A stretch of 64,000 bases of DNA from Micromonospora nigra. GTDB lineage: Bacteria; Actinomycetota; Actinomycetes; Mycobacteriales; Micromonosporaceae. Each line of letters starts with the position of its first letter. Position 1 is the stretch's first letter. The position numbers and the translations under genes are program-made. A model generated the notes under the pieces. That model was not told where the DNA came from, searched no databases, and saw nothing but the letters and a program-made list of their open reading frames with translations. The stretch is from positions 1,597,501 to 1,661,500 of the forward strand of contig NZ_FMHT01000003.1 in the NCBI RefSeq assembly GCF_900091585.1. The letters are read 5' to 3'. Below, piece after piece: positions 1-64,000 of this stretch.

Positions 1-369
1 GGACCCTGCCGCGAAGGCAAATCAGCTCTGGTCGATGGGTTGGTGAAAGGCGGGAGGACGGGAACAACCCACCCCGCACGGCGGTCCGACCACAACGGAC
101 GGACTCCTGCATGCCCTCCGTCTGCCCAGCTCACCCACTCCCGCGGTGGGTTCCCGCCTCCCCGGCACCCCGTGCCCCGCCAGGGACGCCCCGCGCCGAA
201 CCGGCCGCACTTCCGGAACGGGGCTCCGGTCAGGACGGTTCTGTTCCTCGGGCATTGCCCGACGACCGCGGCCGGCTCGCTCCACCCGGCTGAACGCACC
301 CTGCCCAGCGCAGACCCGCCCGCCTGTTCACCTGACCGGAGCGGGCCGGGACGTGCCAGAGTGTCAGGC
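1..369. other. Left-edge non-coding stretch
   Basis: No convincing gene is visible here. Open frames on both strands are arginine/proline-rich translations of GC-rich DNA without a good ribosome binding site or recognisable domain. The stretch presumably holds the 5' region of the small membrane gene starting at 370 and the end of an unseen upstream gene. Confidence 0.5.
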
Positions 370-597
370 ATGGATGACGTCGACCGGTCACCGGTCCCGG
401 CCTTGGCCGAGGAAGCGCTGCTTGGCCTCCTGTTCCCGTTCTGGCAGCTCGTCATCGGCGTCGTCGTGCTCGTTGTCCTCCTGGCGTCGGTGGGCAGACT
501 GGCTCGCCGCGGTCCGTCGCGGATGACCACGGCACTGCTTGTCACCGCTGCGGCGATCGCCGGCTTCGCGGTCCTCGGCGTCCTACTGGAGGGCTGA
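370..597 (+). CDS. Small two-helix membrane protein
   Basis: Encodes about 75 residues. After a short acidic N-terminus, a strongly hydrophobic segment (about residues 19-42, rich in Leu/Val) is followed by a basic loop (RLARRGPSR) and a second hydrophobic helix (about 49-72), so a small inner-membrane hairpin protein is expected. The reading frame is open further upstream, but that part is low-complexity; the ATG at 370 is the first start giving a sensible protein. Function unknown. It converges on the nitrilase gene, with a palindrome at 716-735 between them. Confidence 0.5.
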   Translation: MDDVDRSPVPALAEEALLGLLFPFWQLVIGVVVLVVLLASVGRLARRGPSRMTTALLVTAAAIAGFAVLGVLLEG

Positions 598-899
598 GTC
601 GGCCCGCGGATTAGACCGGTGGATCCGACGGGCCGATCAGACCGGCGAGTTCGGGCCCGCTCCCGGGAAGCGCGCAGGACCCGGGTGGCGCCCAGGGCCG
701 GGGAGCGCGCAGGACCCGGGTAGCGCGCTACCCGGATCAGGTTGCCGGCGTCGCGGCCAAGCCGGCGCTCGCGGCCAAGGCCAGGCGGCCCGTCAGGTGG
801 AGCGGGTCAGGGGTAACTGGACACCGCCGGCTCGGCCCATCACGCCGGCGGGAGGCAAGCACCTGGACCGGCAGTTCGCCCGACCCGTTGCCATCCCGG
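598..899. other. Intergenic region with direct repeat and palindrome
   Basis: This 302-bp gap between convergent genes has no credible gene. It holds an 18-bp direct repeat (669-686 and 704-721, 35 bp apart) whose second copy runs into a perfect 20-bp palindrome (716-735). A stem without a T-run between convergent genes fits a bidirectional transcription stop. Confidence 0.5.
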
Positions 900-1697
900 T
901 CACAGTCGGCGGTTGGCCAGGCTGGGTAGCTCCGCTCGGATCGACCGCAGCCGGTCCAGGTCGAGATCGACCACGGTGACACCCGGCCCGTCCGGCACCT
1001 GGCCGAGCACAGTCCCCCATGGGTCGACCACCATGCTGCGCCCATAGCAGGTGCGGCCGGGATCGTGGTCACCCGTCTGGCCGGCCGCCGCCACGAAGCA
1101 CTGGTTCTCGATCGCCCGCGCCCGCAGCAGGACCTCCCAGTGGTCCCGGCCCGTGTGCATCATGAACGCCGCCGGGACGACCAACAGCTGTGCGCCACCC
1201 TCGGTGACGAGCCGCCGGTAGAGCTCCGGGAAGCGCAGGTCGTAACAGATCGACAGACCCACCGGCAGCCCTTCGACGTCGACCACCACCGGCTCGTCAC
1301 CGGGGGCCACCGTCGCGGACTCCAGGTACGACACCCGGCCGGGGATCTCGACGTCGTACAGGTGGATCTTTCGATAGGTGGCGGCGAGGGCTCCCGCCCG
1401 GTCGAACACCAACGACGTGTTCCACGTGTGCGCGGGATCGGGGCCCGCCTCGTGAAACGACCCGGCGATCAGCCAGACGCCGAGCCGCCGGGCCACGCCC
1501 GCGAAGAACCGCCCCACCTCGCCGTCGACCGTCTCGGGGGCGGGCATGCCGGCGGCGGGACCGAGGTAGTCGACGTACTCCGGTAGGAGGACGAGGTCCG
1601 CCCCGGCGGACGCCGCCCGTTCCACCAGGGCCTCCGCTGCGGCGAGATTCGCCTTCCGGTCGTCGCGGGCGTTCAGCTGGCAGACGGCGACGCGCAT
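900..1697 (-). CDS. Carbon-nitrogen hydrolase, nitrilase superfamily (Nit/omega-amidase type)
   Basis: A 265-aa cytoplasmic amidase of the nitrilase superfamily. The Glu-Lys-Cys triad is visible: Glu40 in LLPEY, Lys110 in YRKIHLYD and Cys151 in SICYDLRFPELYR. The last motif is typical of the Nit1/YbeM branch, whose members hydrolyse deaminated glutathione or omega-amides; the exact substrate cannot be read from sequence. Length and start (ATG at 1697) match the family. It is 64 bp downstream of clpX on the same strand, so it may be co-transcribed with it, without an obvious functional tie. Confidence 0.85.
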   Translation of the reverse strand: MRVAVCQLNARDDRKANLAAAEALVERAASAGADLVLLPEYVDYLGPAAGMPAPETVDGEVGRFFAGVARRLGVWLIAGSFHEAGPDPAHTWNTSLVFDRAGALAATYRKIHLYDVEIPGRVSYLESATVAPGDEPVVVDVEGLPVGLSICYDLRFPELYRRLVTEGGAQLLVVPAAFMMHTGRDHWEVLLRARAIENQCFVAAAGQTGDHDPGRTCYGRSMVVDPWGTVLGQVPDGPGVTVVDLDLDRLRSIRAELPSLANRRL

Positions 1698-1761
1698 GAC
1701 GCCAGAGTACGGGTGGGCGGCCGGTCAGGACCAGGCGTGTGCCCGCAGGACCGGTGGCCGG

Positions 1762-3057
1762 TCAGGCCGACTTCTCCTCCCGGTCACGCCGGGCACGGCG
1801 GCCGGTGAACTCCCGGGGCACGATCGTCGGGTTCACGTTCTCCAGGACCGCCTCACGACTGATCAGCACCCGCGCCGCGTCGGGGTTGCTGGGCACCTCG
1901 TACATCACGGAGAGCAGCACCTCCTCCATGATGGCGCGCAGACCACGGGCACCCGTGCCCCGCAGCATGGCCTGGTCGGCGATCGCCTCCAGGGCCGGCG
2001 GCTCGAACTCCAACTCGACGCCGTCGAGCTCGAAGAGCCGCTGGTACTGCCGGACCAGGGCGTTGCGCGGCTCGGTGAGGATCCGCACGAGGGCCGTGCG
2101 GTCGAGGCTGCGAACGCTGGTGATCACCGGAAGACGGCCGATGAACTCGGGGATCAGCCCGAACTTCAACATGTCTTCTGGCATGACCTGGCTGAAGATG
2201 TCGTCGGTGGAGCGTTCGGACACCGCTCGCAGGCGGGCACCGAAGCCGGTGCCACCGTGGCCCGTGCGGGCCTCGATGATCTGGTCGAGGCCGGCGAAGG
2301 CACCACCGCAGATGAACAGCACGTTGGTGGTGTCGATCTGGATGAACTCCTGGTGCGGGTGCTTGCGCCCGCCCTGCGGTGGCACGTTGGCGACCGTGCC
2401 CTCCAGCATCTTCAGCAGGGCCTGCTGGACCCCCTCGCCGGAGACGTCCCGGGTGATCGACGGGTTCTCCGACTTCCGGGCGATCTTGTCGACCTCGTCG
2501 ATGTAGATGATGCCGGTCTCGGCCCGCTTGATGTCGTAGTCGGCGGCCTGGATCAACTTGAGGAGGATGTTCTCCACGTCCTCACCGACGTAGCCGGCCT
2601 CGGTCAGCGCGGTGGCGTCGGCGATGGCGAACGGCACGTTGAGCATCCGGGCCAGGGTCTGCGCGAGGTGCGTCTTGCCGCAGCCGGTGGGACCCAACAG
2701 CAGGATGTTGGACTTCGCCAGCTCGACGCCGTCGTTGCCGGCGCCCGGCGCGCCGGCCGCCTCGGCCTGGATGCGCTTGTAGTGGTTGTAGACCGCGACG
2801 GCGAGCGCCTTCTTGGCCTGGTCCTGACCGACGACGTAGTTGTCGAGGAACTGGCAGATCTCCATCGGCTTGGGAAGCTCTTCCCACTTCACCTCGCCGG
2901 ACTCGGCCAACTCCTCCTCGATGATCTCGTTGCAGAGATCGATGCACTCGTCGCAGATGTAGACCCCGGGGCCCGCGATGAGCTTCTTGACCTGCTTCTG
3001 CGACTTCCCGCAGAAGGAGCACTTGAGTAGGTCGCCGCCGTCACCGATCCGTGCCAC
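1762..3057 (-). CDS. clpX: ATP-dependent Clp protease ATP-binding subunit ClpX
   Basis: A 431-aa AAA+ unfoldase that recognises tagged or misfolded proteins and threads them into ClpP. An N-terminal zinc-binding domain has paired CxxC motifs (Cys13/16 and Cys35/38). Walker A is GPTGCGKT (residues 122-129), Walker B ends in IDEVD near 186-190, and the pore and sensor regions plus the C-terminal D2-small domain are present. Length is normal. Start is GTG at 3057, giving the usual [21 protein letters not shown] N-terminus. It lies downstream of clpP1-clpP2 on the same strand but is separated from them by a strong hairpin, so it probably has its own promoter in 3058-3218. Confidence 0.97.
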
Positions 3058-3218
3058 CTACGTTCTCCCTGCACTCATCGGCCGGAACCCCGGCCCTGAC
3101 CTGCGGACGCTGCGCACCGTCCGTCTTCTCGTCATCCACCGGTCCGACCGGCGAAGCGGTACGGAACCGACGTTACCCGCTGGCGGTGGTTTCTCCGACC
3201 CCCAAAACGGGTGTGTCA

Positions 3219-3251
3219 GAGGTCGGCCGGGTACGCGCCCCGGCCGACCTC
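3219..3251 (-). terminator. Hairpin downstream of clpP2
   Basis: A perfect 13-bp inverted repeat (3219-3231 with 3239-3251, 7-nt loop) begins 14 nt after the clpP2 stop codon. It fits a terminator separating the clpP1-clpP2 transcript from clpX. The leftward side has no long T-run. Confidence 0.7.
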
Positions 3252-3264
3252 CGAACCGAACAGC

Positions 3265-3927
3265 TCAGCTGGCGGCGTTCGCGGCCAGCAGGCCCTTCTT
3301 GCGGCTGGTGAGGATCGTGTCGACCAGCCCGTACTCGCGGGACTCCTCCGCCGTCATGATCTTATCCCGATCGATGTCCTTGCGGACCTTCTCGATCGGT
3401 CGGTTGCAGTGCCGCGACAGCATCTCCTCCAGCTGCGTCCGCATCCGCAGGATCTCCCGGGCCTGGATCTCGATGTCCGAGCCCTGGCCGTACCCGCCCT
3501 CGGTCGCCGGCTGGTGGATGATGATCCGCGAGTTCGGCAGGGCCATCCGCTTGCCCGGCGTGCCGGCGGCGAGCAGCACGGCGGCGGCGCTGGCCGCCTG
3601 GCCCAGGCAGACGGTCTGGATGTCGGGCCGGACGTACTGCATGGTGTCGTAGATCGCCGTCATGGCCGTGAACGAGCCACCGGGCGAGTTGATGTACATG
3701 ATGATGTCCCGGTCGGGATCGGTGCCCTCAAGCGTCAGCAGCTGGGCCATCACGTCGTTGGCCGACGCGTCGTCCACCTGCACACCGAGGAAGATAATCC
3801 GGTCCTCGAAGAGCTTGTTGTAGGGGTTGGATTCCTTGACCCCGTACGACGTGCGCTCGACGAACGACGGCAGGACGTAGCGGTTGTGTACGGCCGCGAA
3901 CTGGGGCGGCAGGCTCAGGTCGGTCAT
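3265..3927 (-). CDS. clpP2: ATP-dependent Clp protease proteolytic subunit 2
   Basis: A 220-aa serine protease subunit forming, with ClpP1, the mixed tetradecameric ClpP1P2 chamber of actinobacteria. Nucleophile Ser113 lies in GQAASAAAVLL, His138 in IIIHQPATEG, and the catalytic Asp in the KDIDRD segment. The N-terminus (about 20 residues before the core) is a short propeptide typical of ClpP2. The start at 3927 follows clpP1 by 14 bp; the longer open frame upstream is a shadow of clpP1. Co-transcription with clpP1 is expected because both subunits are needed for activity. Confidence 0.96.
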   Translation of the reverse strand: MTDLSLPPQFAAVHNRYVLPSFVERTSYGVKESNPYNKLFEDRIIFLGVQVDDASANDVMAQLLTLEGTDPDRDIIMYINSPGGSFTAMTAIYDTMQYVRPDIQTVCLGQAASAAAVLLAAGTPGKRMALPNSRIIIHQPATEGGYGQGSDIEIQAREILRMRTQLEEMLSRHCNRPIEKVRKDIDRDKIMTAEESREYGLVDTILTSRKKGLLAANAAS

Positions 3928-3941
3928 CGTCAGCTCCTCGG

Positions 3942-4583
3942 TCAGCTCAGGGTCCCGGCGCCTTCCGGAACCTGGGCGGCTCCGGTGATCACCTTGTCGA
4001 TGAAGCCGTAGTCCATGGCCTCCTGGGCGGTGAACCAGCGGTCGCGGTCCGAGTCCGCCTCGATCTGGGCCTGGTCCTGCCCGGTGTGGAAGGCCACCCG
4101 CTCCTGGAACATCCGCTTGGTGTAGAGCATCTGCTCCGCCTGGATGGCGATGTCGGAGGCGGTGCCGCCCATGCCGCCGGACGGCTGGTGCATCATGATC
4201 CGCGCATGCGGCAGGGCGTAGCGCTTGCCCTTGGTGCCGGCGCAGAGCAGCAGCTGGCCCATCGAGGCGGCCATGCCCATCGCCACCGTGGAGACGTCGT
4301 TGTCGATGTACTGCATGGTGTCGTAGATCGCCATACCGGAGTAGACCGAACCACCCGGCGAGTTGATCCAGAGGAAGATGTCGCGGTCCGGGTCCTCCGC
4401 GGCGAGTAGCAACAGCTGCGCGCAGATGCGGTTGGCAACCTGGTCGTTCACCTCGCTGCCCAGGAAGATGATGCGTTCCTTGAGCAACCGGTTGTAGACC
4501 GAGTCGTCGAGGTTGCCAATGGTGTCGCCACCGCGGGCGTCGATCGCCCGGAGCGGCTTCGCTGGGATGTGCATGTCGGTCAT
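3942..4583 (-). CDS. clpP1: ATP-dependent Clp protease proteolytic subunit 1
   Basis: A 213-aa ClpP paralogue. Nucleophile Ser107 is in [11 protein letters not shown], His132 in MMHQPSGG, and the Asp in the DSDRD segment near residue 178. It forms the second heptamer of the ClpP1P2 protease with the gene directly downstream. The start at 4583 gives the expected length. A ClgR-like box lies 78-91 bp upstream and a plausible -10 (TAGTGT) at 4617-4622, consistent with ClgR-activated transcription known for this operon in streptomycetes and mycobacteria. Confidence 0.96.
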
Positions 4584-4616
4584 GGCAGCCCTTCGCTCTC
4601 CGTACCGTCGTGTCCG

Positions 4617-4674
4617 ACACTAACCGCTCACCCGGGCGGCATAGCCCCGGTCGGGGCGCTGTTCGCTCTCAGCG
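4617..4674 (-). promoter_or_regulatory. Candidate clpP1P2 promoter with ClgR-type operator
   Basis: GTTCGC-N5-GCG is present at 4661-4674 (read on the + strand), matching the operator described for the actinobacterial Clp regulator ClgR. On the - strand a TAGTGT hexamer at 4622-4617 could be a -10 element, placing the box upstream of the promoter core, as expected for an activator. The -35 region is not recognisable. Promoter assignment is inference. Confidence 0.5.
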
Positions 4675-4707
4675 CAGCCCCGTCAGGCGTACCCGGAAAA
4701 GGGAGCG

Positions 4708-4741
4708 GGCCACCCCTCGCCGCAGGCGGCGAGGGGTGGCC
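4708..4741 (-). terminator. Intrinsic terminator of tig
   Basis: A 15-bp perfect stem (4708-4722 with 4727-4741) and 4-nt loop, followed leftward by CGCTCCCTTTTCC, begins 10 nt downstream of the tig stop codon. This is the clearest rho-independent terminator in the chromosomal part of the window. Confidence 0.85.
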
Positions 4742-4751
4742 TCACCCACGA

Positions 4752-6104
4752 TCAGTGCTCGTGGTCGTGGTCGTGCGCCTGCTCGCCCTCGGCACGCAGG
4801 GCGTCCAGGGTGACCTCGTTGCCAGCCGAATCCTTGATCTTGACGCGCTCCATGATCGAGGCCAGCGCCTTGCCCCGCCGCACGTCGCCGAACACGGCCC
4901 CGGCCGCGCCGGAGCGCACCAACTGGTCGTAGTACTGCTGCGGAGCCATGCCGGCGCGCTGCGCCCGGTGGACGATCTCGTGCCCGAACTCGTCGTCGGA
5001 AACCTGCACGTCCTCGGCGTCGGCGACGGTGTCCAGCAGGAGCTGGATCTTCACACCCTGGGTCGCCGCCTCGGTCAGCTCGGCGTCGATCTGCTCCTCG
5101 GTCTTCTCCTCGGCGGAGAGGTAGTCCTCCAGGGAGGCGCCGATGCGCTCCAACTGGTCGACCATCGCCTGCTTGCGGTTCTGGACCTCGTCCCGGACGA
5201 CCCCCTCCGGCGCGGGCACGTCGGCGGCGGCGACCAGCTGCTCCAGGGCCTTGTCCCGGGCGGCGTAGACCTGCTCCACCCGCTTGCCCCGGGCGACCCG
5301 CTCGCGCAGGTCGGAGCGGAGTTCCTCGATCGTGTCGAACTCGCTGGCCAGCTGGGCGAACTCGTCGTTCAGCTCGGGCAGCTCCTTCTCCTTGACGGTG
5401 CGCACGGTCACCGCCACCTCCGCGTCCCGACCGGCGAAGTCACCGCCGACGAGCTGGGTGGTGAACGTGGTGTCCTCGCCGGCGGAGAGGCCGACGACCG
5501 CCTCGTCCAGGCCCGGCAGGAGCTGCTTGCTGCCCACCTCGTGGGAGATGTTGGTGGCCGAGCCACCCGGCACGTCCACGCCGTCGACGGTCGCGTTCAG
5601 GTCGACCTGCACGTAGTCGCCCTCGGCGGCGGCCCGCTCGACGGTCTTGAGGGTGGCGAACCGCTCGCGCAGGTTCTTGACCTGCTCGTCGATCTCGCTG
5701 TCGTCGATCTGCAGCTCGTCGACCGTCACCTCGACGCCGTCCAGGTCCGGAAGGGTGATCTCGGGACGGACGTCGACCTCGGCGGTGAAGTTGAGGGAGT
5801 CACCGTCGTTGAACTCGGTGATCTCGACCTCGGGACGGCCGAGGGTCTTCAGGTCGTGCTCGCGCACGGCGGCGACGATGTTCTGCGGGATGGCCTCCTG
5901 CACCGCCTCGTTGAGGACGGTGCCCCGGCCCACCCGCTGGTCGATGATCGCGGCCGGCACCTTGCCCCGCCGGAAGCCGGGAACCTGGACCTGCTGGCCG
6001 ATCTCCCGGTACGCCTTCTTGAGGCTCGGCTCGAGCTCGACGAACGGCACCTCGATGGCGAGCCGCACGCGCGTCGGGCTCAGAGTCTCGACGGTGCTCT
6101 TCAC
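4752..6104 (-). CDS. tig: Trigger factor, ribosome-associated chaperone / prolyl isomerase
   Basis: A 450-aa protein with the three trigger-factor domains: an N-terminal ribosome-binding domain with the signature PGFRRGKVP near residues 43-51, a central FKBP-type PPIase domain (about 155-245) and a helical C-terminal chaperone domain ending in an acidic/His-rich tail (HDHDHEH). It binds nascent chains at the ribosome exit tunnel. The GTG start at 6104 is preceded by AAGGAG with 7-nt spacing. The position directly upstream of clpP1-clpP2 is the conserved actinobacterial order; a terminator separates them. Confidence 0.96.
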   Translation of the reverse strand: MKSTVETLSPTRVRLAIEVPFVELEPSLKKAYREIGQQVQVPGFRRGKVPAAIIDQRVGRGTVLNEAVQEAIPQNIVAAVREHDLKTLGRPEVEITEFNDGDSLNFTAEVDVRPEITLPDLDGVEVTVDELQIDDSEIDEQVKNLRERFATLKTVERAAAEGDYVQVDLNATVDGVDVPGGSATNISHEVGSKQLLPGLDEAVVGLSAGEDTTFTTQLVGGDFAGRDAEVAVTVRTVKEKELPELNDEFAQLASEFDTIEELRSDLRERVARGKRVEQVYAARDKALEQLVAAADVPAPEGVVRDEVQNRKQAMVDQLERIGASLEDYLSAEEKTEEQIDAELTEAATQGVKIQLLLDTVADAEDVQVSDDEFGHEIVHRAQRAGMAPQQYYDQLVRSGAAGAVFGDVRRGKALASIMERVKIKDSAGNEVTLDALRAEGEQAHDHDHEH

Positions 6105-6248
6105 AGGCGTACTCCTTGACGGATCTCGGGTTGAGTCTGGGCGCTCTTACAGCCCATCGAGTGTAGGCGAGCCGGCGCGGCCGACCGGCAGCGCCCAGGG
6201 ACCCCGCGACGAACGGCGGCGCCCGGACAGCCCGGCCGCGGACGACAG

Positions 6249-6322
6249 TCGGGGTGGCGGGATTTGAACCCACGGCCCCTCGCTCCCAAAGCGAGTGCGC
6301 TACCAAGCTGCGCCACACCCCG
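6249..6322 (-). tRNA. tRNA-Pro (anticodon TGG)
   Basis: A 74-nt cloverleaf on the - strand: acceptor CGGGGTG paired with CACCCCG, anticodon stem CTCGC/GCGAG with loop TTTGGGA (anticodon TGG), and T-arm with GTTCAAATC. No CCA is encoded. Confidence 0.95.
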
Positions 6323-6612
6323 TGGCGACGAGCAGTCTATGCCGTCGGCCGGGCCCCGGGGTGCCGGGGCGTCACCCGACGCGCAAACCGGTGTCCCGGC
6401 GCCGGCCGGAGGGTCGAGGTGAGCCGCCCCCGGGATGCGGTAGAACGCGGTGACCCGGCCCCGGAACCGCCCGACATGCCGCAACTCGACCGTCACCGGC
6501 CGGGTCCGCCGTCGTCGATCGCGCCGGTCGCGACGCGCCGCACGGGCGCGGCTGCACGACCCGCGACCAGATTGGGTACGCTGTCGGCGCGCCCGGCAAC
6601 AGCGGGGCGCAC

Positions 6613-6683
6613 GCGGGCGTAGCTCAATGGCAGAGCTTCAGTCTTCCAAACTGACGGTGCGGGTTCGATTCCCGTCGCCCGCT
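6613..6683 (+). tRNA. tRNA-Gly (anticodon TCC), integration target of the mobile element
   Basis: A 71-nt cloverleaf: acceptor GCGGGCG/CGCCCGC, anticodon loop CTTCCAA (TCC), T-stem GCGGG/CCCGT with TTCGATT loop. Its 3' 41 nt (6643-6683) are part of the 42-bp sequence repeated at 35496-35537, so the tRNA remained intact after integration. The 5' half is chromosomal; by the usual logic of tRNA-targeting integrases the 3' half at this end may come from the element. Confidence 0.95.
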
Positions 6684-6684
6684 C
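6643..6684 (+). repeat. attL core (42-bp direct repeat in tRNA-Gly)
   Basis: Identical over 42 bp to 35496-35537. It starts in the anticodon loop (CTTCCAAACTG...) and ends one base beyond the discriminator. Tyrosine integrases commonly recombine at anticodon-loop-to-3'-end sequences. The flanks diverge immediately on both sides. Confidence 0.93.
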
Positions 6685-6734
6685 TACAGTTCCAGTGCAG
6701 GTCAAAGGCTTGCCGAGCGATCTTGGACCTAGCT

Positions 6735-6776
6735 ACAGAGATCGCAAACAGAGATCATCTCTCACGGTTGTCTCAC
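6735..6776. promoter_or_regulatory. Candidate integrase arm-type sites, left end
   Basis: ACAGAGATC occurs twice (6735-6743 and 6748-6756, 13-bp spacing), followed by GTCTCAC (6770-6776). GTCTCAC also occurs twice inside the right end (35362-35368, 35373-35379). Short repeats near both ends of a tyrosine-integrase element are candidate arm-binding sites. They overlap the 3' end of the integrase frame. Confidence 0.3.
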
Positions 6777-7990
6777 AGCAGGCTTGGAAGTGCCACCGAG
6801 CGCCTGCCGCAGCGTCTCCCCCGCCTCATTCAGCGCCGTCTCTTGGCTGTGCACGTACGTAGACAGCGTGAAGCTCGCACTCGCGTGCCCTAGCCACGCT
6901 GAGATGACCGCCGTGGGTACCCCCGCAGGTGCATCAGGGTTCCGCAGGTGTGCCGCGCGTCGTGCAACCGGATCGCCGGAAGCTTCGCCCGCCTGGCCAG
7001 CGCATCGAACCGGTCCCCGTACCACTCCGGCCGGTACGGGGAGCCGATCTCGTCAACCACGACGTGGCTTCCGGTGCACACCTCCCCGGTCGCCGGGTCG
7101 GCCAACGTGCACGGCTTGGCGTACGCCTCCCCCGCCTCTTCCCGTTCGTCACGCTGCCGCAGTTGCAGTGCCGTGAGAGCAGCCACCAGGGCGTCATCAA
7201 GGGGCAGGGTTCGCTTCCCCCGCTCCGTCTTCGGTTCCTTCTCCACGATCTCGCCGGCTACGGACGTGCGCGCCCACCGGACCGTGATCGTCTTGCCGAT
7301 CAGGTCGACGTCCGGCCAGCGCAGGCCGAGAACTTCACCACGGCGCAGCCCGTACATGGACAACTGCCAGGCCGCGAACAGTCGATCGTCGGCAACCGCG
7401 TTGAGGAACACGGCGGCGTTGTCAGCGGTCCACGTCTGCATTTCCGTCTTGGTCTGCTTGGGCCGCTCGGCCAGCTTGACGACGTTGCGACCCAGGAACC
7501 CCTGCCGCACCGCATCCTCAAACACCGCAGACAGCGTGATCAGCATGGCGTTGACGGTGCGCGGCGCGAGCTTCGCGGAACGGACGTTGCCGACCCGGCG
7601 ACCGGAAGCCAGCAGCCCGGTGACCATCTTGTCGACGTCAGCCTTGGTGACCTTCTGCGCTTCCAACTGGCCGATGTGTGCCTTGGCGTGGTTGAGGGAG
7701 TCCGTGTAGGTGCGCCTGGTCCCCGTGCTCAGGTTCCGCTTGCCGGCTAGCCACTTGTCGATCAGTTCGGCCACGGTGGTTTTCTCCGGCCGAACGAACG
7801 TGCCGCTGGCCCGGTCCGCGATGATGCGTGCCCGCTTGGCGCGTGCCTCTTTCAGGCTGTCGCAGGTGTACGTCCGCTGGTCGCGGCGCCCGTCGGGCTT
7901 GCGGCCGACGTCGATGACGAACCGGTACCGGATGGCACCACTTGCGAGCGTCACCTTCTTGATCGGGTCAGCCTTCCTGGCCTCGGCCAC
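6762..7990 (-). pseudogene. int: Tyrosine recombinase integrase, frameshifted before the catalytic His/Tyr
   Basis: The N-terminal part (7990 to about 6925) has an AP2-like arm-binding N-terminus, a SAM-like core-binding domain (about residues 75-170) and the first catalytic region (GLRRGE) plus LHDARHT. The frame then runs into a stop at 6890. The rest of the domain, with GHAS and the nucleophile-type motif STYVHS, continues in another frame to 6762. Inserting one base in the five-C run at 6920-6924 would restore a protein of about 409 aa. So either the integrase is inactivated, the base is a sequencing error, or translation slips there. GTG start at 7990, overlapping the stop of the regulator upstream, with GGGGGAG as ribosome site. 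Confidence 0.85.
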
Positions 7991-8703
7991 TACTCCCCCT
8001 TCCTGATCTCGCTCCGGCTGACCGGCAGCTGAGGCAGGGTCATCCCCCGTCGCTGCATTTCTTGGCGATGCTGATGCAGCTCGCGTTCACGCTCATGCGC
8101 CTCGGCTTCCGACTCCTCGGCCCGCCGCAGCATGGCCTTGTGCTGGATCGCGTCGGCGGACTCATCTCCTGGGGTCGCCATCGACGCCATCCGTCGGGCT
8201 TGATCACGGTCAGACTCGGCGTGCATCCGCGCCAGGTTCCACGCCAAAACCAACTCGTCGTGCTGTCGGAACAGGCGCAGGAACTCGCCGCCTTGGTGCC
8301 AGCTATTGAAGTCCGCGCTGCTGATGTCGTACCCGACCACCTGACCGCCGCTGGTGAGCGGTTCGGTTGCGAGGGGCTGCTCGCCGGTGAACCAGAGCAG
8401 GGCCGCCCCGGTGTCGACCGGGCGACCGGGCAGCGCCGTAGTTGTCGGCACATCTCCCACCGGGAAGACCAAACGGATCGGGGGCACGCCAAGCACGTAG
8501 GCAAGCGCCGCAACCTCGTCCAGGTCGACGCGACGCTCACCCTTCTCTATGCGGCGTAGACCGAGCACAGGAATCGGCTGTCCGAGCGCGCCTAGGCGCT
8601 CAGACAGTTCGGTGTAGGGCATTCGGCGGGCTTCGCGGATCTGCCGCACCATCGCGCCGATGTTGCTACTCGGCGTGGGCGGTCCGGGGTTCTCATCAGT
8701 CAC
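7990..8703 (-). CDS. XRE-family helix-turn-helix regulator of the element
   Basis: About 237 aa starting at GTG 8703. An N-terminal helix-turn-helix of the Cro/C1 type (roughly residues 12-72, with RRIEKGERRVDLDEVAALA) is followed by a middle domain with FTGEQPLA and a charged, Glu/Arg-rich helical C-terminus (about 180-225). It overlaps the integrase start by one base, so the two are translationally coupled; it is divergent from the excisionase-like gene. A role in controlling int/xis expression is inferred from position. Confidence 0.75.
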   Translation of the reverse strand: MTDENPGPPTPSSNIGAMVRQIREARRMPYTELSERLGALGQPIPVLGLRRIEKGERRVDLDEVAALAYVLGVPPIRLVFPVGDVPTTTALPGRPVDTGAALLWFTGEQPLATEPLTSGGQVVGYDISSADFNSWHQGGEFLRLFRQHDELVLAWNLARMHAESDRDQARRMASMATPGDESADAIQHKAMLRRAEESEAEAHERERELHQHRQEMQRRGMTLPQLPVSRSEIRKGE

Positions 8704-8860
8704 GCCCGGCAGTCTCGCATCAACTTGATGCGCATGCAAGGCATCCTTGACACTCCCGCGCGTTGCGTGCATCCTGTGCCTTGATCGTATCGATCTAATC
8801 CGCCCGCGCATCGGATACCTCTACCGAGGCGCATGGTTCTGATCCTTTGGAGCGTGGGAC
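8704..8860. promoter_or_regulatory. Divergent promoter region between XRE regulator and xis-like gene
   Basis: A 157-bp region. A TTGACA hexamer at 8747-8752 with CATCCT 17 bp later (8770-8775) is a candidate rightward promoter. ATGCGCAT (8728-8735) is a perfect palindrome embedded in TTGATGCGCATGCAA, a candidate operator for the regulator. Confidence 0.4.
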
Positions 8861-9091
8861 ATGCAGAGTTTGTCCAGCAATCGAGCCATCCCCGACCCGG
8901 CGGCGGAGCCGACCATCACCGTCAAGCGCGCTGCGCTCGTCCTCGGAATCTCGATCCGGCACGCCTACGTCGCTGCCGAACGCGGCGACCTGCCGTCAAT
9001 CCGGGTCGGCCGCAAGGTGGTCGTTCCGACCGCGCGGTTCCTGGCCAAGTACGACCTCGACGACACGTCCAGCGCCCCCACGGCCGCGTGA
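8861..9091 (+). CDS. Excisionase-like helix-turn-helix protein
   Basis: A 76-aa protein with the helix-turn-helix 17/MerR-like fold typical of excisionases: TVKRAALVLGISIRHAYVAAERGDLPSIRVGRKVVVPTA-type pattern (residues 17-55) in which a recognition helix is followed by a beta wing. A GGAG sits 8 nt before the ATG. It lies at the start of the rightward gene set and divergent from the int operon, the usual location for a recombination directionality factor. Confidence 0.72.
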   Translation: MQSLSSNRAIPDPAAEPTITVKRAALVLGISIRHAYVAAERGDLPSIRVGRKVVVPTARFLAKYDLDDTSSAPTAA

Positions 9092-9207
9092 CCGTCAGGT
9101 TAGGGATCTGACGGCATGGCCGTTACCTGCGGAAATGCCCCGCCATCTCACGCGAATCTCACCGCTCAAGGCAGGTCAACGGACCCGCCGAGCACCCCAA
9201 ACGAAAA

Positions 9208-9240
9208 AGGGGCCGGGACCGCCACAGTCCCGACCACCCC
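9208..9240 (-). terminator. Hairpin with leftward T-run
   Basis: The stem CGGGAC (9214-9219) / GTCCCG (9227-9232), extended by GGGG/CCCC, is preceded on the + strand by AAAAA (9204-9208). Read leftward this is a stem followed by TTTTT, an intrinsic terminator. No leftward gene lies upstream, so it may stop antisense transcripts or shape the leader of the next gene. Confidence 0.45.
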
Positions 9241-9268
9241 AACCACGCAACTACTAGAGGCAAATCCG

Positions 9269-9790
9269 GTGACCATCGTAGAACAACCCCCACCCTCCGG
9301 TGCTCAGTCGACCGGGCATGCCGTGCCGCACCCGGACCTGTTCACCTACATGGCCGAGGCAGAGCAGGAACGGCAGGCCGAGGCCGCTCGGATCCTCGCC
9401 GAGACTCCGCCGGTCGCCGTCGACCAGGGCGACGACGAGGGCAGCCCGCTCGACTACGCTCGCCGGTTCCTCGACTTCCACCGCGCCAACCGACACGTCT
9501 ACAAGCTGTTTGAGCACCGGATCCGCCGGTACCAACGCGAGGGTGTGACGTACATCGGTGCCGATCTGGTCCTGGCCAGCATCCGCTGCGACTTCACCGT
9601 TGTCACCAAGTCAGAGCCGTACAAGATCAACAACAATCATCGGGCGTTCCTCAGCAGGCTCCTGCTACACCGGAACCCGGCGCTGGGCAGCATGCTCAAA
9701 CTCCGCCGCAGCATCGCCGACGTCGACCTTTCATGGATCGAAGAGGCTGACGCCATCGACGGCTACACCGCCGGGCAGGTGGCCGCGTGA
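9269..9790 (+). CDS. Conserved phage-type hypothetical protein
   Basis: 173 aa from GTG 9269; the frame is open further upstream, but that part crosses the hairpin at 9208-9240 and is low-complexity. The C-terminal half has a compact domain with the pattern YIGADLVLASIR, KINNNHRAFLSRLLL and NPALGSML. This resembles small proteins common in actinobacterial phages and prophages (pattern recollection, unverified). The N-terminus is Pro/Glu-rich and probably disordered. First gene of the replication module; its stop overlaps the next start. Confidence 0.6.
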   Translation: MTIVEQPPPSGAQSTGHAVPHPDLFTYMAEAEQERQAEAARILAETPPVAVDQGDDEGSPLDYARRFLDFHRANRHVYKLFEHRIRRYQREGVTYIGADLVLASIRCDFTVVTKSEPYKINNNHRAFLSRLLLHRNPALGSMLKLRRSIADVDLSWIEEADAIDGYTAGQVAA

Positions 9791-10125
9791 CCACCTTCGA
9801 CATCGACCACTGGATCAGCCGGGCCCAACACCACCGCGACAACAACGGCGGCTACATGTACGAATCCCTCGCCGTCGAAATGGCCGCCCGCCTCGGCTGG
9901 GACACACCAGCCAAGCTGGCCCGCCAGGTCGGCAACCTCGCCGACGCTCCCACCCTCTACGCGCACTGTGAACCCGTCGCGGAAGCCGCCGCCCTGCTCG
10001 AATGCCTCGGCTGGGCGCAAGGCGTCCTGTTCGCCGCGTGGTTCCGCTCGCTTGAGAACTACCGCGAGGTCCGCGACCACTTCCCAGCCGGCCCCGGCCG
10101 CACCGACCTGAGGTGTTCCGCGTGA
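9787..10125 (+). CDS. Small hypothetical protein upstream of the primase
   Basis: 112 aa, GTG start overlapping the previous stop by 4 nt, with its own stop overlapping the replication gene start (GTGA). Composition is soluble and helical, with conserved-looking aromatic residues (WISRAQ, MYESLAVEMAARLGW). No domain recognised. The overlapping arrangement suggests co-translation with the replication protein. Confidence 0.6.
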   Translation: MTTFDIDHWISRAQHHRDNNGGYMYESLAVEMAARLGWDTPAKLARQVGNLADAPTLYAHCEPVAEAAALLECLGWAQGVLFAAWFRSLENYREVRDHFPAGPGRTDLRCSA

Positions 10126-12620
10126 CCGCCACCCTGGAACCCACCATCACCGCAGCCGACGTCACCGCCGCCGCCTGGGCGTGGCACAGCGCCGGGTACG
10201 CCGTTGTGCCCATCAAAGCCAACGGTGAGAAGCGGCCCGATGGCAAGTGGAAGCAGTACCAGTACGAGCAGCCCACCGACCGGCAGATGCAGGAATGGTT
10301 CGGCGGTCAGCGGCGTACCGGGCTCGGCCTAGTGTGCGGCGCAGTGTCCGGCGGCCTTGAGATGTTCGAGCTTGAAGGCCGCTGCGTCGCCGACGGGGCG
10401 CGGGAAAAGCTGGTGCCCGCCCTCAAGGCGGCTGGCGTCTTCGACGTGTGGAAGCGGCTGATCAATGGCGGCGGGTACGCCGAATGGTCGCCCACCGGCG
10501 GACTGCACCTGTTGTACCGGCTCACCGACCGGGAGGTGCCCGGCAACACGCCGGTGGCGCAGCGGCCCGCCCGCGAAGACGAGTTGACGGCGGACGAGTT
10601 GGAGATCCGGCGGAAGAACCCTTCCAAAGTGTTCCGCCGGGTGCTGGCCGAGACGCGCGGTGAAGGTGGGTTCGTTGTCGTCGCGCCCAGCCACGGCACC
10701 ACCCACGGCAGTGGGCTGCCCTGGTCGTTCGCCGGTTCCGCGCAACCCGGCCAGGTGCCCACCATCACGTGGGATGAGCGGGTGGCCCTGTTCGCGGTCG
10801 TCCACGCGGTTCTCGATGAGATGCCCGCCCCCGAACCCCCTCGGCCGCGCACGCCCCGGCAGCGGGACGACATCGGCGACCGGCCCGGCGACCTGTGGGC
10901 CGCACAAACCGACTGGCCTGACGTCCTCGGCCCGCACGGCTGGCAGCACGTCTACCAGCGCGGCGACATGGACTACTGGCGGCGGCCCGGCAAGAACCTG
11001 GGCTGGTCGGCGCGCACCGGCGGCCGGCATGACGGCCTGTACGTGTGGACCACCAGCAGCGAGTTCCCGGCCGAGGTGCACATCAGCAAGTTCCGAGCGT
11101 TCGCCATCCTCAACCATGGCGGCAACGACAGCGACGCCGCCTCCGAACTGCGGCGACTCGGGTTCGGCAATGACCGTTCCCGGCCGGTGGCCGCCAACCC
11201 GGCACCCGCGCCGGTCGCGGTAGCGCAACCGGAACCGCCGCCACCGGTGGACGACAGCGACACCAAGCCGACCGAACTGGTGCGGCTGCCGAACCTGCCA
11301 CAGTCGTTCTGGGAAGCCCGCCCCCAACTCGGGAAGATCCGAGACGCGGCCTACCACGTCGGGTACAGCGCCGATGCCGTACTGGGAGCCGTGCTCGCAC
11401 GTGGATCCGCCATGGCCCATCACAAACTGGTGTTCGACTTCGGGCGTGGCGCCGGAAGCCTGAACCTGTTTGTGAACCTGCTCGGCCCGTCAGGGTTCGG
11501 CAAGACGAAGGCTGTCGAGGTCGCCCAGGAACTGATCCTGCCGCCGTCGTTCCTCGCCCACGTCAACGGCGAGGTCGACCAGGAACGGTTCAAGGACAGC
11601 GTCGGCCTCGGCACCGGCGAGGGCATGTCCGAGGTGTTCATGGGGGTCATCGACCGAGAAACCGGTGAGATCCACCGGAGCGGCCCCAACAAGGGTGACC
11701 CGAAGACAGAGAAGGTCCGCGCGCAGGTCAGGCACAACGCCTTCTTCTACATCGATGAAGGCGAAACGCTCTCCAAGATGATGCGTGAGCGGCAAGGAGC
11801 CATCATCGCCCCCACCATCCGCACCGCATGGGTGGGCGGCACGCTCGGGCAGACCAACGCTCGGGAGGAAACCACCCGCCTCATACCTAAGCGGTCCTAC
11901 TCGCTGGGCATGGTCATCGGCTACCAGCCGGATGTAGCGCAGGATCTGCTAGCCGACAGCGGGCCGGGTACGCCTCAGCGGTTCCTGTGGCTGTCCGCCG
12001 TCGACCCGCATGTCACCGACGAAGCCCCCGACCTACCTGCCCCGTTCCGGCTGCCGCTCTGCGACGGGAACCGGCAGCCGGTTACCGGAACGATCACCTG
12101 CTACCCGGATCTGCGCGCCCAGCTACGGCGGGAACACCTCGCCAAGGTGCGCGGCGAGGCCATCGTCGCCGAGCTGGACGCCCACGCATCACTGATGAAG
12201 TGCAAGGTTGCCGCCCTGCTCGCCATCCTCGATGACCGCAAGCACGTCACCGAGGATGACTGGGCGCTAGCCGGGGTGGTCTGGGAAACCTCGTGTGCCA
12301 TCCGAGACAGGCTGATCGAGTTCGGCAAGCAGAAGGCCGCCCAGGATCACGAGCAGCGCACGGCGGTCTACGTGGACCGCGAGGTAAGGGCGCATGCCGC
12401 CAAGCGTGAGGCCGACTCGAACGTCGAGCGCATCGCGCGTTGGATCGGGCGCCGCATCCACGAGGGCGGCAGCGCAACGAAGGGGGCGACCCGCAAGGCG
12501 GCAGCCGGACGAGACAAGCCGCTCTTTGAGCCCGCGCTACTCCACGCAGTTCAGCAAGGATGGGTGGTCGTCGCTGATGACGACCGGGAGTTGATGCCTG
12601 GCGATGCGAGGCCGGTATGA
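10122..12620 (+). CDS. Bifunctional primase/polymerase - P-loop helicase-like replication protein
   Basis: About 832 aa. The N-terminal about 230 residues match the prim-pol (archaeo-eukaryotic primase-like) fold: AGYAVVPI..., GLGLVCGAVSGGLEMFELEG with the acidic pair, and PTGGLHLLYR. A middle linker (about 240-385) is Pro-rich. The C-terminal half is a P-loop ATPase with Walker A GPSGFGKT (about residue 460), an acidic FFYIDEGE as Walker B, and downstream arginines. This architecture fits the replication initiators of integrative conjugative elements that replicate after excision. GTG 10122 is preferred over GTG 10113 because it overlaps the previous stop and sits 7 nt after GAGG. Confidence 0.8.
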   Translation: MTATLEPTITAADVTAAAWAWHSAGYAVVPIKANGEKRPDGKWKQYQYEQPTDRQMQEWFGGQRRTGLGLVCGAVSGGLEMFELEGRCVADGAREKLVPALKAAGVFDVWKRLINGGGYAEWSPTGGLHLLYRLTDREVPGNTPVAQRPAREDELTADELEIRRKNPSKVFRRVLAETRGEGGFVVVAPSHGTTHGSGLPWSFAGSAQPGQVPTITWDERVALFAVVHAVLDEMPAPEPPRPRTPRQRDDIGDRPGDLWAAQTDWPDVLGPHGWQHVYQRGDMDYWRRPGKNLGWSARTGGRHDGLYVWTTSSEFPAEVHISKFRAFAILNHGGNDSDAASELRRLGFGNDRSRPVAANPAPAPVAVAQPEPPPPVDDSDTKPTELVRLPNLPQSFWEARPQLGKIRDAAYHVGYSADAVLGAVLARGSAMAHHKLVFDFGRGAGSLNLFVNLLGPSGFGKTKAVEVAQELILPPSFLAHVNGEVDQERFKDSVGLGTGEGMSEVFMGVIDRETGEIHRSGPNKGDPKTEKVRAQVRHNAFFYIDEGETLSKMMRERQGAIIAPTIRTAWVGGTLGQTNAREETTRLIPKRSYSLGMVIGYQPDVAQDLLADSGPGTPQRFLWLSAVDPHVTDEAPDLPAPFRLPLCDGNRQPVTGTITCYPDLRAQLRREHLAKVRGEAIVAELDAHASLMKCKVAALLAILDDRKHVTEDDWALAGVVWETSCAIRDRLIEFGKQKAAQDHEQRTAVYVDREVRAHAAKREADSNVERIARWIGRRIHEGGSATKGATRKAAAGRDKPLFEPALLHAVQQGWVVVADDDRELMPGDARPV

Positions 12621-12644
12621 CCGCCACCGCACATCGCCGCAGAA

Positions 12645-12820
12645 GGGGGACAGGGGGACATGTCCCCCTGCCCCGGACGCAAACCTATCTTGAAAGTCAC
12701 CCCTATTACCTCTCACCTCTCCTATTTGTGCAGGTCAGAGGTGTTGTCGTTGCGTCACTTCCGGTAACTGAACTTCTGTCCCCCGAACGGGAGGGGGACA
12801 CGTCCCCCTTGTCCCCCTCC
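12645..12820. repeat. GGGGGACA box cluster, putative replication origin
   Basis: Six exact copies of GGGGGACA or its complement (12645, 12653, 12661, 12777, 12793, 12810) plus one variant (12801) form two groups around about 108 bp of lower-GC DNA. 12651-12670 is a perfect 20-bp palindrome. 12793-12808 is a second near-palindrome. Between the groups is an inverted repeat CACCTCT (12714-12720) / AGAGGTG (12737-12743). It directly follows the replication protein stop. Iteron-like boxes flanking an easily melted segment fit an origin or an autoregulatory site; function is inferred. Confidence 0.55.
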
Positions 12821-13347
12821 CGGCACGCGGTGGCCGCCGCCCTCTCCCAGTCGGCTCTCGTGTCACGGACCACGCCCCCGGCGGACACCGCCACAGCGGC
12901 GCCCTTGACCTGACCCCAACCACCGACGCACCCGGCCCCCGGCCGACCCGCACCCCCACAGCGGAAACCTCCCCCTCCCAGATGCCGCTTTTGACCTGAC
13001 CGCCACCAGCACACCCGCCGGCTCCTGGCCGACCACCACACCCACCACGGACACCGCCCACATGCTCGACGGGCTAACGCCAGCACCCACCAACCCGGAC
13101 GCGACCCACCCGCGCCCCTGGCGGCCTACGCCAAAACCAACCCCTACGCCGAAACGAACCGGCCCACCCGCAAACCCACAAGACGCGCAAACCCCGGCCC
13201 GGTGAACCCGCCAACATGGGCAACCCGCCAACCCCGTCCCGAACCCACAGCAGGCCATGACCGTCCACCACCGACCCGCACAGCCATGACGGCACCACCC
13301 CGCCGGGACACCCGTCCCAACCGGCACGACACCCCACGGAGCAGCAC
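12821..13347. other. Strand-asymmetric C-rich non-coding stretch
   Basis: About 530 bp with the + strand extremely rich in C and CA/CC dinucleotides and poor in G; from about 12.9 kb to the gene at 13348 no frame looks protein-like. TTGACCTGACC is repeated at 12905-12915 and 12991-13001. Such skew next to a putative origin could mark a single-strand initiation or R-loop region, or just decayed sequence. Confidence 0.4.
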
Positions 13348-14055
13348 ATGCAGCACCCCACCTATGCACTCGACGGCATCCAGGACGGCTATTACGGCGT
13401 GGCGGATCCGGACGACGCAGGCCGGTTGACGTTGTGGGAGGTGCGGGCCGGTATCCCGCGTGACTGGCCGCAGGGCACCCGGTGGCGACCGTGGCCGCCC
13501 AGCTTCACCCACCTCGACCGGCCCGCGAGGGACGAGGCACGCGACGCCTGGTACCGCGACGTCTACTACCCCTGGCGTGAGCAGGTGTCAGCGGCCATCG
13601 CCGCCGACCCTGAGGCGGCCCGTGCCGCGTTCGTAGAGGCCGCCGGGCACCAGGAGCTACCCCCACGCCGCCGCAAGCCCACACGGGCCACCAAGGGCAC
13701 GCCCAGAGGTGGAGGGAAACGCGCCACAGAGGCGGCCCGTCGGCGCGATGAGGTGGCCCTGCTCGCCGCCGCCCTGCATTCCGGTGGCCGATCCTGGCGT
13801 GCTGTCGCCGCCCTGCTCGCCCTGCCGAAAACCTCGGTTCACCGGCTGGCCGCCGACCACGGCCCGGTCGACGTGCCGGAGGCCGCTATTGCGGCGCTCG
13901 CCCTGGCCCGCGCCCACGACCTCACCGAGCAGCTACAGCAGATGCGGCAGGCCGCCGACCCTGCCACCCGCCGCACACTCGACGTGCGGATCAACGCTCT
14001 GGCCCGGCTGCGACACGAACTGGCGGAGCGCGCAGGTGCGGCGGGTGCGCGGTGA
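13348..14055 (+). CDS. Hypothetical protein with C-terminal helix-turn-helix-like segment
   Basis: 235 aa; the ATG is preceded by GGAG with 7-nt spacing. The N-terminal 80 residues are aromatic-rich (YYGVADPDDAGRLTLWEV, WRPWPPSFTH) and look like a small folded domain. A basic linker (RRRKPTRATKGTPRGGGKR) follows, then a segment like a helix-turn-helix (SWRAVAALLALPKTSVHRL, about residues 152-170) and a long helix. Possibly a terminase-small-subunit-like or other DNA-binding protein; no firm family. First of five overlapping genes. Confidence 0.6.
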   Translation: MQHPTYALDGIQDGYYGVADPDDAGRLTLWEVRAGIPRDWPQGTRWRPWPPSFTHLDRPARDEARDAWYRDVYYPWREQVSAAIAADPEAARAAFVEAAGHQELPPRRRKPTRATKGTPRGGGKRATEAARRRDEVALLAAALHSGGRSWRAVAALLALPKTSVHRLAADHGPVDVPEAAIAALALARAHDLTEQLQQMRQAADPATRRTLDVRINALARLRHELAERAGAAGAR

Positions 14056-14534
14056 ACCGCACGCGGTCCGACACACAGACCACCGACGGGTCCGCGTACA
14101 CGGCGGCCCGCCCGCTGCTGGGCGCCCACGTGAGCGGCCCCGCCGCCGTGGTGCTGGCGAAACTGCTGGACGAACACCTACCGGACCGGCTGGCCCGCCT
14201 GCGGCTGCTGGTGGAACGCGGGCAGCTCGGCGCGGAATGGCTGACCGAGACGCTGCACACCTACCGGGCGGTCCGGGCCGCCGCCGATGCGTGGCGGGAT
14301 GCGCCTGCCGTCGCTGCCGTCACGGCAGACCCGCCAGCGGCAGCCGGCCGAGACTGTGAAGGAACGGAGATCGGCACCGAAACGGCGGCTGACCTGCTCG
14401 GGGTCACCCCCAACCGTGTACGTCAACTGGTGCGCGGCGGGGTGATCAACGGGCGGCATGTGGGCCGGACATGGCGGCTGGACCTCGCCGACGTGAAAGA
14501 GCGAATGGAGAAATCCGCGCATGAGCGCATTTGA
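14052..14534 (+). CDS. Protein with C-terminal excisionase-type helix-turn-helix
   Basis: 160 aa from GTG 14052, overlapping the previous stop (GTGA). The C-terminal about 50 residues (AADLLGVTPNRVRQLVRGG, then VGRTWRLDLADV) form a MerR/excisionase-like DNA-binding domain, distinct from the xis-like protein at 8861. The N-terminal part is helical. A DNA-binding role within the cargo operon is likely; target unknown. Confidence 0.65.
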   Translation: MNRTRSDTQTTDGSAYTAARPLLGAHVSGPAAVVLAKLLDEHLPDRLARLRLLVERGQLGAEWLTETLHTYRAVRAAADAWRDAPAVAAVTADPPAAAGRDCEGTEIGTETAADLLGVTPNRVRQLVRGGVINGRHVGRTWRLDLADVKERMEKSAHERI

Positions 14535-15069
14535 CGAGATGCGGGAGATGTTCGAGGCCGCCGGGCACAGTCCGGCGATGGCCCGGCAGGCTGCCATCGG
14601 CCGGTACCGCAACGAGCAGGCGGCCCGTGAGGCACTGGACGGGGTGACCGCTGCCAGCAACCCGGAGGCTGCCGCCCTGGCCGCCGAACACCTCACCCCC
14701 GGATCGGCGCTGCCGGTCGTCGACCAGGCGGAGATCCGGCTGTCGTCGGCGGCGTCGACTTACCTCGGGATGGGGCACGCCGAGGCCGAGCAGTACGCGG
14801 CCCGGCACCGGGAGCGGGCCGAGTCCCGCCACGGCGACCAGATCGCATCCGCCCGGTACATGATCTCGCTTGCTGAGGCGCTGTCGGCTGTTCCGGTCGG
14901 CCCGGTTGCCGTGCGGCCCGCCGCCCCGGTGCTCAACCCGGTCGGCAACCCGGCCGCCACGGCGGAAAGCCTCACCGCAGCCGTCAACCGTGCCGCCGCG
15001 CAGGCAGGAAGGCGTGTCGCCGAGATCGTCGCCCAGCGCCCGACCACCGTCCGGCGGGGTGTCCGATGA
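14521..15069 (+). CDS. Hypothetical Ala-rich helical protein
   Basis: 182 aa, overlapping the previous gene by 14 nt and the next by 4 nt. It is mostly helical with many Ala/Glu/Arg, including PAMARQAAIGRYRNEQAAREALDG-type segments and a Pro/Val-rich stretch near residues 120-140. No domain recognised. The gene chain 13348-15734 is tightly overlapped, so the products are probably made together. Confidence 0.6.
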   Translation: MSAFDEMREMFEAAGHSPAMARQAAIGRYRNEQAAREALDGVTAASNPEAAALAAEHLTPGSALPVVDQAEIRLSSAASTYLGMGHAEAEQYAARHRERAESRHGDQIASARYMISLAEALSAVPVGPVAVRPAAPVLNPVGNPAATAESLTAAVNRAAAQAGRRVAEIVAQRPTTVRRGVR

Positions 15070-15734
15070 GGCGCGTCAAGGTGCTGCCGCTGGCCGACGC
15101 GCAGGCCGCCCTCACCGCCACTGAGCAGACGCTGACCCGGTGGACCACGCAGGCCGCCGAACGTGGCAAGGCCGCCGACCTGCTCGCCGCCGAGCTGGCC
15201 GAGCAGGAAGCGCGGGCCGGTGACGACCTGGCCGCCAGCGACGACCCTGAGACGGACCTCGCCGCAATCGCTGACCGGTTGCAGCGGCTGCGCACCGAGC
15301 AGCAGCTTTCCGCCCAGGCTGCCGCCAGTGCCCGCGCCCAGCTCGACACCGCCCGACGGACGATGCTTCCGGCCATGGCCGAGGTGCTGCGCAGCCGGGC
15401 GAAGGAACTGCGGGAAGCCGCCACCGCCCGGCAGGCGCGCACCGATCAGATGCTCGCCGAACTGTCGGCGTGGGAAGGCGTCTCGTACGGGCCGGTACCG
15501 CGCCGCTCGGCGCTCGGCGACGGGCACACCTGGCGTTCCGTGCCGCTGACCGAGCGGATCACCGAGCGGGCGCAGTGGCTTATCAACCACGCCGACCACC
15601 TCGCCCACCTGGCAGAGCACGCGGAAGCCGATCAGGTTCTCTCGGCGGTCAACGCCGGAACGCCGGAGATGACCGACGTGGAGCGGGTCGCGCTCGGCGT
15701 CGCCGACTCTGAGCCGGCAGACGCCACCAACTGA
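15066..15734 (+). CDS. Coiled-coil hypothetical protein
   Basis: 222 aa, ATG overlapping the previous stop. Residues about 10-130 show heptad-like Ala/Leu/Glu/Arg runs with no prolines, typical of a long coiled coil, followed by a short globular part (YGPVPRRSALGDGHTW) and another helix. Position shortly before the tape-measure-like gene would fit a scaffold or chaperone-like partner, but this is conjecture. Confidence 0.6.
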   Translation: MRRVKVLPLADAQAALTATEQTLTRWTTQAAERGKAADLLAAELAEQEARAGDDLAASDDPETDLAAIADRLQRLRTEQQLSAQAAASARAQLDTARRTMLPAMAEVLRSRAKELREAATARQARTDQMLAELSAWEGVSYGPVPRRSALGDGHTWRSVPLTERITERAQWLINHADHLAHLAEHAEADQVLSAVNAGTPEMTDVERVALGVADSEPADATN

Positions 15735-15843
15735 GGCCATGCCGTGGGGGCGTCAACGTCACCGGGACCGGTAGCCGGATCGAAGGAACGGGAGCGGCTT
15801 TCACCTCCTTTTGCCGCCGAGATCGTTCCTGCGCCCCTCGCCG

Positions 15844-15882
15844 GGGCGGGCCGGCTACACCCCGACGCCAGCCGGCCCGCCC
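15844..15882 (+). terminator. Strong hairpin before the tape-measure unit
   Basis: Perfect 13-bp arms (15844-15856 with 15870-15882) and a 13-nt loop lie between the genes ending at 15734 and starting at 15911. No T-run follows. It may terminate or attenuate transcription of the upstream gene chain. Confidence 0.5.
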
Positions 15883-15910
15883 TGACTCACACGCCCAGGA
15901 AGGCGCCACC

Positions 15911-16192
15911 ATGAGCAGCACACCCCCTACGGCAGGCGAGCATCGGCTACTGCTCGCCGAGTCGGTTCCGGTCCTTCCGGCCTGCCAGTTGATGCTGGCG
16001 GCGCTGGACGCGGACGGCCCGCAGGTGCGGCACCTGATCGACCGCGCCGACCCGCAGGCGTTGATCGCGTCGCTGATGAAACTGTGCGCCTTCATGGGGG
16101 TCGCCGCGTACGGGCCCCACCTGCGGGCACAGATCGCGGTCCTCGCCGCTGACCGCGACATCCACGGAGAGGCCGGTATCGACCGTGTCTGA
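15911..16192 (+). CDS. Small hypothetical protein preceding the tape-measure-like gene
   Basis: 93 aa with AGGAAGG ribosome site 8 nt before the ATG. Helical, with a hydrophobic patch (LMKLCAFMGVAAYG). Overlaps the start of the next gene by 8 nt, implying translational coupling. In tailed phages small chaperone proteins precede the tape measure, sometimes through a frameshift; no slippery sequence is evident here. Confidence 0.55.
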   Translation: MSSTPPTAGEHRLLLAESVPVLPACQLMLAALDADGPQVRHLIDRADPQALIASLMKLCAFMGVAAYGPHLRAQIAVLAADRDIHGEAGIDRV

Positions 16193-19100
16193 CCGCACCG
16201 TGTCCGTTCGCCTGCGGCTGATGGTCCGCGACTACACCAGCGGCGCAACCGAGGCAGAACGCATGACGCGCCGTCTCCGCGACTCGCAGGAGGCGCTGGG
16301 CAGCACGTCTCGGCGCACCGCCGCTGACCTCACCAAGTCGGCGAAAGCCATGGACGTCTGGTCGAGGCGGGCATTCATCGGGACCGCTGCGGTAGCTGGC
16401 GGTGCTGCCGCTGCCGGCGGATCACTCAAGCTGCTGGCGCCCGCCCTGGTGGCGACCGGCGCGGCGGCTGGTGCCCTTCCCGGTCTGGTCGGTGGCGCTG
16501 CCGCCTCGCTGGGAACCCTCAAGGTCGCCACCATGGGGGTCGGTGACGCCCTCGATGACCTGTTCGCCAACGATGATCCGTTCGCCCGCCTGTCTCCGTC
16601 GGCAAAGGCTCTCGTCAACGAGATCGGCCGGTTGAAGCCGCAACTGCTCGACTTCCAGCAGTCCGTACAGGATGCGGCGCTGAGCAGTGCAGCGGGCAAC
16701 TTCAACCGGCTGGCGACCACCACCCTGCCCAGGTTGACCAACGAGGCGGTCATTTTGGGGCGGGCGTGGGATCGCACCTTCACCGCCCTCACCGACGCGG
16801 CCACCGATGCGACGGTGCTCGACGGCATCGGGGTGGCCAGCCGCTCAAGTGCCCGCTTCATGGACGAGTTGGCGATACGCACGCAGGCGCTGGCCCGGTC
16901 GGTGGCCATCCTGATGATGGCGGCGGATCCGCTGACCCGACTGATCGGTGACCGCCTGGTCGGTGCGATTGACCGCATGAACGCGGCTGCGGAGAAGGCA
17001 CGCCGCACCGGCTCGCTGGACGAGTTTTTCCGCTCGGGTGTGGAGACTGGTGGGGCGCTGCTGTCCATCGTCGGCGACATCCTGACCATCAGCGGCCAGG
17101 TTGTGGCTGCGGTGAATAGGCAGAACAGCTCGATCGTGGGCACCGCTGAGGCGTTGGATTCCTACATCAGCTCGGGTCGGTCGGCCCGCGACATCGCCGG
17201 GATCGTTGACACGCTGACCGCCGCGTATGAGGGCATGGCTGACGTGCTGGGCCCGCTCGGTGGGATCGCCCGTGACGCCCTCGCCGATCCGGGAGTCCGT
17301 GACGGGCTCGCCCTCATGTTCGAGGTGCTGGCTGCCGGCTCGCAGGCGCTGCGAGTGGTGTGGGACCTGTTCAACGCGCTGGACGATGATTTGCAGGCGG
17401 TGGTTATCGCCGCCTTTGCCTTGGGGTTGGCGGCGAAGAAGACCGGTACCGCGTTGACGTTGATGGGTGTGGCGGCGCAGGGTGCCGCAACGAGGTTGAC
17501 CGCTCTCGGTGCTGCCGGTGCGGTAGCCGGGCGTGGCCTGACCGGGTTTGTGGGCGTCGCAGGTAAGGCACTGGCTGCTCTGGTGGCGCTGCAACTGGCT
17601 GGGGTGGCATTCGAGCAGTTTGAGCCCGCAGCGGCAAATGTAGATCGGCTCACCGATTCGCTGCGCAAGTTCACGCAGACTGGGCAGGAGACCGGGGAGC
17701 TTACCCGGCTTTTCGGGGACGAACTGAACGGCCTGAACAAAGCGGCTGCGGCGGCTGGTGATGGGTTCTTCGCCAAGACGGCCCGCGCATTGGAGTCGAT
17801 GTTTCCGCATGTCAAATCGTTGAACGAGATTTTTCAAGGCGGTAGCTTCACTGGCTCGGTGGAGCGGTTCCAAGCCTTGGATGCGGCGATCACTGAGTAT
17901 GCGCGCACCACCAACGACGCTGCTGGTACGCAGGCCATCTGGAACCGGGTGCTGTCTGAGTCCGGGCTGGACGCCACCGAGTTGGTGGAGTTGCTGCCCC
18001 GCGCTACGCAGGAGATGACCCGCCTCCACACGGCTGCGCACACGGGTGCGAACTCGGTGCAGGCGTTGGAGGAACGGTCACGGCTGCTCGGCGACGGGTT
18101 GCAAGAAGCTGTCCGCAATGGCCGCAGCTTCATCGATGTGTTCAACGAGATCAACGGCAAGGCCATCGAAACGGCTGAGGCTGAGATTCGGGCTGAGGAA
18201 ACTGTCGACCGGCTGACCGAGGCGTTGAAGCGCAACGGGAGGGCGTTGAACAAGCGCGGCACCGATTTCGATGTGACCAATGAGAAGGGCCGCGAAAACA
18301 AGCAGCTCACTATCGATTTGCTGCGGCTCGGCGCGCAGTACGCGGAGGGCGTCTACCGGGAAACCGATTCGGTGGAGAAGGCAGATGCAGCCTACGAGCG
18401 GTATGCGGGCCGCCTGCGGAAGGTGCTCGGCGACAAGAAGCTGACGGCCGAGCAGATTGATGCGCTGATCGCCAAGTACGGGCAGATGCCCGACTACAAA
18501 GAGGTGCCGGTGTCTGCGCCGGGTCTGCCCGAAGCGACCGGCAACGTGGAGGATTTCAACTTCGCCGTCAAGAGCGTGCCGCCGTCGAAGACGGTGCCGT
18601 TTTGGGCTACCACCGCTTCGGCTGAGGCTGCGGTGCGGGTGTTGAAGAACCGCATCGACGCCCTCAAATCGAAGAACATCTACATCACCGGCACCGTCAG
18701 GTGGACGTCGACCGGGGATCTGCGGGTGCCCGGCGGCAGGGTGCTGCGGGGTGTCGAGCGGTGGGGTGGCGTGTGGTCACCGACGGTGGCGATGGCTGCC
18801 GGTGGAGTCATGCAGGCCGGTGTGTATGCGCCGTCGAACCCGCCGTTGATCATGTGGGCGGAGCCGGAAACTGGCGGTGAGGCGTACATCCCGCGTAAGG
18901 GGGATCCTCGCCGAAGCCTGTCGATCCTGGATGAAGCGGCCGGCTGGTATGGGGCTCAGGTTACGCCGATGGCTGCCGGTGGGATTGTTGGCCCGCAGGT
19001 GGTGCCGGCGGCGTCCGGTTTGGTGTCGGTCGGTCGGTCGACGAGCGGTGGCGGGTTGTCGGGTGGCCGGTTGGACACGATCGACGCCTACATTCGTGCC

Positions 19101-20072
19101 CGCGACGCTTTGGTGTCGCTGAACAAGGAGTTGAAGGAGAACGGGCGGTCGTTCTCGCTCAGCACCGCCAAGGGCCGGGAAAACTACTCGGCGGTCATCA
19201 GCGCGGTGCAGGCAGCCAAGCAAGCCGCGCAGGCCAAGTACGAGGAAACCGGGTCGGTGAAGGCAGCGAACGCCGCCTACGACAGCCACATCAAGCGGCT
19301 GAGGGCCACCCTCAAACAGCAGGGCGTGAACGCTGCCACCATCAAGAAGCTGCTGTCCAGTCTCACGCAGCGGCCCACGTTCGGTGACGGCCCGCAAGGA
19401 TCAGCAGCGAACATTGCCGCCACCGAAGCCCGGATTGGTGCGCAGGAGGCGCTGGGGGATCTGGCGGACTACTTCTCGCTGGTGAAACCCACGTTCGACC
19501 TGGGTGATGAGACGGGCCGCGACAACTTGAAGGAACTGTTCGAATTTCTGCGGGCGGCGGAGCGTGCAGCGCAGGCTGTGTTCGACCAGACCGGTTCGTC
19601 GAAGTCCGCCACGGGGGTGTACGACTCGTACATTGCCCAGCTGCGGCAGATCCTCGCCCGGTCCGGGTTGGGGCAGAAGCAGATCGATGCTCTGCTCGCC
19701 CAGTACGGGAAGATCGTTCTCACCCCCAACGCTGTCGGTGGCGTGTACGCCGGCACTGGTCCGCCGCTGCGCCTGTCCGAAGGTGGCCTGTACAACTCGG
19801 CCAGGGCGCTGTACGGGTTCGCTGAGCCGGGCACGGGTGGGGAAATGTTCCTGCCCCGGCTCGGGTCGCGGCGGCGCGGTGAGGATCTGCTGTCGATCGG
19901 CGCCGGATGGTACGGCGGCAGGTTTGTGCCCGGCGGATCCTCGCAGGCCACACCGACGCAGGTCACCAACACGCTGACCGTCAACGAGGCCGGACGGCGG
20001 TTCACGGTCGGCGACATGCAGGTGTTGCTGCGGCAGATGGATGCCCGTGCCCGCGTCGGCCGCAAAGGCTGA
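16185..20072 (+). CDS. Phage tail tape-measure-like protein
   Basis: 1295 aa from GTG 16185. The N-terminus (VSVRLRLMVRDYTSG, then long helices) and the Ala/Gly-rich hydrophobic segments (about residues 66-115 and 400-480) match tape-measure organisation. Two C-terminal blocks carry the tape-measure motif AEPETGGEAYIPRKGDPRR (about 892) and EPGTGGEMFLPRLGSRRR (about 1214). A repeated domain of about 95 aa occurs three times (about 672-770, 970-1065, 1083-1180), each with LKxNGRxF/GRENxxxxxxLL, an ETGSxxxA-like turn and KxxDALxxxYG. Codon use has more A/T third positions than the neighbours. No portal, capsid, tail tube, baseplate or terminase gene occurs in the element. Role unknown. Confidence 0.8.
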   Translation: MSDRTVSVRLRLMVRDYTSGATEAERMTRRLRDSQEALGSTSRRTAADLTKSAKAMDVWSRRAFIGTAAVAGGAAAAGGSLKLLAPALVATGAAAGALPGLVGGAAASLGTLKVATMGVGDALDDLFANDDPFARLSPSAKALVNEIGRLKPQLLDFQQSVQDAALSSAAGNFNRLATTTLPRLTNEAVILGRAWDRTFTALTDAATDATVLDGIGVASRSSARFMDELAIRTQALARSVAILMMAADPLTRLIGDRLVGAIDRMNAAAEKARRTGSLDEFFRSGVETGGALLSIVGDILTISGQVVAAVNRQNSSIVGTAEALDSYISSGRSARDIAGIVDTLTAAYEGMADVLGPLGGIARDALADPGVRDGLALMFEVLAAGSQALRVVWDLFNALDDDLQAVVIAAFALGLAAKKTGTALTLMGVAAQGAATRLTALGAAGAVAGRGLTGFVGVAGKALAALVALQLAGVAFEQFEPAAANVDRLTDSLRKFTQTGQETGELTRLFGDELNGLNKAAAAAGDGFFAKTARALESMFPHVKSLNEIFQGGSFTGSVERFQALDAAITEYARTTNDAAGTQAIWNRVLSESGLDATELVELLPRATQEMTRLHTAAHTGANSVQALEERSRLLGDGLQEAVRNGRSFIDVFNEINGKAIETAEAEIRAEETVDRLTEALKRNGRALNKRGTDFDVTNEKGRENKQLTIDLLRLGAQYAEGVYRETDSVEKADAAYERYAGRLRKVLGDKKLTAEQIDALIAKYGQMPDYKEVPVSAPGLPEATGNVEDFNFAVKSVPPSKTVPFWATTASAEAAVRVLKNRIDALKSKNIYITGTVRWTSTGDLRVPGGRVLRGVERWGGVWSPTVAMAAGGVMQAGVYAPSNPPLIMWAEPETGGEAYIPRKGDPRRSLSILDEAAGWYGAQVTPMAAGGIVGPQVVPAASGLVSVGRSTSGGGLSGGRLDTIDAYIRARDALVSLNKELKENGRSFSLSTAKGRENYSAVISAVQAAKQAAQAKYEETGSVKAANAAYDSHIKRLRATLKQQGVNAATIKKLLSSLTQRPTFGDGPQGSAANIAATEARIGAQEALGDLADYFSLVKPTFDLGDETGRDNLKELFEFLRAAERAAQAVFDQTGSSKSATGVYDSYIAQLRQILARSGLGQKQIDALLAQYGKIVLTPNAVGGVYAGTGPPLRLSEGGLYNSARALYGFAEPGTGGEMFLPRLGSRRRGEDLLSIGAGWYGGRFVPGGSSQATPTQVTNTLTVNEAGRRFTVGDMQVLLRQMDARARVGRKG

Positions 20073-20078
20073 CCCGCC

Positions 20079-20396
20079 GTGACGACCAGGAAGACGCTCG
20101 ACCATCTGACAGAGGCGGTGGCCGCACTGTCCGCCGCCGCCCAGCATCAAGGCGACCTGCTCGCAGCCCAGCAGGCGGCCCGCGCACACCTCGCCGGAAT
20201 CGACGCCGAGGCCCTGGTCGACGTGTCAGCCCATATCGCCGCCCTCGCAGCGACCGGACTCGAACCGAGGTACCCCCACCCAGCGCGCGGGGTCATTGTC
20301 GCCACGGACGCGCGGTACCTCGAACTGTCCTGGTGGTGGGATGCTGTCGGCTTCGCCCTGGCGTGGCTCGAACCGTGCGGCGAATCGCCCAGATGA
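20079..20396 (+). CDS. Small hypothetical protein after the tape-measure-like gene
   Basis: 105 aa, GTG start 6 bp after the tape-measure stop. An N-terminal helix-rich half is followed by a C-terminal part with LELSWWWDAVGFALAWL. Soluble, no family recognised. Last gene of the rightward cargo set. Confidence 0.55.
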   Translation: MTTRKTLDHLTEAVAALSAAAQHQGDLLAAQQAARAHLAGIDAEALVDVSAHIAALAATGLEPRYPHPARGVIVATDARYLELSWWWDAVGFALAWLEPCGESPR

Positions 20397-20470
20397 CCGC
20401 TGCGAGCACCAGCCAACATCCGGTGAGAAGCGCGTGAGACAGGCGGGTAAAACCGCAGTTCAGCGCGTAC

Positions 20471-20493
20471 CCGTCAGATTCGTTATCTGACGG
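20471..20493. terminator. Hairpin between convergent genes
   Basis: 9-bp arms CCGTCAGAT (20471-20479) / ATCTGACGG (20485-20493) with a 5-nt loop lie directly beside the stop of the leftward gene at 20494. Placement between convergent units suggests a bidirectional terminator. Confidence 0.55.
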
Positions 20494-21012
20494 TCAGCGA
20501 AGCTCGATCTTCTCGATGCTCTGCCTTTCCCGCCCGTCTGCAAGCTCGACGGCACCCACGATTCCGAACCCGCCCGACTTGAACGCCGCCTGAGCCGCCC
20601 TGGCGACGTTGGCCACCACATCCAAACCAACTGCCCAAGTCTCGGATTCACCCACGTCCAGCCGGCATGGAAGTGGCTTGCCGATCGACTCACCGATCGG
20701 CACGAAGGATGGGCCACGGGCGTGTGTCAGCTTCCACCGGGTCACGGTGACCGGGAGCCTGCCAACGTTGGCCACCTCGACGGCGACGATCGGCTGCGGG
20801 TATCCCTGCCGGGCGATATCGGCGAGCCATTCCGGGTTGAGGTTTCGCGGATGCGCCGTGATCATCCCGCCCGCGTTCATGGCCCCGACCCTGAGCCGGA
20901 CCTTCACCCGGCCGCCGGTGAGCACGTAATTTGCTGCCTGCCAACCGAGCGACAGGCAGGCCAGCACCAGGCCACAGATGGCCACGATCAGCGATGCGGT
21001 AGCGGTCTGCAT
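20494..21012 (-). CDS. Membrane-anchored hypothetical protein with one N-terminal helix
   Basis: 172 aa from ATG 21012. Residues 5-30 form a transmembrane anchor (LIVAICGLVLACLSLGW). The rest is a beta-rich soluble domain containing VEVANVGRLPVTVTRW, as seen in small actinobacterial proteins with an immunoglobulin-like fold. Topology suggests the domain lies on one face of the membrane. Overlaps the next upstream gene by 25 nt. Confidence 0.65.
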   Translation of the reverse strand: MQTATASLIVAICGLVLACLSLGWQAANYVLTGGRVKVRLRVGAMNAGGMITAHPRNLNPEWLADIARQGYPQPIVAVEVANVGRLPVTVTRWKLTHARGPSFVPIGESIGKPLPCRLDVGESETWAVGLDVVANVARAAQAAFKSGGFGIVGAVELADGRERQSIEKIELR

Positions 21013-21272
21013 GGATGCCGACCGTAGCGGGCCGCCGCCACTACGTACGGCCCGCACCGGGCGGGGCTGGCCTTGGTGGCTCGGCGTAGCAGCCGGCCAT
21101 AGGCGACGGTGTAGGCGACGGCAGCGAGCAGGAATCCGGGCTGGCCGGTGGAGAGTGCGTACACCACCCACAAGGCTTGTGCGGCCAGGTTGATCGTCCA
21201 CCCGATGCGCGGCTGCCGGGCTGCGATAAGGAGGCCGAGGATGCCGATGCTGCTGAGCAGGTATGACCACAT
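20988..21272 (-). CDS. Small multi-pass membrane protein
   Basis: About 94 aa if read from ATG 21272 (a GTG at 21281 is also possible; GGCAGGG fits the ATG better). At least two hydrophobic helices are seen: YLLSSIGILGLLIAA and a Trp-containing LAAQALWVVYAL, then FLLAAVAYTVAYGRLL. The C-terminus is cytoplasm-like and basic. Function unknown. Confidence 0.6.
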   Translation of the reverse strand: MWSYLLSSIGILGLLIAARQPRIGWTINLAAQALWVVYALSTGQPGFLLAAVAYTVAYGRLLRRATKASPARCGPYVVAAARYGRHPCRPLPHR

Positions 21273-21315
21273 GCCGCACACCCTGCCGGGTTGCGGGCGC
21301 GGGAATCCGGTACTT

Positions 21316-21552
21316 CTACGGGGTGCCCTGAGGTGGCAGGGTGGGCGGTAGCTCCGGCACGTGAGGCGGCACGTAGCGGCTCCGGCCCACCGATCGCAGG
21401 TAGCCGTAGGCGGTGGTGGTGGCCTGGCACATCCACTGGCAGTGGCAGATTGGGCACCAGTCCCGCCGGTTCGGCCTCGGCCAATGATCCGTGATGATCA
21501 CCTTCGCGGCGATGACCAGCCGATTCTGGACCTGCTGCGGAGTCAGGTTCAA
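21316..21552 (-). CDS. Small cysteine-motif protein
   Basis: 78 aa from a TTG start at 21552 that overlaps the stop of the preceding gene (TTGA) and is preceded by GGAG. The middle holds WCPICHCQWMC, a CxxCxC...C cluster that could bind zinc. The C-terminus is Pro-rich (PPHVPELPPTLPP). Too short for confident family assignment; the overlap with the upstream gene supports translation. Confidence 0.5.
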   Translation of the reverse strand: MNLTPQQVQNRLVIAAKVIITDHWPRPNRRDWCPICHCQWMCQATTTAYGYLRSVGRSRYVPPHVPELPPTLPPQGTP

Positions 21553-21746
21553 CGCCTGGTCCTCTCCGCCAGCCACTGGGCGCGTTCGGCCCGGTGCGCG
21601 TCGAGGATCGGCCGGTCTATCTCCAACTGGGGGCAGCCGTCCGGGGTGCACTGCCGGCAGGTGCCGCCGTTCTCGTGCTCGGCGACCGTCTGCGCAGCCA
21701 GCGACACCCGCACCGACGCCGACCATTCGTCATACATGCCGGTCAC
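21549..21746 (-). CDS. Small cysteine-containing protein
   Basis: 65 aa; the ATG overlaps the stop of the upstream gene (ATGA). Contains CRQCTPDGC, another CxxC-type metal-binding candidate, within an acidic helical protein. It and the 78-aa neighbour form a pair of overlapping mini-genes with cysteine clusters. Confidence 0.5.
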   Translation of the reverse strand: MTGMYDEWSASVRVSLAAQTVAEHENGGTCRQCTPDGCPQLEIDRPILDAHRAERAQWLAERTRR

Positions 21747-21973
21747 TGGGTGTCGCCGGGTAGCCGGTAGCCGGTCCGCTGGCCGTGGGTCAACCGGATC
21801 GGGTTGAGGATCTGCGTGGGCTCATTCCAGAAGGCGACGGAACAGGCGCGGGACTCGGCCTCACCAGCGGCAGCGGGTGACAGCGCCCCCAACCGGTGGG
21901 GGTACACGGTGGCCGGTCCGGTCCGGTCGATCGGCTGCACTCGGCGGCGACGGTTGAACGGCCACACACGCAC
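21743..21973 (-). CDS. Small basic hypothetical protein
   Basis: 76 aa starting at GTG 21973 with GGGAGG 8 nt upstream. The N-terminus is arginine-rich (WPFNRRRRVQP); no domain recognised. First of a leftward chain of five overlapping or closely spaced small genes (21973 to 20494). Confidence 0.5.
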   Translation of the reverse strand: MRVWPFNRRRRVQPIDRTGPATVYPHRLGALSPAAAGEAESRACSVAFWNEPTQILNPIRLTHGQRTGYRLPGDTQ

Positions 21974-22102
21974 GGTCGGCACCTCCCTGCTCGTGGGGAG
22001 GGCGGCGGTGGTGGTGCTGGGGCGCATCGTCTCGGGTTCGGATGCACACCACCGCCACCCACAAGCATCGTGTGATGACACACCGCCACTAGCCAGGGTG
22101 GA

Positions 22103-22129
22103 GGTGTCCGGCACGGTATGCCGGACACC
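22103..22129 (-). terminator. Terminator-like hairpin after the XRE-TPR regulator
   Basis: A perfect 11-bp stem (22103-22113 with 22119-22129) and 5-nt loop, 12 nt beyond the regulator stop at 22141. No T-run. Confidence 0.6.
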
Positions 22130-22140
22130 GGCCGGACAGG

Positions 22141-23145
22141 TCAGCCGGCCGCCGCCAACGCTTCCCGGTACTCGTGCGTCCACGTCGCGTCCTGCTGATC
22201 CTCGGGCAGACTGCCCAACCCGGCCCGCAGGTTGTCCACCCCGGCCGCCCGGTCACCGAGCGCCAGGTACGCCAACCCCAACCCCATGCGGCTGAACGTC
22301 GGTGTCAACCAGTACGCCAACACTGGCGCCCGCTCGGCCTCGGCTGCGTCCGTCAGGTCGCTGGCCTCACCGAGCAGCCGCACCGCCGCCGCCCGGTCAC
22401 CGAGCAGCGCATACCCGTGGGCCGCCTGCACGGCGTCCCCGACCCGCTGCAACGCTGTCGCGCCGGGTGTCTGGTAGGCGGCAAGGAAATGCCGGACGAT
22501 GCCACGCGGGTTGCCGCGCTGCCGTTCCAGGTAGCCGCGAAAGTTTTCCACCTGCGCGGCCATCGGCCCGTTGTCCACCGCATCAGCTTGGGTGGCGGCC
22601 TCGGTCAGCACCCGCACCGCCTCACCGTCGTTGCGGGCTGACGCGTGCAGCCAGCCCACGAACTGGGTCCACTCAGCGGCCACCTCATGTAGGGCGGCAG
22701 CGTGCGGGCCGCCAGCGTGGGCGGCGAGCTGCTGCACGGTGTGCCACTGCGCCACCATCGACGGCAGGGTGGTGGGGGCGGGCAGCACATCGTCTAGGCG
22801 ACGCTGCGCGGCCAGCACGTCGGCGAGGATCCTCACCGTGGCGGCGTCGAGGCGGGTCGGTTCCGCGTGCACGTAGGCCAGGCGCTGCTGGTCGTCGCCG
22901 GTGGTGACCGCCGGTGCGTCAACAACCAGCGCGGTGAGGGCGCCGTCGGCGTTGAGGATCCGGTCGAGGTGGTCGGCGATCTGCCGTGACGGCCTGGTCG
23001 TGCCCGACTCAAGGTCATGGATGCAGCTTTTCCCGACGTGGCCGAGGCGGGCGAGATCCCGCAGCGACAGGCCGCGTGCCTGCCGGTGGCGGCGCAGCTC
23101 GGCGGGGAATCGCGGGTCAACGATGGTGTGTGCGCGTGGCGGCAT
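22141..23145 (-). CDS. XRE-family regulator with TPR-like C-terminal domain
   Basis: 334 aa from ATG 23145, preceded by GGGAG. An N-terminal Cro/C1-type helix-turn-helix (about residues 12-62: LRRHRQARGLSLRDLARLG, then SCIHDLESGTTRPS) is followed by a long alpha-helical region with TPR-like repeats (about 110-330), as in many actinobacterial regulators that sense peptides or partner proteins. Divergent from the small gene at 23322. Probably controls the neighbouring small-gene unit or transfer functions; no effector is evident. Confidence 0.75.
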   Translation of the reverse strand: MPPRAHTIVDPRFPAELRRHRQARGLSLRDLARLGHVGKSCIHDLESGTTRPSRQIADHLDRILNADGALTALVVDAPAVTTGDDQQRLAYVHAEPTRLDAATVRILADVLAAQRRLDDVLPAPTTLPSMVAQWHTVQQLAAHAGGPHAAALHEVAAEWTQFVGWLHASARNDGEAVRVLTEAATQADAVDNGPMAAQVENFRGYLERQRGNPRGIVRHFLAAYQTPGATALQRVGDAVQAAHGYALLGDRAAAVRLLGEASDLTDAAEAERAPVLAYWLTPTFSRMGLGLAYLALGDRAAGVDNLRAGLGSLPEDQQDATWTHEYREALAAAG

Positions 23146-23321
23146 CTGGTGCTCCCAGGTAGAGGACTGGGCGGCGATGCCGCCGGCCTCTACCCCGGCG
23201 GCCCGCCACAATCCACCGTACGCCCGGAACACGACCGGCTGCGCGCATGAGATGGAGACAGCGGCGAAGTGTCGGCGTGCTGTCATTGAAGCCTGTCGCA
23301 CCCGCATGCGACCCTCAAGAC

Positions 23322-23690
23322 ATGCCCGACACGATCCCCGCAGGCGTCTACGGCCGCCCGGTCGAGCACATCCACGCCGCCGTCGACATCTGCGCCCAGC
23401 AGTGGCGCCGCGACCAGTCCGACAACTGGGTTGGCGGCATGACCGCCGCCGGCTGGTGGCTGCTCGGCCACACCCCCTTCCCGCCGATGAATCCTGACCG
23501 TGAGGCTGCGGTCGACCGGCGGGAGATCAGCGAGCAGATGCGGATGGCTGGCATGGCCATGCACGGCACGGCCGGATCGGACAGCGTGCAGTCGTCGTGG
23601 GCGCGAGGCGTCTACCGGATGTTGGAGTATGCGATCGGGTACACCGACGAACTGCCGCTGACACCCACCCCCCGCCCCGTCTCGACCTGA
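23322..23690 (+). CDS. Small hypothetical protein divergent from the XRE-TPR regulator
   Basis: 122 aa from ATG 23322; earlier in-frame ATGs give an unlikely N-terminus. Compact, with tryptophans and methionines (VDICAQQWRRDQSDNWVGG, GWWLLGHTPFPPM, MRMAGMAMHG). The divergent arrangement with an XRE regulator is a common control layout. No family recognised. Confidence 0.55.
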   Translation: MPDTIPAGVYGRPVEHIHAAVDICAQQWRRDQSDNWVGGMTAAGWWLLGHTPFPPMNPDREAAVDRREISEQMRMAGMAMHGTAGSDSVQSSWARGVYRMLEYAIGYTDELPLTPTPRPVST

Positions 23691-23703
23691 CAGGCGACAC
23701 GAA

Positions 23704-23731
23704 ACGGCCCCGGACCATCGTCCGGGGCCGT
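23704..23731. terminator. Bidirectional terminator
   Basis: A perfect 12-bp stem (23704-23715 with 23720-23731) and 4-nt loop between the convergent genes ending at 23690 and 23745; the stem is flanked by AAAC and TTCG. Confidence 0.85.
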
Positions 23732-23744
23732 TCGCGTGTTCAGG

Positions 23745-26700
23745 TCACAGAGCCAAGTCGGGTTCCCGCTCCCGCTGCCGCTGGGTCTCCGCGTCGGCCG
23801 CCTGCTCGGCCTGCCACGCCGCCTGCCGGGCCTCCTGCTCGGCCTCAGCCTGCGCGTGCGCCGCCTCCGCGCTCCGCCGGTCGGCAACCTCCGCCAACGC
23901 CAACCGGGCCGCTGCGACCGCCGCCGCCGCCTCAGCCGCAGTCGGCACACCCGCCGGCATGTCCACCTCGACGGTCGACCCGGCCGCCACCTCTTCGACC
24001 ACCGGCGGCGCGTCGACCACCTCACGTTCCGCCGCCTGGTCGCCGTCGACCACGTCCAGTTCAGTGACCGGCCGGTGCGGATCCTCGGCCGCCATCGCCT
24101 CCGCGTGCACCGCCAGCCACTCATCCGCCGTCACCCGGTCATCCTCGCCACCGACATCACGGCCACGCGCAGCCAGCTCGGCCTGCGCCCGCTCCGCAGC
24201 CTCACGGGTCGCCGCCACCTCTAAGAACCAGGCAGCCCGCGCCTCCGCCGCCAACTCCATGTCCTGTTCAACGTCGGCCAGCATGCCCGCCAAAGCTGCC
24301 TTCTCGTCCGCCTCGGCCAGCATCTGCGCCGCCACAACCGGATCCTGCTCGACCTCGGCCTGTGCCCGCAGCACCGCCGCATCCTGCCGATGCTGGGCCG
24401 CCTGCCTGCCGGTGGCGCGCATCTCCGAATCCACGAACTGCGGCGCCCACGCCTGTTCACGCTGCCACGCCTTCACGCGCACCCGCAGCGCCCCGTCGCT
24501 CAGATCCTGTTCCTCCTGGCCCGCCTCCGGTCGCCCAGCGGCACGCCACGCCTCATGCCACGCGGCCCGCTTCTCCGTGGACGAGATGCCCGGAGAAGGC
24601 GGCAACACCACCGCCTGGTCGTCAAACTCGCACGCCTCCCGGTATGCGGCGATCTGGCTTGCCCGGTGCTCCCACTCCATCCGCTCGGCCATGTCCGCCG
24701 GAAGCGGACCCAGGGTTTCCACCGCCCACTGCGGCTGTTCCTGCGCCACCTGAATGCCGAGTTCCCGCCGCCGATCCTCGGCCCGCTCGCCCAACTCGGC
24801 GAGGTAGTCACGCCACTGCTCGGACAGGTCATCCGGAACGAGGTCGACCGCACCCGGTGCCGGCGCCAGCCCGACATCCTTGAACGCGCCACTGATCCGG
24901 TGGTGAACCACCTGCGCCACCGACCGCGCGCCGTCGAGCGGCCCCGCCGCCAGCGCGGTACGCAGCGCCGCCCGCGCATCATGTCCGGCCTGCTCGACCA
25001 CCCGCAGCTGACGGGAAAGCTGTTCGGTGCCCTGGTCTGCGGCGAACGCGGCCCGCTGCGCCTCGCTGATCACACCATCTGCGGCCAACTCGTCCAACCA
25101 CCCGTCGACCCGGTTGCGGCACACCAACCGGATTGCCTGCTCCCGGTGCTCGTGGATGGTGTGCATCGACGCCACCCGCTCCCGGTCGGCGGCACCCTGC
25201 GACAGTGCGGCCCGCTGTTCTTCGGCGTCCCGGTCGAACGCCTCGCCCAGCACCGCCGACGCGTCCCGCCGACCTCGGCCGTGGGTTTCACCGGTCGGCG
25301 TGTCCTCACCTTCCTGGTAGGTGGCCACGTGCATCGTGTTGCCCTGCCGGCCTCGGGTCATCGCCACGTACTGGCCTTCCAGCGACATGGATCCGTCAGT
25401 GACGCCGTGGCAGGTGTCGACGGTGACGCCCTGCGCGGCGTGGACGGTGCCCGCGTAGCCCAACACCACGTGCTCCCGCACGTACGCGGCGGGGACGGTA
25501 CGGACCTGGGCCGGGTCACCTTCTAGGGTGACGCGCAGCGACCCGTCTTCGTTGACCTCTTCCACCACGTACCGGCGGCGGTTGACCAGGCCGTGAGCCC
25601 AGTTGTTGCGGCGGGCCATCACCACGTCACCGACCCCGGCCGTGTTGCCGCAGTCGCCATCGAGCAGCACCCCCTCCGGGGTGACACGACCCAAGCTCAC
25701 CAACTGGTCACGGATCGTCGCCGACACCGCCGACGCGGCTTCGTTGGTGGGGCACACCACCAGCGACCGCAAACCGGCCAGGGTGTCACCCAGGTACGCG
25801 CGGGCCGCCGAACTGGTCGCCGCGTCCAGGGTGCCGCAGTCCACGATCCGGCCTCGCCGGTCGTACTCGTCCAGCACCGACACATCGCCGTCCCGCAGCC
25901 GCAGCGACGCGTCAGCTTCCCACCCGGCCTTGAACCGGCGAACCTCCGCGAGGGTGTGCACCTGCGCGCACCCGTCAGTCAGCATCTCCATGCCTCCGCC
26001 CGCACCCACAGATGCCAACTGGCGCGGGTCACCGGCGAGCAGCAGCCGGGCCTTCCGGTGCTCGACGTACTCACGGATCCGGTTCATGTCGTCGGTGTCG
26101 ACCATGCTGGCCTCATCGACCACCACGATGTCGTTGTCGTTGAGCGCCCACCGCATGTCATCCAAGGTGGCTTTGCCGGACGCCAGCCGGTCCTGGGCTG
26201 CCAGCCAGCGGGTGGTGTTCATCGCGGTAACCCCGTCGTCGGCCAACACCTCAGTGGCGATCTGGGAGGTTGCCAACCCGAACAGTCGGCCGCCGTCCAA
26301 GTCGGCAAGGGCCTTCGACACCGCCCCGACCGTGAACGACTTGCCGGTGCCGGCCGGTGCCGACAACACCGACACCACGGCACCCGACGTGAGAATGCTC
26401 CTCACTGCGGCGGCCTGGTCGTCGCCGAGCATCCGCCCCATGTCGTCGTCGGCAAGCCACGCATCCACGTCGGCCGCCGGCACAGTGTGAGCGCCGCGAC
26501 GCACCGCCGCCCGCCGTAGCGCCTGCTCGGCGACCACGTGATCCCGCATCGCGTACCGCATGCCAGCCGGCGACGCGTACGAGCTACGCCCGTTGGCCAC
26601 CTTCAACTCGTCCGGCACTTCCTCGGTGACCTGCCGGCCGGTGACCGGCACGACCAGGCCGTCATCGGACAGCGCCTGATCGGCGAGCTGTTCGGCGATC

Positions 26701-28124
26701 ACGTTGACCTGTTCGGGGGTCAGACCGCCCAGGTTGTCGGGCAGCGCCAGCAGGATCTGGCGGATCAGCTTCGACCGGTCGAACGTCGGTTCGGCCTGCT
26801 GGCAGGCGGCGACAGCCTCAGCGATCACCCCGGAAGGTGACCATGCCTCGGCTGGCGTCTGCCGGGTGTGCCCGCCGACGGTCTGCGCGACCCGGTGGAG
26901 GCCGCCAACAACCTTCGCGTGGAGACGTTCCGCCCACCGGTCGAGCTGTTCGGCTTTCGTCTCCCCCTCGTGCGTCTTCGCGCGGCGGGTGGCCATGCTC
27001 GCCTGGCGGCGCAGCCGGTCGATTTCCAGGGAGTTCGGGTCGCGGCCGACCTGCTCACGAAACCGGCTGATCTTCTCCGCCAACTTCTTGGTGATCTTCG
27101 CGGTTCGGGTGGAGAACATGTCCATGATTTCCTGGTCGACGCCCACCACTTCCCGTGCCGTGCCGTCGGCGCGCATCTGCCACCGCACACCCAGCTTGGT
27201 CGCCAACGCCTCTTCCATGACCCGTTCGCCGATGGTGCCCGCACCCTGCTTGTGCCGGTGGATGGCCTGACTGTCGAGGGTCCGCACCTCACCGTCGGCG
27301 CACACCACTCGATTCAAGACAGCGTTGTGAATGTGCAACTGCGGATCCAAGTCCCGGCTGGTCGTCTGGAAGAACGACGCCACCGTCCAGTCCGGGGCGT
27401 CGATCCACCGGCCGCCGCCGGCCCCGTGCCGCCCGACCCGCGAGTAGCCGGCCTGCTCGGTCATGTGCCGCAGCATCGCCTGGTTGCCTTCCCACACGGC
27501 TTCTTCGACCGCGCGACGCTTCGACGCCCACCCCTGGGCGGCCTCGTCGTCGCCGGCACGCTGTGCGTCAAGCTCCATCCGCGAATACGCAGTGTGAAGA
27601 ACGGTGACGCTCTTGACGGGTGAGAACGTCAGGTCAAGGAACGCCACCGGCTGACGCTCGGCCCGCTCCGCTTGACGCATCATCGCCGTGATGTCTTCCG
27701 GCAGCGCCCCGGTTGCGTCAACCAGTGCGTCACGCAGGGCGCGCGTCGGGTCGTCGGATGCGTCAGCGTGGTGACGCATCTCCGTGAGCCGTGATGCGTC
27801 AATGCCGTACGTCTCGGTGACGCGTTCGTTGAGGATGTCTGACGCACGGCGGTACCGGCCGGGGGCGCGGCCGAGACGGTCGGCTGACGCACGGGTGGCC
27901 GGGTCGGACCATCGTGCGTCACGCGGGTCGAGGAACTTGCCGTACAACGCCTCCATGTCGTCCACGGCGACTTCACCGGTGAGGCCGAACTTGTCGGCGC
28001 CGCCGCCCCACCATCGGCCGGGGGCTTCGCCGTCGGTGGTGGCGTCGAGGTAGTACGACTCGCGTCCGCCGGCTACTTGGCCGTACAGGTACTCGGCTGA
28101 GTGGCCGCTAGAGATCGACAACAT
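23745..28124 (-). CDS. MobF-family conjugative relaxase-helicase (TrwC/TraI type)
   Basis: 1459 aa. The N-terminal relaxase (about 1-380) begins MLSISSGHSAEYLYGQ with a Tyr candidate near residue 13, has the metal-binding His motif DPQLHIHN near residue 260, and DLTFSPVKSVTVLH. A RecD2/TraI helicase follows: Walker A APAGTGKSF (about 590), Walker B VVVDEASMVDT (about 668) and the C-terminal helicase motif VHAAQGVTVDTCHG. The last about 350 residues are Glu/Ala/Arg-rich and helical. It would nick at oriT and unwind DNA for transfer. An 11-bp inverted repeat lies in the gap upstream. Its own regulator has not been identified. Confidence 0.92.
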   Translation of the reverse strand: MLSISSGHSAEYLYGQVAGGRESYYLDATTDGEAPGRWWGGGADKFGLTGEVAVDDMEALYGKFLDPRDARWSDPATRASADRLGRAPGRYRRASDILNERVTETYGIDASRLTEMRHHADASDDPTRALRDALVDATGALPEDITAMMRQAERAERQPVAFLDLTFSPVKSVTVLHTAYSRMELDAQRAGDDEAAQGWASKRRAVEEAVWEGNQAMLRHMTEQAGYSRVGRHGAGGGRWIDAPDWTVASFFQTTSRDLDPQLHIHNAVLNRVVCADGEVRTLDSQAIHRHKQGAGTIGERVMEEALATKLGVRWQMRADGTAREVVGVDQEIMDMFSTRTAKITKKLAEKISRFREQVGRDPNSLEIDRLRRQASMATRRAKTHEGETKAEQLDRWAERLHAKVVGGLHRVAQTVGGHTRQTPAEAWSPSGVIAEAVAACQQAEPTFDRSKLIRQILLALPDNLGGLTPEQVNVIAEQLADQALSDDGLVVPVTGRQVTEEVPDELKVANGRSSYASPAGMRYAMRDHVVAEQALRRAAVRRGAHTVPAADVDAWLADDDMGRMLGDDQAAAVRSILTSGAVVSVLSAPAGTGKSFTVGAVSKALADLDGGRLFGLATSQIATEVLADDGVTAMNTTRWLAAQDRLASGKATLDDMRWALNDNDIVVVDEASMVDTDDMNRIREYVEHRKARLLLAGDPRQLASVGAGGGMEMLTDGCAQVHTLAEVRRFKAGWEADASLRLRDGDVSVLDEYDRRGRIVDCGTLDAATSSAARAYLGDTLAGLRSLVVCPTNEAASAVSATIRDQLVSLGRVTPEGVLLDGDCGNTAGVGDVVMARRNNWAHGLVNRRRYVVEEVNEDGSLRVTLEGDPAQVRTVPAAYVREHVVLGYAGTVHAAQGVTVDTCHGVTDGSMSLEGQYVAMTRGRQGNTMHVATYQEGEDTPTGETHGRGRRDASAVLGEAFDRDAEEQRAALSQGAADRERVASMHTIHEHREQAIRLVCRNRVDGWLDELAADGVISEAQRAAFAADQGTEQLSRQLRVVEQAGHDARAALRTALAAGPLDGARSVAQVVHHRISGAFKDVGLAPAPGAVDLVPDDLSEQWRDYLAELGERAEDRRRELGIQVAQEQPQWAVETLGPLPADMAERMEWEHRASQIAAYREACEFDDQAVVLPPSPGISSTEKRAAWHEAWRAAGRPEAGQEEQDLSDGALRVRVKAWQREQAWAPQFVDSEMRATGRQAAQHRQDAAVLRAQAEVEQDPVVAAQMLAEADEKAALAGMLADVEQDMELAAEARAAWFLEVAATREAAERAQAELAARGRDVGGEDDRVTADEWLAVHAEAMAAEDPHRPVTELDVVDGDQAAEREVVDAPPVVEEVAAGSTVEVDMPAGVPTAAEAAAAVAAARLALAEVADRRSAEAAHAQAEAEQEARQAAWQAEQAADAETQRQREREPDLAL

Positions 28125-28398
28125 ATCGACTGATGTCCCTTCCTCTGCCCGCCCGTAGGGCCAAGATCAAAACCTATTCGGTCGAGATGCCTAGGTGTGT
28201 ACTTCTGTGGTCCTGCTGGCTCTCGATCGACTTGGCTACTGGGTGAGGGTTTGACTGTGCTGCTCGGTGCTGACTGCTGGGCTGCTTGCTGGTGCTGGCT
28301 GGAAGTGGTGGTGGGTGTGCTGGCTGGCTTGCTGAGAGGGTTCGGGGACGGTTCCTGGTTGGCTGTCGCCTGGTCGAAACCGTCCCCGTGCTGTTGGC
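28125..28398. promoter_or_regulatory. Relaxase upstream region with inverted repeat, candidate oriT
   Basis: A 274-bp gap rich in GCTGG/TGCTGG repeats on the + strand. CGGGGACGGTT (28343-28353) pairs perfectly with AACCGTCCCCG (28378-28388) around a 24-nt loop. Inverted repeats beside a relaxase gene are typical of oriT. The repeat also lies just 11 nt past the stop of the next gene, so a terminator is the main alternative. Confidence 0.4.
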
Positions 28399-29466
28399 CT
28401 ACTGGTTGCCGTTGAGGTTGGGCTGCTGGCCGTTGACCGCCGCCCCGCGCAGCGGGGCTACCGGGTGTCCGCCCGTCTGCTGACGCGCCGCGCTGACACG
28501 CCGCTGCACCGCCCGTGGGTCAACGTCATGCTTCAACGCCGCCGCCCTCGCGCTGACCGATGCGTCATTCAGCACCTCCATGACCGCGAGCGTCATCCGT
28601 TCCTCGCGCGTCAGTGACGCGCCGTCCTCGTCCCCGTCGCCGGGATGCGTCACCTTCGTCTGCGTCACCTCGTGCGTCACGTTGACCTCGCCGGGTGCGT
28701 CACCGACCGCCGATGCGTCAGCGTCGTGCGTCACCGTGGCTTGTGCGTCAGCGGCCGGACGCCTCACCTGACGCACCGCCGGCTTGCCTGACGCGCCCGC
28801 GTCGCCGTCACTGTCCGTGTGCGTCTTCGCCCGGCGGGCTGACGCACGGGCGGCCTTCTCCTGCGCGTCACGGGCCGTCTGCTCGGCCGCCTCGCGTGCC
28901 TCAGTCTCGGCCGCCAGCCGCCGCGCGATGTCCGCCTGCGCCCGCTCCGCGTCAGCCACACGCCCCTGCGCCTCACGCACCCGCTCCGCCGCCGCCCGCT
29001 CCCGCTCGGCTGCCCGCTGCTGCGCCTCACGCACCCGCTCGGCGGCCTGCCGCGTCGCTTCCTCGGCAGCCAGCACCTCCGGGGACTTCTCGTCACGCTT
29101 GCCGTGCATCCCGAGGGTGGTCCGCATCGCGATGATCGGCGGAAGGCACTTCGCCACGATCACCACCCCCCACGGCACCTGCTCGCCGGGGGTGATGAAC
29201 ACGTGCAGCAAGCCGACGACGATCTGAGAACCGACCATCAAGGCCATGGCGATAACGAGATCCAACCTCGACCGCTGCCGGGCGGCGGCGGCCAAGTAGA
29301 CGTCCAGCGCCACCGGATACGCCCAGGCAAAGTCGCCGTAGCCGACGAGTTGGGCAAGCTTGTACTCCCCGGAGGCCGTGAGGTAGACCGCTGCGGCCAT
29401 GGCGGCGAAGCCGAGAAGGAACGTCACCCTCTTATCGCTGAACATGCCGCTGAACAGCTTCGTCAT
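28399..29466 (-). CDS. DUF2637-type membrane protein with coiled-coil and helix-turn-helix tail
   Basis: 355 aa from ATG 29466. The N-terminal about 125 residues have four hydrophobic helices, with YGDFAWAYPVALDVYLAAA characteristic of DUF2637 proteins (often annotated as spread/transfer proteins in actinomycete mobile elements). A long Glu/Arg/Ala coiled coil (about 130-235) follows, then a Thr/Asp-rich linker. A C-terminal segment (TREERMTLAVMEVLNDASVSARAAAL) resembles a DNA-binding helix-turn-helix. The layout suggests a membrane-anchored DNA-binding component of transfer. Confidence 0.75.
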   Translation of the reverse strand: MTKLFSGMFSDKRVTFLLGFAAMAAAVYLTASGEYKLAQLVGYGDFAWAYPVALDVYLAAAARQRSRLDLVIAMALMVGSQIVVGLLHVFITPGEQVPWGVVIVAKCLPPIIAMRTTLGMHGKRDEKSPEVLAAEEATRQAAERVREAQQRAAERERAAAERVREAQGRVADAERAQADIARRLAAETEAREAAEQTARDAQEKAARASARRAKTHTDSDGDAGASGKPAVRQVRRPAADAQATVTHDADASAVGDAPGEVNVTHEVTQTKVTHPGDGDEDGASLTREERMTLAVMEVLNDASVSARAAALKHDVDPRAVQRRVSAARQQTGGHPVAPLRGAAVNGQQPNLNGNQ

Positions 29467-29468
29467 CG

Positions 29469-30158
29469 TCACTCGACCTCCGTCGCGCGGGCCTTCGACT
29501 CCGCGAGCATCGCGGGAGACGGACCCGGTGCCGTCTCCCGGCCGCCCGTCTGCCACCACCAGGCCGCCAACGCATCCACCAACTCGGCCCCATGCACGCG
29601 CGGCGGCCGGTACGCCTCCGGCCGGTCAGGGGTGTGCTTGCTCAGCGAACAACCGGCCATCTCCTTGCCGATACGGCGGGCAACACCCGGCCGGTACCGG
29701 TCCACCCAGTCCATCTGCCGGGCCGCTGAACCCGTCTCCCGGTCGACCGCTGAATACCAGGCATCCCGCAGCGCCAGCAGTTCGGCCACGACCGGCGGAT
29801 GCCACGCCCAGCAGTCCGGCAGCGGCGTCGACTGCCACCGGCAGTAGACGGTGGCCAGCCAGTCCACGAACCCGCGCATCAGCCGGTCAGCCTCGTCCGG
29901 ATCCGACACCGTCAACCACGACAGGCCGGGCACCGGCCGCTGAACGTCACCGCCGTCGACCTGGCCGCCAAGCTCGCTGTCCCGCACCAGCGCCACCAAC
30001 TCTTCGGCCAGCCGGGTCGTGGCCGCCTGCGCCGCCTCAGCGGTGGCCTTCGCCGTGGCGGCGGTGTTCGCCAGCCCAGCCACGCTGGCCTGAACCCGCT
30101 GAACCTCCTTCACCACCGCCAGCATCTGGGCGCGCAGCGTCTCCTCAACGCCGCTCAC
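29469..30158 (-). CDS. DUF4913-like protein
   Basis: 229 aa. An N-terminal helical coiled-coil (about 1-65) is followed by a domain with DWLATVYCRW, LPDCWAWHPPVVAELLALRDAWY. The WxxHPxVxxxLxxLxxxW pattern resembles DUF4913 proteins seen in actinobacterial mobile elements. It is between the coupling protein and the DUF2637 protein in a tight operon (stop 2 nt from the next start). Function unknown; probably transfer-related. Confidence 0.65.
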   Translation of the reverse strand: MSGVEETLRAQMLAVVKEVQRVQASVAGLANTAATAKATAEAAQAATTRLAEELVALVRDSELGGQVDGGDVQRPVPGLSWLTVSDPDEADRLMRGFVDWLATVYCRWQSTPLPDCWAWHPPVVAELLALRDAWYSAVDRETGSAARQMDWVDRYRPGVARRIGKEMAGCSLSKHTPDRPEAYRPPRVHGAELVDALAAWWWQTGGRETAPGPSPAMLAESKARATEVE

Positions 30159-31834
30159 TTGGACACCTCCTCGGCCAGCTTCTCCGCGAACTTGGTTGCC
30201 GTGACCTGCCGACCTGCCCGCGCCATGGCCCGGCGGGCGTCACGCCTCCGCCAGATGTTCGGCGTCCGGATGATCGAGATGGGGCCGAGTCCGTACACGA
30301 CCGCGTGGAACTTCGGCAGCGCCGCAATCTGGTCCCGCGACAGCACCGGCACCTTCCGCGACGACGTGGACGTCACCTTGCCGTCTGCGTCGCGCGTCTC
30401 CGACACCTCGTCACGCAGCCCCGACAGGGCCTCCCAGTGGGCGATGTCCGCCGGATCCTTGCAGCCGGCACCGAGCAGCACCGCCGCCGCGTTGCCGAGG
30501 ATGATCCGGGCGCCCGTCTCACCCCACACCCGGTGCAGCCACGCCAGCGACTGCACCGCAATGTCCAGGACGATGCCCCGGCCGCCCATGTCGGACGTCC
30601 ACCGGTCCAGCGGACCGGGTGCCACCAGGGCGGCCTCGTCCAGGGCCAGCAGCAGCGCCGGATCCAGCCGGCCGCCCGGCATCGACTCGGCCCGCTGCGT
30701 CGCCCGGAAAGCGATCTCCGCGACCAGGGCACCCGTCAACGCCGACGTAACCCGGTTGGTGCCGCCCAGCAGGTACACGGTTCCCTGCGTGTCGAGCAGT
30801 TCGCCGACGTTGAGGGTGTCGCCGGTGACCTCCGCGTCGCCGATCGCTGCCGCCGTCGGGTTCGACAGCCACTGCAATGCCGGCATCAGGGTGGTGACGA
30901 TGGATGAGCGGGTGCGTTCGTTCTCACCGGACATGCCGAAGAACTGCCGGACCGTCTCCCGCATGGCGGCGGCTTCCGGCGCGTCATCGAGGATGCTCTC
31001 CACCTGGCGGCCCGCCTTGGTGGCCTGATCGCCGGTCGCTGACACCCACGCCAGTACCCGCGCCATCGTCAACCCGCCACGTGCGGCAGCGAACAGCAGC
31101 GGCGCGAGGATCCGCCGGGCCTGGTCGTTCCAGCCTTCCCGCTCATCGGATGAGGCTGCCGGGATCATGTCATCGGCCCGCCGCATCGCCGTTTCGATGG
31201 CCTTGCAACCGGCCAGCGGCGACCACTTCAACGTTGAGGCAACATCGCCGATACCGGCCGGGTTGAACACGTGCAGCGGCCCCCGCTTGGCGCGCATCGG
31301 CCCCGTCCAGGTGAGCAGGTCCACGCGGGTGGAGGTGACCACCGCCGGGCCGGGGTGGTCAACGATCCGGCACGCCAGTGCGGTGGTTTTACCTGACCGG
31401 GCACCGGCCACCCGCAGCACAACGTCTTCGTGGGACGCGTACAGGGTTCGGCCTCCGGACTTGCCGAGCATCGCGGCGTACTCGGTGACAGGAACCCGGA
31501 TCCGCTGCCAACGGGACATGCGGGCCAGGCTTGGCCGCAGCGCGGTAGCCCGACCGCGCATGGCGAACGATGAACTGGTTTTCAGGTGCCCGGTGAGGGA
31601 CTGAACGCCGTGGTTGCGGCGGGAGCGCCGCGACCAGCGGTTGATGTGCGAGGTCGTCGCCCGGCGGCTGGTGTGCCAGGTGACGACGCCGCCGCCGACC
31701 ATGCCGACACCTGCGGCCATGGCCGTCCAGCCGGTGAGCTGCGCGTAGTCGATGGGGAGTTGGGTGATGGCGTAGCCGGTGGACCCGGTGATGAGGCCGA
31801 TGCCGGTGACCCGTCCTGGCATGCTGCTGGCCAT
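30155..31834 (-). CDS. VirD4/TraG-like type IV coupling protein
   Basis: About 559 aa from ATG 31834 (a GTG immediately upstream overlaps the preceding stop). Two hydrophobic helices near residues 12-50, then a P-loop ATPase: Walker A GARSGKTT (about 143-150) and Walker B LLLALDEAAL (about 386-395), with QSLAWLHRVWG and the TraM-recognition-type C-terminal half. VirD4-like proteins link relaxosomes to a type IV secretion channel. Size and motifs suit a real coupling protein, but no VirB4 or other channel ATPase is present in this element. Confidence 0.85.
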   Translation of the reverse strand: MASSMPGRVTGIGLITGSTGYAITQLPIDYAQLTGWTAMAAGVGMVGGGVVTWHTSRRATTSHINRWSRRSRRNHGVQSLTGHLKTSSSFAMRGRATALRPSLARMSRWQRIRVPVTEYAAMLGKSGGRTLYASHEDVVLRVAGARSGKTTALACRIVDHPGPAVVTSTRVDLLTWTGPMRAKRGPLHVFNPAGIGDVASTLKWSPLAGCKAIETAMRRADDMIPAASSDEREGWNDQARRILAPLLFAAARGGLTMARVLAWVSATGDQATKAGRQVESILDDAPEAAAMRETVRQFFGMSGENERTRSSIVTTLMPALQWLSNPTAAAIGDAEVTGDTLNVGELLDTQGTVYLLGGTNRVTSALTGALVAEIAFRATQRAESMPGGRLDPALLLALDEAALVAPGPLDRWTSDMGGRGIVLDIAVQSLAWLHRVWGETGARIILGNAAAVLLGAGCKDPADIAHWEALSGLRDEVSETRDADGKVTSTSSRKVPVLSRDQIAALPKFHAVVYGLGPISIIRTPNIWRRRDARRAMARAGRQVTATKFAEKLAEEVSK

Positions 31835-32109
31835 CACTGGACCTCCCGCATCTGCGCGTCGCGGATGGCGGCCTGGTCGCGGAGGATCCGCTTGGCTTCC
31901 AGGTACAGCTGGGTGCCATGGGCAAGAGCCACGTCGTCGGGGATCGCACCGAACACCTGGGCGATGGTCGCGCCGGGGGTGGGGCCGAAGTCGCGGCTGG
32001 CGTGGCCGCCGACGGTGATGTACGGGCGGCCGGTGATCCGGGTGTAGAGGGCCCCGATCACGCCGCCGTTGGGGGCGAACTGCGGGGCAAGCGGGCCGAT
32101 ACGGTTCAT
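31834..32109 (-). CDS. Small hypothetical protein upstream of the coupling protein
   Basis: 91 aa from ATG 32109; its stop (31834-31836) overlaps the coupling-protein start (ATGA type). Contains GALYTRITGRPYITVGG and a helical C-terminus. Overlap chains continue through the whole set 31834-34198, implying a single polycistronic message. Confidence 0.6.
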   Translation of the reverse strand: MNRIGPLAPQFAPNGGVIGALYTRITGRPYITVGGHASRDFGPTPGATIAQVFGAIPDDVALAHGTQLYLEAKRILRDQAAIRDAQMREVQ

Positions 32110-32459
32110 CGGGCCACCGCCTCGACGTCGGCCGGGGCCGGCACGCTGACGTACGTCTTGACCACGACGTGATGCCCGGTGGACGGGTGCCGGGTCGTCC
32201 TCGCCTCGTACGGCCGGAACCAGCCGGAGGTGTGCAACTTCGACGCGATCGGGGACAGGGTCATCTCCGGGGCGGGCAGGTCCAGCCACGCCGCCCACCG
32301 CTCGACCGCCTCGGCGTCGTTGTCGCGCAGATGCAGGGTCACCTGACCGGGGTTGTGGGCGCTGTCTCCGATGGTGGTGTGCTCCGGAATGGGCAGGCCG
32401 GCGGCGACACCGTCGGCGGCGAGCTGCCAGGCGGCCTGGCGCGGGTCGGTGTCGTTCAT
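32106..32459 (-). CDS. Hypothetical protein, paralogue of the one at 33830
   Basis: 117 aa. AADGVAAGLPIP, LHLRDNDAEAVERWAAWLDLPAP and a beta-rich C-terminus (WFRPYEARTTRHPSTGHHVVVKTYV) align with the 122-aa product at 33830-34198 (TEGVATGLPVP, AVDRWATYLELPAP). So this is a duplicated family within the operon. No known domain. Confidence 0.6.
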   Translation of the reverse strand: MNDTDPRQAAWQLAADGVAAGLPIPEHTTIGDSAHNPGQVTLHLRDNDAEAVERWAAWLDLPAPEMTLSPIASKLHTSGWFRPYEARTTRHPSTGHHVVVKTYVSVPAPADVEAVAR

Positions 32460-32638
32460 CGGATCGTCTCCAAAGAAGTCAGGCGGTGCCCACGGCGGGC
32501 AACTCCGATAGCGGCGTTCTTCGTGTAGGGGCGGGGTACGCGGGGCGGCGGGGTTTCGCCCAGCTCGGCGAGCATCCGCACCAGCACATCGGCGGTGATC
32601 GGCCCGGCTGGTCGGTACACCGTCTGTAGGCGGCTCAC
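32456..32638 (-). CDS. Very small basic protein
   Basis: 60 aa from GTG 32638, overlapping the upstream stop and the downstream start (4 nt each). Pattern RPAGPITADVLVRMLAELGETPPPRVPRP followed by a basic C-terminus; probably a helix-turn-helix-sized protein. Support comes mainly from the overlaps. Confidence 0.5.
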   Translation of the reverse strand: MSRLQTVYRPAGPITADVLVRMLAELGETPPPRVPRPYTKNAAIGVARRGHRLTSLETIR

Positions 32639-33090
32639 CGGGAATCCCCGGTGGTGGTGCGGCGCACCTTGACGGGCTCGCCGATGCGGAACGGGTGGAA
32701 GTCGTCGGCGTACTGGTGGGTGCTGGTGCCGATGCGGACGGCGTCCGGCTGGCCCGGCTGCGCCCATCCGTCGACCTCGATGCCGTCGACCTGCTGCCAG
32801 TCGCCGCCGACAGCGATGTGGTCGGCGAGGCGCACCAGTTCGGCGGGCATGTCGACACCGGCCGGGCCGGCAGCGTCCAGTGCCTGGGCGCGCAGCTTCT
32901 CGGCGACGGTGAGGACGTATGCCGGGAACCCGGACTGTGACGGGATCGGGTCGCAGGTGAGGTAGACGCGAACGTCGCCGCCGGTCCGGTTGAGGTAGGG
33001 GCGGGAAACCTGGGTGTTGGGAAGCACCTGCCGGAGCAGGTCAGCGGTGGCGCTGACCTGCTCGGCGGTGCCGTTGAGGCGGATTCTCAC
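32635..33090 (-). CDS. Hypothetical protein of the transfer operon
   Basis: 151 aa, beginning MRIRLNGTAEQVSATADLLRQ with an alternating strand-helix pattern; a C-terminal segment (HPFRIGEPVKVRRT) could be a small beta domain. No family recognised. Overlaps both neighbours by 4 nt. Confidence 0.6.
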   Translation of the reverse strand: MRIRLNGTAEQVSATADLLRQVLPNTQVSRPYLNRTGGDVRVYLTCDPIPSQSGFPAYVLTVAEKLRAQALDAAGPAGVDMPAELVRLADHIAVGGDWQQVDGIEVDGWAQPGQPDAVRIGTSTHQYADDFHPFRIGEPVKVRRTTTGDSR

Positions 33091-33833
33091 TGGCCGGTTC
33101 CCTGCCGCGCGGCCCCCGCCCGGTCCTTCTTGACGATCCCGGCGGCCTCGATCAGCAGGGCACCCAGGTTCGCCACACCCTCCGGGCTCAACTCGACCGA
33201 ACCGGCGTCGAGGAACACGAACGCCTGCCCCGGCTTGCCGTCCCGGTCGCTGCGCTCGACCCGCACCACGATGGTGCTCGGTTCGGCGTCGTTCACCTTG
33301 TCGGTGACGGTGCCGACCACACCCGTGTGAAGGGTGCCGCCGCTGTCACGCAGGCAGTCGTCACACCAGTCGGGACACAGGGCACGGAATACGGGGTTCC
33401 AACGCGGATCGGCGCTCATGAGCCGGTCGGTGTAGCGCAGCACCGCCTCAGACACCCGGTCACCCAGCGAGCCGACCGGCCCGGGGGTGCCCAGAATCTC
33501 CTTGAGGTCGGCGTGCAACTGCGAATCCTCGACCTGCTCGACGTCCCGCGCCAGCGCCAAAACCCAGCGAATGTCGGCGGTGATGGCCGGATCCCGCTCC
33601 GGGTCGTCCAGCATTTCCCGCGCCCAGTCGAGCAGTTCCTTACCGGCCTCGGTCGAGGTGAACGGGCGGTGGCTGGCGATCAGGTCGGATGCCGTCCGCT
33701 GGCGGGGGATAAGCGGGGTGCGGTCGTCCACCTTCGGGTGGTTCAGCGGCGGGGGGTTGATGGCGGGGAACGTCTCGACGTTGCTGCGCCGGTCGTCGGG
33801 GGTGGACGCGGCGGCCTGCGGGGTGATGCTCAC
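33087..33833 (-). CDS. Hypothetical protein with cysteine pair
   Basis: 248 aa from GTG 33833 (longer frame upstream rejected because it overlaps the previous gene heavily). The first 50 residues are Pro/Thr-rich and likely disordered; a helical domain (70-160) is followed by CPDWCDDCLR near residue 168 (three closely spaced cysteines) and a beta-rich part. Not identified. Confidence 0.6.
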   Translation of the reverse strand: MSITPQAAASTPDDRRSNVETFPAINPPPLNHPKVDDRTPLIPRQRTASDLIASHRPFTSTEAGKELLDWAREMLDDPERDPAITADIRWVLALARDVEQVEDSQLHADLKEILGTPGPVGSLGDRVSEAVLRYTDRLMSADPRWNPVFRALCPDWCDDCLRDSGGTLHTGVVGTVTDKVNDAEPSTIVVRVERSDRDGKPGQAFVFLDAGSVELSPEGVANLGALLIEAAGIVKKDRAGAARQGTGQ

Positions 33834-34198
33834 TTGGCACCCCCGGTGGTGGCCTTGGTGATGGCGTCGGCGGTGGCTGCGGCAGCGCACCACACCGTCA
33901 CCGACCATCCGTTGAAGTTGCCGCTGCGGTGGACCTCCGCCGAGTACGTCTGCCACGGGTTGTTGCGGTCGACGTCGAAGACGTGTGCCTGCCGGGTGGG
34001 GGCGGGCAGTTCAAGGTAGGTGGCCCACCGGTCGACGGCGGCGGTGTCGTGCCGGGAGAACTGCATCGACATGCTGGTGGTGCTGCCGATGAGGATGTTG
34101 GTCGGGACCGGCAGGCCGGTGGCGACGCCTTCGGTGACGAGGGCCAGGCCGTAGGCGCGGGGGTCGGCGGTGGTGTTCTGCTCGATGGTGCTGGTCAT
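33830..34198 (-). CDS. Hypothetical protein, paralogue of the one at 32106
   Basis: 122 aa from ATG 34198. First gene of the leftward transfer chain. Shares the AxxVxxGLPxP and DRWATYLxLPAP patterns with the 117-aa product at 32106-32459. The C-terminal half differs (NGWSVTVWCAAAATADAI). Confidence 0.6.
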   Translation of the reverse strand: MTSTIEQNTTADPRAYGLALVTEGVATGLPVPTNILIGSTTSMSMQFSRHDTAAVDRWATYLELPAPTRQAHVFDVDRNNPWQTYSAEVHRSGNFNGWSVTVWCAAAATADAITKATTGGAK

Positions 34199-34318
34199 GC
34201 TCGGGTTCCTCTCCCGATGTGAGGCGCACACAGCCGACGGCCGGGGCCTCGAAGAAACAGGAAGGTGTGCGAGAGAGTCCGGGGCCGTCCGACGGTGGCC
34301 GACCCCGGACCTGACGTG

Positions 34319-34894
34319 TCAGAGGTGGCGGGCCAGCAGGGCGGTGCGCTGCGAGGCGTTGGCGGCGGCGGCGTCGAGGCGGGTCAGCTCACGCTCGCCG
34401 GCCGGCGTGATGTGCGCGTGGGAGATGTCGTACCGCTTGCCCGGCTTCATCACCAGCCGCACCAGACCCTTGCGGGCCATGGCCTTGAGGGTGGCCACCG
34501 ATGCGCGGGTGGGGCCGGCGCCACGGTCGACGCGGCCGAGGGTGGCGGCGGCGGCAAGGGCGCGGTGCTGGGTGTTGGTGACGTTGGCGAGGTGCGCCCC
34601 GGCGACCGTCGGGCGGACCTGGCGGTGGGTGCCCTGCTGGGCGATCTCGGCGAGCGTTGCGGGTGCCTGCTCGGCCTCGGCCTTGGCCAGTTCGGCGTAG
34701 AGGCGGGCGACGCTGCGGGCGATGTGCTCGGTGGGGTAGCTGCCGCAGTTGTCCTCTACGCGGTAGGTGCCCCGGTAGTAGTCGACCCGGTACGCGCCTT
34801 CGCGGACGTACTGCAAGGTGATGGTGGTGCGGCCATCCGGCGTGGTGTAGGTGATGCTTTCGCCGGGGTTGGTGAGCGCGCTGATAGCGTGCAT
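34319..34894 (-). CDS. Winged-helix-like regulator candidate at the transfer operon head
   Basis: 191 aa from ATG 34894. The N-terminal about 60 residues form a beta-rich module (TTITLQYVREGAYRVDYYRGTYRV). The C-terminal part has a helix-turn-helix pattern (TRASVATLKAMARKGLVRLV) followed by a wing-like KPGKRYDISHAHITPAG. It lies next to a dense group of TGCCACA half-sites, divergent from the gene at 35067, so it may bind them. Confidence 0.6.
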   Translation of the reverse strand: MHAISALTNPGESITYTTPDGRTTITLQYVREGAYRVDYYRGTYRVEDNCGSYPTEHIARSVARLYAELAKAEAEQAPATLAEIAQQGTHRQVRPTVAGAHLANVTNTQHRALAAAATLGRVDRGAGPTRASVATLKAMARKGLVRLVMKPGKRYDISHAHITPAGERELTRLDAAAANASQRTALLARHL

Positions 34895-34978
34895 GGCGGA
34901 CTGACTCCCTGTGCTAGCAGGTGGTTGGTCTATGGCCCTGGGTTGCGAGTGGAGTCGCTTCCTGGGGCCGCCTTGCTT

Positions 34979-35074
34979 ATGCCACAACCCTACGGGGTGT
35001 GTGGCATCACGTCAATGGTAGTAGGCCAATCAGTTGAATGGATGTTGCCACGTGTGGCGTGGGATCATGCCACA
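34979..35074. promoter_or_regulatory. TGCCACA operator cluster in a divergent promoter region
   Basis: ATGCCACA (34979-34986) and TGTGGCAT (35000-35007) form a perfect inverted repeat with a 13-nt spacer. Further half-sites lie at 35046-35051 (TGCCAC), 35053-35058 (TGTGGC) and 35067-35074 (ATGCCACA, overlapping the start codon of the rightward gene). Spread over about 95 bp between divergent genes, they suggest cooperative binding of a dimeric repressor. Confidence 0.6.
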
Positions 35075-35348
35075 CATGAATGACGAGTTGACTCGCGCTG
35101 CCCGCACCTACCGCGACGCAGTCACCGAGGAAGACGCAGCCAAAGACGCCCTCGCCGCCGCCAAGCGCCGACGGGAGCAAGCAGCGCAGCAGGTAGCCGC
35201 CTCGCGCGGCCCGCTCGCCGAGCTGATCGTCACGAAGGCGCGCGAGGGCATGAGGCAAGTCGACATCCTCACCGCCATCGAGCACGTATACACCCGTGAG
35301 ACTGTCCGCCGGATCTGCCGAGCTGCGGGCGTGGAGCCCAGGGGCTAA
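35067..35348 (+). CDS. Small helix-turn-helix-like protein at the element's right end
   Basis: 93 aa from ATG 35067 (ATG 35076 also possible). An N-terminal helix with Ala/Glu/Lys/Arg heptads is followed by a C-terminal segment like a helix-turn-helix (MRQVDILTAIEHVYTRETVRRICRAAG). The start codon sits within the TGCCACA operator, so it is likely controlled by that site; it might be the regulator itself. Confidence 0.6.
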   Translation: MPHMNDELTRAARTYRDAVTEEDAAKDALAAAKRRREQAAQQVAASRGPLAELIVTKAREGMRQVDILTAIEHVYTRETVRRICRAAGVEPRG

Positions 35349-35844
35349 CCGGCACCCGGACGTCTCACCGGTGTCTCACTTCACGCCACGCGCCACCTGC
35401 ACGTGAGGTCACGTGACGCACGTTGAAGGGGTCGAGACAGCCCAATAACCTGCACTGGAAGCGCGGTGCGCACAGGGGTATACGAATCTGTGCGCCTTCC
35501 AAACTGACGGTGCGGGTTCGATTCCCGTCGCCCGCTCCACCAGTACCGGCCCAGGTCAGCGGCGTTCTCGCCGAGCCTGGGCCGATCTCGTTCCAGGGCG
35601 ATCCGACGGTTCATACCGTCGGCGATCCCACGGACCCGCTCGCTGGTAAGCCAACGACCCGAGGGCCGCGACGAAGGAAGGACATCGGGCCGGCGGAGAA
35701 GGTTGACCGACGCCGGGCGCTTCTCATGCCACCCACCACCGGCTATATCCATTCACTTGAATGTTTGGATAGCATCCTGGTTACCCGTCGCGCTCCTCCC
35801 GAGGGCCACGAGCCGCCGGGAGGGCAGCCAGGAGGAGGAACCCC
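35349..35844. other. Right end of element and subtilase upstream region
   Basis: No gene is seen. From left to right: GTCTCAC pair (35362-35379), an 8-bp inverted repeat GCGCACAG (35468-35475) / CTGTGCGC (35488-35495) abutting attR, attR (35496-35537), then chromosomal DNA. A lower-GC segment near 35740-35780 includes a nested inverted repeat (35746-35771, ATTC/GAAT inside TATCC/GGATA), a candidate control site for the subtilase. GGAGGAGG lies before its start codon. Confidence 0.45.
35496..35537 (+). repeat. attR core (42-bp direct repeat)
   Basis: Identical to 6643-6684. It consists of the tRNA-Gly 3' half only; the preceding bases do not form a tRNA 5' half, so this is a remnant and not a functional tRNA gene. 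Confidence 0.93.
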
Positions 35845-37077
35845 ATGCCGCTCCCCCGCACCCGGCGCACCCTCGCCGTGGCGCTCACCGCCACCGTCGT
35901 GGGCACGCTGGCCGCCGGCCCCGCCACCGCCGCGCCGCCCACCGGGGCGATCCGGTACGCCGATGCCCCGACCGCCGTAGCCGGAAGCTACCTGGTGGTG
36001 CTCCGCGACGCCGGTGACACCGCGACCGCCGGCAGCCGCGCCACCACCGGCCGGGCCACCGTCGAGGCGACCGCGCACCGGCTCGCCGCCCGCCACGCCG
36101 GCAGTGTGACGATGGTCTTCGGGGCGTCCCTGCCCGGCTTCGAGGCGCGGCTGAGCGCGTCCGCCGCCCGTCGTCTCGCCGCCGACCCCGCCGTGGCATA
36201 CGTCGAGCAGAACCGCACCGTCAGCCTCGCCCCGCCGGGCGTGCAGCTGAACCCGCCGTCCTGGGGGCTGGACCGCATCGACCAGCGTGCCCTGCCGCTC
36301 GACGGCCGGTACGCGTACCCGAACACGGCCCCGAACGTGCACGCGTACGTGATCGACACGGGCGTGCGGAGCACCCACGGTGACTTCGGCGGCCGGGTCG
36401 GCGGCGGGATCGACCTGGTCGACGGCGGCCCGGCGGACGACTGCAACGGGCACGGCACCCATGTGGCCGGCACCATCGGCGGCAAGCTGCACGGGGTGGC
36501 CAAGGAGGTGCGGATCCGCCCGGTGCGGGTGTTGAACTGCTCGGGCAGCGGCACGTACGCGCAGGTGATCGCCGGGGTGGACTGGGTGACCGCGAACCGG
36601 GTCCGGCCGGCGGTGGCGCTGCTGGCCCTCGGCGGCGGCGCGAGCACCGCGCTGGACACGGCGGTGAAGAACTCGATCAACTCGGGGGTCACCTACGCGG
36701 TCACCGCCGGCAGCTCGAACGCCAACGCCTGCAACTACTCGCCCGCCCGGGTACCGGCCGCGCTGACCGTGGCCGGCACCACCCGCACCGACGGCCGCTC
36801 GCCGAGCGGCAACTACGGCCCCTGCCTGGACCTGTACGCGCCGGGCGCCGGCATCACCTCCACCTGGCACACCGGTGACGCCGCCGTGGCGACCATCAGC
36901 GGCGGCTCGATGGCGGCCGCGCACGTCGCCGGATGCGCCGCGCTGGCGCTGTCGGCGAACCCGACCTGGACGCCCGCCCAGGTCGGCGCCTACCTGACCG
37001 CCCGGGCCACCGTCGGGGTGGTGGTCGGCGGCTCGACCGGCGGCACCGCGAACCGCCTGCTCTACTGCGGCCCCTGA
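35845..37077 (+). CDS. Secreted S8 (subtilisin/proteinase K-like) serine protease, atypical active site
   Basis: 410 aa. A Sec signal peptide ([25 protein letters not shown]) precedes an inhibitor-I9-like propeptide (about 45-125) and a subtilase domain. The triad is Asp171 (VIDTG), His203 (NGHGTHVAG) and Ser355 ([13 protein letters not shown]). Family positions are altered: the oxyanion-hole Asn of AAGN is Ser290 (TAGSSN), GTSMA(A/T)PH is GGSMAAAH, and NMSLGG is LLALGG. Four mature-domain cysteines could form disulfides. The enzyme may be slow or specialised. It is convergent with the RiPP exporter. Whether it processes the peptide is unknown. Confidence 0.85.
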
Positions 37078-37090
37078 CAAGAACCGGCGG

Positions 37091-37116
37091 CCCGCCGGCC
37101 TGCACCGGCCGGCGGG
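37091..37116. terminator. Hairpin between convergent subtilase and ABC transporter genes
   Basis: A perfect 10-bp stem (37091-37100 with 37107-37116) and 6-nt loop, 14 nt after the subtilase stop. Confidence 0.6.
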
Positions 37117-37263
37117 TCACGCCGGGCAACCCGCGACGCCTGGCCAACCGCCACGCCGGCCAGCCGTCCGCGCCGGAACAGCGGGCCACGTCGCCGGCAG
37201 CGGCTCCGACCGGGCAGAACGGGTGCACGTGCGCGAACTCCGCCCAGCTCACCGGCTCCGCCG

Positions 37264-39078
37264 TCAGGCCGGCTGCGGGTCCTGGTAGCCGGCGGCCTGG
37301 AGGCCGAACAGCCGGGCGTACGCGCCACCCGCGGCGAGCAGCTCGTCGTGGGTGCCGCGCTCGGTGACCACCCCGTCGGCGAGCACCACGATCTGGTCGG
37401 CGTCCCGCACGGTGTTCATCCGGTGGGAGATCAGCAGGCTGGTCCGACCGGCGCGGTGCTCGGCCAACCGTCGGCCGATCTCGTGCTCGGCCTCGGCGTC
37501 GAGGCCGGCGCTGGGCTCGTCGAGCACGAGCAGGTCGCAGCCGTCGCGCATGAGGGCCCGGGCCAGCGCCACCCGCTGCCACTGGCCGCCGGAGAGCACC
37601 ACCCCGGAGGCCGGGTCGTCGCGGTCGGCAGCGTTCATGTAGACCCGGGTGAGCAACGTGTCGTAGCCGCGCGGCAGCGCGGCCAGTACCTCGTCGACGC
37701 CGGCCAGGCGGGCAGCGGCCCCGATGCGGTCGAGGTCGTCGAGGGCGGAGACGTCGCCGACACCGATGTTGTCGGCGGCACTGAGGTCGTACGACATGAA
37801 GTCCTGGAACACGACGCCGATGCGTCGGCGCAGCTCGGCCGGCGGCAGGTCCCGCAGGTCGACGCCGTCCCAGCGGATGCTGCCCCGGTCCGGGTCGTAG
37901 AACCTGCACAGAAGCTTCACCAGAGAACTCTTGCCGGCACCGTTCAGCCCGACGAGCGCGAGCGACGTGCCGGCGGGGATGGTCAGGTTCACGCCGCGCA
38001 ACACCCAGGGCAGCTCGTCGTCGTAGCGGAACCAGACGTCGTCGAACTCGACGCCCTGCCGCAGCGGTGGCGCCGACGGCAGCTGCCCCGCGCGGGGCGG
38101 CAGGTCCGGCGGTGCCTCGACGACGAACCGGTAGTGCCCGAACACGAGCATCGCCTCGTGCAGCCGCCCGGCGTTGACGAAGACCGTGCTCATGCCGCCC
38201 TGCACGCCCGCGACGGCGGCGACGAACACCGTGACGTCGCCGACGGTCAGCGCCCCGGAACGGGCGGCCCCCACGGCCCAGACCAGACCCAGGCCGGCCA
38301 CGACGGCGCCGAGCAGCCCCTGGAGGGTGGCGACGAGCAGTTCCCGCCGGTCCATCCGCCGCTGACCGGCGTGGAGGGAGCGCAGCTCGGTGAGCATCCG
38401 GGTGCCGAACAGCCCGCCCAGGCCGTAGAGGCGTACCTCCTTGGCGGCGGTGACGCTGGTCATGAGCTGGGCGTAGAAGAACTCCCGCCGCGCCGCGTGC
38501 CCCTGCTCCCAGAGCAGTCCGGCACGTTGCCGGGACAGGCGCAGCTCGGCGCGCAGGGTGGGTACGGCGGCGACCGCGACGACCAGCAGCATCCACGGGT
38601 TGATCGTGGCCAGCGTGGTGAGGAACGCGAGCATGGTGATCAGCCCCTGGGCGGCACCCAGCGAGCTGCTGAGCACCTCGGGCGGGCCGGTGGGGCCGGT
38701 CTCCGCGGCGAGGCTGAGCCGGTCGTGGAAGGCCGGGTCCTCGAAGCGGCGCAGCCCGGCCATCCGGGCCACGGCCGCGTAGAGGTGCTGACGTGCGGTC
38801 AGCCCGACGCGGCGTTGCAGCTCGGCGTCGGCGTACCGACCCAGCTCGGGCAGCAGCACCGTCGCCACCCCGGCGGCGGCCAGCAGCAGCACCGGGCCGG
38901 TCAACGGCTGCCCCCCGCCGGCCAGCCGGTCGAGGACGACCTTCATCAGCCAGGCTGCCGCCACCGGGACCGCGCCGGTGGCCACGGTGAGCAGGATCCG
39001 CACGACGAGCCAGCCGGCGGCGGCGTCCCGGGCGATCCGGGTCGCGGCGAGCAGGGAGCCCCACGCCGAGGCGGTCAC
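37264..39078 (-). CDS. ABC transporter, fused membrane and ATPase domains, RiPP exporter
   Basis: 604 aa from GTG 39078, overlapping the preceding stop (GTGA). The N-terminal six-helix exporter domain (about 1-320) is followed by an ATPase with Walker A GLNGAGKSS, signature LSGGQWQRVALARAL, Walker B LLVLDEPSAGLD and His switch SHRM. There is no C39 peptidase domain, so leader removal must be done by another enzyme. It is the last gene of the four-gene unit with the ATP-grasp maturase and probably exports the modified peptide. Confidence 0.88.
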   Translation of the reverse strand: MTASAWGSLLAATRIARDAAAGWLVVRILLTVATGAVPVAAAWLMKVVLDRLAGGGQPLTGPVLLLAAAGVATVLLPELGRYADAELQRRVGLTARQHLYAAVARMAGLRRFEDPAFHDRLSLAAETGPTGPPEVLSSSLGAAQGLITMLAFLTTLATINPWMLLVVAVAAVPTLRAELRLSRQRAGLLWEQGHAARREFFYAQLMTSVTAAKEVRLYGLGGLFGTRMLTELRSLHAGQRRMDRRELLVATLQGLLGAVVAGLGLVWAVGAARSGALTVGDVTVFVAAVAGVQGGMSTVFVNAGRLHEAMLVFGHYRFVVEAPPDLPPRAGQLPSAPPLRQGVEFDDVWFRYDDELPWVLRGVNLTIPAGTSLALVGLNGAGKSSLVKLLCRFYDPDRGSIRWDGVDLRDLPPAELRRRIGVVFQDFMSYDLSAADNIGVGDVSALDDLDRIGAAARLAGVDEVLAALPRGYDTLLTRVYMNAADRDDPASGVVLSGGQWQRVALARALMRDGCDLLVLDEPSAGLDAEAEHEIGRRLAEHRAGRTSLLISHRMNTVRDADQIVVLADGVVTERGTHDELLAAGGAYARLFGLQAAGYQDPQPA

Positions 39079-40100
39079 GACGCGGTGGTCTCGGGAACCC
39101 GGTCGAGGACGAAGTGGCTGGCGACCATCGTGTCGTCGGCGAGCAGCCCGAAGGCGGGGTAGCCGTCGACGCCGAAGGCCCGGGAGACCGGCCCGCGTTC
39201 GGGTTCGACGACCACCCGGGCCACCGGGGTGAGCTGGTCGCTGAGCCGGCCGGCGGCCTCGCCCGCGCCGAGCACCACGGCGAGCACGCCCTCCCGGCCC
39301 TCGGGTCGGGCCTCGGCCCGGGCGACGAAGCCGGGCAGGCTCTCGGCGCAGGCCGGGCAGCTCGGGGAGACGAAGGCCACGAGTGTCTCGCCCCGCAGGT
39401 CGGCCCGGCTGACCGGGGTGCCGTCGACGGTGGTGGCGGTGAAGTCGCCGACCGTCGCGCCGGCCGCGAGCATGATCGGCGCCGGGTTGGCGACCCCCTC
39501 GATGCTGACCTTCAGCAGCGTGGACTGCTGTCGCAGCTGCCGCAGCACCAGGGCGAGCACCACCGTGTTGATCAGGCAGACCACGGTGAGCAGCGTCAGC
39601 ACCAGGGGAAGGTGGGACATCTCGCCTCCCGACCAGCCGGGCGGCCCGCCGGTGCCCGTCAGGGGCACCGGACGCGCTCCGCCGAGTGTGAGGACCGTAC
39701 CGCCGCCGGCCACCGCCGTCAGCCCCAGGTTGCGGGCCAGCTGGACGGGGCCGGGCGGGGCGTCGGTGGCGCCGAAGCAGCGGCACGGCTCGCGTACGCC
39801 CCGGCGGATCATCACCGCGACCGCCGCCGTGAACGCGGCCAGCAGGGCGGCGGCCAGGGCGTACCCGGTCGGGGCGAGCGCCGGGACGACCAGCGCCGCC
39901 ATCAGCGTGACGACGGTGACCACCTCGGCCGCGACCACCCCGACGGCGAGTGGCCGGGCCAGCCCCGCCGGCACACCGAGGGTGCGGGGCAGCGACGCGC
40001 GGAAGGCCGCGTGAGCGGCCCGGCGCAGCTTGCCCGCCGCCGACCAGCCGAGGGTGACCGCCAGGACGAGCTGACCGGCGAGCAGCAACGCTCCCGTCAT
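39075..40100 (-). CDS. MauE/DoxX-like membrane domain fused to TlpA-like thioredoxin-fold domain
   Basis: 341 aa. An N-terminal MauE-like integral membrane part (about 1-145; four helices with an RxPCRCFG motif), then a membrane anchor (LPLVLTLLTVVCLINTVVLALVL). A thioredoxin/AhpC-TSA-like domain (about 215-335) carries FVSPSCPACAESLPGF. MauE family proteins handle thiol-disulfide exchange across the membrane. Here the two redox halves are in one protein, between the ATP-grasp gene and the exporter, fitting oxidation or reduction of peptide cysteines. Confidence 0.8.
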   Translation of the reverse strand: MTGALLLAGQLVLAVTLGWSAAGKLRRAAHAAFRASLPRTLGVPAGLARPLAVGVVAAEVVTVVTLMAALVVPALAPTGYALAAALLAAFTAAVAVMIRRGVREPCRCFGATDAPPGPVQLARNLGLTAVAGGGTVLTLGGARPVPLTGTGGPPGWSGGEMSHLPLVLTLLTVVCLINTVVLALVLRQLRQQSTLLKVSIEGVANPAPIMLAAGATVGDFTATTVDGTPVSRADLRGETLVAFVSPSCPACAESLPGFVARAEARPEGREGVLAVVLGAGEAAGRLSDQLTPVARVVVEPERGPVSRAFGVDGYPAFGLLADDTMVASHFVLDRVPETTAS

Positions 40101-40101
40101 G

Positions 40102-41118
40102 TCAGTAGCCGACCTGGGTGACCTCGCCCCGCCGGTACGGGCCGCCGGCCAGCAGCAGGTTCGCGACGGTGTCGCCCAGCGGCAGCCCCAGGTCGTGCTG
40201 CATCCACATGAACTGGCCGCCGGGGTTGACCTCCAGGAAGACGTGCTCGCCGTCGGGGGTGACGATGAAGTCGATCGCGGCGTACACGATGTCGAGGCGC
40301 TCGAGCATCCGCTGGACCTTCGCCACCACGTCGTCTGGCAGCGGCTTGTACGGCCCGTAGGGCAGGTGGTTCTCGCCGCGCCAGTCGACGGCGGTGGTGG
40401 GCATGGCCTGCGAGTCGATGACCACCGGGAACCAGGTGTCGCCGATGACGGTCAGCCGCACCTCGTACGCCTTGTCGACGTACTCCTGGAACATGCAGAC
40501 GGTGTGCCGGACCCGGTCGGCGTGCGTCAGGATCTCGTCGCCGACCTTGGTGGTGTAGAGCCCGCTGGGGAAGGCACCCGGGTAGTGGATCACCCCGCCG
40601 GTGAGCGCCTTGTAGACGATCGGCCGGTCGGCGGACTCCACGAGAGCCCGCACCTCGGCCGGGTCGTTGGTGAGCAGGGTGCGCGGCACCCGCATGCCGA
40701 ACTGCTTGGCGAGCTGGAGCTGGTAGGGCTTCAGCTCGGCGACGGCGTCGACGTCGGGCCGGTTGACCCAGAGGCAGTCGGTGGCGCGCAGGATGCCCCC
40801 GATACCGTGCAGCGCCTCGTTGCGGGCGAACTGCTGCTCGGCCTCGCTCATCTGCGCGTCGAAGCGGAACGCGGTGGGACGGCGGTACCACACCCCGGAG
40901 AGCCGACCGAGGTCGATCTCCCGCCCGCGGTGCAGCAGCCGCCGTCGTTCGCCATCGAAGTCCGAGGTGGTGAACGTCAGCGTCTGCGGGAAGCAGCTCA
41001 GGTCGACGCGTACGACGTTGGCGCCTCTCGCGGTGAGACTCCGTACGACGGGATCGACCGTGGGGTCGAAGTCCTGGGTGAGGATCAGGATCCCGGGATC
41101 CGATGGCGACGTGGTCAC
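40102..41118 (-). CDS. tgmB: ATP-grasp ribosomal peptide maturase (graspetide synthetase, TgmB-like)
   Basis: 338 aa. N-terminal pre-ATP-grasp domain, then an ATP-grasp fold with substrate/ATP elements RPIVYKALTGG, FQEYVDKAYEVRLTVIG and the metal site DFIVTPDGEHVFLEVNPGGQF. The GGQF/W segment and size match the actinobacterial SAV_5884/TgmB family, relatives of the microviridin ligases MdnB/C that form ester or amide macrocycles between side chains of a precursor peptide. It starts 9 bp after the precursor stop. Exact chemistry is unknown. Confidence 0.85.
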   Translation of the reverse strand: MTTSPSDPGILILTQDFDPTVDPVVRSLTARGANVVRVDLSCFPQTLTFTTSDFDGERRRLLHRGREIDLGRLSGVWYRRPTAFRFDAQMSEAEQQFARNEALHGIGGILRATDCLWVNRPDVDAVAELKPYQLQLAKQFGMRVPRTLLTNDPAEVRALVESADRPIVYKALTGGVIHYPGAFPSGLYTTKVGDEILTHADRVRHTVCMFQEYVDKAYEVRLTVIGDTWFPVVIDSQAMPTTAVDWRGENHLPYGPYKPLPDDVVAKVQRMLERLDIVYAAIDFIVTPDGEHVFLEVNPGGQFMWMQHDLGLPLGDTVANLLLAGGPYRRGEVTQVGY

Positions 41119-41127
41119 AGGGTGTCC

Positions 41128-41418
41128 CTAGGCGCAGACGTCGTCGGTCACGCAGTCACCGCAGTTCGCCCCTGAGGTCCGGGTCTTGGTGTAGATGCCG
41201 GCGGTGATGCCGCCGTCGGGGGTGACCCACACCTGCTGGTCGGCGTCGTAGTGGCCCAGCTCCGCCTCGGCCTCCTCCGGCATGCCCGGGTCCCAGTTGG
41301 CGAACAGGTAGCCGAAGGGCTGCTTCTCGTGGTCGGCCGGCAGTGGCTGGCTGAAGTCGTGTCCGCTGGTCATGGACAGGGACGTCCGCAGGGGGTTGCG
41401 GGTGAGCGTGGTCGTCAT
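41128..41418 (-). CDS. tgmA: Graspetide-type precursor peptide (TgmA-like)
   Basis: 96 aa with AAGGAG 8 nt upstream. The N-terminus resembles the TgmA family: PLPADHEKQPFGYLFANW, then PGMPEEAEAELGHYDADQQVWV. The C-terminal 25-30 residues (from about 68) are rich in Thr, Ser and Asp and hold three cysteines: GANCGDCVTDDVCA. Side chains of Thr/Ser with Asp are the expected donors and acceptors for ATP-grasp macrocyclisation; cysteines are unusual in graspetide cores. The ATG overlaps the stop of the gene upstream (ATGA). Confidence 0.8.
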   Translation of the reverse strand: MTTTLTRNPLRTSLSMTSGHDFSQPLPADHEKQPFGYLFANWDPGMPEEAEAELGHYDADQQVWVTPDGGITAGIYTKTRTSGANCGDCVTDDVCA

Positions 41419-41876
41419 TCCTGGTCTCCTTCGTTTCCGGCCGGCGGGGTGCCGGCCGACGACAGCGGCTCGGTGAGCCCGATGATTCCGGGCACGTCGG
41501 CGGAGAACGACCAGACCAGGTTGTCCTCGTCGTAGTGCCCGGCGTCGAGAGTGAGATCGGATTCCAGCTCGTCGTGGTCGGAGCGGTCGTACAGATAGCC
41601 CAGCGGCGCGAAGGGGTGCACGCGGCGCTGTTCCCGCAGGTCGACGTCGACCGCCCGGACGACGAGACGCGTCCCGTCGAGTTCCGGACGGTCCAGTCGC
41701 AGGACGGTGGCGGGGATGGTCGCCCGCCCCGGGGCCTCACCGTCCTCAGCTGGCCCCTCGTCGTCCACCCCCACATACTCATTGATTGATCTGAGTTTGT
41801 GAAGGTCTTCGGAACTGAAACTTCCACGCTTTCCGAAAGGGGTCGTCACCAGTTCGGCACGGAATCGCCACCACAT
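41415..41876 (-). CDS. Precursor-related protein with TgmA-like C-terminal motif
   Basis: About 153 aa from ATG 41876 (GTG 41849 is an alternative; the true start is uncertain). The C-terminal part has HPFAPLGYLYDRSD...LESDLTLDAGHYDEDNLVWSF, which aligns with the precursor's PFGYLFANWD...AEAELGHYDADQQVW. The N-terminal half has a different, beta-rich composition. Unlike the 96-aa precursor its C-terminus has no cysteines. It could be a second precursor, a leader-like adaptor or a decoy; it is translationally coupled to the precursor gene. A lower-GC region (41770-41830) lies within its 5' part. Confidence 0.65.
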   Translation of the reverse strand: MWWRFRAELVTTPFGKRGSFSSEDLHKLRSINEYVGVDDEGPAEDGEAPGRATIPATVLRLDRPELDGTRLVVRAVDVDLREQRRVHPFAPLGYLYDRSDHDELESDLTLDAGHYDEDNLVWSFSADVPGIIGLTEPLSSAGTPPAGNEGDQE

Positions 41877-42194
41877 TCCGCCGGTTCCACGGATGGCATT
41901 CCCACGGAAAGGACTCGCGTGGCGGAAGCGCGGGACCGCACCGCCCCGACGCCGGCGCGGGACAGCGGGACGGCACCGCCCGACGCCGGGCGCGAAACGC
42001 CGGACCGGGCGGTCTGCCGGGTGGCGGAGGCGCGGGAGCCGGACCGGGGGACGTCGGCCGCCGGGCCGCGGGACGGATGAACGGCGGTGGGCCGGGTATG
42101 CGGGCGGTCCTGGTGGAGTGACGACCACGGTCGCGGCCGGCCGCGACCGGACCCCCGGGCGGGTCGCTGACGTCGGCCCGCCCGGGACGGCCCC
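41877..42194. other. Intergenic region with long palindrome
   Basis: No convincing gene. It separates the RiPP operon head from the leftward gene at 42195. A perfect 22-bp palindrome (42128-42149) lies 46 nt past that gene's stop and is the likely terminator. The promoter for the RiPP genes should lie between about 41880 and 42100, but no strong motif is evident. Confidence 0.5.
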
Positions 42195-42743
42195 TCAGTT
42201 GCCGGTCAACCAGCCCCAGGCCGACACGACCCACGTGGTCTGCTGGAGGTAGGCCACCCCCAGGCCGACCAGGAACACCGCCGTCACCAGGTGCGCGCCG
42301 CGGGCGCTGCGCCGCACCCGCCCCAACTGGCGTTCCAGCACCAGCCGGCCGAGCAGTCGGGACAGCGCGAACAGGCCCACGCCCACCAGCAGGCTCAGCA
42401 GGAAGATCAGGAACGGGCCGGCGAGGTCGCCACCGCCCGAGATCGCCCAGACGCCCCAGCAGACGAACGCGAACAACGCGCCCGCCGCGCTCCACTCACC
42501 GCCGCGCTTGAGCTGCTCCACATGCCAGCTCAACGGCCGGCGCGGTGTCGTGTCCCGGGCCCACTCGTCGGTGTGCGGCTCGACCGCCGGGAACGACTCG
42601 GTCCGGGAGGTGCGGGGAGCGCGGGGGGCGCCGACGGAGGCCACCCCGCGCCGGTACGGGTCACGCTGCGGGGGCACCCCGGCGCCCTGCTGTGGCGGCA
42701 CCTCCACGGTCCGCTCCGCCCACGGCTGTGTCTGGTCGGCCAT
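42195..42743 (-). CDS. Actinobacterial hypothetical membrane protein
   Basis: 182 aa from ATG 42743 with GGGGGAGGG upstream. The N-terminal about 75 residues are Pro/Arg-rich and likely cytoplasmic and disordered. Three hydrophobic helices follow (about 90-110, 118-140, 160-180). Function unknown; divergent from the acetyltransferase. Confidence 0.7.
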   Translation of the reverse strand: MADQTQPWAERTVEVPPQQGAGVPPQRDPYRRGVASVGAPRAPRTSRTESFPAVEPHTDEWARDTTPRRPLSWHVEQLKRGGEWSAAGALFAFVCWGVWAISGGGDLAGPFLIFLLSLLVGVGLFALSRLLGRLVLERQLGRVRRSARGAHLVTAVFLVGLGVAYLQQTTWVVSAWGWLTGN

Positions 42744-42853
42744 CTCGACGTTCCCTCCCCCTGGACCGGCGACCACCGGTCACCGTCTGCCTACGAGGGT
42801 ATCGAGGCGGCAAACCGGTCGCCCCACCCGCGTTCGTCGGCTAGACACGAACG

Positions 42854-44083
42854 GTGACAACGACCCCGCTCAGCATGCGACCCGCCCGTCCCGAGGAGTA
42901 CGACGACCTCGGCCGGCTGCTCGGCGACCTCTTCCACGGCGGCTTCGACGCCGACTTGCTGGAGATCGAACGCGAGGTGTTCGAGCCGGAGCGCACCCTG
43001 CTGGTGCACGACGACGAACTGGTCGCCAGCGCGACCGCGTTCAGCCGGGAGCTGACCGTGCCCGGCGCGACGGTGCCGGCCGCCCACGTCAGCCTGGTCG
43101 GCGTGGCGCCCACCCACCGGCGCCGGGGCCTGCTGACCGCGCTGATGCGCCGCCAGCTCCGCGAGATCCGCGACGCCGGCCGGGAGCCGGTAGCGCTGCT
43201 GTGGGCCAGCGAGGGGCGGATCTACCCCCGGTTCGGCTACGGCATGGCCGCGCAGCGCCTGCTGGTGGAGTGCGACACCACCGAGCTGCGCCTGCCGTCC
43301 CCGACGCCCGCCGAGGGCCGGCTGCGCCTGGCCGACCCGCCCGCGCGGCAGGCCGAGCTGGCCCGGGTGTACGAGCGGGTACGCCCCGACCGCCCCGGCT
43401 GGTCCACCCGCAGCGAGTCCTGGTGGCGGTACGTGCTGGGCGATCCGGCGTCGCAGCGCGGCGGGGCCACCGAGCGGCGGGTGGTGTTGCACGAGGGCGC
43501 GGACGGCGTCGACGGGTACGGCCTGTTCCGGACGAGGAGCGAGTGGGACCGGTCGGGGCCCCGGGGCGTCACCAACGTCGACGAGGTGGTCGCCGCGACA
43601 CCGCAGGCGTACCTGGCGATCTGGCGGATGCTGCTGTCGATCGACCTCACCCGGCAGCTGCGCTGGCAGCGAGCGGCCGTGGACGAGCCGCTGCTGCGCA
43701 TGGTCAACGAGCCCCGCGCGCTCGGCGGGCACCTGGCGGACGCGCTGTGGGTGCGGCTGGTGGACGTGCCGGCGGCGCTGGCGGCCCGGCGGTACGCGGG
43801 CCAGCTCGACGTGGTGATCGAGGTCACCGACGACCTGCTGCCGGAGAACACCGGCCGGTGGCGGCTGCGAGGTGGTCCCGACGGCGCCGACTGCACGCCC
43901 ACGGACGACCCCGCGGATCTGGCCTGCGACGTCCGGTGCCTCGGAGAGCTGTACCTGGGCGGGGGCGGGCTCGTGGCACTGGCCGCCGCGGACCGGGTAC
44001 GGGAGCTGCGGGCCGGCGCCCTGACGGCCACCGCCGCCGCCATCGGCTGGTACCGCGCCCCCTCGGCCATGGAGGTCTTCTGA
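42854..44083 (+). CDS. Eis-like GNAT-family N-acetyltransferase
   Basis: 409 aa from GTG 42854. The N-terminal GNAT domain has the acetyl-CoA binding segment VSLVGVAPTHRRRGLLTALM (about residues 76-95); a second GNAT-like region and a C-terminal sterol-carrier-like domain (about 300-409) follow, the Eis (enhanced intracellular survival) architecture. Eis proteins acetylate amines, including aminoglycosides, in some actinobacteria. Substrate here unknown. Confidence 0.85.
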   Translation: MTTTPLSMRPARPEEYDDLGRLLGDLFHGGFDADLLEIEREVFEPERTLLVHDDELVASATAFSRELTVPGATVPAAHVSLVGVAPTHRRRGLLTALMRRQLREIRDAGREPVALLWASEGRIYPRFGYGMAAQRLLVECDTTELRLPSPTPAEGRLRLADPPARQAELARVYERVRPDRPGWSTRSESWWRYVLGDPASQRGGATERRVVLHEGADGVDGYGLFRTRSEWDRSGPRGVTNVDEVVAATPQAYLAIWRMLLSIDLTRQLRWQRAAVDEPLLRMVNEPRALGGHLADALWVRLVDVPAALAARRYAGQLDVVIEVTDDLLPENTGRWRLRGGPDGADCTPTDDPADLACDVRCLGELYLGGGGLVALAAADRVRELRAGALTATAAAIGWYRAPSAMEVF

Positions 44084-44164
44084 CCCGGCCCCTGGCCGCC
44101 GGTCCCCGGGTGTTCGGCGGCCACCCGGACCGGGGCGGATCGGAGACGAGGGCGGTAGGGTCGG

Positions 44165-44509
44165 GTGGTGGCGGAGGCGGAGCGGAGACGGCGACGGGCC
44201 CGGCACCCACAGGGCCAACCGGCCCAGGGCCAACCCGCCCAGGGCCGGGTTTCCGGCGAGGGCGGCAGCGCCGTCACCGGCGCGGTGCACGACGGTGTCG
44301 AGCCGCCCCGGGGGCGGCGCGGCGGTGACGAGGGCGAGCGCGGGTTGCGCGGGCTCGTCGGCTCCGGGTCGTCGCAGGTCAGCGTCACCGCGGCGATGCG
44401 TGCCCGGGACGCCGCCCAGCCCTCGGAACAGGATCTCGCCGACGCCGAGGCCCGCGTGGTCGTGGTCCGCCGCAACTGGACCCCCCGCGAGGACCTGCCG
44501 CGCCGCTGA
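44165..44509 (+). CDS. Hypothetical protein with disordered N-terminus
   Basis: 114 aa from GTG 44165. The N-terminus contains a short tandem repeat (QPAQG) and is Arg/Gly-rich. The C-terminal about 50 residues (GLRGLVGSGSSQVSVTAAMRARDAAQPSEQDLA, ...VRRNWTPREDLP) look conserved and helical. Similar small proteins occur in Micromonospora genomes (recollection, unverified). Confidence 0.6.
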   Translation: MVAEAERRRRRARHPQGQPAQGQPAQGRVSGEGGSAVTGAVHDGVEPPRGRRGGDEGERGLRGLVGSGSSQVSVTAAMRARDAAQPSEQDLADAEARVVVVRRNWTPREDLPRR

Positions 44510-44605
44510 CGCGAGGACTCGCCGCGCCGCTGACCGGGGCGACCTCGACGGCGGGGCGACACCGACGGCGGGGCGGGATCCGCCCCGGACCGCCGGCAGC
44601 CGCGA

Positions 44606-45073
44606 TCAGGGCAGCTCGGGAAGCTGCCGGGTGCGCTCGTACTCGGCCATCTGGTCGATCCGGCGGGCGTGCCGGTCGCTGCCGCTGAACGGCGTCGACA
44701 GGAACGCCTCCACGATCGCGGTGGCCTCGTCGAGAGTGTGCTGCCGGCCGCCGACCGCCACCACGTTCGCGTCGTTGTGCTGCCGGCCCAGTTGCGCGGT
44801 CTCGACACTCCACGCCAGTGCCGCCCGAACCCCGGCGACCTTGTTCGCGGCGATCTGCTCGCCGTTGCCGGAACCACCGATGACCACTCCCAGGCTGCCG
44901 GGATCGGCCACCACCCGGCTGCCGGTGTGCAGGCAGAACGCCGGGTAGTCGTCGTCGGGGTCGTACGCCTTCGGGCCGACGTCGACCACGTCGTAGCCCT
45001 GCGTGGCCAGGTGGTTGGCCAGGTGCACCTTCAACTCGTAACCGGCGTGGTCGGAACCCAGGTAGACACGCAT
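44606..45073 (-). CDS. rpiB: Ribose-5-phosphate isomerase B
   Basis: 155 aa. RpiB/LacAB fold with SDHAGYELK (phosphate-binding Asp-His), GVVIGGSGNGEQIAANK and HTGSRVVADP-type segments. It interconverts ribose 5-phosphate and ribulose 5-phosphate in the pentose phosphate pathway. The active-site Cys of E. coli RpiB is Ser here (GGSGNG), as in mycobacterial RpiB. Its location near an Rv2466c-like gene and pepN mirrors M. tuberculosis. Confidence 0.93.
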   Translation of the reverse strand: MRVYLGSDHAGYELKVHLANHLATQGYDVVDVGPKAYDPDDDYPAFCLHTGSRVVADPGSLGVVIGGSGNGEQIAANKVAGVRAALAWSVETAQLGRQHNDANVVAVGGRQHTLDEATAIVEAFLSTPFSGSDRHARRIDQMAEYERTRQLPELP

Positions 45074-45140
45074 ACCGGGCAGTCTGTCAGGCCGCCTCCG
45101 GGGGACGCCGCGCGGGCGGCGCCCCCACCGGCGGGTGGCC

Positions 45141-46340
45141 TCAGGCCGGCAGTTCGGCCACGACCAGGCCGCCGCGCGCCTTCGGGGTGAACCAGGTGCT
45201 CTTGCGCGGCATCTTCTCCCGCGCCAGGTTGACCGCGACGAAGTCGTCCACGGTCACCGGGGCCACCAGGACCGCCAGCTCGGCCCGGCCGGCGTCGACC
45301 TCGCCGACCAGCCAGCTCGCCGGGTAGTCGCCGCCGACGTAGGTGATCCGCTTGTCGCCGGGATCGAGGCCCAGCGCGTCGCGCAGCAGCAGCCGCTCGA
45401 CCAGGGCGTGGTCGAGGTTGTCCAGCCGCCCCTGGCCCACCTGCGGCAGCGTCACCGCGTAGCCCTGACCCGCCAGGTAGAGGTGGACGGTGCCGCCGGC
45501 CGCCGGCACCTCGACCGGGCCGGCGGCCGGGCTGACCTGCGCGCCCGTGGCGCGCAGCCGGTCGAGCAGCTCCTCGGGTGTGGTGGTCAGCTCCGACACC
45601 AGCCGGTTGTAGGGCTGGATGGCGACGGACTCCGGTGTGGTGACCACCGCCAGGAAACGCGACAGGCCGCCGGTCTGCGCGGCCAGGCTGCGGTGGTTGC
45701 CGTCGGCGACCACCAGCTCGCCGCCCCCGGCGAGGGCGGTCAGCTCGTCCTGTTGGGGGCCGGGACCGAGCAGCCAGATGGCGTGGGTACGCCCCGCCTG
45801 GTCGGTGTCCGTCGCCGCCGGCACGCCCGCCGCGTCGGTCGCCGCCGCGAGCGCGGCGTGCAGCTCGTCACCCCGCCCGGTCTGGAGCAGGAGTACGGGC
45901 GAGAGCAGGTGCCCCAGCGACTCGGCCAGGGCGACCCGCTCGCGCACCTTGGCGATGAAGACGTCCTCGTTGCGGATGACCAGGCCGGGTTCGTCGGCGC
46001 GGGTGGAGATCTGGTCGGTGTCGACCATGGCGAACAGCCCGTAGGCCGCGGGCTCACCCGGGGCGGTGATCCGGTAGAGCACCACCACCCCCTCCGCCGG
46101 GGTGTAGCTGCCGTCGGCCTTGGCCTCGGCCAGCCGGGCCGCCGCGTCGGGCAGCGCGTCGAGGAAGGACCTGCCCAGGCTCTCCGGCGCCCGGTGCGGC
46201 ATCTCGATGCCGAGGGCACTGTGCGGATTCGCGTCGATGATCGCGGTGATCTCCGCGTCGTCGGCGAACTCGTCATAGTTCTGCGCGCCGGTGCCGCCAG
46301 TGGTGATCCAGGCCCGGGCGATCGGATGCACGACCGTCAT
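45141..46340 (-). CDS. DUF1015 family protein
   Basis: 399 aa from ATG 46340. The conserved features of DUF1015 are present: N-terminal MTVVHPIARAWITTGGTGAQNYDEFADD, a central acidic domain with ISTRADEPGLVIRNEDV, and ELVVADGNHRSLAA near residue 210. Cytoplasmic; function unknown in this family. Confidence 0.85.
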   Translation of the reverse strand: MTVVHPIARAWITTGGTGAQNYDEFADDAEITAIIDANPHSALGIEMPHRAPESLGRSFLDALPDAAARLAEAKADGSYTPAEGVVVLYRITAPGEPAAYGLFAMVDTDQISTRADEPGLVIRNEDVFIAKVRERVALAESLGHLLSPVLLLQTGRGDELHAALAAATDAAGVPAATDTDQAGRTHAIWLLGPGPQQDELTALAGGGELVVADGNHRSLAAQTGGLSRFLAVVTTPESVAIQPYNRLVSELTTTPEELLDRLRATGAQVSPAAGPVEVPAAGGTVHLYLAGQGYAVTLPQVGQGRLDNLDHALVERLLLRDALGLDPGDKRITYVGGDYPASWLVGEVDAGRAELAVLVAPVTVDDFVAVNLAREKMPRKSTWFTPKARGGLVVAELPA

Positions 46341-46418
46341 GACCGGTGACGCTACCGGCGGCCGGGGCGGCGGCGGCGCGGGACCCGGGTCGAGTCCACC
46401 TGGTGACCGTGCCACACG

Positions 46419-46715
46419 TCAGTCGACCGGGTCGGTGGCGCGGCGGTGCCGGCCGGCGGCGGGTGTGCCGGCCGGGCGGCGCGGGCCGGCGGGCGGACGC
46501 GGCGCCGCCGGCCAGCCCGGCCCGGCCCCGGACGGCGGGGTCAGCCGGGAGGTCGGAGCGACCCTCGCGACGCCCACCACCCCGGGGGCGGCTGCCGCCG
46601 GCCGGTGCACCGGCCGGGGCTCGGCCCACGGGGAGTCGCGGGAGGGGCGGCGGGGCGGGGCGGTCGTCCCGCCCCGCGACTGCGGAACGTCACCGGGTGC
46701 GCGGTGCTTCGCCAT
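46419..46715 (-). CDS. Short Pro/Arg-rich hypothetical protein
   Basis: 98 aa. Support comes from an excellent GGAGG 7 nt before ATG 46715 and a plausible N-terminus (MAKHRAPGDVPQSRGG). The rest is low-complexity Pro/Ala/Arg with no predicted fold. It lies between the nitroreductase-like gene and DUF1015. Could be a real small protein or a spurious frame in GC-rich DNA. Confidence 0.4.
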   Translation of the reverse strand: MAKHRAPGDVPQSRGGTTAPPRRPSRDSPWAEPRPVHRPAAAAPGVVGVARVAPTSRLTPPSGAGPGWPAAPRPPAGPRRPAGTPAAGRHRRATDPVD

Positions 46716-46823
46716 CGGAGTGCCTCCACGAACAGCGGGGGTGCGGCCCGGCAGGGCCGCCACGACGGACACCGGGAGAACGAGTCCGCCGGCCCGCCGG
46801 TGACGCGGCGCGTGGGCGGAGCA

Positions 46824-47447
46824 CTAGTCGAAGATGGGTTCCAGATCCCGACTGCGCTTCAGCTCGAAGAACCCCGGGGTGCCGGCGACCAGCAGCACCC
46901 CGTCCCACAGCCGCCCGGCGGCTTCCCCCTTCGGCGCCGGCGTGACCACCGGGCCGAAGAAGGCGACCTGCCGCCCGTCCGGGCCGGGCGCGTGGATGAC
47001 CGGGGTGCCCACGTCCGTGCCGACGGGCTGCATGCCGGCGGAGTGGCTGGCCCGCAGCGCCTCGTCGTACGTCGCGTCGTCGGCCGCTGCGGCCAGCGCC
47101 GGATCGAGCCCCGCTTCGGTCAGCGCGGCGGTGTACAACTCCGGGCCCACCTGCTCCTTGCCGAGGTGGATCCGGGTGCCGAGGGTGGTGTAGAGGCGGC
47201 GTACCGCGTCCGCACCGTGCCGTTGCCGCACCGCCACGCAGACCCGCACCGGGCCCCACCCCGTCCGCATCAGCTCCTGGTAGTGCTCCGGCAGGTCCCG
47301 CCCCTCGTTGAGCACCGAGAGGCTCATCACGTGGAACCGGACCTCCAGGTCACGGACCTGCTCCACCTCCAGCAGCCAGCGCGAGGTGATCCACGCCCAC
47401 GGGCAGATCGGGTCGAACCACATGTCCACGACGGTGCGCTCACTCAC
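46824..47447 (-). CDS. DsbA-fold, mycothiol-dependent nitroreductase-like protein (Rv2466c family)
   Basis: 207 aa with a thioredoxin/DsbA fold. The active-site motif near residue 15 is DPICPWAWITSRW, CPWA instead of the CPWC of Rv2466c; only the first, resolving-type Cys is kept. FHVMSLSVLNE, cis-Pro loop GTPVIH and a helical insertion match the family, which uses mycothiol. Divergent from pepN. The missing second Cys suggests monothiol chemistry. Confidence 0.82.
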   Translation of the reverse strand: MSERTVVDMWFDPICPWAWITSRWLLEVEQVRDLEVRFHVMSLSVLNEGRDLPEHYQELMRTGWGPVRVCVAVRQRHGADAVRRLYTTLGTRIHLGKEQVGPELYTAALTEAGLDPALAAAADDATYDEALRASHSAGMQPVGTDVGTPVIHAPGPDGRQVAFFGPVVTPAPKGEAAGRLWDGVLLVAGTPGFFELKRSRDLEPIFD

Positions 47448-47655
47448 GGTGACGTCCCTTCACGACGAGGTCGGGCCGGTGTCCGGCGTCCTCTGCGATC
47501 TTCACCCCACAGGGCATCGATCGACTCGGGAATGAGACCGTGACCTCGGCCACCGCTGGAACCCAGCGCGTGGAAGACTCGTTCCAGCCGGTCGCCACGA
47601 GCGGTCGGTGAAGGGCGCCGCCGTGGCGTACGGCGAGAGTGGGATGGAGACGAAC

Positions 47656-50214
47656 GTGCCGGGAGTGCGCAATCTGACGCAGGTCGAGGCGACCGAGCGG
47701 GCCCGCCTGCTCGACGTGACCGCATACGACATCAGCCTGGACCTGTCCAGCGCCGTGCAGGCGGCGGCGGGCCGCACCTTCCGCTCGACCACCGAGGTGC
47801 GCTTCACCTGCGCCGAGCCCGGCGTCGGCACCTTCGTCGAGGTGGCGGCGGAGCAGGTGCACTCGGCGACGCTGAACGGCACGCCGGTGGACCTGGGCGA
47901 CTGGTCGGCCGAGAAGGGGCTCACCCTGACCGGGCTGGCCCGGGAGAACGTCCTGGTGGTCGAGGCGGAGTTCGCGTACTCGAACTCGGGGCAGGGCCTG
48001 CACCGCACGGTCGACCCGGTCGACGGCGAGACCTACCTGTACAGCCAGTTCGAGACGGCTGACGCGCAACGGGTGTTCGCGTGCTTCGACCAGCCCGACC
48101 TGAAGAGCGTCTACACGTGGCACGCCACCGTGCCGGCCCACTGGCGGGTGGTGTCGAACATGCCGGTGGAGCGCGAGGACACCGCCGGCGTCGGGGTGAA
48201 GACCGTCCACTTCGTGCAGTCGGCGCGGATGAGCACCTACATCACGGCGCTGTGCGCCGGGCCGTACCACGAGGTGCGCGACAGCCACGACGGCATCGAC
48301 CTGGGAGTGTTCTGCCGGGCCTCGATGGCTCCGCACCTGGACGCCGACGACCTGTTCCTCATCACCAAGCAGGGCTTCGACTTCTTCCACGACAAGTTCG
48401 GCGTGCGGTACCCGCTGCCCAAGTACGACCAGCTCTGGGTGCCCGACTTCAACGCCGGGGCGATGGAGAACTTCGGCTGCGTCACCCACGCCGAGTCGCA
48501 CTACCTGTTCCGCTCGCAGGTCACCGACTTCGAGTACGAGCAGCGCGCCAACACGATCCTGCACGAGATGGCCCACATGTGGTTCGGTGACCTGGTCACC
48601 ATGCGCTGGTGGAACGACCTGTGGCTCAACGAGTCGTTCGCCGAGTGGGCCAGCCACTGGTGCAACACCCACGCCACCCGGTTCACCGAGGCCTGGACGA
48701 CGTTCCTGTCGATCCGGAAGAACTGGGGCTACCGGCAGGACCAGCTCTCCTCCACCCACCCGGTGTACTGCGAGATGCCCGACCTGGAGGCCGTCGAGGT
48801 CAACTTCGACGGCATCACGTACGCCAAGGGCGCGAGCGTGCTCAAGCAGCTCGTGGCGTACGTGGGCGAGGAGCCGTTCGTGGCGGGCCTGCGGGCGTAC
48901 TTCGGCAAGCACGCCTGGGGCAACGCCACCTTCGACGACCTGCTGTCGGAACTGGAGACGGCCTCCGGTCGGGAGCTGCGCAAGTTCGCCGCGCAGTGGC
49001 TGGAGACGGCCCAGGTGAACACGCTGCGGCCGGAGGTCACCATCGACGCCGACGGGGCCTACGGGCGGGTGCTGGTGCGCCAGGAGGCCCCCGCCGGCCA
49101 CCCGACGCTGCGCACCCACCGCATCGGCGTGGGCCTGTACGACCTGACCGACGGCCGGCTGCTGCGCCGCGAACGGTACGAGGTCGACGTGACCGGTGAG
49201 GTGACCGAGCTGACCGAGCTGGCCGGGGTGCGGGCCGCCGACGTGCTGCTGCTCAACGACGACGACCTCACCTACGCCAAACTGCGCCTGGACGAGCGCT
49301 CCCTGGCCACCGTGATGCGGCACATCGCCGGTTTCGACTCGTCGCTGGCCCGCGCGCTGTGCTGGACGGCCGCCTGGGACATGACCCGCGACGCCGAGTT
49401 GGCCGCCCGCGACTACGTGGCGCTGGTGTTGGCCGGGCTGCCCGCCGAGACCGACATCAACCTGGTCACGGCGACCGTGCGGCAGGCCACCACGGCGCTC
49501 AACGTCTACGCCGACCCGGCGTGGGCGCCGACGGGCTGGGCCGAGCTGGCCCGCACCGCGAAGGCGGCGTACGCCGCCGCGGAGCCGGGCAGCGGCTTCC
49601 AGCTCGCCTGGGTCCGGGCGTACGCGTCGGCGGCCCGCTCCGCCGAGGACCTGGCGGTGCTGCGCGGCTGGCTCGACGGCACCGGTGTGCCCGAGGGGCT
49701 GACCGTCGACACCGAGCTGCGCTGGACGCTGCTCGGTGCGCTGGTGGCGAACGGCGCCGCGGGTCCTGACGAGATCGAGGCGGAGCTGGCCGCCGACCGG
49801 ACGGCCAGCGGCGAGCGGGAGGCGGCCTACGCCCACGCGCTCGTGCCGACGGCGGAGAACAAGGCTGCCGTGTGGGCGCAGCTCACCGGGCCGGAGTCGC
49901 TGCCGAACTGGCGCAACCGGGCACTGTTGCAGGGTTTCAGCCACCCGTCGCAGGTCGAGCTGGTCGCCCCGTACCGGGAGCGGTTCTTCGAGGCGGTGGG
50001 GCAGGTGTGGGCCAGCCGGGACAGCGAGCCGGCGCAGGAGTTCGCGCAGCTCGGCTACCCGGTGTACCTGGTCTCCGAGGAGACCGTGTCCGCCACCGAC
50101 GCCTGGCTCGCGCAGGACGGCCACCCCGCGCCGCTGCGCCGGCTGGTGGCGGAGGGGCGCGACGGCGTGGTCCGCGCCCTCGCCGCCCGCGCGAAGGACG
50201 CGCAGAGCGCCTGA
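47656..50214 (+). CDS. pepN: Aminopeptidase N (M1 family zinc metallopeptidase)
   Basis: About 852 aa. GTG 47656 is preferred because GGAG lies 6 nt upstream; ATG 47644 is possible. Motifs: substrate-binding GAMEN in FNAGAMENFG (about residue 272) and zinc-binding HEMAHMWFGD plus the downstream NESFAEW glutamate. A C-terminal ERAP1-like helical domain is present. It removes N-terminal residues from peptides generated by proteases such as Clp. Confidence 0.95.
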   Translation: MPGVRNLTQVEATERARLLDVTAYDISLDLSSAVQAAAGRTFRSTTEVRFTCAEPGVGTFVEVAAEQVHSATLNGTPVDLGDWSAEKGLTLTGLARENVLVVEAEFAYSNSGQGLHRTVDPVDGETYLYSQFETADAQRVFACFDQPDLKSVYTWHATVPAHWRVVSNMPVEREDTAGVGVKTVHFVQSARMSTYITALCAGPYHEVRDSHDGIDLGVFCRASMAPHLDADDLFLITKQGFDFFHDKFGVRYPLPKYDQLWVPDFNAGAMENFGCVTHAESHYLFRSQVTDFEYEQRANTILHEMAHMWFGDLVTMRWWNDLWLNESFAEWASHWCNTHATRFTEAWTTFLSIRKNWGYRQDQLSSTHPVYCEMPDLEAVEVNFDGITYAKGASVLKQLVAYVGEEPFVAGLRAYFGKHAWGNATFDDLLSELETASGRELRKFAAQWLETAQVNTLRPEVTIDADGAYGRVLVRQEAPAGHPTLRTHRIGVGLYDLTDGRLLRRERYEVDVTGEVTELTELAGVRAADVLLLNDDDLTYAKLRLDERSLATVMRHIAGFDSSLARALCWTAAWDMTRDAELAARDYVALVLAGLPAETDINLVTATVRQATTALNVYADPAWAPTGWAELARTAKAAYAAAEPGSGFQLAWVRAYASAARSAEDLAVLRGWLDGTGVPEGLTVDTELRWTLLGALVANGAAGPDEIEAELAADRTASGEREAAYAHALVPTAENKAAVWAQLTGPESLPNWRNRALLQGFSHPSQVELVAPYRERFFEAVGQVWASRDSEPAQEFAQLGYPVYLVSEETVSATDAWLAQDGHPAPLRRLVAEGRDGVVRALAARAKDAQSA

Positions 50215-50514
50215 CCCTCCTGCACCGGCACGCCGGGCGGTCGTCGTCGACGGTCTCGGCCGGCTCGCCGGTGCGTCGGGGGGGCCGTCCGCTCGGAACG
50301 GACACGCGGTCCGGGGGCCGGTGGGGCACCGGCCCCCGTCGGCCCTCGTCGGCCCCCGGGCAGGTGATCCGGCGTGGGCACCGGCCCCCGTCGGCGCCGG
50401 GCAGGTGATCCCGGACGACGCCGGCGACCTGGGGCCCGCCGGCCCACCGCACCCGACAGCAGCGAAGCCCGGCCCGCGGGATCAGCGCGGGCCGGGCTTC
50501 GTCGTCGGGGTGGG
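50215..50514. other. Intergenic repeats and terminator
   Basis: Two partial tandem copies: GGGCACCGGCCCCCGTCGGC at 50324-50343 and 50376-50395, each followed by CCGGGCAGGTGATCC (50356-50370, 50397-50411). A terminator stem of 14 bp (50464-50477 with 50487-50500, 9-nt loop) sits between the convergent pepN and DUF5130 genes. No gene is apparent. Confidence 0.6.
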
Positions 50515-50928
50515 TCAGGGACGACCGGCGTGGCTGGCGAGCTGGTCGAGGCCCTGGATGATGCCGCCGGCCAGGTCGCCGCCGCCGAACGACGCGACCA
50601 TGGACAGCGCGGCCAGCTTGGCGTACGTGTCGGGGATGCGCTTGCGCGCCTGCCGGCCCGTGACGATCTCCAGCTTGCGCTGGTTCGGCGACACGGCGAT
50701 CAACACCGACCGGTCCGGCTCGGCGAGCTGGCGGTGCAGCCGCTGCGCGTGCTCGCGGATCGGCTCGTCGAGGCGACCGACGAAGACCGAGAAGACCAGG
50801 CCGGTGCCGTTGTCGGCCAGGCGCAGCGCCTCGTCGATGCGCAGCAGCTGACGGGTCGAGAACGGCCCGTCGAGCACCTCGGGCGGGGTGCCCGTCCCGG
50901 TCTCGGGCTGCTTCTCACCAACGGTCAC
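50515..50928 (-). CDS. DUF5130/TPM-like protein
   Basis: 137 aa from GTG 50928. Pattern LRIDEALRLADNGTGLVFSVFVG, LIAVSPNQRKLEIVTG and MVASFGGGDLAGGI resembles the DUF5130 (TPM-fold-like) proteins of actinobacteria. Overlaps the membrane protein upstream by 14 nt. Function unknown. Confidence 0.8.
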   Translation of the reverse strand: MTVGEKQPETGTGTPPEVLDGPFSTRQLLRIDEALRLADNGTGLVFSVFVGRLDEPIREHAQRLHRQLAEPDRSVLIAVSPNQRKLEIVTGRQARKRIPDTYAKLAALSMVASFGGGDLAGGIIQGLDQLASHAGRP

Positions 50929-51217
50929 TTGCGCCTCCGGTTCCGCCGGCCGGCGGCTCGACGCCGGCCTGCTCCTGCTTGCGGCTGGTCAGCGCCGGCG
51001 CCTGGGCACCCGCCGCCAGCGCGGTGCCGGCCGAGTCGGCCAGCTGCTCCGGGCGGCCGAGGAACCACACCGGCGTGAAGTCGAAGGGGCGGCCCGGCCG
51101 GTACCGTTTGGCACCGCCACCGCTGCCGCCACCACCCACGTAGGCCAGGCCGGCGACCACCAGAATCACGGCCGCCGGGATGCCGACGAAGACCACCAAC
51201 GTCTCGGTTACAGACAA
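50915..51217 (-). CDS. Single-pass membrane protein
   Basis: About 100 aa, read from TTG 51217 (TTG 51223 possible). One transmembrane helix (TLVVFVGIPAAVILVVAGLAYVGGG, split between two hydrophobic halves) near residues 5-28, then a Gly/Lys-rich linker and FTPVWFLGRPEQLADSAG. Paired with DUF5130 in overlapping genes, as in other actinobacteria. Confidence 0.7.
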   Translation of the reverse strand: MSVTETLVVFVGIPAAVILVVAGLAYVGGGGSGGGAKRYRPGRPFDFTPVWFLGRPEQLADSAGTALAAGAQAPALTSRKQEQAGVEPPAGGTGGASDRW

Positions 51218-51272
51218 TCCCAACGCCCCCAGGCGGAAGAAGAGATGTTGATTGGTTGGGCCGGGTGGACGG

Positions 51273-52736
51273 TCACGACGCTGGCCGTCCGACTCCGCCG
51301 CCATTCACGTTAGCGGAGCCCACCGCCCGCCAGATTGCGGGGTGGCGATCCCACCCGCCACTGGAGTGCTCCAGTTGCGCAGCGGTCGCGATGAGTCGCA
51401 CGTCGTCGCCGTACCGGCCCGTCAGGAGCACCCCGACCGGCAGGCCCCCGGCGGTCGTTCCCAACGGCAGCGAAACGGACGGTTCGCCGGTGACGTTGAA
51501 CACCGCGCAGTACGGCGAGAACCGCCGCTGCCGGTCGAAGTCCTCCGCCGGCTGCCGGCCCTCGACGAACCACCCGACGGGTGCCTGCGGGGCGGCGAGC
51601 GTGGGGCACAGCAGCAGGTCACAGCCGGCCGTCCGGCGGGCGCCGAGGCGTACCTGCGCCTGCAACTCGCTCAGCGTGGCGATGAGGGTGCCGGCGGAGA
51701 TCTCCGCTCCCCGGGCCCGCAGCAGCCGGGTCAGCGGCAGCAGCACACTCTCCGCCTCGGGCGGTACGGGGGCCAGCGCGAGGACATACCAGACGATCTC
51801 GAACAGCGGCCAGACCTGCGGCCCGACGGGCGCGGGCACCTCGACCACCTCGTGGCCGGCGGCAGTGAGCAGCGCGGCGGCCCGGTCCACGGCGGCGACG
51901 CAGTCGGGGTGCACGGGCTCGTCGGCGAGCATGGGGGTGGTGAAGCGCCCGACCCGCAGCCGGCCCGGGGCGGCCGTCCGGGCGGCACCGAGGTAGCCGT
52001 CGGCGGGCGCGGCCGGAGGCAGGTACGGCTCACCGGGCGCCGGCTGGGCCAGCACGTCGAGCAGCGCGGCGACGTCGGCCACCGTACGCCCGATCGGGCC
52101 GTTGGTCGGCAGCCCGAACGCGCCGAAACCGACCGGGCCGCCCGGGACCACGCCCCGGCTCGGTTTGTAGCCGACCAGCCCGCACAGCGCCGCGGGGATG
52201 CGCACCGAGCCGCCCCCGTCGGAGCCCTGCGCCACCGGCACCAGGCCGGCGGCCACCGCCGCCGCCGCCCCCCCGCTGGAGCCTCCGGCGGTGTTGGCGA
52301 GATCCCACGGGTTGCGGGCCGGTGGGGCCACGAGGCCCTCGGAGTACAGCGAGCAGCCCAGCTCCGAGGTGGTGGTCTTGCCGAGGCTGACCAGCCCGGC
52401 GGCCCGCATGAAGCGGACCACGTCGGCGTCGACGGGCGGCACGAAGTCGACGAAGGCGGCCGAGCCGAAGGTGGTGCGGACCCCGGCGGTCAGCGTCAGG
52501 TCCTTGATCGCGGTCGGCACCCCGTGCAGCGGGCCGCGCCGGTCGGCCGGGACCGCGTCGGCGGCCTCGGCCGACCGGCGGGCCTCCTCCGCGGTGACCG
52601 TGACGAACGCCCCGACGGTGTCGCCGAGGGCCGCGACGCGGTCCAGGTGGTGCGCGACGAGTTCCCGGCTGGACAGCTCGCCGCGCGCGATCGCGGCCGC
52701 CTGCTCCAGCGCGGTCAGGTCGTGCGGCTCGGCCAT
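51273..52736 (-). CDS. Amidase signature family hydrolase
   Basis: 487 aa. The Ser-cisSer-Lys triad region is visible: Lys in GVPTAIKDL (about 81), GSSGGAAAAVAAG (about 155) and the nucleophile Ser in GSDGGGSVRIPAALCG. Members hydrolyse aliphatic or aryl amides. It is not a GatA: no gatB/gatC nearby. Substrate unknown. Confidence 0.88.
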   Translation of the reverse strand: MAEPHDLTALEQAAAIARGELSSRELVAHHLDRVAALGDTVGAFVTVTAEEARRSAEAADAVPADRRGPLHGVPTAIKDLTLTAGVRTTFGSAAFVDFVPPVDADVVRFMRAAGLVSLGKTTTSELGCSLYSEGLVAPPARNPWDLANTAGGSSGGAAAAVAAGLVPVAQGSDGGGSVRIPAALCGLVGYKPSRGVVPGGPVGFGAFGLPTNGPIGRTVADVAALLDVLAQPAPGEPYLPPAAPADGYLGAARTAAPGRLRVGRFTTPMLADEPVHPDCVAAVDRAAALLTAAGHEVVEVPAPVGPQVWPLFEIVWYVLALAPVPPEAESVLLPLTRLLRARGAEISAGTLIATLSELQAQVRLGARRTAGCDLLLCPTLAAPQAPVGWFVEGRQPAEDFDRQRRFSPYCAVFNVTGEPSVSLPLGTTAGGLPVGVLLTGRYGDDVRLIATAAQLEHSSGGWDRHPAIWRAVGSANVNGGGVGRPAS

Positions 52737-52930
52737 GGGCCCATCCTGCCCCTCCGGCCTCCGTCCCGCTCCCCCCGACACGGTTCCATATCGCACCGAC
52801 ATGACCAGACCGGGATTGCCCACGTCCGCATCCGTCCCCGGACGATGAGGCGATCGACCAACGGCGATCGATACACCGGGTGCCCCGCCTTCCACGGGTC
52901 ACCGCCACCGCGTCCGTCTGGAGCCGCCAC

Positions 52931-53872
52931 GTGCAGCCTGTCCCCTCACCCGACGACTACCAGCCCCGGCCGCGATCCGGCCGCCGCTGGTTCCACCACG
53001 CCCTCCGTCCCCTGCTGGCCCTCGCCCTGACCGGCGTGGGCGTGGCCGCCGCACCGGCCCTGCGGGCCGACGCGGTCGACTTCATGGCTGCCGCCAACCC
53101 CTACCAGCGCGGCCCCGCACCCAGCGTGGCCAGCATCGAGGCCACCCGGGGACCGTTCGCGATCGCCCAGACCACCGTCTCGGCCTCCAGCGTGCAGGGC
53201 TTCCGCGGCGGGACGATCTACTACCCGACCAGCACCGCCGAGGGCACCTTCGGCGCGGTGGCGATCTCCCCCGGCTTCACCGCCCGCCAGTCCAGCGTGG
53301 CCTGGCTCGGCCCGCGGCTGGCCTCACAGGGCTTCGTGGTCATCACCATCGACACCCTGTCCGTGTGGGACCAGCCGGCCAGCCGGGGCACCCAGCTGCT
53401 CGCCGCCCTCGACTACGTGCGCAACACCAGCGCGGTCCGCGCCCGGGTCGACGGCAACCGACTCGCGGTGATGGGCCACTCGATGGGCGGCGGCGGCAGC
53501 CTGTCGGCCGCCGCGACCCGGCCCCAGTTGCAGGCGGCCATTCCGCTGACCGGCTGGCACTCCACCAAGAACTGGTCGTCGGTACGGGTTCCGACGCTGG
53601 TGATCGGGGCGGAGAACGACACGGTCGCGCCGGTGTCGTCGCACTCGGAGCCGTTCTACACCAGCATGCCGGCCACCCTGGACAAGGCGTACCTGGAGTT
53701 GAACGCCGCCAGCCACTCGGCGCCCACCTCGTCGAACGTGACGGTCGCGAAGTACAGCATCTCCTGGCTCAAGCGGTTCGTCGACGACGACACCCGTTAC
53801 GAGCAGTTCCTGTGCCCCGCGCCCCGGGGCACCACGATCCAGGAGTACCGGGACACCTGCCCGCACTCCTGA
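52931..53872 (+). CDS. Secreted cutinase/polyester hydrolase-like alpha/beta hydrolase
   Basis: 313 aa from GTG 52931 with GGAG 7 nt upstream. An N-terminal signal region ([26 protein letters not shown]) precedes a domain like TfCut2. Motifs: oxyanion [10 protein letters not shown], Ser184 in [10 protein letters not shown], Asp230 in [11 protein letters not shown] and His262 in ASHSAP; spacing S-46-D-32-H equals TfCut2. A C-terminal Cys pair (FLC...DTC) suggests a disulfide. His183 before the Ser is cutinase-like, but Ser263 after the His is IsPETase-like. Likely substrates are plant cutin or synthetic polyesters; activity is untested. Confidence 0.85.
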
Positions 53873-53971
53873 CCACACGCGCCCACGCGCCCGCCGCGTC
53901 GACCCGGGGACGTCGTCACCAGCCGGTTCCACACGTGACGACACCCCGGGATCGGCGGGACGGGGCGGGGG

Positions 53972-54982
53972 TCAGCCAGACGGGCGGGCCAGGAAGCGCA
54001 GCGCGTTGCCGCCGAGCAGGGCCGCCCGCTCGGCGTCGGTGAGGAAGTCCGCCTCGCGGACCACCCGACCGGCCGGCCGCTCCCCCAACGGGTACGGGTA
54101 GTCGCTGCCCAGCAGCACCCGGTCCGCTCCCATCGTGTCGACCAGCAGGCGCAGCGCCGGCGGGGCGAAGACCACCGAGTCGACGCAGAACCGGTCCAGG
54201 TACGAGCCGGGCGGGGCGGTGGACGCGCCGCGTACCAGGTCGGCCCGGCGGTGCCAGGCGTTGTCGGCCCGGCCCAGCCAGAACGGGAAACTGCCGCCGC
54301 CGTGCGCGAAGCAGATCCGCAGGCTCTCGGGCACCCGGTCGAAGACGCCACCGAGCACCATCGCCAGCACCGACAGGTGCGTCTCGGCGGGCATCCCGGT
54401 CAGCCAGCGGGCCATCCAGCGGTCCAGCCGGGGGCCGCCGGGCATGTCCCACGGGTGCACGAACACGGGCGCGCCGACCTGCGCGCAGTGGGTCAGGAAC
54501 TGCACCACCCCCGCGTCGTCCAGATCGCGGTCGCCGACGTGGTTGCCGATCTCGACGCCCGCGTGGCCGGCGGCGAGGCAGCGGTCCAGCTCGGCGCAGG
54601 CCGCGTCCGCGTCCTGCAACGGCACCTGGCAGAACGGCACCAGCCGGTCGCCGCCGGCGGCGGTGACCTCCAGGGTGAGGTCGTTGAAGATCCGGGCGAC
54701 CCTGACCGCCTGGTCGGCCGGGCGCTCGTAGCCGAAGAAGACCGGGGTGGGTGAGACCACCTGCACGTCGACGCCGTCGGCGGCCATGTCCGCCAGTCGC
54801 GTCGACGCGTCCCAGCACTCGGCCCCCACCGGCCGGAACTCCGTCTCCCCAATCATGATCATGGCCGCGCGCTCGGAGTCGACCCGCAGCCAGGGCCAGC
54901 CGGACCCGCCGCACGCCGCGCCCAGGTCCGGCCATCCCTTCGGTACGACGTGCGTGTGCACGTCGACCACCGGAGCCCGCAT
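53972..54982 (-). CDS. 2-Amino-3-carboxymuconate-6-semialdehyde decarboxylase, amidohydrolase family
   Basis: 336 aa. The metal-binding amidohydrolase pattern is present: VDVHTHVVP near residue 10, VHPWDMPG (about 155), ICFAHGGGSFPFW (about 220) and LLGSDYPYP (about 280). ACMSD converts the product of 3-hydroxyanthranilate dioxygenase to 2-aminomuconate semialdehyde, diverting it from quinolinate/NAD. It overlaps the dioxygenase stop by 1 nt (TGATG); last gene of the operon. Confidence 0.9.
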   Translation of the reverse strand: MRAPVVDVHTHVVPKGWPDLGAACGGSGWPWLRVDSERAAMIMIGETEFRPVGAECWDASTRLADMAADGVDVQVVSPTPVFFGYERPADQAVRVARIFNDLTLEVTAAGGDRLVPFCQVPLQDADAACAELDRCLAAGHAGVEIGNHVGDRDLDDAGVVQFLTHCAQVGAPVFVHPWDMPGGPRLDRWMARWLTGMPAETHLSVLAMVLGGVFDRVPESLRICFAHGGGSFPFWLGRADNAWHRRADLVRGASTAPPGSYLDRFCVDSVVFAPPALRLLVDTMGADRVLLGSDYPYPLGERPAGRVVREADFLTDAERAALLGGNALRFLARPSG

Positions 54983-55506
54983 CAGCCCCTGCCCGGATGC
55001 AGCGCACCGCAGTTGCCGCAGGTGCGGGCCGCCTCGTCGGCGTAGAACGCGGCGAACACCGGGGGCAGGTCGGCGGCGATGTCGCGGACCTGCAACTCGA
55101 CCTCGTGCACCTGGTGGCCGCACCCGGGGCAGTACCACTGGAACTTCTCCAGCGTGCCCTCCGGGCGGACCCGCTCGACGACCATGCCGATCGAGCCGGC
55201 CTCCGGCCGCTGCGGCGAGTGCGGCACGTTGCGCGGCAGCATCCACATCTGCCCCTCGCGCACGTGCACCGTACGCGGCCCCTCGGGCGTCATCAGGTTG
55301 ATGTGCATGTTGCCCTTGATCTGGTAGAAGAACTCCTCGTACGGGTCGACGTGGAAGTCGGTGCGCTGGTTGGGCCCGCCCACCACCATCACGATGAAGT
55401 CGTCGGAGCCGGGGAACAGCTCCCGGTTGCCCACCGGCGGCTTGAGCAGGTGCTGATGGTCGGCGAGCCAACCGGGGAAGCTGAACGGCTCGGGGATGTC
55501 ACTCAC
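54982..55506 (-). CDS. 3-Hydroxyanthranilate 3,4-dioxygenase
   Basis: 174 aa. A cupin with Fe-binding residues in FHVDPYEEFFYQ, HSP near residue 98, and a C-terminal zinc-ribbon-like pair CPGC/CGNC. It cleaves 3-hydroxyanthranilate to 2-amino-3-carboxymuconate semialdehyde, the substrate of the next gene. Start ATG at 55506. Confidence 0.93.
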   Translation of the reverse strand: MSDIPEPFSFPGWLADHQHLLKPPVGNRELFPGSDDFIVMVVGGPNQRTDFHVDPYEEFFYQIKGNMHINLMTPEGPRTVHVREGQMWMLPRNVPHSPQRPEAGSIGMVVERVRPEGTLEKFQWYCPGCGHQVHEVELQVRDIAADLPPVFAAFYADEAARTCGNCGALHPGRG

Positions 55507-55509
55507 GAC

Positions 55510-55926
55510 TTACCTCCCGGGAAGAAGGGCCACTGCCTGCATCTCGATCAGCAGGTGCGGGTGCGGCAGCTGGTGCACCGCGACCGTCGTCCGGGTCGGC
55601 CCGGAGGCGTCGAAGAACTCCGCCCACACCTCGTTGTATCCCCCGAAGTCGTTCATGCTGACCAGGTACGACGTCACCTGCACCAGGTCGGCCAGGTCCG
55701 CGCCCACCGACCGCAGCAGGTCACGCAGGTTGCCGATCACCGCCCGGGTCTGCACGCGGATGTCCAGGTCGGTGGTGCCGAACTCGTCCACCGACACCCC
55801 GGCGAAGGTGTTGTCGGGCCGCCGGGACGACGTACCCGACACGAAGACGAACCCACCCGCCACCTTGACGTGCGGAAACGCCCCCCGGGGAACCGCCTTG
55901 CCGGCGACGACCCGCGCCCCGCTCAT
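55510..55926 (-). CDS. RidA-family 2-aminomuconate deaminase
   Basis: 138 aa; YjgF/RidA fold with [37 protein letters not shown] and [13 protein letters not shown]. In tryptophan degradation operons this member hydrolyses 2-aminomuconate to 4-oxalocrotonate and ammonia. ATGA overlap with the preceding gene; 3 bp from the dioxygenase start. Confidence 0.85.
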
Positions 55927-56696
55927 GACGCCGCCCGCAGCGACGCGACGCCGAGCCTCTCGACGACGGCACGCACGTGCGCGCCGGGGCGCAACGGCAC
56001 GGCGGCCGTGGCCGCCCCGGCGAGGAACACCCAGCCGGAGCGCAGCCGCACCCCGTGCCGGCCCGCCAGCCGGATGCCCTCGTCGAGCGCCCGGCGCGGG
56101 TCGCCGAGGATCGCCGCCGTCGAGCCGACCTGTGCCACCCGGCCGTCGACCTCCAGCAGCACGCCCAGGTTGTCCAGGCCGTCGGGCACCGGCGACCACG
56201 GCCCGACCACGAACGCGGCGGCGGAGGTGTTGTCGGCGACGACGTCGGCCAGCGAGAACGTGAAGTCGGCGTACCGGGAGTCGATCAGCTCTATCGCCGG
56301 GGCGACGGCGCGGACCGCGTCGGTGAACGCGCCGACCGGCTCGCCCGGCTCGGGCAGCCGGTCCAGCAGGAACGCCACCTCCGGCTCGACCCGGGGATGG
56401 ATGAAGTCGCCGACGTCGACCGTGCCGCCGTCGGGCACCCGCATGACGTCGGTGAGCCGTCCCCAGATCACCTCGTCCACGCCGACCTGGGCCATCTTCG
56501 CCCGGCTGGTCAGCCCCATCTTCAGCCCGACGAGACGTTCGCCCCGGTCGACGCGGCGCTGCACCAGCGCGGTCTGCACCGCGTACGCGGCGTCGACGTC
56601 CAGCCCGGTCTCGGCGGCGAGCTGCGGTATGGCCGTGGCCGTGTCGGCGGCCACACCGAGCTTCTCGGCGATGCCCGCCACGTCCGGACCGATCAT
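55923..56696 (-). CDS. 4-Oxalocrotonate (2-oxo-3-hexenedioate) decarboxylase
   Basis: 257 aa of the fumarylacetoacetase/hydratase-decarboxylase family (metal-dependent): [38 protein letters not shown] and [13 protein letters not shown]. It decarboxylates oxalocrotonate to 2-hydroxypenta-2,4-dienoate. It is homologous to the hydratase at 58782, with which such enzymes form complexes. Overlaps the aldolase stop by 4 nt. Confidence 0.88.
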
Positions 56697-57748
56697 GACT
56701 GCTCCCTGCCGGCGAGGTCGAGTGCCACGTCCACGATCATGTCCTCCTGGCCGCCCACCATCCGGCGGCGCCCCAGCTCGACCAGGATCGATCGGACGTC
56801 CACCCCGTACCGCTGCGAGGCCCGCTCGGCGTGCCGCAGGAAGCTGGAGTAGACCCCCGCGTACCCGAGGGAGAGGGTCTCCCGGTCGACCTGGACCGGC
56901 CGGTCCTGCAACGGGCGGACCACGTCGTCGGCGGCGTCCATCAGCGCGAAGACGTCACAGCCGTGCTTCCAGCCGTGCAGCTCGGCGACCGCCACGAACA
57001 CCTCCAGCGGGGCGTTGCCGGCTCCCGCGCCCATGCCGGCGAGCGAGGCGTCCACCCGGACGGTGCGGCCGTGCGCGGACCCGACCGGACCGTCGCCGAG
57101 GACCCGGCCGTGTTCCACGGCGACCACGCTGTTGGCCACCCCCAGCGACAGGTTGTGGTGGGCGTGGATGCCGATCTGCGTCGTCGGCTCCAACACCTGC
57201 CGGTACGCGTCGACCCGCTGCGCCACGTCGGACATCAGCAGCCGGCCACCGGAGTCGGTGACGTAGACACAGTGCGCGCCGTACGACTCCATCAGTTTCG
57301 CCTGGGCGGCCAGGCCCGCCGGGTCGGCCATGTGCGACATCATCAGGAATCCGGCCACGTCCATGCCGTTCTCCCGGGCCCAGGAGATGTGCTGGGCCGA
57401 GATGTCCGCCTCGGTGCAGTGGGTGGCGACCCGCACGCTGGTCACGCCGAGCGCCTTCGCCGCCTTCAGGTCGGCGATGGTGCCGATGCCGGGCAGCAGC
57501 AGCGTGGTCAGCTTCGCGCCGGTCAGCACCTCGGCGGCGGCGGAGATCCAGTCGGCGTCGGCCGCCGCGCCGTGACCGTAGTTGACGCTGGACCCGGCCA
57601 GGCCGTCGCCGTGCGCCACCTCGATCGCCGCCACCCCGGCCGCGTCCAGCGCGGCGGCGATGGTGCGCACCTGGTCGAGGGTGTAGCGGTGCCCGATGGC
57701 GTGCATGCCGTCGCGCAGCGTCACGTCCTGGATGTACAGGTCGGTCAT
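56693..57748 (-). CDS. 4-Hydroxy-2-oxovalerate aldolase with a small insertion
   Basis: 351 aa; TIM-barrel aldolase of the DRE-metallolyase type: [21 protein letters not shown], metal ligands HAHHN, and [12 protein letters not shown]. It cleaves 4-hydroxy-2-oxovalerate to pyruvate and acetaldehyde, channelled to the partner dehydrogenase. About 14 residues (roughly 213-226) with [14 protein letters not shown] interrupt the normally continuous segment before VRVDASLAG. The effect on the barrel is unknown. Confidence 0.9.
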
Positions 57749-58785
57749 GCGGTCACCCCCGCGGGCTGCGCCGGCGCGGGGCCGCCGGCCGGGCGCAGGG
57801 CCACCAGCCGCTGCGCGGTACGCAGCGCGGCGGAGGTCATGATGTCCAGGTTCCCGGCGTACGCCGGCAGGTAGTGCCCGGCGCCGGCCACCTCCAGGAA
57901 CACCGACACCTGGAGCCCGGTGAGGTGCCGCCCCAGCGCCGGCACGTACGCGTCGACGGGGTCGAACTGCACGTCCTGCTTGAGCCGGTACCCCGGCACG
58001 TACTCCTGGACGGTGGCCACCATGTCGGCCACGGAGGCGGCGATCGCGGCCCGGTCGGCGGTGGCGTCGGGGCAGAGGCAGTAGACGGTGTCCCGCATCA
58101 GCAGCGGCGGGTCGGCGGGGTTGAGCACGATGATGGCCTTGCCGCGTTCGGCGCCGCCGACCACCTCGATGGCCCGGGCGGTGGTCTCGGTGAACTCGTC
58201 GATGTTGGCGCGGGTGCCCGGCCCCGCCGACCTCGACGCGATCGAGGCGACGATCTCCCCGTACGCGACGGGGGTGACCCGGCCGACGGCGGCCACGATC
58301 GGCACGGTCGCCTGCCCGCCGCACGTGACCATGTTGACGCATCCCTCGTGCAGGTGCTGGTCGAGGTTGACCGGCGGCACGACGTACGGGCCGATCGCCG
58401 CCGGGGTCAGGTCGACGACGACACGCCCGTGCGCCCGCAGCACCTCGTGGTTGCGGCGGTGCGCGCCGGCCGACGTGGCGTCGAAGACCAGCTCCACGTC
58501 GGCGAACTCGGGCATCGCCACCAGGCCGTCCACACCGTCGGCGGTGGTGGCCACGCCGAGTCGCCGGGCGCGGGCCAGGCCGTCGGAGTCCGGGTCGATG
58601 CCGGCCATCGCCACCATCCGCAGGCTCCCCGACGAACCCGACGGGTCGCCACCCGGACCCGACGGACGCGGCACGGTGGACTCCCCCGGTGGCCGACCCG
58701 CCGGGTCACCGCCCAGCCGCAGCACCTTGATCATCAGATCCGTGCCGATGTTGCCGGACCCGATCACCGCCACCCCGGTCGTCAT
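57745..58785 (-). CDS. Acetaldehyde dehydrogenase (acylating) with a Gly/Pro-rich insertion
   Basis: 346 aa. NAD-binding [15 protein letters not shown] at the N-terminus and the catalytic Cys region [10 protein letters not shown] (about 157). It oxidises acetaldehyde to acetyl-CoA and partners with the aldolase. Residues 25-54 ([20 protein letters not shown]..., low complexity) separate KVLRL from [10 protein letters not shown]; related enzymes lack this stretch. The DNA for it holds two palindromes (58636-58646 and 58695-58707). Confidence 0.9.
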
Positions 58786-59576
58786 TCGTCTCTCCCTTCG
58801 AAGCAGACCCGCACCGAGCCGAGGCCCGAGATCCGCGCCTCGTACGCCGCACCGGGGGTGACCGGCACCATCGGCCCGAGCGCCCCCGACAGCACCACGT
58901 CACCGGCCCGCAGCGGGTCACCGGCGCGCGCCGCCGTGCCGGCCAGCCACGCCACCGCGTGCAGCGGATTGCCCAGGCAGGCCGCGCCCGCGCCCACCGA
59001 GACCGGCTCTCCCGCGTGCGAAAGGACCATGCCGGCGAGGCGCAGGTCCACGTCGGCGAGCCGGCGGGGCGTCGTGCCGAGCACGAACAGGCCGCTGGAG
59101 GCGTTGTCGGCCACCGTGTCGACGATGGAGATGTCCCAGCCGGCGATGCGCGAGTCGACGATCTCGATGGCCGGCAGCACGTGGTCGACGGCCCGCACCA
59201 CGTCGACGGTGGTGACCCGGCCGTCGGGCAGGTCGGCGCCGAGCACGAAGGCGACCTCGGCCTCCACGCGGGGCTGGAGCAGCCGGTCGACGGGCACCTC
59301 CGCGCCGTCCGGGACGGCCATCCGGTCCAGGAGCACCCCGAAGTCGGGCTCGTAGACCCCGAAACTCTCCTGCACCGCCCGGGACGTCAGGCCGATCTTC
59401 GCGCCCACCCGACGTGCGCCGCCGGCCAGCCAGCCGCGGATCTGGCACTGCTGCACGGCGTACGCCGCCGCGACGTCCCCCGGCGGCAGCAGCCGCCCCC
59501 GCAACGGCGGGCAGGGTCTGCCGCTGTCCCGGGCCTCGGCCAACTCCCGGGCCGCGGCCTCATGGTCGACGTTCAT
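58782..59576 (-). CDS. 2-Oxopent-4-enoate (2-hydroxypenta-2,4-dienoate) hydratase
   Basis: 264 aa, same fold as the oxalocrotonate decarboxylase: [31 protein letters not shown] and [13 protein letters not shown]. Adds water to give 4-hydroxy-2-oxovalerate for the aldolase. Both ends overlap neighbours by 4 nt. Confidence 0.9.
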
Positions 59577-61078
59577 GACAGGTCCACACAGACGTTGGTG
59601 AGTTCGGAGTAGAAGTCCAGGGAGTGCACGCCGCCCTCCCGGCCGATCCCCGACGCCTTCACCCCACCGAACGGGGTACGCAGGTCGCGCAGGAACCAGG
59701 TGTTGACCCAGACGATACCGGCGTCCAGCCGGGCGCCGGCCCGGTGCGCCCGCCCCACGTCGCGGGTCCACACCGTGGCCGCCAGGCCGTACTCGGTGCC
59801 GTTGGCCAGGGCGTACGCCTCGTCCTCGTCGTCGAACGGGGCGACGTGCACGACCGGGCCGAAGATCTCCTCGGTGGTCGTACGGGCGTGCGGGCCGAGG
59901 CCGGTGAGCACGGTCGGCTGGACGTACGCGCCACCGTCGCGGGCGTCACCGAAGCGTGGCGAGCCGCCCCCGGCGCGCACCTCGGCGCCCTCGACCCGGG
60001 CCAGGTCGTAGTAGCCGCGCACCTTGTCCCGGTGGGCGTGCGAGATCAGCGGCATGTTCACCGTGGCCTCGTCGGCCGGCCACCCGTACGGCAGCGCGGC
60101 GGCCCGCTCCGCCAGCCGTGCGGTGAACTCCTCGAAGACGGGCCGCTGCACGTAGAGCCGCTCGGTGCAGAGGCAGACCTGGCCGCCGTTGGTGAAGCTG
60201 GACCGCACCGAGCCGGCCACCGCCGCGTCCAGGTCGGCGTCGGCGAACACCAGGCCCGCGTTCTTGCCGCCCAGCTCGAAGCTGACCGCCTTCACCCCGT
60301 CCGCCGCGGCCCGCATGATGGTGCCGCCGGTGGTGGACTCGCCGGTGAAGGTGATCGCGTCCACGTCCGGGTGCCGGGTGAGGAACTCGCCGGCCGAGTC
60401 GGGGCCGAAGCCGTGCACCAGGTTGAACACCCCGGCGGGCACGCCCGCGGCGGCCATCACCTCGGCGAGCAGCGTCGCCGACGCCGGAGTCTCCTCGCTG
60501 GGCTTGACCACGACGGCATTGCCGCAGGCCAGGGCCGGGGCGACCTTCCAGGTGAGCAGCAGCAGCGGCAGGTTCCACGGCACGACCACCGCGACCACGC
60601 CGACGGGTTTGCGCACGGCGTAGTTGAGCGCCCGGCCACCGGTCGGGGTGACCGTGGTGAACGACTCCGTCGGCGCGGTCGCCACGATCTCGGCGAACGC
60701 CCGGAAGTTGGCCGCGCCGCGCGGGATGTCCAGGGTCCGGGCCTGGGAGACCGCCTTGCCGGTGTCGGTCACCTCGGCGGCCACCAGGTCGTCGAAGCGG
60801 CGTTCCAGTTCGTCGGCGACCCGGCGCAGCACCTCGGCGCGCTCCCGCTCGCCGGTGCGCCCCCACGGGCCGCGCAGGGCGGCGCGGGCGGCGGCCACCG
60901 CGTCGTCGACCGTGGCGCGGTCGGCCTCGACCACCTCGAAGACCGGCTCGCCGGTGACCGGGCTGCGTTTGGTGAACCGCCGCCCGGCGTCGACGAACTC
61001 CCCGCCGACGAAGTGGCGCAGCAGGCCGGGACCGTCCGGCGCGGTGCCGGCCATCAACCGGGGATCCCACCGGGTCAT
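59573..61078 (-). CDS. 2-Aminomuconic/2-hydroxymuconic semialdehyde dehydrogenase
   Basis: 501 aa NAD-dependent aldehyde dehydrogenase. VPWNLPLLL (catalytic Asn), FELGGKNAG (Glu) and the nucleophile Cys in FTNGGQVCLCTERL near residue 305. It oxidises 2-aminomuconate semialdehyde to 2-aminomuconate. Its position between the kynurenine monooxygenase and the hydratase supports the aminomuconate role. Confidence 0.9.
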   Translation of the reverse strand: MTRWDPRLMAGTAPDGPGLLRHFVGGEFVDAGRRFTKRSPVTGEPVFEVVEADRATVDDAVAAARAALRGPWGRTGERERAEVLRRVADELERRFDDLVAAEVTDTGKAVSQARTLDIPRGAANFRAFAEIVATAPTESFTTVTPTGGRALNYAVRKPVGVVAVVVPWNLPLLLLTWKVAPALACGNAVVVKPSEETPASATLLAEVMAAAGVPAGVFNLVHGFGPDSAGEFLTRHPDVDAITFTGESTTGGTIMRAAADGVKAVSFELGGKNAGLVFADADLDAAVAGSVRSSFTNGGQVCLCTERLYVQRPVFEEFTARLAERAAALPYGWPADEATVNMPLISHAHRDKVRGYYDLARVEGAEVRAGGGSPRFGDARDGGAYVQPTVLTGLGPHARTTTEEIFGPVVHVAPFDDEDEAYALANGTEYGLAATVWTRDVGRAHRAGARLDAGIVWVNTWFLRDLRTPFGGVKASGIGREGGVHSLDFYSELTNVCVDLS

Positions 61079-62406
61079 CGCCGGCCTCCTCGCCCGATCG
61101 CCACGGCCGCGCCGGCCAGTGCCGCAACCGCACCGGCCGCCACCGCGCCCACCACCTGGTACTGCCGGCGTACCCGGCGGCGCACCTGCGCGTACGGGGT
61201 GGTGGAGAAGGAGACCAGCTCGTACTGGGAGACGTACCGGCCGGGCAGGGCCCGTTCCAGCGCGTGCTCGACCCGCTTGCGGGCGCGGAACACCGGAGAG
61301 GCCACCCGGTCCCGCATCTCGACGAAGTTCGCCAGCGCCATCCGGGCGATCGCCTCGGCGTCGGGCTGCCGCCGCCGCTGGAACAGCGGCAGCGCCGCCG
61401 ACCAGTCGTCGCCGCACTCGTCGAGGCAGCCGTCGAGAGCGACCACGTCCTCGAAGGCGCAGTTGGCGCCCTGACCGTAGAACGGCACGATGGCGTGTGC
61501 GGCGTCGCCGAGCAGGCCGACCGTCCCGCCGACCTGCCAGGGGTCGCAGCGGACCGTGCCGAGGACCCCCACCGGGTTGTGCTGGTAGTCGTCGACCAGG
61601 TCCGGCGCCAGCGGCACCACGTCCGGGTAGTGCTGTGCGAAGTGCCGGACGATCGCTGCCGGGCTGCCGAGCGAGGCGAAGCTCTCGGTGCCGTGGGTGG
61701 GCCAGAACAGGGTGCAGGTGAACGAGCGGTCCGGATTGGGCAGCGCGATCATCATCGAGGTGCCGCGCGGCCAGATGTGCAGGGCCGCCGGGTCGAGCGC
61801 GAAGTCGCCGTCGCGCGGCGGGACGGTGAGTTCCTTGTAGCCGTAGTCGAGGAAGTCGAGGCTCTCGGTGAGCAGGCCGTGACCGAGGAGCTGACCGCGT
61901 ACCGCCGAACCGGCGCCGTCGGTGCCCAGCACCACCGAGGCGGACGCGGCGACCGTGCCCTGCGGGGTCTCGAAGGTCATCGCGCCGGTGGCCGGGTCGA
62001 GGCCGACCAGCCGGTGGTCGAAGGCGACGCGCACCCGGGGCAGGGCGGTGGCGGCGTCCAGCAGCGCGTTGTTCAGCGCACCCCGGCTGATCGAGTTGAT
62101 CGCCCGGTCGCCGGTGACGCTGTACGGCTGGAACTCCGGCTCGCCCGTCACGGGGTGGACCATCCGCCCGCGCATCGGCAGTGCGTCGGCCATCACCTGC
62201 TTGTCGAGGTCGATGCGGCGCAGGGCGTCGAGGCCGCGTTCGGACAGGGCCAGGTTGATGGACCGGCCCCGCTCCACCCGGCCGGTACGCGGGTCGGGCC
62301 GTCGCTCGTAGAGCGCCACCGGGTAGCCGCGGCGGGCCAGGAAACAGGCCAGCAGGCAGCCGGCCAGGCCGGCGCCGACCACCGCGATCTCGTCTGGTTC
62401 CGTCAC
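61075..62406 (-). CDS. Kynurenine 3-monooxygenase
   Basis: 443 aa FAD-dependent hydroxylase from GTG 62406. The FAD motif AVVGAGLAGCLLACFLARRG is at the N-terminus, GDAAHAIVPFYGQGANCAFED near 295 and DGAG near 165. It hydroxylates kynurenine to 3-hydroxykynurenine with NADPH and O2. The C-terminus ends in a hydrophobic Ala/Val helix (about 415-438), a likely membrane anchor as in eukaryotic KMO. Overlaps the kynureninase stop (GTGA). Confidence 0.92.
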   Translation of the reverse strand: MTEPDEIAVVGAGLAGCLLACFLARRGYPVALYERRPDPRTGRVERGRSINLALSERGLDALRRIDLDKQVMADALPMRGRMVHPVTGEPEFQPYSVTGDRAINSISRGALNNALLDAATALPRVRVAFDHRLVGLDPATGAMTFETPQGTVAASASVVLGTDGAGSAVRGQLLGHGLLTESLDFLDYGYKELTVPPRDGDFALDPAALHIWPRGTSMMIALPNPDRSFTCTLFWPTHGTESFASLGSPAAIVRHFAQHYPDVVPLAPDLVDDYQHNPVGVLGTVRCDPWQVGGTVGLLGDAAHAIVPFYGQGANCAFEDVVALDGCLDECGDDWSAALPLFQRRRQPDAEAIARMALANFVEMRDRVASPVFRARKRVEHALERALPGRYVSQYELVSFSTTPYAQVRRRVRRQYQVVGAVAAGAVAALAGAAVAIGRGGRR

Positions 62407-63725
62407 CGCCGCTCCTCCGTGACGGTCGCGGCGAGCGCGTCGGCGACCCGCCAGCAGTCGTGGTACGTGGAGTACAGCGGCACCGGAGCGAACCGCACCA
62501 CGTCGGGCTCCCGGGCGTCGGCGACCACCCCGTGCTCGTGGCGCAGCCGCTTGGTCAGGTCGGCGGCGCTGCCGGCGCCCAGCCGCACCGACAGCTGGCA
62601 GCCGCGCCGGTCGGGGTCGCGCGGGGTGACGACGGTCAGGGGCCGGCTGGCGGTCACCTCGTCGAGCAGCCGTTCCAGGTATCCGGTGAGCCGCCGGCTG
62701 CGCTCCCGCAGCGCCGGCATGCCGACCGCGTCGAACAGCTCCAGCGACGTGCGCACCGGGCCCATCGCGAAGATCGGCGGGTTGGAGATCTGCCACGCCT
62801 CGACGGTCGCGGGCGGGCGGGACACCGGGGGCATCTCGAAGCGGGTCGCCGCCTCGGTGCTCCACCAGCCCTCGAAGCGGGGCAGCGTGGGGTCGCCCAG
62901 GTGACGGTCGTGCACGAACACCGCGGCCAGCGCCCCGGGCCCCGAGTTCAGGTACTTGTAGGAACACCAGGCCGCGAAGTCGACGTCCCAGTCGTGCAGG
63001 GACAGCGGCACGTTGCCGGCGGCGTGCGCCAGGTCCCAGCCGACCACCGCACCCGCGGCCCGGCCGGCGGCGGTGATCGTCGGGATGTCCATCAGCTCAC
63101 CGGTCAGGTAGTTGACCCCGCCGAGCAGCACCAGCGCCACCGTGTCGCCCTCGGCGGCGAGGAAGTCGGTGACGTCCGAGGTGCGCAGCGTGTCCTCGCC
63201 GGGGCGCGGGGTCAGCCGGACCACGGTGGTGTCCGGGTCGAGGCCGTGGAAGCGGGCCTGGCTGCGCACCGCGTAGCTGTCCGAGGGGAAGGCGCTGTCC
63301 TCGATGAGGATGCGGGTCCGCCGGCCCGCCGGCCGGTAGAAGCTGACCATCAGCAGGTGCAGGTTGACCGTCAGGGAGTTCATCACCACGACCTCCGTGG
63401 GCCGGGCGCCGACCAGTCGCGCGGCCGGCCCGGTCAACAGCTCGTGGTACGGCAGCCAGGGGCGATCCGCCTCCAGGTGGCCCTCGACGCCGAGCCGACG
63501 CCACGCGTCCAGGTCGGCGAGGAGTTCGGTGCGGGTGGCCCGGGGTTGCAGGCCGAGGGAGTTGCCGGCCAGGTACGCGGCCTCCGGGTAGCGCCCCCCG
63601 TCGGCGGGCGGCACGTGGAACAGGTGCCGGTGGCCGGGGTCGGCCGCGTCGAGTCGGTGGGCCTCCGCCTCGCCCGAGGCGAAGCGCCGTGGCCCGGTTC
63701 CGGGGTCGGTGTCGTTTCCGCTCAT
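62403..63725 (-). CDS. kynU: Kynureninase
   Basis: 440 aa PLP-dependent (fold type I) enzyme. The PLP Lys lies in WCSYKYLNSGPG near residue 261; WDLAHAAGN supplies the PLP-binding Asp. It hydrolyses 3-hydroxykynurenine (or kynurenine) to 3-hydroxyanthranilate plus alanine. Starts 25 bp after the tryptophan dioxygenase stop. Confidence 0.93.
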   Translation of the reverse strand: MSGNDTDPGTGPRRFASGEAEAHRLDAADPGHRHLFHVPPADGGRYPEAAYLAGNSLGLQPRATRTELLADLDAWRRLGVEGHLEADRPWLPYHELLTGPAARLVGARPTEVVVMNSLTVNLHLLMVSFYRPAGRRTRILIEDSAFPSDSYAVRSQARFHGLDPDTTVVRLTPRPGEDTLRTSDVTDFLAAEGDTVALVLLGGVNYLTGELMDIPTITAAGRAAGAVVGWDLAHAAGNVPLSLHDWDVDFAAWCSYKYLNSGPGALAAVFVHDRHLGDPTLPRFEGWWSTEAATRFEMPPVSRPPATVEAWQISNPPIFAMGPVRTSLELFDAVGMPALRERSRRLTGYLERLLDEVTASRPLTVVTPRDPDRRGCQLSVRLGAGSAADLTKRLRHEHGVVADAREPDVVRFAPVPLYSTYHDCWRVADALAATVTEERR

Positions 63726-63750
63726 CGTCGGGTGTCCACTCGCTCTCGTG

Positions 63751-64000
63751 TCACATCGCGGTACGTGCCGACCACAGCTCCGGGAAGACCACCCGGGCCA
63801 TGCTGCGCTGCAACCAGGCCAGCCCCGCGGAACCGCCGCTGCCGACCTTGGCGCCCATGGTGCGCTGGACGGCCTTGATGTGGTGGTGCCGCCAGTCGCC
63901 GAACTGCTCGGCGACCTCGGTCAGCGCCTCGCCCAACAGGTGCAGGTGGTTGTCGGGACCGGGCTCGGCGTAGATCCGCACCCAGGCCGCCTCGACCGCC
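63751..64000 (-). CDS. kynA: Tryptophan 2,3-dioxygenase, C-terminal part (truncated by window end)
   Basis: Only the last about 82 residues are inside the window; the 5' part lies beyond 64000. EQFGDWRHHHIKAVQRTMGAK, GSGGSAGLAWL and FPELWSARTAM match the C-terminal heme-pocket region of tryptophan 2,3-dioxygenase, the first step from tryptophan to N-formylkynurenine. It is the first visible gene of the tryptophan operon. Confidence 0.88.
   Translation of the reverse strand, partial: AVEAAWVRIYAEPGPDNHLHLLGEALTEVAEQFGDWRHHHIKAVQRTMGAKVGSGGSAGLAWLQRSMARVVFPELWSARTAM

What the first reader, a model, noticed from the sequence alone, without database searches (positions are those of the whole stretch)
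39075..41876. Graspetide-type RiPP cluster with a cysteine-containing core
ATP-grasp maturase, TgmA-like precursor, redox membrane protein and ABC exporter in one operon. The precursor C-terminus (GANCGDCVTDDVCA) combines Thr/Asp ring-formers with three Cys, which is unusual for side-chain ester or amide macrocycles. No methyltransferase is present, unlike many TgmB clusters.
Basis: partly seen in the sequence, partly recalled or inferred. Interest (0 to 1): 0.75.

Follow-up and report, generated by a model that had tools for sequence, protein, structure and literature searches.

The report
Cysteine-bearing ring-peptide cluster with duplicated leader
This is a five-gene cluster that very probably makes a small peptide cross-linked through its side chains, and it belongs to an apparently uncharacterised actinobacterial family in which the peptides share an aspartate-aspartate-cysteine tail, most carry an extra cysteine pair matched by a dedicated sulphur-chemistry gene, and nearly every cluster keeps a second leader-like protein with no product part.

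Summary
In detail: a tight minus-strand operon encodes a leader-like protein, a 96-aa precursor ending IYTKTRTSGANCGDCVTDDVCA, a graspetide-type ATP-grasp ligase, a MauE+thioredoxin-like membrane protein and an ABC exporter; no TIGR04188 methyltransferase lies in the window. Comparison with 30 further loci shows a discrete family. (1) All 78 precursor sequences examined (about 60 distinct cores) end in DDxCx. (2) Loop cysteines mostly come as a pair flanking the first Asp and track the redox gene: 16 of 16 loci with MauE+Trx have the pair; 12 of 14 without have no loop Cys; one exception has loop Cys but no MauE nearby. Few independent changes underlie this. Best reading: a stem-loop graspetide (Thr-Asp esters) additionally stapled by a disulfide made by MauE-Trx, with the coreless leader paralog as ligase partner. 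Disulfide and partner roles are inferred. A new variant of a known kind; the invariant penultimate Cys is unexplained.

The parts
41415..41768 (-). Coreless leader paralog (about 117 aa, probable GTG start; ORF open to an ATG at 41876): P-L-G-Y and AGHYD...W leader motifs, no core
   Evidence: 39 database homologs, alignments A2/A6; profile match to the precursor leader, probability 96.4, E 1e-9 over 60 columns; start inferred from the 117-aa M. endolithica homolog P0025
41128..41418 (-). Precursor peptide, 96 aa; leader PxxY...GHYD...QxW, small-residue site before the core, core IYTKTRTSGANCGDCVTDDVCA
   Evidence: 24 homologs and 24 more; DDxCx in 78 of 78 sequences
41131..41196 (-). Predicted core (residues 75-96): Thr77/79/81, Asp88/92/93, loop Cys86/Cys89, invariant Cys95
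   Evidence: alignment conservation; cleavage site inferred from the conserved AG/MG
40102..41118 (-). Graspetide-type ATP-grasp ligase, 338 aa
   Evidence: TIGR04187/PF21068; PDB relatives 7mgv, 5ig8, 5ig9, 7m4s
39075..40100 (-). MauE membrane domain (PCRCFG) in one frame with a membrane-anchored thioredoxin-like domain (CPAC); two separate genes in several relatives
   Evidence: PF07291, weak AhpC-TSA/Redoxin; CxC and CxxC in 16 of 16 loci with the gene(s), window included (counted by eye)
37264..39078 (-). ABC exporter (permease + ATPase, 604 aa); no peptidase domain among the Pfam matches

Best explanation
A graspetide operon. The ATP-grasp ligase binds the leader (PxxY...GHYD...W) of the precursor and joins Thr77/79/81 to Asp88/92/93 by side-chain esters, giving a stem-loop peptide. 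The coreless paralog, which carries the same leader motifs, binds the ligase as a partner and is needed for its activity or stability. The ABC protein exports the product. The MauE-thioredoxin protein oxidises the two loop cysteines that flank Asp88 to a disulfide, stapling the loop. The leader is cut after the conserved AG/MG by a protease encoded elsewhere. Shown by sequence: gene content, leader paralogy, conservation patterns, co-occurrence. Inferred: every chemical step, the role of the coreless protein and the order of steps.
For: Ligase family and PDB relatives. TxTxT and DxxxDD conserved; Thr81 and Asp88 are mostly kept or lost together (both in 50, neither in 6, one only in 4 of 60 cores). 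Thr-Asp ester stem-loops with two to five cross-links are reported for graspimiditides (PMC13001092, passages). Loop Cys: among 40 cores with two loop Cys and Asp88, 38 have one on each side of the Asp. MauE+Trx loci: 16 of 16 with the pair; of 14 loci with a precursor and no MauE+Trx near the ligase, 12 have no loop Cys, one has 1 (L040), one has precursors with 2 and 3 (L035) (Fisher p 1.2e-7, not phylogeny-corrected). Genome G538 carries one locus of each kind (L077, L082), and so does G1260 (L074, L041). A DoxX-family plus CXXC-thioredoxin pair is proposed for disulfides in class I lasso peptides (PMC9266682, passages); MauE for Cys-rich RiPP candidates (PMC7794033, passages). Coreless paralog in 29 of 31 clade loci and no match to it in 21 distant ligase loci. 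Partner-dependent ligases exist (rosaritide MirC, PMC13097080, abstract, section 7 and passages), and a construct with two leaders is better modified in the ThfA system (PMC13003496, passages).
Against: No chemistry was observed. The Cys-MauE association has only about 3 changes on the ligase tree, one independent pair on well supported branches, too few for a phylogenetic test. L035 has 3- and 4-Cys cores (terminal Cys counted) without MauE in the operon; its genome has a MauE-Trx pair elsewhere, but so does G1326, whose graspetide locus has no loop Cys. DoxX/Trx genes are described as dispensable for disulfides in lasso peptides. The third, invariant Cys is unexplained by this model. Some cores lack Asp88 or the full Thr triad (10 of 60). 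Structure models of coreless and precursor were low confidence (mean pLDDT 55.9 and 63.8) and add nothing.
Confidence: 0.6

Rival explanations
1. The cysteines are metal ligands (zinc, copper or iron-sulphur): the core is a metal-binding peptide and the MauE-thioredoxin protein keeps the thiols reduced, instead of making a disulfide.
For: Three Cys is an odd number; some cores read CGC or CPCGCG. Zinc binding by Cys motifs is needed for aspartimidylation in imiditides (PMC13001092, passages).
Against: Loop Cys come mostly as exactly two (43 of 60 cores), and 10 of 60 cores have none and keep only the terminal Cys; MauE is discussed in PMC7794033 as a proposed disulfide factor.
Confidence: 0.2
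2. The coreless protein is not a ligase partner but a second substrate, an immunity or export chaperone, or a decoy precursor.
For: It shares only the leader motifs and has its own conserved N-terminal region FLRLDRPEL...RE.RR; it has a well conserved Thr in GLTEP.
Against: No conserved acceptor/donor tail follows the leader part; it is encoded upstream of precursor and ligase in 29 of 31 loci, one miss being a contig end and one a locus without an intact precursor.
Confidence: 0.3
3. The Cys-MauE-ABC association is only shared descent: a branch of loci happens to have MauE, one exporter type and loop Cys, with no functional link.
For: Only about 3 changes of state on the ligase tree, one independent pair on starred branches.
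Against: Loop-Cys cores of Micromonosporaceae loci and of the Actinomadura-type loci have different Cys spacings (CGDC, CYAGSDRC), yet both have the gene; two genomes hold both kinds of locus (G538, G1260).
Confidence: 0.25

Closest known systems
Graspimiditides (fuscimiditide ThfA/B/M, amycolimiditide; group 13 graspetides)
   Same: Mostly actinobacterial, ATP-grasp ligase, leader with a PFG-type motif (RPFG there, QPFG here), Thr-Asp ester stem-loop expected from the core
   Different: No isoaspartyl methyltransferase here; loop Cys pair, MauE-Trx, invariant DDxCx tail and coreless paralog here
Rosaritide (Micromonospora rosaria, group 21)
   Same: TIGR04187-type ligase in Micromonospora, three lactones, ligase needs a partner protein
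   Different: Its partner MirC is a PpiC/SurA-like protein and its exporter a peptidase-containing one; here the partner candidate is a leader paralog, and no PpiC or peptidase domain was matched in the five operon genes
Sviceucin-type class I lasso peptides (SviE DoxX, SviF thioredoxin)
   Same: DoxX-family membrane protein plus CXXC thioredoxin beside exporter genes and a disulfide-bearing peptide
   Different: Lasso macrolactam chemistry, not ATP-grasp esters
decRiPPter mauE candidate families (Streptomyces)
   Same: MauE homologs beside Cys-rich putative precursors, disulfide role proposed
   Different: At least 8 Cys per precursor there; the passages seen do not link them to ATP-grasp ligases

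Membership tests
Graspetides | MvdD/MdnC-type ATP-grasp ligase | tested here: met
   PF21068 above cut-off, TIGR04187 E 3e-92, PDB relatives CdnC, AMdnB and others
Graspetides | Adjacent precursor with hydroxyl/amine acceptors and Asp/Glu donors in the C-terminal core | tested here: met
   TxT-type motif in 59 of 60 cores, DD in 78 of 78 sequences
Graspetides | Side-chain lactone/lactam formed by the ligase | not testable with these tools
   needs mass spectrometry
TIGR04187 (GRASP_SAV_5884) ligase subfamily | score above curated cut-off 350 bits | tested here: not met
   309 bits
TIGR04186 TgmA-type precursor | match to the model | tested here: not met
   no match for the window's precursor; 11 of 59 relatives at E<=1, best 0.0011
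Graspimiditides (group 13) | co-occurring isoaspartyl methyltransferase (TIGR04188) | tested here: not met
   none in the window; three weak genome matches elsewhere
Microviridins | PFFARFL leader motif | tested here: not met
   motif as given in PMC8939145; absent from the precursor sequence
MauE/DoxX-thioredoxin disulfide machinery | MauE domain with Cys motif and thioredoxin-like CxxC | tested here: met
   PF07291; CxC and CxxC in 16 of 16 loci
MauE/DoxX-thioredoxin disulfide machinery | forms a disulfide in the cognate peptide | not testable with these tools
   co-occurrence only
Published graspetide groups 1-43 | membership of a numbered similarity-network group | tested here: inconclusive
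   main text of PMC13097080 does not contain the words MauE, thioredoxin, disulfide or cysteine and section 7 names no such group; groups 25, 31, 34, 38, 42, 43 hold DUFs or proteins without an HMM match, so the clade could be one of them; supplements not readable

The most novel reading that the evidence does not exclude
The clade is a mechanistically distinct graspetide group whose ligase works as a heteromeric complex with an obligate, core-free copy of the leader (a leader supplied in trans by its own gene), and whose invariant penultimate Cys takes part in a linkage not known from natural graspetides (for example a side-chain thioester, which ATP-grasp ligases are reported to form when a nucleophile is substituted, or a mixed ester-disulfide cage), the variable loop Cys pair being oxidised by the dedicated MauE-Trx protein.
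Probability: 0.25. Interest if true: 0.85.

Novelty: new variant of a known kind. Interest (0 to 1): 0.6.

Why it matters
A natural graspetide combining esters and a disulfide would be a new scaffold type, and a gene-encoded leader in trans would make the question of how leaders activate ATP-grasp ligases directly testable with a native system instead of engineered fusions. The natural split between one-Cys and three-Cys members of one family is a ready-made comparison for what the redox gene does.

Tried and rejected
Structure prediction of the coreless protein and the precursor gave low-confidence models, so no fold search was run. The Cys-MauE association could not be tested on the ligase tree: one independent pair on starred branches, three on the best tree. 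Pfam and NCBIfam gave no family for the window's precursor or coreless protein (coreless against NCBIfam only as the 153-aa ORF). The MauE half had no PDB match better than E 0.28 and the thioredoxin half none up to 0.1. No consensus promoter or terminator was found. The S8 protease at 35845-37077 was considered as the leader protease and set aside: other strand, and no match to it appears among the listed matches of the loci (L001-L030 reach only about 1.5 kb from the ligase, L031-L041 mostly several kb). Class- and phylum-wide ligase searches at E 1e-85 found few members (2 of 394 and 1 of 396 genomes, own genome included); in the family of G538, 21 of 341 genomes matched, 19 of them with clade members, the other two (G1317, G1211) at about 310 bits, used as outgroup. 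In one search the core boundary was set by a pattern that trimmed unevenly, so at least one of the 60 'distinct' cores (P0074 and P0084) is counted twice; the 78 sequences include peptides seen both in a locus and in the protein database.
Full report
What is there. The stated region holds a minus-strand operon. Order of transcription: a leader-like protein (41768-41415, probable GTG start; open to an ATG at 41876), the 96-aa precursor (41418-41128, its ATG overlapping the upstream stop), the ATP-grasp ligase (41118-40102), a MauE domain in one frame with a thioredoxin-like domain (40100-39075) and an ABC exporter of 604 aa (39078-37264) that overlaps the previous stop. The ligase matches TIGR04187 at 309 bits (cut-off 350) and PF21068 above cut-off; its best PDB relatives by sequence are 7mgv (CdnC), 5ig8 and 5ig9 (deposited as ATP grasp ligases) and 7m4s (AMdnB). 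The exporter's Pfam matches include no peptidase domain. The three TIGR04188 matches in the whole genome are weak and outside the window. Coreless, precursor and ligase genes evolve under purifying selection (dN/dS 0.225, 0.176 and 0.237 against L031; 0.243, 0.431 and 0.151 against the closer L033).

The family. Of 300 genomes of the window's family, 80 have some ligase match; 8 (own included) have one at 73% identity or more, plus a 67% fragment in G075; the next best is 44%. Class and phylum samples add almost nothing (2 of 394 and 1 of 396 genomes at E 1e-85, own included), but 19 of 341 genomes of the family of G538 carry clade members (21 matched; two are a distant outgroup at about 310 bits). 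A scan of named genomes gave 11 loci, from Micromonospora (2), Catellatospora, Plantactinospora, Catelliglobosispora, Pseudonocardia, Actinomadura (3), Nonomuraea and an uncultured Thermomonosporaceae bacterium. After removal of duplicates, 31 clade loci with a full-length ligase, the window's included, were compared.

The upstream gene is a coreless copy of the leader. Profile comparison of its family (50 sequences) with the precursor family (59 sequences) aligns 60 columns with probability 96.4 and E 1e-9; the precursor model also finds it in many single loci at E 1e-3 to 1e-7. Shared are P-(L/F)-(G/A)-Y, G-H-Y-D and W at nearly the same spacing. After that the precursor goes on to the core, whereas the coreless protein ends in a stretch like FSGEVTGIxGLTEP and an unconserved tail. 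It is present in 29 of 31 loci; the misses are L078 (contig end) and L086 (no intact precursor either). In 21 distant ligase loci of the same family no match to the window's coreless protein or precursor was found within about 1.5 kb (tblastn E 1e-4). In published work the leader tetrapeptide RPFG recruits the fuscimiditide ligase ThfB, and a construct with two leaders is better modified (PMC13003496, passages); rosaritide's ligase needs a different partner protein (PMC13097080, abstract, section 7 and passages). A partner role for the coreless protein is therefore plausible, but it is inference.

The core. Of 78 precursor sequences (48 database proteins, 29 from loci, the window; some are the same peptide), 78 end in D-D-x-C-x, members with a single Cys included. 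Of about 60 distinct cores, loop Cys (before DD) number 0 in 10, 1 in 1, 2 in 43 and 3 in 6. Of 40 cores with two loop Cys and the first Asp, 38 have one Cys on each side of that Asp although the spacing differs widely (CGDC, CPGDC, CYAGSDRC, CYNTDSC). Thr81 and Asp88 are both present in 50, both absent in 6 and alone in 4, as expected of an optional third cross-link. Of the two outgroup loci, the precursor of L089 also ends in DDAC, with Cys as last residue, whereas the weak candidate of L090 ends in DDGY, without that Cys. The invariant Cys near the C-terminus is not explained by any model I can support. ATP-grasp ligases that make esters are reported to make thioesters when the nucleophile is substituted (PMC12291112, passages), so a thioester is chemically thinkable.

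Cysteines and the redox gene. All 16 loci with MauE and thioredoxin matches have the loop Cys pair. Of 14 loci with a precursor but no MauE/Trx match within 6 kb of the ligase, 12 have no loop Cys, L040 has one, and L035 (Catelliglobosispora koreensis) has two precursors with 2 and 3 loop Cys. The exporter follows the same split: 723-1302 bits to the window's exporter (itself included) in the 17 loci with two or more loop Cys, 259-304 bits in 12 others, none found near L041. MauE has CxCFG and the thioredoxin CxxC in 16 of 16 (by eye); they are one ORF in the Micromonospora and Catellatospora loci and separate ORFs in the other ten. G538 carries one locus of each kind, and so does G1260. Fisher's test gives 1.2e-7, but the ligase tree needs only 3 changes, and one independent pair is on supported branches, so shared descent is not excluded. 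C. koreensis has a MauE-Trx pair elsewhere in its genome, but so does G1326, whose own graspetide locus has no loop Cys, so this is weak help.

Mechanism proposed. The ligase, helped by the coreless leader paralog, makes Thr-Asp esters in the cytoplasm to give a stem-loop, as in graspimiditides, which have two to five such esters (PMC13001092, passages). The peptide is exported by the ABC protein and, in the loop-Cys branch, oxidised by MauE-Trx, by analogy with SviE/SviF of class I lasso peptides, where the genes are however described as dispensable (PMC9266682, passages), and with the disulfide role proposed for MauE (PMC7794033, passages). No gene of the operon is a recognisable leader peptidase.

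Is it known? Graspetides are. In what I could see (listings; of PMC8939145 the outline, sections 5 and 7, part 2 of section 6 and passages; of PMC13097080 the outline, section 7 and passages; passages of PMC13003496, PMC12291112 and PMC13001092) I found no graspetide with MauE/thioredoxin, no disulfide-stapled natural graspetide and no coreless leader paralog. The nearest notes: ThfA carries a Cys that was replaced to avoid disulfides; PMC8939145 notes conserved Cys in many new precursors (thioether proposed) and small LPL proteins as possible auxiliary factors of another ligase branch. The clade may still be one of the numbered groups, because supplements and the 2021 survey (not held) could not be read. 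I therefore file it as a new variant of a known kind.

Noticed in passing
L089 (G1317), about 4422-4874: Outgroup graspetide precursor, without a coreless or MauE match in the locus, also ends in TTDDAC with Cys as the very last residue, hinting that the DDxC tail predates the rest; the other outgroup candidate (L090) ends in DDGY.
   Followed up: partly
L086 (G1260:C151): Third clade locus of one genome: ligase and exporter present, but by eye only a truncated precursor-like start and no coreless match; looks degenerate.
   Followed up: partly
G538:C25:619642-620664; G1326:C1:1885153-1886216, 5323915-5324965, 5598320-5599404; G017:C43:199695-200682: Further neighbouring MauE and thioredoxin-like pairs elsewhere in these genomes; their neighbours were not examined and could be other peptide clusters.
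   Followed up: no
window 41415-41768: Coreless gene has lower GC3 (0.85; 0.72 in L031) than precursor and ligase (about 0.95).
   Followed up: no
P0082, P0083, P0085, P0086; P0074, P0075, P0084: Database cores with CPCGCG or CGC, lacking the first Asp (and in four the third Thr): a further core subtype whose loci were not seen.
   Followed up: no
window 35845-37077 (+): Subtilase (Peptidase_S8 with I9 propeptide) convergent with the operon; no match listed beside the relatives.
   Followed up: partly
window 46824-47447 (-): ORF that looks like a DsbA-family protein (by eye, from its N-terminus; not searched); outside the operon.
   Followed up: no
P0043: A coreless-protein homolog is named as from an Acidimicrobiales bacterium, so the family may reach beyond the genomes sampled here.
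   Followed up: no
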